Source: Saccoglossus kowalevskii | Taxonomy: Eukaryota; Hemichordata; Enteropneusta; Harrimaniidae | DNA length: 34,409 nucleotides | Direction of reading: 5' to 3' | Assembly: GCF_000003605.2 (NCBI RefSeq) | Contig: NW_003156238.1 | Location: 257,410-291,818 of the forward strand | In this document: positions 1 through 34,409 of the stretch, piece by piece | Layout of the letters: each line of letters opens with the position of its first letter | Position numbering within the stretch: position 1 is the first letter of the stretch | Notes under the pieces: model-generated | Databases searched by the model: none | Told to the model about the DNA's origin: nothing | Seen by the model: the letters and a program-made list of their open reading frames with translations, nothing else | Translations under genes and position numbers: made by a program

Positions 1-178
1 GACGGCATACAAGTTTTTACCAGATTTCTTTGTCTTAGATTTCCTTTGTGTGGAGCTGACCTGCATTTTGATTTCGTCATTCTCGTACAGAAACATCGGA
101 TCACGTACCTCCTTGCGTATTCTTTTTTTCTTCGGCCATTCTATCAGCAGCGAATTCAATATGTTTTTATAGTTGTTT
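1..178 (-). CDS. Possible coding exon running off the left edge (unrecognised)
   Basis: On the minus strand the reading frame from position 176 down to position 1 has no stop and reads as a lysine-rich, protein-like segment (for example PMFLYENDEIKMQ at about 98-60). An acceptor-like AG sits at 180-179. A competing reading of the same stretch is a first coding exon: an ATG at 139-137 in good context (gatagaATGGCC) followed by a strong donor, GGAG|GTACGTG, at 109/108, giving about ten codons. The two readings use different frames, so at most one is right. No family is recognised. If real, a divergently transcribed gene lies directly left of esterase gene 1. Confidence 0.25.
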
Positions 179-1101
179 CTAGATATACAGAGATGTGGAT
201 TTCCCAAGTTACCAACACAAAAACAAAACTTATTACAGAGCACGAAGTGTGACTGTGTTTATGGCAGCCATCTTTATCTACCTGTCTGTGCAGACACTTC
301 GGGATGCACTGCCCTATGTAAATACATGCCATTGATTCCGCACTTCGGACTTAGTACGGTTACACATGATATGGTCATATTTATTAGTCAAAACAGTTAG
401 AGAGGACAGTCTGGTACATATCATACATGGGAAGAGTTTCCAGAAGTTTCCAAATACGCCCACAGATGTAACCTTTAACCTCTAACCTTTCACTGGGTCC
501 ACGGTATTGTAAGAATGGACTACTAAGTATATATTTACACTTGGTCTACCACGGCCTACTCAAACAACGGCATGGACCGGAGCCTCCAGCAAAATGGAGT
601 GGCTGGATGCGAACAGATTCTTGATCAAACAAGTGCCTGTAAATGTATTTGTGTACGGAAAATCAAAATTATATTATCCGTGTTTCATTTGACGACCAAA
701 TATAAATATGGCGCACTCAACCGTGGGCCCAGCGCTAGGTCCCTGATAAGAGATTTCCCAAGATATAATAAGGCACTGACGAACGGTTCAATATTAGTGA
801 TGCTTAAATAAGATGAACAATTTTATCAATTTCAGTGCAATAGCACACATGTAATGCCTGGATTTATGAACCCGCTTAAGTATTGGGTCCGGAACAATGA
901 TGTACGATACTGTCAACAATGAGCGAGGTCATCGTCGTTACCATTAATCAAATATTATTTTATGTTGTCAAAACTGTGTACACAAAGTCTACTTTTGAAA
1001 ACTGCTGATTTACATTTTGTTTACCGGAAAATTATCCTCGTCTGTTCTACTACTTGGCAAGCGAGTCATACAGTTGAACGGTTTTTATTTCAATATTGCA
1101 G
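179..1101. other. Non-coding flank or intron 1 of esterase gene 1
   Basis: No supportable coding exon is seen. I looked for a counterpart of the gene 2 first exon (signal peptide and GIPYAEPPVG segment) and did not find it, so exon 1 of gene 1 lies further left or has been lost. The last 260 bases resemble the end of gene 2 intron 1, including a shared stretch around ttaaccggaaaat, and hold the exon 2 relic annotated separately. Confidence 0.6.
845..950 (+). pseudogene. Decayed duplicate of esterase exon 2 (gene 1)
   Basis: This stretch aligns along most of its length with the functional exon 2 that begins about 150 bp downstream. Shared blocks include TGTAATG, GGGTCCGGAAC against GGATCCGGAAC, TGTACGAT, and GAGGTCATCGTCGTTACCATTAAT against GACGTCATTGTAGTCACCATTAAT. 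The frame is broken by small indels and an in-frame TGA near 920, and the HGGAF codons are gone. An acceptor-like ttcag at 831-835 precedes it. It cannot encode the esterase segment. Confidence 0.75.
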
Positions 1102-6805
<5,704 letters not shown>

Positions 6806-6918
6806 AAATATCCGCATATCTCTCGAAATGATTTAGATTTAGAGCACCAATGGTGATTATATAGTGTGGTTTTGCTGGAAGAAAACATGAAATAATGTGA
6901 ATGAAGGATGTTGTTGAA

Positions 6919-6945
6919 AATAAAATGGCTATGTTTGTTAATAAA
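6919..6945 (+). terminator. Poly(A) signals of esterase gene 1
   Basis: AATAAA occurs at 6919-6924 and again at 6940-6945, 114-140 bp after the stop codon, a usual spacing for an animal 3' UTR. Confidence 0.6.
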
Positions 6946-8291
6946 ATAATTTGTTAATATAATAGTGTGGCATCCATTAGTTCTTGTTATTCTTATTAAT
7001 GAGGTATTAAATGAAAAAGCTTTGTGTAGTGTTCAAATATTTGCGATGTTTAACAAGTTGCTTTGCAAGTATTTGACAGAAGATCAATACAATATTGACG
7101 CCTACTTACGTCACATACGCGTTTCCTCGCTAGAGGGCGCTGTTTGAAATGCAGTTGCTTCAACAGAATATCTTTATAATCATTTACACACAGAATCTAT
7201 TCTATTTTTATCTTGCGATCCGCCTACATGATAGTTTAACACTGTTTATATTGTACGCGCTCTGTTGGATTTTTTCTCTGTCTCATTAAATATTAGAATT
7301 TACGAAAGTGACGGGGTGACTATGAACCCCTTATCAGACGTTGTAAGCTAAGAGTAATTAAGCTCCGATGAAGTGTATTCTCGGGGCGGACATCCGGGCA
7401 TTTTCATCGCATGGCAACCATCACGGTGAAAACAAAGGCCGAAAACTCTCAAAAAACGGTACTTTGGGATAGTTGTTGAGACTCTCCTGAACAGTGTAAC
7501 AAGATTACCCCTGCGTGTACAACATAGATATGTTTTTTCGTTTAGGATTACTTCAAAGTGGAGTGTGTGCTGTTTTCTTGAATTTAGTTATTTCACCCGC
7601 TGTTCGACTGACATTCCATAGCAACTCGCACAGAGCCAATAAAAATACATGGTAAAGTGGTGCGCGTCTTAGCACCGTGGAACGTCCTGTGACGTAGCTC
7701 CGCCCGAGGATCATGATTGGATGACATTTTTTTTATACTAGTACTCTTTATCTGGAAAGATTTGGCCAGCAAAACAATTATGGTGGTAGTTACAAGAATC
7801 TTGCTGTGTGCATAAGAAAATCAAAATGCATAATGAAACCAATTCCTGTACAGCTTTTCAACAACATGTAACAGTGTAATTGAAATTCAAATCAATATTT
7901 ACATACTCATTTGCATATTTTTCCAAACAGATATTGTAGTGTATAACCTGTTCAATTACACAACGCACAAAAACTTACAAAATTGTTGTTGTAAATTGAC
8001 TTGTAGTATATTACTATATTACTTGTAGTAATTGATCTAATCAACTGTAACTTTGTTAGCCTACAGATTTACAAGCATAATGTAAACATGAAATCCATAA
8101 ACTAAATAGCACAAGTGAATGTTTAACAAGGCATTACGTTACCCAAAAAAATCCACTTTTTAAAAAAGACCATTTTTGGGGGGAAGATGTTGTTCTATTT
8201 GTGATAACGATTCATTGGATGAATTGTCAAATTCATTAAAAGTGGACTAAAATAAAATAAATTACTGAGACAAAGTAATCAATTAACAATC

Positions 8292-8354
<63 letters not shown>

Positions 8355-9294
8355 TTGATATAAATGAAACTACTTGCGTTAATATCAACTGCAACTTCTT
8401 TATTTGTAGTCCTCATACTATACAAACAGTTTTCCTTCTTGCCTGACAAACAAAATTGTGTATCTGAGGTTTGTATTTACTTAAATCAGCTAATTTTTAT
8501 TCTTTTTGTTGAGGGCAGCCCATCAAGAAATTCATCATTCATATACAAACCGGCTACGATGCTTCAACCTGAAAGTGAAAACATGCTTCTTATCCTCACG
8601 GGAAGTGTTTGGTTGTTGAACCTCGGTAACCTCAACTGTGTCAGCATTCAAAATATGCTAATATATGTTAATGAGGTCGCGATGATAGTCTGCCAGTGTT
8701 TGCACAGTGCATGTTTGGCGTACAGTGTGACCACTATTTTTTTTTATTAGACGCATAAAATCATTAGGAAAGGATAAAAAGGGTCTTACAGAAAGAAATT
8801 AAAACAAACTACAATCTAAAAAAGAAAACAAAAAATAAAAACTTTTCTAAAAAAATAAAACAAATCAAACTATGTTGATTTCAATGTAAGGGAGGGGGGG
8901 GGGTCAGAGGTCAATGATCCAGATTCTTGACCTCAATACTTGTGTATGTTTTGTTTTCTTTATCCACAAAACACACATAATTTAAGCTGCATGTTACCAA
9001 GGCAACACATGATCTCCTGCAAAATGTATGTTTTCCTTATATTTGAGAAACATGAATTCAATCGTTCAACAATACTATAATTTGTACAGGTTACTAGTAT
9101 TCACGTAAGTACCACGTGATTTATTTTAATGACGCATTCACGACCTTGCAAGTCAATGTCGTACACATTGCACTTAGCGAGTGACATCGTCTTGACATCG
9201 GACAGTTGTTTTGACGGAACAAATAAACGAAGTCAAATAAACCGATGAAAACGAGGCTACGACTCATCAGCCGTTCAGGACGGACATTGAAATC
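6946..9294. other. Intergenic region between the two esterase genes
   Basis: 2.3 kb with no supportable exon. It holds the (AAT)n tract, AT-rich stretches and a G-run near 8890. It must contain the promoter of gene 2, but I see no convincing TATA box just upstream of 9295; a CACGTG E-box is at about 9113. Confidence 0.6.
8292..8354. repeat. (AAT)21 microsatellite
   Basis: Perfect trinucleotide run of 63 bp, about 0.9 kb upstream of gene 2. Confidence 0.95.
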
Positions 9295-15663
<6,369 letters not shown>

Positions 15664-15885
15664 CAATTTGCAGTATTATTTAGTCGCCTTTTTCTGCATT
15701 AGTAATATCAATTTGATGGGCGTATGCATGGCAGTCGAACAGATTGTATTACATACTGCAAGCAATACAGAGTAGTGATACGTGTTTTTTCATAATGCTT
15801 TAGTGTTACCTTGCATGTGACGATTGTGTAATATTGATTTGAGATTGTAACTCTTGATATAAGTGTATCCACTTTATGATTTTTA

Positions 15886-15891
15886 ATTAAA
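15886..15891 (+). terminator. Candidate poly(A) signal of esterase gene 2
   Basis: ATTAAA, the common variant hexamer, lies about 225 bp after the stop codon; no AATAAA lies nearer. Confidence 0.4.
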
Positions 15892-16118
15892 TATTCATTT
15901 ACCCAGCACTTGTCAGTCAGTGTGAGTTATTTATATGTTATTTACGATTTGTGTCACGTGATATTTTCGTATTAACTCTCTAAGATCTGACTTTGTCGGC
16001 TGAACACCATCCAATCACTTGATTGTGATTTAGACTTTACGCCAATATAGTAGCTACTGTTTGTACATTGAATAGACGGAAATGTGGTTTCTATATTCAC
16101 ATGACCTAGTTAGAAGTG

Positions 16119-16287
16119 AAGTGACCTGAGGTTTGCACCACCTAAACCGAAGACACAGTGACAAGGGCAGTGCGATGTTACCGACTTCTGTGCTGCTTGC
16201 ATAAAACACAACTCCACACTGACACCATTCGAAAGAATACAAGACGAAGACCATAATCATTAGAGTGTGCATATATCACACCTACAT
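16119..16287 (+). pseudogene. Broken exon 1 of a third esterase copy
   Basis: Matches the second half of gene 2 exon 1: GTGACCTGAGGTTTGCACC, CCTAAACC.AAGACAC, GTTACCGACTTC, then ATACAAGACGAAGAC, and a donor-like GTAAGT in the right place at 16288. In-frame stops (TGA at 16159-16161 replacing a Trp codon, TAA near 16202) and small indels show it is dead. No start, signal peptide or later exons were found, so it is an orphan relic of a third tandem unit. Confidence 0.85.
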
Positions 16288-16507
16288 GTAAGTTTGCTAT
16301 TATAATAGATAAAGATCACATGAAATATTTTCTGTTCATGATATTGGAGGGAAGCCATGAACTGACTGCTCGTCTAATTATTATATGTCATATGTAATAT
16401 TCTTAGATATAAAAAAGAAATAACCCCCCCCAAAAAACTCCCACTATGTAGTAAACTGAATTTCTTGGAAGCATGAAAATAAATATTAATGAAACATCAA
16501 TTAAATC

Positions 16508-16799
16508 CGAAGAAGGCATATTCATTGGCTACAGCGATTTTCATGAAGACTCTACCTTAATTTATCAAAATTTATAAAATATTCATAAAACATCTATCTT
16601 TAAAAAATCTATTACTTCGTGGAAATCCAAAATAGAAATAGATTACACATAAACGAAGAAGGCATATTCATTGGCTACAGCGATTTTCATGAAGACTCTA
16701 CCTTAATTTATCAAAATTTATAAAATATTCATAAAACATCTATCTTTAAAAAATCTATTACTTCGTGGAAATCCAAAATAGAAATAGATTACACATAAA
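16508..16799. repeat. 146-bp identical tandem duplication
   Basis: Two consecutive copies (16508-16653 and 16654-16799), starting CGAAGAAGGCATATTCATTG, with no difference found by eye. A very recent duplication, or kept identical by conversion. Confidence 0.9.
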
Positions 16800-18482
16800 C
16801 GATACTCTTTCTACATTTCCTGCTTAAGGACCAACATTTATTATAGAAAATCACTTTTCGCAATTTTAAATTTAAACATATATTGTGATTTTGGAGTTCA
16901 TATTTGGCATAAAATTGCCAGATACATCTTTATTTAAGGACATTTATAATTTATGGCTGACCCATTCACAGCTGAATTTCAATCACGTGACTTTCCGTTC
17001 AACTGCGAGATCTCGCGAGTTGCGTGAAAGACGCGCCACAAAGATTGAACGATTTGATTTTAAACTCGAATTTCTGTATATCGTAGCTAACATCGAATAC
17101 TGCGTTTGAATACCCAAATGTGTACAGCACATTATTAAAATATAGGAAATATGGAAAGCATGGAAATATCCCCCAAATATTTTCGCACCACGACGCTATG
17201 ACCTTTTTTGTCCTGTTTTTACGTTCGTTTTCACACATAACACGCAGTGAACGGAAAATGGTCTTTTATTTTAACCTTCTTTGCATTCATACTGCCCTCA
17301 GTGTTCATACTAAAATGCTCTTGTTTATGTCACAATACTTTGCACCATTTTAATATTATACCCGCGAAATGCAAGTACGTTACAGGGAATTGGGCCATTT
17401 TAGATTAGTCAGCCCTCGGGGAGGGTGTTATGATATGCACATTTCTGCAAAATTTAGAGAACGCCCACCGTCTTTAAAATTATCAAACTCATGGCCCATA
17501 TGTAAATTCTTAATGGTTTTCGAGGATACAGATTCCATAGTCTGGACTTTCCACACCTTTCCACTCTGTCTGATCTACTAACATTTGTGGATAAGTAACC
17601 ATTACTATATTGGAACTGATGACCATTGAAATAAGTCTCTACTATCGTCAGGCGCGAATCTGTATGGTTTAATGAAGCCAATATTTTGAAGAATTAAAAA
17701 TTTCTAAGTCTGTCGTCATTTGAGACAACTTCAAATTGAATACAATTTTCCAGTTAGTCTGAGTCCATGCGTATTTCATTGGAATGTGAATTTCACGTGG
17801 CATGGCAAGTCATGAATAACAAAACTGTGTGAATAAAACAACAACAAAACATATTCACACTGTTTTCATTCATATTATCTTGGTACATTGATTTGTCACA
17901 GAAATTTAAGATGTATCATAAATCAATTAAAGAAAAAAAACAAACACGTTTGCATTTTCACCCTTTATTATCAACCCGATGAAGAAGATCAATTTTCCAT
18001 ATAATGCATTTACAATGACTTACTTAATATTATTCACTATATATGAACTACATATTTGATATTATTCATATTTAGTCAAAATTGACATTACAAGCCCAAG
18101 ACGATAGAAACCTAAAGTTATAAAGTATATAATGTAATATCTTCAAATATATCACCAGAAAATGATACATAGCTCTTATCATGCTCATTTCATCCGTAGG
18201 TACCATTGATAATTCTCTCTGAAAGAAAAGACAAAATGTCATGTGTCAATATACATAATGTGTGCTGTTGTCTAAGTTTGTTGGTGTTCATTGTGCTACT
18301 GACTTCACCAAATTTTAGTTGTCAAACTAAACTAACAAATGTAATTCTGTTCCTGAATATGCAAATTGTTTCTGATTCCTGTTCACAATTGTATGGTGAA
18401 AATCGTTCAACGTTGTGTCGTCGACTTTTTATATCTGATACGCCTTTTGCAATGTACAGTGTTGACTGCATTGAATGGCATT
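16800..18482. other. Intergenic region, no gene supported
   Basis: AT-rich sequence between the esterase array and the minus-strand gene. Short open frames exist but none has splice support or a recognisable domain. A 15-bp inverted repeat with one mismatch (AAAACTGTGTGAATA) is near 17820-17870. Confidence 0.6.
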
Positions 18483-18488
18483 TTTATT
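18483..18488 (-). terminator. Poly(A) signal of the coiled-coil gene
   Basis: AATAAA on the minus strand, about 150 bp after the stop codon at 18638-18636. Confidence 0.5.
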
Positions 18489-18635
18489 AGTCACCCAGAA
18501 GGAATAATAGGTAGGTGATAGTATAGTAGGACTGTCAGGGTGGTTACCCAGATGTGTTTATACCAACATTGAAAATGTTGACTGATTCGAAAACAATATG
18601 TATATACATATATGTACATGTAAATAATTTGTATA

Positions 18636-19045
18636 TCAAGAACAATACAAATTATTTATCCAATTAAATTGGATAACGTTTTTTTGGTAATCTGATTTAA
18701 ATATATCGTTGTATTGCATATTGCTTTCCAGACTGCGATTCACTTGCAGTCTTTGTGTCGTGTCATGAACACTACTACTAGGTGGCTGAGTTGGAACAAA
18801 CTCACCTTTGTACATGTCAGCCTTTTGTTGATATTTCTTAATTTCTGTCTCAATTGTGTCTAGCTCTTCTTGTGCACTTGGATCATTTGAGTTTTGCATT
18901 TCCAGAGCGTTCTTTTTTTCAACCCACATTCGTAGATCTGACATAGCATCGTGATATGACTGGAGTTTTGACAGGTTATCGTAGTACATTCGAGTTATTT
19001 GATCAATCGAATCATCGGAGCTTGAATGCGGGGCATCAAGAATAG
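18636..19045 (-). CDS. Coiled-coil gene, terminal exon
   Basis: 410 bp, acceptor atcgatag, entering in phase 1 and open for 136 codons to TGA. Contains the coiled-coil stretch and a Pro/Ser-rich PTQPPSSSV linker. Confidence 0.65.
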
Positions 19046-20196
19046 CTATCGATGATTAAAGTGAAATAGAAAATGTTTGTTTCAGCCAACAGCAAAAAAA
19101 AAAAAAAAAAAAAAAATTGGTATGTGTGGAACATCGCCTGTCACCGAAAAAACAATTGATACAAAAACAATGGAATGTTACTGACCAGACAATGCCTGTT
19201 TGATATCTGCATCATGCATTGATTGCTGCCATGATTGCAAGCTTTTGTATAACCTAACCATCTGAGTAATAGCGGGATCTCCATTAGAGATGGACGCATC
19301 AATTCTGTGTCCTTGAGACAACCTATCCATCGCATCCTGTAATTTATTCGATGGACCTGTATGTAACACAAACAAACAAATAAACAAGAGAATAAATATT
19401 ATATTTATTAGCACCTAGCAATATGCGTAATACATTTCCACAAAGTTTGTTACTCACTCAAAAAATTTTAAATATGAAATATTAAACGTCTATGTCGGTA
19501 CAAACTGTCAATAAACCACAGTGTCAAAAACAAACTAAAACAGCATGTGATGTCATCGTTGTATTGCAGTGCAACACAGTAGTGAATTGAATCTGCTGCC
19601 GTTTATGAATAAACCAATAGTCAAACAGATACACAAGCCAAGATATTGACAAAAGCCAATCAGTGATGATTACAGCTGATGATTGGAGTTTTTTTTTCAT
19701 TAATGAGAGACATTGTATTACTGATCGTAATTCCTCGCCGCAGATTTGAAATAAGCTGGCTTATACGTGCCAATATGTAGAAATTAATTGAACAGCCAGT
19801 ATATACGTAGATGACACCACTTGAAATGTGGGTGTTGTTTTGGTCTACGCCCTCAAAACATCCCTCTGTATCGTTGTGTTTCTTACACCTACACAACTAT
19901 GTTCAAACACATCTGATAGACGTTACACTTGTAATAATCTATGTGTATATAGTCATTGGATACGTTATAAAAAACATGACTGGGTAGGTATGTTTGTGCA
20001 TGAACTGTTGACAATATAAAATGGAGTCGATAGAGTGCTTAAATGTGGTTTATGTGGATAGTTGTATGACGAAAAAAGTGAATTAAATGATCAATATGAT
20101 GACATAGATAAGTATATGAATTGGCGTATGACAGTTTATGTTTAGGTAACAAAAGTATTAAATCTACTTACGTAGGGGTGATTCCATAGAAAATAT
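18636..20196 (-). CDS. Small coiled-coil protein gene, unrecognised (3 exons)
   Basis: Minus-strand exons 20196-20172 (ATG at 20187-20185), 19356-19186 and 19045-18636 join in matching phases (1 and 1) through GT-AG introns to give about 198 residues. The start exon reads MESPLR across the first junction. The middle exon encodes a polar helix (LQDAMDRLSQ, then VRLYKSLQSWQQSMHDADIK). The last exon encodes a heptad-like stretch rich in Glu, Lys and Gln (SKLQSYHDAMSDLRMWVEKK, then EELDTIETEIKKYQQKADMY), followed by a polar, probably disordered tail ending NNLYCS. There is no signal peptide or membrane segment, so it is probably intracellular. I do not recognise the family. The acceptor before the ATG exon implies an upstream 5' exon, which I could not place; more coding exons upstream remain possible. 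Confidence 0.62.
19094..19116. repeat. A23 homopolymer (T23 on the gene strand)
   Basis: Lies in the 140-bp intron between the last two exons of the minus-strand gene, about 50 bp before the acceptor, so the transcript carries a U23 run there. Confidence 0.95.
19186..19356 (-). CDS. Coiled-coil gene, middle exon
   Basis: 171 bp, acceptor gttacatacag, donor CTG|GTCAGT, phase 1 to 1. Open throughout and enriched in helix-forming residues. Confidence 0.62.
20172..20196 (-). CDS. Coiled-coil gene, start exon
   Basis: 25-bp exon flanked by gatcattacag and a consensus donor GTAAGT. The ATG has 16 coding bases, ending one base into an Arg codon completed by the next exon. Frame agreement across the join supports it. 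Confidence 0.55.
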
Positions 20197-22076
20197 CTGT
20201 AATGATCAAAGACACTTAGGTAAAAATGATATCACCTAATTGCGTAATAACATGACAAAGGTGCATGATGTCAACATACCCGATAACTACTCCTCACAAT
20301 TTGAAACTCCATAAAGTTTTCAGAACACACTTGCAAACAATAACCAATTTCAAATCTAGAGAACAAACTGATTGTTATACAACATATTCCGTTTGTTTAA
20401 AATAAGCATGATATTAACAACTATCCAAACCATTATCAGATGTACATAGTGTGTTAGTAAATAAATAATTTCATCATATCCTGAATGGTTCACTCATCTT
20501 GGTGGTTAATTCAGCCTCAAATTAACAGCGAAGTTTATTAGGAATTTACCGGCGATTAAAATGCCATCCTTCTAAACAATATCAGTTTCGTTCATCAAAA
20601 TCGAACAAACATTTAAAAAACATAAAGAGTGCAAAATTAATAATTTAACAAATGGAATGAATGGAAGACTAGCAAGGAAATAGTTTCCCACTGTATTTGT
20701 CTTACTCATTCGAATACGAAAACTAAAAAAGTAATACGATTAAATTTTGTTGGGAATTCCTTAAGTTCACTTTTTTATTTAGAGAGCTTTCCAAGTATAT
20801 ACTATAATAAGTGAATTTCACAGTGAAAACAGTGTTTCATGAAGGTTGTCAATTGCACATATTTCTTCTCACATATTCAGATATACATTTATTTCTCAAT
20901 AAAACGTAAATGTCACTTGGATAAAAAAATATAAATTCCAAGATTTGAATTATTAGTCATGTAACATAAACAGAAACACGTTTATTATTTTTTTTAAATC
21001 GGCCTCGTCGTGGAATAGAGACTGAAGTGTGCAGATGGGAATGCAACGAGTAACCCATACTTATACATGTATGTATTATTTTTACTATCCGCATCTGGGT
21101 ATTTTATTTGCATATCATCAAAATGATTATCAACACAAAAAGAAGTACATAAATGGGCATACACCAATCAAGATAGATGTCATTTTTACTAAAATAGGAA
21201 AGATGTTAAGCTTACTTGTACTGATGGTTATGACATAACAGAGTGGTGAGGTTACGGGATTTTGTAACACCTTGTAGATTAACTTCACTATCCAGGTAAT
21301 CAATAAAAAGAACTACTAAAAGTCTCTGCTGAATCCCTATCCCGACTTGCCGTTAGATTAATATGTTTACATTTATTTAAATTATTTGTATTTCAACAAT
21401 AATTTGTCTAATATCTAACTTTTTTTGCGTTGCCTAGATCGAACAGATGTTTCCATGGCAGCCAATAAACAAATGTCGATATATAGATTATCGCACGATT
21501 ATGTTGATCTTTCGAAAAAAAAACACAATGCAAGTTTCCCTAAGCAATCCCATATTTTAGTGACTTTATTCATTGTATTTTGAGAAAAACAAATAACAAA
21601 CTCTTACAAACTCAAGCCTGCTTATAAATGTTGCAATCTAGCACGAGAAAACAGTTGTTTCAACACAGTCAATGGTTTAAGTTATAGATGGACGCTGATT
21701 TAGATATTGATGTAGCCTTCACACTGAGTGATTGCATTTATTCTAATCTATTAATGTGGGTTAAGAAGCAACGCTGTTTATGTTACAAATTTATTGATTG
21801 TATATTTCATTTACCTTCCGTTCTAAACATCATTCTTCTGTGAGCGTGAATAGCTGTGTTCCAAAGCTAATTTAACCAAAGCTACTCACACAAATACATG
21901 TTAGGTTAATCATTATCAAGAATGTATGACTGAATATAATATTCCTGCGTTAATTCATTTAATTATTTAGACTATGTAGCCACGTTGGGCCTATAACCTT
22001 ATGTTATATGCAGTATAGCCAATTTGTGCCTAAGAGTGTTTGACCACTATCCGATGTTTTTACTTCTGCTCAACAG
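20197..22076. other. Intergenic region, no gene supported
   Basis: AT-rich, with only short open frames. The one notable item is a 45-bp fragment at 21537-21582 that matches the Gypsy LTR. Confidence 0.55.
21537..21582 (+). repeat. Short LTR-like fragment
   Basis: TTTCCCTAAGCAATCCC.TATTTTAGTGACTTTATTCATTGTATTTT also occurs at 26709-26753 inside the Gypsy 5' LTR, with about two differences. Probably the remnant of another insertion of the same family. Confidence 0.65.
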
Positions 22077-22306
22077 ATGGAAATGAAATTGAATATCTAG
22101 AAATGAATTCTCATTGTATACATACCCTCATGGGAACAGCTACAACACAACTTGCAGCGATGAATACCATCAGTAAACGTAACATTCTTCTTATCATTGA
22201 AGCAGCCTTGGTTATCAGAGATTTTGTCGAACTGGAACGTTTAATGCAGGATCACACAACTGCCAAACAAGTCCATTTGCCTGAATTTTATTACATCTTG
22301 GAATGA
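22077..22306 (+). CDS. Orphan terminal exon candidate, unrecognised
   Basis: A good acceptor (pyrimidine-rich tract ending ctgctcaacag) opens 76 codons to TGA at 22304-22306. The product looks helical (TTQLAAMNTISK, LLIIEAALVIRDFVELERLM). No upstream exon on the plus strand was found to join in phase 1, and no near poly(A) signal. It may be a true last exon, a retroelement scrap or chance. Confidence 0.25.
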
Positions 22307-22639
22307 GCTGTCGTGTTTCTATTGGTTGGATTATATGATTTAATTTTAGTCAGGTACATTGCAATTATTTTACTTCACAAATTATTTTTGTACAAATACA
22401 TTGGTTATTCCGGATCCAGGACATTCCGGGGAAAACATGTTTCATACATTTTTGTACCTATTTATCAATTTCAAGTTTGCTGGTGACGTTTTGGAACAAC
22501 ACCCAGGTTTAGTGTCGTTTTGGCAGATTGTCCCCTGATTTTAATGGCACCCCTAGCAAGGTGTAATAATGGTTTGCTCTGCGAGGACAGAAACCGCATG
22601 TTTCCTAAAAATAGTACTGTAAAAGAGTGGCTACATACA

Positions 22640-23379
22640 ATATTGGTTGCATCTTTTTGGATGAAATAAATCCAATGGTAGTCAGGGAATCAAATTGGGA
22701 ATTTTCTGGTAAGGATTACGATATTACATTGATCTAATAAAGTAACAAAAGGAGTGAAGAGTCGATTAAAGTGGTGACACGGCATGATCTGCATGCCTCC
22801 AAACCATTATTATTATAATCCCTGCGTTTTAATAAAAAATAATTTATTACATTCAGCCGTTGAACGTTCCCAGGTAGAGTAATGTTTATCACCCGGAAAG
22901 AAAAAGTGTCAATCAGCTGACCATTTGTCGGAAATTTAGACTCATCAGTTTTCATTGCTGCATTATTAACATAATGGTAATTATTCATCGAAAACTAAAA
23001 AATTAAATCATTCATTGCATAATATAGGAATAGGAAAATGCTGTTTGCAGTCAATTTAAGAACAATCGTATTATTATCATCCGAATATTGACGAAATGAA
23101 TCACTGTGAATACATTATGATTTATTGTCTCATATTTGATGTTGTCTGTATCAAGTGTAACACCGTCATTTACAACAGGTGTATAGAAAGCGATCTGTGA
23201 CTAAAAAACCGTGACATATACCTTATAAGTTATGGTTGAAAGAAACTTACATTGAACGGATTGGCCATATGCAGTTCACCAAATTATCTCAAGCTTAATT
23301 AATGTGGGATGTGCTTTCTCCATATTTGTAAATGTGTGACATATAATTTCTCTGTGGTACTCGATTGTGGAATCCCACT
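22640..23379. repeat. Dispersed segment, copy A
   Basis: Aligns with 25213-26043 over blocks such as GGTAAGGATTACGATAT, GAGTCGATTAAAGTGGTGACACG, GGTAGAGTAATGTTTATCACC and CAGTTCACCAAATTATCTCA. Copy A keeps about 150 bp (23034-23186) that copy B lacks. No coding potential. Confidence 0.85.
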
Positions 23380-24173
23380 GAACACTATATATAAATCCTA
23401 CTTAGTTTGTATCAGATACACAGACTCCATAAGACACCTTACAAGCAACGATATTCTAGGAAGGTCTAGTCGATGTAAGACCAAGCGGTTGTCACATTAT
23501 CAACAAACTTCGAAGAATGTACTTATTCGATACTGTGGAACTGTTTATAAAACTAATGGAATTAATCAAATGTGGATTTGAACAATTTAAAACAGTTGAT
23601 GGATATTAATGTTGAACAAAGATCGCATGTTATGTTGTGTATGTTTATTTGGTCATATCTCCAATAGAGTTGTTATCACTACCACCATTTTCCATTGTGT
23701 TTCGTCATACCCATATTGCTGAACACACATACTGACGCATGTCTATAAACCTGGTGTTAAACTGACTGGTATTAAAGACCATATATTTCTTAAATGCAGT
23801 TAAAATCGTAGGATATGCATATAAATAAGTGGCACGTGTTACCAACAATGAATTGTATTGACGTCAGAGTAGGCTTTCCAAAATTTAAACACATGTCATC
23901 TTTCCAATGAAGTTGAAATTTATAATTATTGTATAATCATAATTTCCCGGAAGGTTAACGGAAATAAATTTGGCATGTTACTTGAAAACTGTGGAAAACA
24001 AAATTACATTCTTCACTGACATTATGTTGAATGGATGTCGCAATTGTTTTGCAGCCTCCAAAACAAGACAATATCGTGTGGCTTGCATACTTGTATTTAA
24101 CGATCACATTTTTTACAACTGAATTTACCTATATTTAACCCTGATCGCATATTTAACTCTCATAGTACCAGTG
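23380..24173. other. Non-coding, nothing recognised
   Basis: AT-rich stretch without open frames of note or repeats that I could detect. Confidence 0.5.
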
Positions 24174-24965
24174 CCTATCAAATTACACATATATCATCAA
24201 CAGACTTGTCACGGCACCATATTGCACTGTAGTGGGTAATTGTGAAATCATACTTTATTTGATAAAATGACGGAATCTCAATGCAAAATAACAGCGTGTG
24301 ATATAAACTGAGTTTATTGACAGCCACATTTAAGACGTTTCCAATGAACGAAACGTTATCTCAACTGTCACGATGAAAGTCCTAGAACAACGCATATTTT
24401 CAATATTTATTTGTAAAGTTAACAGGAAATCATATGTTTTATGAAATCTGATATGTATTCACAAATTTACTAATAGTGTATAACATCTAGTGATTAATTG
24501 GGGTTATTAACAAATCTTTGCCACTGATCAACCTGAAAGAGCTCTGAATTCATTGAAGTCAACCAGAGCGCCTGCAGCGTTCAGCGCAATAACATGATTC
24601 ACTTAAACATATATCATTCCAGAAACTACCAAAGTACAGATATCATGCAAAACATATAGGAATAGCCACATACATATTTGAAAAGTAAAAACATTGCAAA
24701 AACAAATACACAGGCATATCAATGTTAACTTCCTAAGATCTTTATTTACTGTAAGTAATCCAAAGTAGAACGAAATCAACGATATATGGTCCGCCATCTT
24801 TATTTTAATATTGGATGCAACCATTTTCTTATGCGGGACCATGGTCCATAACATGAGGGGATGTTATCAAACAAAGTATGACTTCACAATTACCAACTAC
24901 AATGCAATGAGGTGACGTGACAAGTCTGTTGAAGATATATGTGTAAATTGATAGGCACTGGTACT
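24174..24965. repeat. Long inverted repeat, arms about 100 bp, spacer about 600 bp
   Basis: The left arm 24174-24265 (starting AGTACCAGTGCCTATCAA) is the inverse of the right arm 24864-24965 (ending TTGATAGGCACTGGTACT), with roughly 85-90% agreement by eye. The spacer has no open frame of interest. It could be a foldback or TIR element, or two opposed copies of one repeat. Confidence 0.8.
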
Positions 24966-25212
24966 AGTTAAAAAGGGATAAGAACAGCATGACTTAAGAA
25001 AAATGTCTTGATCAATAAGAGACTAAGTTATAGGAAAACATTATTTATATTATCAGTAGACCAATAAATGAATTTGACAGTGTTATCCAAAAACTCGATC
25101 AAAACAGCCATCAAAACAGTATTACTTCCCTGTCAAATTAGTGGTTCATGCTTATTTGAATCCGAACAGGCCAATTCTATCACGCCTTGCTTGGCTCAAA
25201 CTTATATGCGCG

Positions 25213-26043
25213 ATACTGGTTGGATTTTGTTGGATGAATTAAATCCAATAGTAGTCCGGGACTCAAACTGAGAATTCGCTGGTAAGGATTACGATATATG
25301 ACATTGATCTAATAAAGTTACAAAACGCTTCGACGCAATGCAATGCATGATGGGACGGTCATGACCCCCACTATATCTCCCTACTTTATGAAATTCAAAT
25401 ACATCTGTTATAAGTTTCTCATTCATGTACCGTAATAATAATTGTTGGCAGCTTCATTTCAACTCGATAGCTTTGATAAATATTCAACACTTTTACAAAA
25501 AATTACAAAACTAATAATTACTAATACTGCTCTCAACATGTAACTAGAACTGAACACGTAAATACGGGGCGGCAGCTGACGTCAATCACATGACACTGGG
25601 TTATTATTTCAATACAGTGTAGTGAGAGTCGATTAAAGTGGTGACACGTCATAATCCGTATGTTGCACAGCCAGCCTAAACAATCTATTATTGTTATACC
25701 TGTGTTTTAATAAAAAATAATTTATTGCGTCCAACCGTTGAACGTTTCCAGGTAGAGTAATGTTTATCACCCGGAAAGAAAAAGTGTCCATCAGTTGACC
25801 ATTATTCATCGAAAACTAGCTAATGAAATCATTCATTGCATAATATAGACATTGGAAAGCGATCTTTAACTAAAAACAATGAAATATTCCTAATGAGTTA
25901 TAGATTGAACGCAACTTACATTAAACGGATTTACTGTATACAGTTCACCAAATTATCTCATGCGTAAATAATGTATACATATATTGTATTAGTAAATATA
26001 TAACATATAATTGTTCTGTGGTACTTGGTTGTGGTATTCCACT
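25213..26043. repeat. Dispersed segment, copy B
   Basis: Diverged direct copy of 22640-23379. It has an extra block of about 290 bp (25327-25617) relative to copy A. Similarity ends at CCACT (26039-26043), directly before TGTCA, taken as the start of the LTR. Confidence 0.85.
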
Positions 26044-26950
26044 TGTCATCATTCTTTATTTTTATGTTTTTGTCATATTACCTCAAACCCTGGCAAATGG
26101 AAGTGTTCATTGAGTCATGGGAAGATATGGTGTGCATTACCTTGTGATAACTGCCTTAAAGATGACTGACAGGTCATACTTGTTTTCAACTCTGGAAGGA
26201 AAGTGGAACCTGCCAGGTGTGCTTGTAATTTACATAACAAAGGTCTTTACAGCTTTGGAAGAAGAATTGGAATCTACCAAGTGTGCTGTTATTTGAATAA
26301 CAGGGGATGTTAAAATCTACTGAGTTGCCTATGTGACACAGCTGCTAGCAGGATCACATTCTGATTGGCTTATGTTGAAACCCAGGTGGTGACACAGAAT
26401 CATGCCTATAAATTGGACAGACTCGGGTTAGTTGGTATCCATCATTTCAACTTGGTGTCCGTCACTTCAACTTGCTTCAACTGTGTGGTCTGCTACGATA
26501 TTGTGTGACAAGTGATACAGGCTACAGCCATCATGTTGTGAGACTTGCATGAACTGCTCTGCGATCTCCTGCTTTCAGCGGTGCCCTCCAGAATACCTGC
26601 ATTGCTCTGCAACCCAGACTCCTGTATTTCTTCGTTGTTGTGTTGCAGAAGCCATTAACTGTCGTCCATTAATACATCCTGGAACTGTGAGTTATCACCA
26701 ATGTACACTTCCCTAAGCAATCCCCTATTTTAGTGACTTTATTCATTGTATTTTTCTGTGCTCTATGTTTTGTAATTATTTGGGAGGTATTAAAGCCAGG
26801 AGCTTTAACTCGATATTTTGGTGTATGTGTATTTCATTTCCAGTACTATTGTCTTGTCTACCCCATACTAGCAGTGAAAGAATCCCTTGTCCAGTGTGAG
26901 TTCTGTGGGTGGCCCTCTCAATTGCGATAAGCAGGCCTTACACTGTGACA
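26044..26950 (+). repeat. 5' LTR of the Gypsy element
   Basis: Bounded by TGTCA at the left and TGACA at the right, which are inverse to each other. The left edge coincides with the end of similarity between the two dispersed segments. A second TGTCA at 26071 is an alternative start. The right edge is three bases before the primer-binding site. Confidence 0.7.
26407..26412 (+). promoter_or_regulatory. TATA box in the LTR
   Basis: TATAAA in the middle of the LTR, where the U3/R border and start of the genomic RNA would be expected. Confidence 0.5.
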
Positions 26951-26953
26951 TTT

Positions 26954-26971
26954 TGGTGTCAGAAGTGGGAT
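26954..26971 (+). promoter_or_regulatory. Primer-binding site
   Basis: TGGTGTCAGAAGTGGGAT starts with TGG, the complement of a tRNA 3' CCA end, and is a typical Gypsy-group PBS. It lies three bases after the LTR. Confidence 0.75.
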
Positions 26972-27139
26972 TGTGATTCTGATTCGGATACTGATTCTGA
27001 TTTGGATTTTATTGTCAATAATCTCTTGACTAAATTGACAGTTTCGTAACTGCTTAAGGTCTAGAGAACACGGTGTTGTCAGACCAGCTTGCACTGCTAG
27101 GTAGACATTAAATTGCTTTATTTAATAATACTGAAACTT

Positions 27140-28080
27140 AATTTACACCTTTTCAAGCATTGATATTGTTATCGAACTTGAAGAGTTAGGTAGTATATTA
27201 GGGTATAAGGGAGAAGAGCTGACTGAATTTGTGAGGACAGAGCGTGAGAAGAGAGAGCGTGAGGAGAGGGATGGGAGAGCAGCCAAACGTGAGGCTGAAA
27301 GATAGAAAAATGAACGTGAGGCTGAAAGGTTGAAAATTGAATGCCAGGAAAGAGACAGAAAACGTGAGGCAATAGAGAGAGAGGGTGAGAACGAGACCGT
27401 GAAGAGAAAGAAAAAATAAGACAGCATGAACTTGTGTTCAGATTGCGTGTGGAAGCTAATGGTCAAAATGGAGGCTTAGAACAGCTGGCGCAGTCCATTG
27501 TTAGTTGTAAGGGTTCAAAGCGATTTGCTGAAACTCAGAAATGGTCGCGTGATAGTTGGGTTATGAATATTAGTGCATTATTGACAGGCAAAGCATTGTA
27601 AGTGTTTTCTGCATTGTCTGCAGAAGAGTTCATCGATTACAATGCTGTAAAGGCAGCTTTATTGAAGCGTTATGATATGAATGATGAAGGTTATAGCAAA
27701 AAATTTCGAACTAGTAGGGCAGAAGGTGGAGAGAACATTTCGCAATTTGCAGCTAGATTAAGTAGTTATTTTGACCGCTGGATAGAGCTATCTGAAGTTG
27801 GTAGGAGTTTTGATGGAGCTAAGGATGAGAGATCAATTGATGAGTACTTTTGGTAATGAGTTGAGTTTTCAGAGGTGAAAGGTCATCCAAGTCAGTTAAA
27901 GAAATGGCTGACTTAGCTGATAAGTTTAGAGATGCACGTAGAAAGTCAGAAAGGTACAGGACAGGGTCGATTCGGTCAGTCTAAGCTAAAGTTAGGCTGA
28001 TATTTTTGTGGTGATCCAAATCATTCTGCTGTCAGTTGTCCTAAGCGTTATAAAAGTTTCCAGCCTCAGATTAAGTCATC
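27140..28080 (+). pseudogene. Gypsy gag, broken
   Basis: The N-terminal part encodes a charged, arginine/glutamate-rich coiled coil (LEELGSILGYKGEELTEFVR, then repeated REREER/AERLK). Next comes a SCAN-like capsid segment at about 27590-27810 (SALSAEEF, LLKRYDM, RLSSYFDRWIEL) and a CCHC-type knuckle near 28000-28050 (FCGDPNHSAVSC) whose first cysteine position is a stop. In-frame stops are at about 27303, 27416, 27599 and 27854, and the frame shifts after 27856. Confidence 0.85.
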
Positions 28081-28092
28081 TGCGTTGTTGAC

Positions 28093-28353
28093 ATGGATCA
28101 AACTAGTAATGATTCACAAGAAGTCAGTGCTACATGTGTAGTTCACGAGGTCACAGATGATTACAGGGAAGAAATAGAGTTGAAATGTGGCCATGAGCTG
28201 CCAATTATTTGTTTTACAAGTGTTGCACCAACTAATAGGATGGTGAGTGGTATGCCTGTTGTTCAAAACTTTATTGGTAGTACTGAGGTAGAGGTCCTGC
28301 GTGATAGTGGGTGTAGTTCAATTGTAGTATGTAGAGTCAGACATGTGTTGTGA
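28093..28353 (+). pseudogene. Gypsy aspartic protease, partial
   Basis: An 86-codon open stretch with VEVLRDSGCSSIVV; the DSG at 28303-28311 is the active-site triplet of retroelement proteases. It ends at TGA 28351-28353, soon after the active site, so the rest of the domain is out of frame. Confidence 0.8.
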
Positions 28354-28885
28354 TGGATGATACATGTCGGAAAGCCCCAGTAGATATACCATCTATAGAT
28401 ACACCCTACTATGTTGGTGAGGTCCAGGCACTGTGTATGAGGACCCCAGTGTATTGTCGGTAATATTAGTGGAGCTAGGGAGCTCAAGACTCTGATATTG
28501 GTTGAAAGCTAGGTTTAGCTCACGAGGTAGGACATGGTGAGGCGAGTTCGCCCTCGGGTGGTGAACATAGTACTCCTTCGAGTGATGGGACTAGTGTCCC
28601 CTCAGGTAATGAAGGTTGTACTAGTAGTCAGGCTAGTGTGCCCTATATAGATGAAGGTTGTTCTCCAGGTGTTGAGATAAGAGAGCCTTTAGTTAGTGGG
28701 AGTCGTTGTGAACCCTCCAGTGATTTTAATCAGGATGATAGTGTTGATGTTGTACAGGTGGTACAGACTAGGGCTCAGAAGTTAGCTGAGAAGGAGCCGT
28801 TACATAGGCTTATAGTTCCTGTGTTTAGGGAATTGATAATGAGGTTAATACGAATGGTGTTAAGAAACCTATTACTGTGGATGCA
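28354..28885 (+). pseudogene. Gypsy linker between protease and integrase
   Basis: Low-complexity Ser/Gly/Glu-rich coding remnant (CSPGVEIREP, then VVQTRAQKLAEKEPL at about 28757-28801), as found between protease and the next pol domain in this type of element. Frames shift several times. Confidence 0.6.
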
Positions 28886-29118
28886 GTGCAAGAGGCACAA
28901 CAGTCTGATTCCACATTAGAGCGTGCTAGGAAGTTATTGAGTACAAGCGAGGAGTTGATCACAGGTCGTAACAATCGGGCAAGGTTTGTGATGGAGTTTC
29001 AGTCATCTCATGTTGATAGAGGACGAGTGTGTTCTCAATTAGTTGTACCATTGTAATACCATGATCAAGTACTAGCACTTGCTCATGAGTAAGTTATGGC
29101 AGGTCATATGGGTGCTAT
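28886..29118 (+). pseudogene. Gypsy integrase, N-terminal zinc-finger half
   Basis: Encodes SDSTLERARKLL, SQLVVPL, then LALAHE and AGHMGAM with the two histidines of the HHCC zinc finger; stops occur at about 29054 and 29089. The LINE starts right after GHMGAM, so the two cysteines lie 4 kb away at 33,280. Confidence 0.85.
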
Positions 29119-29364
29119 GAAATAAATAAGTTTATTCTCCTTATTATAACCAATACAATAATAGAATCAAAAACTAAATACAATGCAAGAACATAAATGA
29201 GAATATGATCGGAAAATAGCAGTCAGGTGACTGCTAATCTAGTCCGTTCCCATCTTCTTAAATAAATAGTCATAATAATTATTTAATATGATTTGTCAAA
29301 GAAATAGAGAAAAAATATATAGATATGTATATACATTTTTATGTACAAGAAAACACTACGTTAA

Positions 29365-32151
29365 CTATGTATGCAAAAGATATTTTTTGTATTCTTTTTT
29401 AAGTATGATTCTGGACTGTATAGATCTAATATGAGTCGGAATTTTGTACCATATTTTCGGGCCAATATATTTTATACAAAATTGACCACATCTTTTTTTA
29501 ACTTTTGGAGAGAAAGATTATATTTGTAGTTTTGTCTTGTGTTATAATTGCGTTCAATCTGCGGGAAGTAGTTGTGAAAATTGGTGGTAATCTATCACAA
29601 ATTGCATCATGCACTAAAGTTCCAATTTGCGGAGAGTGTTGTTCATAAATACACTGTGTTTAAACAAAGGTGCTTAGGGTATTTTGTATTTTGTAAAGGC
29701 GATAATGCGAACAATGTGTTTTTGTATACGTAAATTTTTTTGCGAGTGACAATGATATGTATTTCCCCAAACCTTTAATCCATAAGAAATGTGGAGAAGA
29801 TTAAATGTGTTGTATAGCAATAGTTTATCCATAGTTATTCCAATGTAATTAATACTACAGGTTTCATTTAATTGGTCACCTTTAAGGTTGAATTCACCCT
29901 CAGTTTAGATTTCTTATGTGTATTGGCAATAGATAAAATTTGTTTTATCGGAATTATTAGTAAGATTATTTGCATCACACCACAATACCACCTTTTGAAA
30001 TTCACACTTCAGAGCGTTATGTTGATTTGGTTAGATTTGTTTTGAACTGTGTGGAAAATATTGGAGTCGTCAGCATATAATCTGAAATTAAAATGGTCTG
30101 TGGATTGTGGTATGTCATTTATGTATAACACAAATAGTATGGGCCCTAGAATGGAACCTTGGGGTACTCCACATGTAATTGGCAATGTTTGGGATTTAGT
30201 GTTATAAATACAAACATACTGATTTCTTGCTGTCAGATAACTTTTAAACCAGGACAAGGCAACCCCCCCTTATACCATAATGTTCAAGTTTTGCAATTAA
30301 GATACCGTGGTTCACTGTATCGAATGTTGTCGAAAAATCTATCAACATTCCAATTGTGGCATTACCCTTATCCATTTCAAATAACAAATATTGAATTAAG
30401 CTAATGAGTGAAAGTTTGCAGCTATATTTTTCCCGAAAGCCATATTGGTCTTTGTACAGTATATTATATTTTTGTAAGTAATTCATCAGGCATTTATTTA
30501 CATTTTTTTCTATAATTTTACTGATGATTGGTAGGATAGAGATAGGTCGAATGTCCCCCATATTTGTTGTATCACCTTTTTTATAGAATGGGATGACTCG
30601 GGCCTTTTTAAGACAGTCTGGAAACTGTCCTGTGGAAATTGATAAGTTTGTAATATAACATAATGGCTGCAAAATTTCGCTCATAGCATGCCTTACCAGT
30701 TTTGCACTGATTCCCTCCCAACCTGCCGCTTTGTGAAGATCCAACCTGATAATTTCAGTTTGGATATCATGAACAGTTACTGGGCGTAGGAAATTTTATT
30801 GGGTAGCTCGTTCCCCTGGAAAGTTGTAGAAAATGTTGTTATTATTTGAAGTTATTTTATTGGCTAACTTTTCGCCAATTGTAACGAAAAACTCATTAAA
30901 GTCATTCGCAATATTTTCCAAATCTGTGTGTATAATTGGTGCGCCAATATAATCCAGCTTGACTTCTTTTGGTATAACTAATTTTGATTTGGTTTTGCCA
31001 ATGAGTTCATTGATTACTTCCCAGTTCTTGTTCAGATTTCCTTTATCAGAGTTTAATAAATGTGTGTAATATTGTTGTCGGGCTTTCCGTAGTAACTTTG
31101 TCAGAATGTTTCTGTATTTTTTAGTTTTCTTGTAATTACATTTAATTATATTGCCAAATAAACGATGTTCTGTTCTAACCGATTTCCTAATTGCCGATGT
31201 TATCCAAGGTTTATCTTTGCTCCGTTTTTTGTTGACTTTTTTTAATTTCATGGGTGCATGGTCATGACATATTTAAACAAATTTCGTTGAATTTAGCGGT
31301 CGCCACATTAACATCCTAACAATCCAACACTTCAACACATGTTTCTGCTCTCAAATCAGATCTAAATGAGTTCATATGGAATTTGGAGAAATCCCGGGAA
31401 TACATATAATTGTTATCTTTATAAATTGGCAGTAGAGGGAATACTGCAAAAACTGGCAGCTGATCAGAAAGATCTAAGATAATAGTACCTGAAGAAATAC
31501 CTGTTTTGCTTATATCAGTGTATGTGTGATCAATAATTGTTTGACTAGTTTTTGTTATTCTTGTTGGGGTTTTGATTAAGTGAAAACATGACAGTGTATT
31601 GAGAAGGGAATTTACTTGGGGGTTAGAATTGTTATTCAGGTCAATATTGAAATCTACAACTAAAATACAGTCTCATTCAGTGTAATCTCAGAATTACTGA
31701 TAAAACTGTCAATTTGTGTAGCTTGGGATCTATACAATACTCCAACGATGTATTTGTGTTTGCCAATAGAAATTTCTAAAAACAAAGACTCTGCATTATT
31801 GACACGAGATCAAAACAGAACACCTTAGATTATTTTGAATGTAAATGCCTAACCCCCACCTCTTCTACCATCATCTGTGCAATTTGTTTCTAAAGAATAA
31901 TTTGTTAAACTGTGAATATTTTTGCTTTCATTTTGCCAGATTTCAGTAAGTGCAACGATACTGAATTGATGTTTTATATAATTTTCATAAAATAAATTAA
32001 AATTGCCATAATAGTTAATTTAAAGAGATCGAATAATAATATGAGATATAGAGAATGCGTCGAGTGCATTGGAGAATTCAGTATTGAACTGGGAAATGTG
32101 ATATGACGAACAGTGAATATTGAATAATTGGTGATCATTATCATCTTCCAT
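29365..32151 (-). pseudogene. LINE ORF2 (endonuclease and reverse transcriptase), broken
   Basis: From ATG 32151-32149 to TAG 29367-29365. The endonuclease part has ALTEIW, VVDFNIDL, TPTRIT, IIDH and LSDQLPVF; the last normally has His where Gln stands (31462-31460). The linker is intact at 31251-30796 (KPWITSAIRKS, NKNWEVINELIG). RT blocks include ARVIPFYKKGD, RPISILPIISKIIEK, DFSTTFDTVNH, GVPQGSILGPILF and YADD (30077-30066). The C-terminal part has SYGLKVWGNT near 29780 and IWYKIPTHIRSIQSR. A C-run near 30265 coincides with a frameshift between RT blocks. Confidence 0.9.
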
Positions 32152-32239
32152 GGTTAGTTATATGTATAAACAGTATAGGATATTTACAAGTAATTTCAAC
32201 TATATAATATTATATTATATATTATAATATGTGGTGTAC

Positions 32240-32990
32240 CTTCTGCCTTTCTAACATAGACCATTTCTTGTCCACAGAAATCTGTAATTTGTAGCTTTGC
32301 GTTTAGCATTGGCCAATTTCAGTAAATTTCCACCAGTTGGTGTCAGATTTACATTGATATATTTTACTCTTTTCTCTATACCCTAGATTGTATGTGGTTA
32401 TCTGATTTATTTTCTTTCGGTCCCGGTACACTTCATCTTTTTTTTCGTCCAGCGAATTTAACAATTATAGGTCTTGGCCGAGGTTTTGTATTTGTTGCGC
32501 CATTTTTTCTGGTGGGACAATCTTTCCTATTCTGTGGGTGATTTCAATATCCCTTGATGTCACATTTGGAACAATCTTCTGTATAACTTTAAGTGATATT
32601 TAATTGGTACTTTCAGTTGTATCTTCGGGTATGCCATGTATCTCGACGTTGTCTCTTCTACTATACTGATTTTGTTCTTCACTGGTCTTTTCTAAGACAG
32701 TAATATGCTGAACAAGATTCGCGTTACAATCTTCAATTTTTTGAATTTTTGATTTTCCATAATATCATTAAGAAAGTCCAATGAGGCCTTAATTTCTCTC
32801 ATACTGAGTTCATTTATACAGCTTAGTTGACAGCTGATGTCATCCAAACGATCTTCAATTGTTGTTGGCAGTACATGAGTTTCTTTGCCAGGAGACATAC
32901 GCTTTTATGACGCTTTTTACAAAGAAATGTGCCATTCTCCACTTGACTAATGCCCCGAGTAGTACCACAATCTTGGCACGTTTTTGGCAT
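32240..32990 (-). pseudogene. LINE ORF1, broken
   Basis: Starts at ATG 32990-32988 with a Cys-containing MPKTCQDCG..FLCKK segment, then a coiled-coil stretch (TTIEDRLDDISCQLSCINEL) in another frame. Then come the hallmarks of an L1-type RNA-binding ORF1 protein: EITHRIGK, RPIIVKFAGRKK, DEVYRDRKK, and near 32270 YRFLWTRNG. Several frameshifts and stops. Confidence 0.72.
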
Positions 32991-33222
32991 TGTTCTAACA
33001 ATAGACCTTTGAATGGAATATGATAATGACCAACGTAGAACAAAGAGCAGTACTTGATCACAATGACAACTAAACCGGTGCAAGTAAAACTTGATTTACG
33101 TGGAAATCGTCAGCAGATATGGCACTGAAAGTTGGTTATACAGACTCATCAGGCTTTATAAAAGATGAACATGTGATTGTCCGAGATATGGATTCTATAA
33201 TAGAAAGCAAAATACTACAGAT

Positions 33223-34270
33223 AGAATAGCAACTCAGTTTTATTGGCCTGGTATGCAGAATGATGTTATTAGATATTGCAGGTCATGTGATATATGTCAG
33301 AAGACCACTCCTAGGGGTCGTGTTAGCAAGGTACCATTAGGCAATATGCCCTTGATTGAAGTTTCATTTCAGATGATAGCTATGGATCTGATTGGTCCGA
33401 TCAGTCCCGCGACTGAGAGAGGTCATAGGTACATTTTACCTGTTGTAGACTATGCGTTCACGATACCATGAGGCAGTAGCGTTAAAGAAAATTACTTTTG
33501 AAGTAGTTGCAGATGCTTAAGTTAGTATATATAGTAGAGTTGGTGTACCCAAAGAAGTTTTAACTGATTTAGGGACACAATTTGTATCTGAAATTATGAA
33601 GGAAGTGAGTAGAGTGTTGTCTATTAAACAATTATCCATATCACCCAGCATGTAATGGTTTGGTTGAGCGGTTTAATGCTACTTTGAAAAGTATGATGAA
33701 ACGTATGTGTCAAGAACGAAGGATTGGGATAGGTATCTGTACTGTTTGCCTATAGAAAAACTCCTCAGGAGAGTTTAGGGTTTTCACCCTTTGATCTTAT
33801 TTATGGTAGAACAGTGAGGGGCACAATGATGATTTTAAGAGAGTTGTGGACAAAGGAAACCACTACACCAGAGGATAAAACTACATACCAGTATGTCCTA
33901 GATTTGCGAAATCATCTTGAAGAGACATGTAAATTGGCTCAAGCTGAGTTAGCTAAGGGATATGATAGGAAGGCCAGGGATGGGAAGTTTCAACCTGGTG
34001 ACAAAGTGTTAGTGTTACTTCCCACTGACCACAATAAGTTGTTGATGCAAATGAATGACAGGGACCATATGTAATTAAGGAGAGAGTGTGTATGATGGAT
34101 TACATTATGGATGTAAAAGGCAAGGTGAAAATTTTTCATTCTAACTTATTGAAAACATATTACGATAGAGACAAACTGAATGACAAGAAAGTGGTTACAG
34201 GGGTGATGAACTGTGTGTGCCCTGCAGTTGTTGAATATGATACTACTGACAGTGATACAATACTGTGTGA
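33223..34270 (+). pseudogene. Gypsy integrase, core and C-terminal part
   Basis: Resumes after the LINE with TTDRIATQFYWPGM and the two zinc cysteines in YCRSCDICQKT. The catalytic triad positions are visible: Asp in AMDLIGP (33385-33387), Asp in LTDLGTQF (33566-33568) and Glu in GLVERFNATLK (33666-33668). Later come LAKGYDRKARDGKFQPGDKV (to 34007) and a GPY motif near 34065 in another frame, then VKIFHSNLLKTYYDR. At least four frameshifts, for example near 33455. Confidence 0.9.
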
Positions 34271-34275
34271 TAGTG

Positions 34276-34408
34276 GTGAGGTTTTGCATTGATTTTCGCA
34301 AACTCAATAGCATTACAATGTTTGATGCAGAACCAATGCCATCACCTGAATATCTATGTTCACGATTAAAAGAGGGTCGGTACTTCACCAAAATTGATCT
34401 AATCAAGG
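34276..34408 (+). pseudogene. Gypsy reverse transcriptase, start (runs off the window)
   Basis: Encodes FCIDFRKLNSIT, EPMPSPEYLCSRL and GRYFTKIDL, the first conserved RT blocks of Ty3/Gypsy. It follows integrase directly, in another frame. The segment expected before it (the LVKKKDG block and linker) is missing, so a deletion joins integrase to RT here. Confidence 0.85.
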
Positions 34409-34409
34409 G

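Follow-up and report, generated by a model that had tools for sequence, protein, structure and literature searches.

A degenerate copy of a Gmr1-like Ty3/Gypsy LTR retrotransposon, here termed family A, very probably lies in the window (the whole 34,409-nucleotide stretch of DNA analyzed), within a hemichordate genome. A sequence-only reading had proposed that integrase precedes reverse transcriptase (RT) in this element, and that this marks it as Gmr1-like. The integrase-first order is confirmed as real, and represents an element type that is already known, though uncommon. A Gmr1-like assignment appears to be the best fit and is supported by the order protease-integrase-RT-RNase H (PR-INT-RT-RH), an LTR after RNase H, the grouping of the families in trees, and a SCAN-like Gag, with named Gmr1 elements compared by description. 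The Gmr1-like clade was reportedly first described by Goodwin and Poulter in 2002.

Structure and decay of the window copy

The degenerate copy occupies positions 26044-34409 on the plus strand, and consists of an LTR, a primer site, Gag, a protease-like piece, integrase, and the start of RT. The element does extend to 34409 as originally proposed, but it begins well ahead of the proposed start at 28886. The 5′ LTR (26044-26950, approximately 907 bp, TGTCATC...GTGACA) was delimited by eye and by matches to copies L064 and L013, where it aligns to the LTRs following RNase H with 81.5% (909 columns) and 81.9% (906 columns) identity, respectively. It is followed by a primer binding site at 26954-26971, TGGTGTCAGAAGTGGGAT, which may fit the 3′ end of a tRNA-Leu. 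The motif has one match in the whole window, where none is expected; with one free position, it is present in L010 and L011 among 65 loci.

The remains of Gag are spread over open pieces in several frames (approximately 27135-28088), with a CCHC knuckle from 28001 that matches zf-CCHC below the cut-off (E 0.019). A protease-like piece (28075-28350) was recognized by its position and the motif LRDSGCSS. The pre-integrase region and the first half of the HHCC motif (28829-29119) were found by alignment to L010-L012, while a Pfam search of 28829-29053 gave no match. The second HHCC half and the frame-broken integrase core follow at 33211-33752, with a match to Integrase_H2C2 at 33169-33468 (E 9.8e-13) and weaker matches to rve (E 0.02) and rve_3 (E 4.4e-4) in the later pieces. 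D-35-E spacing of the core is seen in readable relatives. The HHCC/D-D-E integrase that had been read from the letters is thus present, although it is split by another element. Its carboxyl-terminal, GPY/F-like tail (33733-34289) is carried by two open pieces, 33733-34071 and 34059-34289, and Integrase_p58_C matches family C at the equivalent place. The first RT blocks (34282-34409, FCIDFRKLN...KIDLIKG) were identified by RT probe matches and by their motif, FCIDFRKLN lying at 34282-34308. Motifs and longer relatives bear out that Gag, protease, and the GPY tail precede RT, but Pfam searches of the window pieces alone returned nothing relevant for Gag, protease, the GPY tail, or RT (34210-34407), so that these identifications depend on those motifs and relatives. 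The RNase H and 3′ LTR of this copy are unreadable, because the window stops at a run of 5,414 Ns (L009:820-6233). Beyond this run lies a second, inverted copy; nesting does occur at this locus.

The element splitting the integrase is a LINE (non-LTR retrotransposon) on the minus strand, at about 29120-33210. Its borders were set by the alignment gap relative to L010-L012, and it contains RVT_1 matches at 30247-30795 and 30012-30269, both on the minus strand (E 2.5e-11 and 1.5e-11, respectively). In a search for a target-site duplication, no direct repeat of 12 bases or more was found at its two borders. Sequence has also been lost between the integrase tail and RT, as 19 of 20 other places carry 120-409 bases more than the window copy in this interval (median across all 20, 310), the exception being C2594, with a larger loss. 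Given its frame breaks, the LINE within its integrase, and the integrase-RT deletion, the window copy looks dead.

Domain order in other copies of the genome

The genome was searched with a probe covering the integrase tail and RT, after which matches were grouped by place and the window was omitted. Among the matches listed, 20 of 36 places had the integrase tail followed by RT on the same strand, 4 had the integrase part only, and 12 had RT only; RT before integrase was found at none of these 36. L013 and L064 each carry INT-RT-RH-LTR on a single strand, L063 has integrase tail-RT-RH-LTR, and in none of the three does an integrase lie between RNase H and the following LTR. The expected continuation of the element past the window, RT and RNase H followed by an LTR with no second integrase, is therefore seen in other copies. 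In all 7 longer loci, no integrase was found in the 1.8-3.6 kb past the last RNase H, while an integrase was called upstream in 3 (L059, L064, and L065). The family B loci L060-L062 had no model-called integrase on either side, but L060 has an integrase-tail match ahead of RT (57% over 70 amino acids). An integrase does lie 3.1 kb past one RNase H within the L059 tandem array, but beyond the Gag of the next unit. Gypsy units are regularly spaced on several contigs.

Reading frames are broken in the family A copies. In L059, which belongs to family C, SCAN, CCHC, protease, and integrase form one natural frame of 896 amino acids, with RT in an overlapping frame, followed by RNase H. The copies matched the Gypsy-type models H2C2, rve, RVT_1, and RT_RNaseH or RT_RNaseH_2, and no Copia-type model was reported in the Pfam searches of the window and its relatives. 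While Ty1/Copia elements share the placement of integrase ahead of RT, the domain models therefore set this family apart from them. The ordinary Ty3/Gypsy elements found in this genome (L034, L044, L047, L049, L053, and others) share RVT_1, RT_RNaseH, H2C2, and rve, but carry integrase past RNase H, where the family copies have none. This usual order, as had been stated for standard Ty3/Gypsy elements, was found at 15 of 30 RNase H loci; at another 11 the flanking sequence retrieved contained no integrase, while 3 were excluded as more than half N. A single scan of viral contigs with the integrase gave 8 pattern matches and no relative.

The Gag proteins provide a second Gmr1-like hallmark of two integrase-first families, as SCAN was matched in family C copy L059 (E 7.7e-10) and family A copy L017 (E 2.8e-7). 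The latter was the one positive among 5 family A Gag pieces searched; neither the window piece 27602-27853 nor the L010 pieces searched gave a match. Of 26 SCAN places, 6 were examined, and these adjoin integrase-first copies (4 on C3559, and 1 each on C726 and C4664). None of the 26 lay on the 13 contigs of ordinary-order loci, a count made by contig. Passages in PMC4592553 and PMC3424704 connect SCAN with Gmr1-like Gag, and PMC4131045 ascribes SCAN-like Gag, among frog LTR elements, to Gmr elements only.

Relationship to Gmr1 and alternative origins of the order

Two trees, both unrooted, set the integrase-first families against ordinary Gypsy elements from this genome. Four divergent integrase-first families cluster in the RNase H tree (9 rows versus 16 ordinary) with support 84/97, where the bootstrap of 84 is below 95; three cluster in the integrase tree (10 rows versus 18 ordinary) with support 98/95. 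This grouping fits a single move of integrase among the integrase-first families, and we infer that it took place once, in an ancestor of at least four families.

The window copy by itself could be read as a composite of two ordinary Gypsy elements, brought together by nesting or by a deletion, given that its deletion sits exactly between the integrase tail and RT, and that nesting is evident from the LINE and the inverted copy past the gap. The other copies were searched for a chance junction of this kind, and none turned up. The recurrence of the order at 20 of the 36 listed places, the natural open frame joining Gag, protease, and integrase ahead of RT and RNase H in L059, and the grouping in both trees make such a junction highly improbable, and not tenable for the family. 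Even less credible is an assembly error in the host genome: the window adjoins the N run, and the regular spacing of Gypsy units might raise suspicion, but the order recurs across many contigs, in copies of unequal divergence. A separate Gypsy clade that acquired the order independently of the Gmr1 lineage is a somewhat better candidate, though still improbable. The trees compare families of this genome only, and a passage of PMC2774666 lists REM1 alongside Gmr1 among Gypsy elements in which integrase had to be repositioned for an alignment, so that the order could have more than one origin. Against this stands the SCAN-like Gag of families A and C, a feature tied to Gmr1-like Gag in the passages cited above.

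With the known clade (Gmr1 of Atlantic cod and its relatives), these elements share PR-INT-RT-RH with Gypsy-type domains and SCAN-like Gag. In fish Gmr, Gag and Pol are reported to be fused in a single open frame (PMC11117352); in family C, the joint reading of Gag and Pol extends at least up to integrase. The likeness is one of features rather than of sequence to named members. The elements described here differ in their hemichordate host, and family A in having LIDD at the RT active site (4 of 5 readable copies).

The layout LTR-PBS-Gag(SCAN-like)-PR-INT-RT-RH-LTR is assembled piecewise from separate copies. By analogy with known Ty3/Gypsy biology, Gag would package the RNA, RT and RNase H would copy it into DNA starting at the primer site, and integrase would insert the DNA copy. 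As protease would cut the polyprotein, placing integrase ahead of RT would alter the order of products rather than the route.

Host lineage and implications

The domain order had also been taken as the best clue to the host lineage. It does not serve as such: Gmr1-like elements are reported from crustaceans and from an annelid in portions of PMC3587641 and PMC8220671, respectively, so that the order alone does not identify a host. A later annelid survey did not recover the clade (PMC8556966). The description of the group from deuterostomes is out of date, although the host itself does look deuterostome. When mitochondrial open reading frames were compared with bovine COX1, ATA stood opposite isoleucine 5 times, valine 3 times, leucine once, and methionine never (n = 9), while ATG stood opposite methionine in 18 of 19 cases. 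A passage of PMC2697986 gives this code feature for echinoderms and hemichordates. A lancelet host, which a reading with table 5 (ATA as methionine) had suggested, was rejected on these counts. Mitochondrial code and gene order, rather than the element, point to a hemichordate, hence deuterostome, host, apparently related to acorn worms.

These elements extend the integrase-first Gypsy group to a hemichordate that harbors several divergent families of it, alongside Gypsy elements of ordinary order that serve as an internal control within the same genome. The presence of a SCAN-like Gag in a non-chordate is relevant to how the SCAN domain of vertebrate zinc-finger proteins originated. A more far-reaching suggestion, which we consider rather unlikely, is that the hemichordate integrase-first clade, with at least four families, forms a separate branch beside known Gmr1, the link between SCAN-like Gag and the integrase-first order predating the chordate-ambulacrarian split. 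If so, the capsid part later adopted by vertebrate SCAN zinc-finger proteins would already have been tied to the integrase-first order before that split.

The integrase-first copy at the right end of the window

The window corresponds to bases 257410-291818 of contig C4559 in the 572 Mb host genome, and the old LTR-retrotransposon copy at its right end lies on the + strand. Its 5′ LTR (26044-26950, TGTCATC...GTGACA, with limits from alignment with other copies) is followed by a primer site (26954-26971). Gag (about 27135-28088) survives in remains whose zinc knuckle, at 28001, matches zf-CCHC under the cut-off (E 0.019), and a protease-like piece containing LRDSGCSS occupies the protease position (28075-28350). 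The integrase is split in two by a LINE on the minus strand (RVT_1 2.5e-11 and 1.5e-11): the first part starts before 29119, and the second resumes from 33211 (Integrase_H2C2 9.8e-13, with weaker rve pieces in Pfam). Its tail, running to about 34289, precedes the first RT block, FCIDFRKLN at 34282. Elements described as Gmr1-like have RT downstream of the integrase (PMC6238403, PMC2582038, PMC2774666), and the window copy is best read as a broken copy of such an element.

A run of 5,414 Ns begins at the end of the window. Past it, L009, the stretch spanning this run, holds a second, inverted copy of the same family (family A) at 6234-8001, with LTR, RNase H, and RT on the minus strand. Whatever remains of the window copy's RT, RNase H, and 3′ LTR would therefore lie in the gap.

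Elsewhere in the window, tandem carboxylesterase-like gene pieces were found at 2827-5760 and 9241-14629 (COesterase E 6e-29, 4.5e-28, and 2.7e-28 for three pieces), with direct repeats about 9-10 kb apart. A 146-base unit is perfectly duplicated head-to-tail at 16508-16799. Within 22640-25974, several stretches of 67-118 bases recur with 84-91% identity at distances of 2.6-2.9 kb, and a 106-base inverted repeat lies at 24163/24861.

Domain order in other copies and families

A 250-base DNA probe over the integrase tail and RT gave at least 58 rows among the best candidates scored in the host genome, which, with the window excluded, represent at least 36 places. Among the 36 listed, both halves were found in 20, the integrase part alone in 4, and the RT part alone in 12. 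The sequence-only reading had claimed that integrase precedes RT in the window element, and this order is real: it recurs, on a single strand, in all 20 places with both halves, and it is also read in copies L013 and L064. In L013, integrase (rve 6.7e-11) is followed by RT (RVT_1 1.5e-6, slightly under the cut-off), a partial RNase H (RT_RNaseH_2 1.6e-10), and an LTR; in L064, a partial integrase, RT, and RNase H precede an LTR with 81.5% identity to that of the window. The spacing between integrase tail and RT is 120-409 bases longer than in the window copy in 19 of the 20 places (median of all 20, 310), C2594 being the single place with a larger loss. The L063/L017 copy has lost the integrase core; its RNase H is complete (3.6e-37), and the integrase tail and pieces of RT and LTR are retained. 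In L010, the 5′ LTR (179-1081) is flipped with respect to the internal region, with the breakpoint precisely at the border, and primer site and Gag follow in forward orientation.

Longer stretches yielded 3 additional families with integrase first. Tandem units about 5.7 kb apart and 98.7% alike make up family C (L059, contig C3559), and family D is represented by L065. Family B comprises L041, as called by profile models, and L060, where an integrase-tail piece with 57% identity over 70 aa to the family A tail lies ahead of RT; L038 and L055 were assigned to this family by similarity alone. In none of the 7 longer loci (L059-L065) was an integrase found 3′ of the last RNase H on the element's strand within 1.8-3.6 kb; an upstream integrase was called in L059, L064, and L065, and none was called in L060-L063. 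The L060 copy (4084-6813, minus strand) has an internal deletion and an LTR-like direct repeat pair (509 columns, 96.3% alike). RNase H matches recur every 4.4-7.1 kb or so on L059 (C3559), C158, C819, C1028, C1400, and C4161, a spacing like that of tandem Gypsy units, which may be true arrays or assembly effects.

Ordinary-order Gypsy elements served as an internal control. An RT_RNaseH_2 scan of the genome, with the best 150 of 448 candidates scored, gave at least 30 loci, at which the order was called with profile models built for this analysis; L033, L040, and L057, with pieces of over 50% N, were left out of the call. RT-RNase H was followed by integrase in 15 of the 30, 11 had RT-RNase H with integrase absent from the flank retrieved, and at 1 (L041) integrase was directly ahead of RNase H. 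Pfam searches of 10 natural stretches placed RNase H ahead of integrase, in one frame, in 6 ordinary elements; 2 more of these stretches (L050 and L056) stop short of the integrase, encoded there in a different frame.

The sequence-only reading had also proposed RT and integrase trees against Gmr1 and ordinary Gypsy elements; the trees built use RNase H and integrase segments of this genome, with no named Gmr1 element among their rows. In an RNase H tree of 25 rows, the 9 integrase-first rows (families A-D) form a single group apart from 16 ordinary ones (support 84/97). The integrase tree contains 28 rows, each filling 85 model columns or more; 12 of them cover no more than about half of the columns, and some loci contribute 2 rows. 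Its 10 integrase-first rows (8 A, 1 B, and 1 C) likewise group together (98/95) against 18 ordinary ones. The ordinary labels of L035 and L048 were taken from near-identical siblings. For family A, RNase H identity is 41-53% with the other three families (B-D) and 31-41% with ordinary elements; integrase identity is 51% with family C and 27-36% with ordinary elements, two of which were unmatched. The simplest reading of these unrooted trees would be one ancestral relocation of the integrase. Of 5 family A copies with a readable RT active site, 4 (L015, L018, L019, and L025) have LIDD and L021 has LFGD; the site is YxDD in families B and C and in 5 of 6 ordinary elements read.

Host lineage

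Integrase-first order had been put forward as the best clue to the host lineage. Besides deuterostomes, Gmr1-like elements are reported from crustaceans (PMC3587641) and an annelid (PMC8220671), so that the order alone is insufficient to fix it. Gmr1 is listed as one of the clades found in several phyla (PMC8556966), and the mollusc table of PMC6238403 has no Gmr1 row.

The mitochondrial contig C4830 (L027/L028; 17,037 bases) was located via COX1. Against bovine COX1, ATA stands opposite isoleucine 5 times, valine 3 times, leucine once, and methionine never, and the sole AAA stands opposite lysine. In cytochrome b, as read by eye, AAA stands opposite lysine in 4 of 5 cases and glutamate in 1. 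AGG is absent from the ten mitochondrial genes counted. The gene order includes atp6-cox3-G-nd3-R-nd4L-nd4-H-S-nd5-cob, where COX1 and cob were verified against solved structures and the remaining protein genes were named by eye. ATA is described as isoleucine in both echinoderms and hemichordates, AAA as asparagine specifically in echinoderms and as lysine in Saccoglossus; the nd5-cob boundary is given for hemichordates and Xenoturbella (PMC2697986). Taken together, mitochondrial code and gene order point to a hemichordate host. Most other genes of C4830 are encoded on the strand opposite to COX1, counter to a typical gene order.

SCAN domains in integrase-first Gag

In family C, a single natural open frame encodes SCAN (7.7e-10), CCHC (0.0021), protease (0.0028; both under the cut-off), H2C2, rve, and an integrase C-terminal domain, in this order. 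Fish Gmr elements are described as having a Gag-Pol fusion (PMC11117352). Among the 5 family A Gag pieces, SCAN was above the cut-off in L017 (2.8e-7) and had no match in the other 4, that of the window included, nor in the L010 pieces. Genome-wide, 26 SCAN places were found, of which at least 6 lie beside integrase-first copies (4 on C3559, 1 each on C726 and C4664); none lies on the 13 contigs carrying the 15 loci of ordinary order, contigs that may or may not include the Gag of those elements. Among frog LTR elements, Gmr is the sole type reported to carry SCAN, with the domain present in more than half of its members (PMC4131045), and SCAN is described as derived from, or strikingly like, Gmr1-like Gag (PMC4592553, PMC3424704).

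With the integrase-first order in other copies, the trees against ordinary Gypsy elements, and the SCAN Gag, the Gmr1-like reading is right in the main, with a likely hemichordate as host. No description of a hemichordate Gmr1-like element was found among the open-access titles and abstract openings listed. Specialists may find value in the link between SCAN and Gag outside chordates and in the presence of several integrase-first families.
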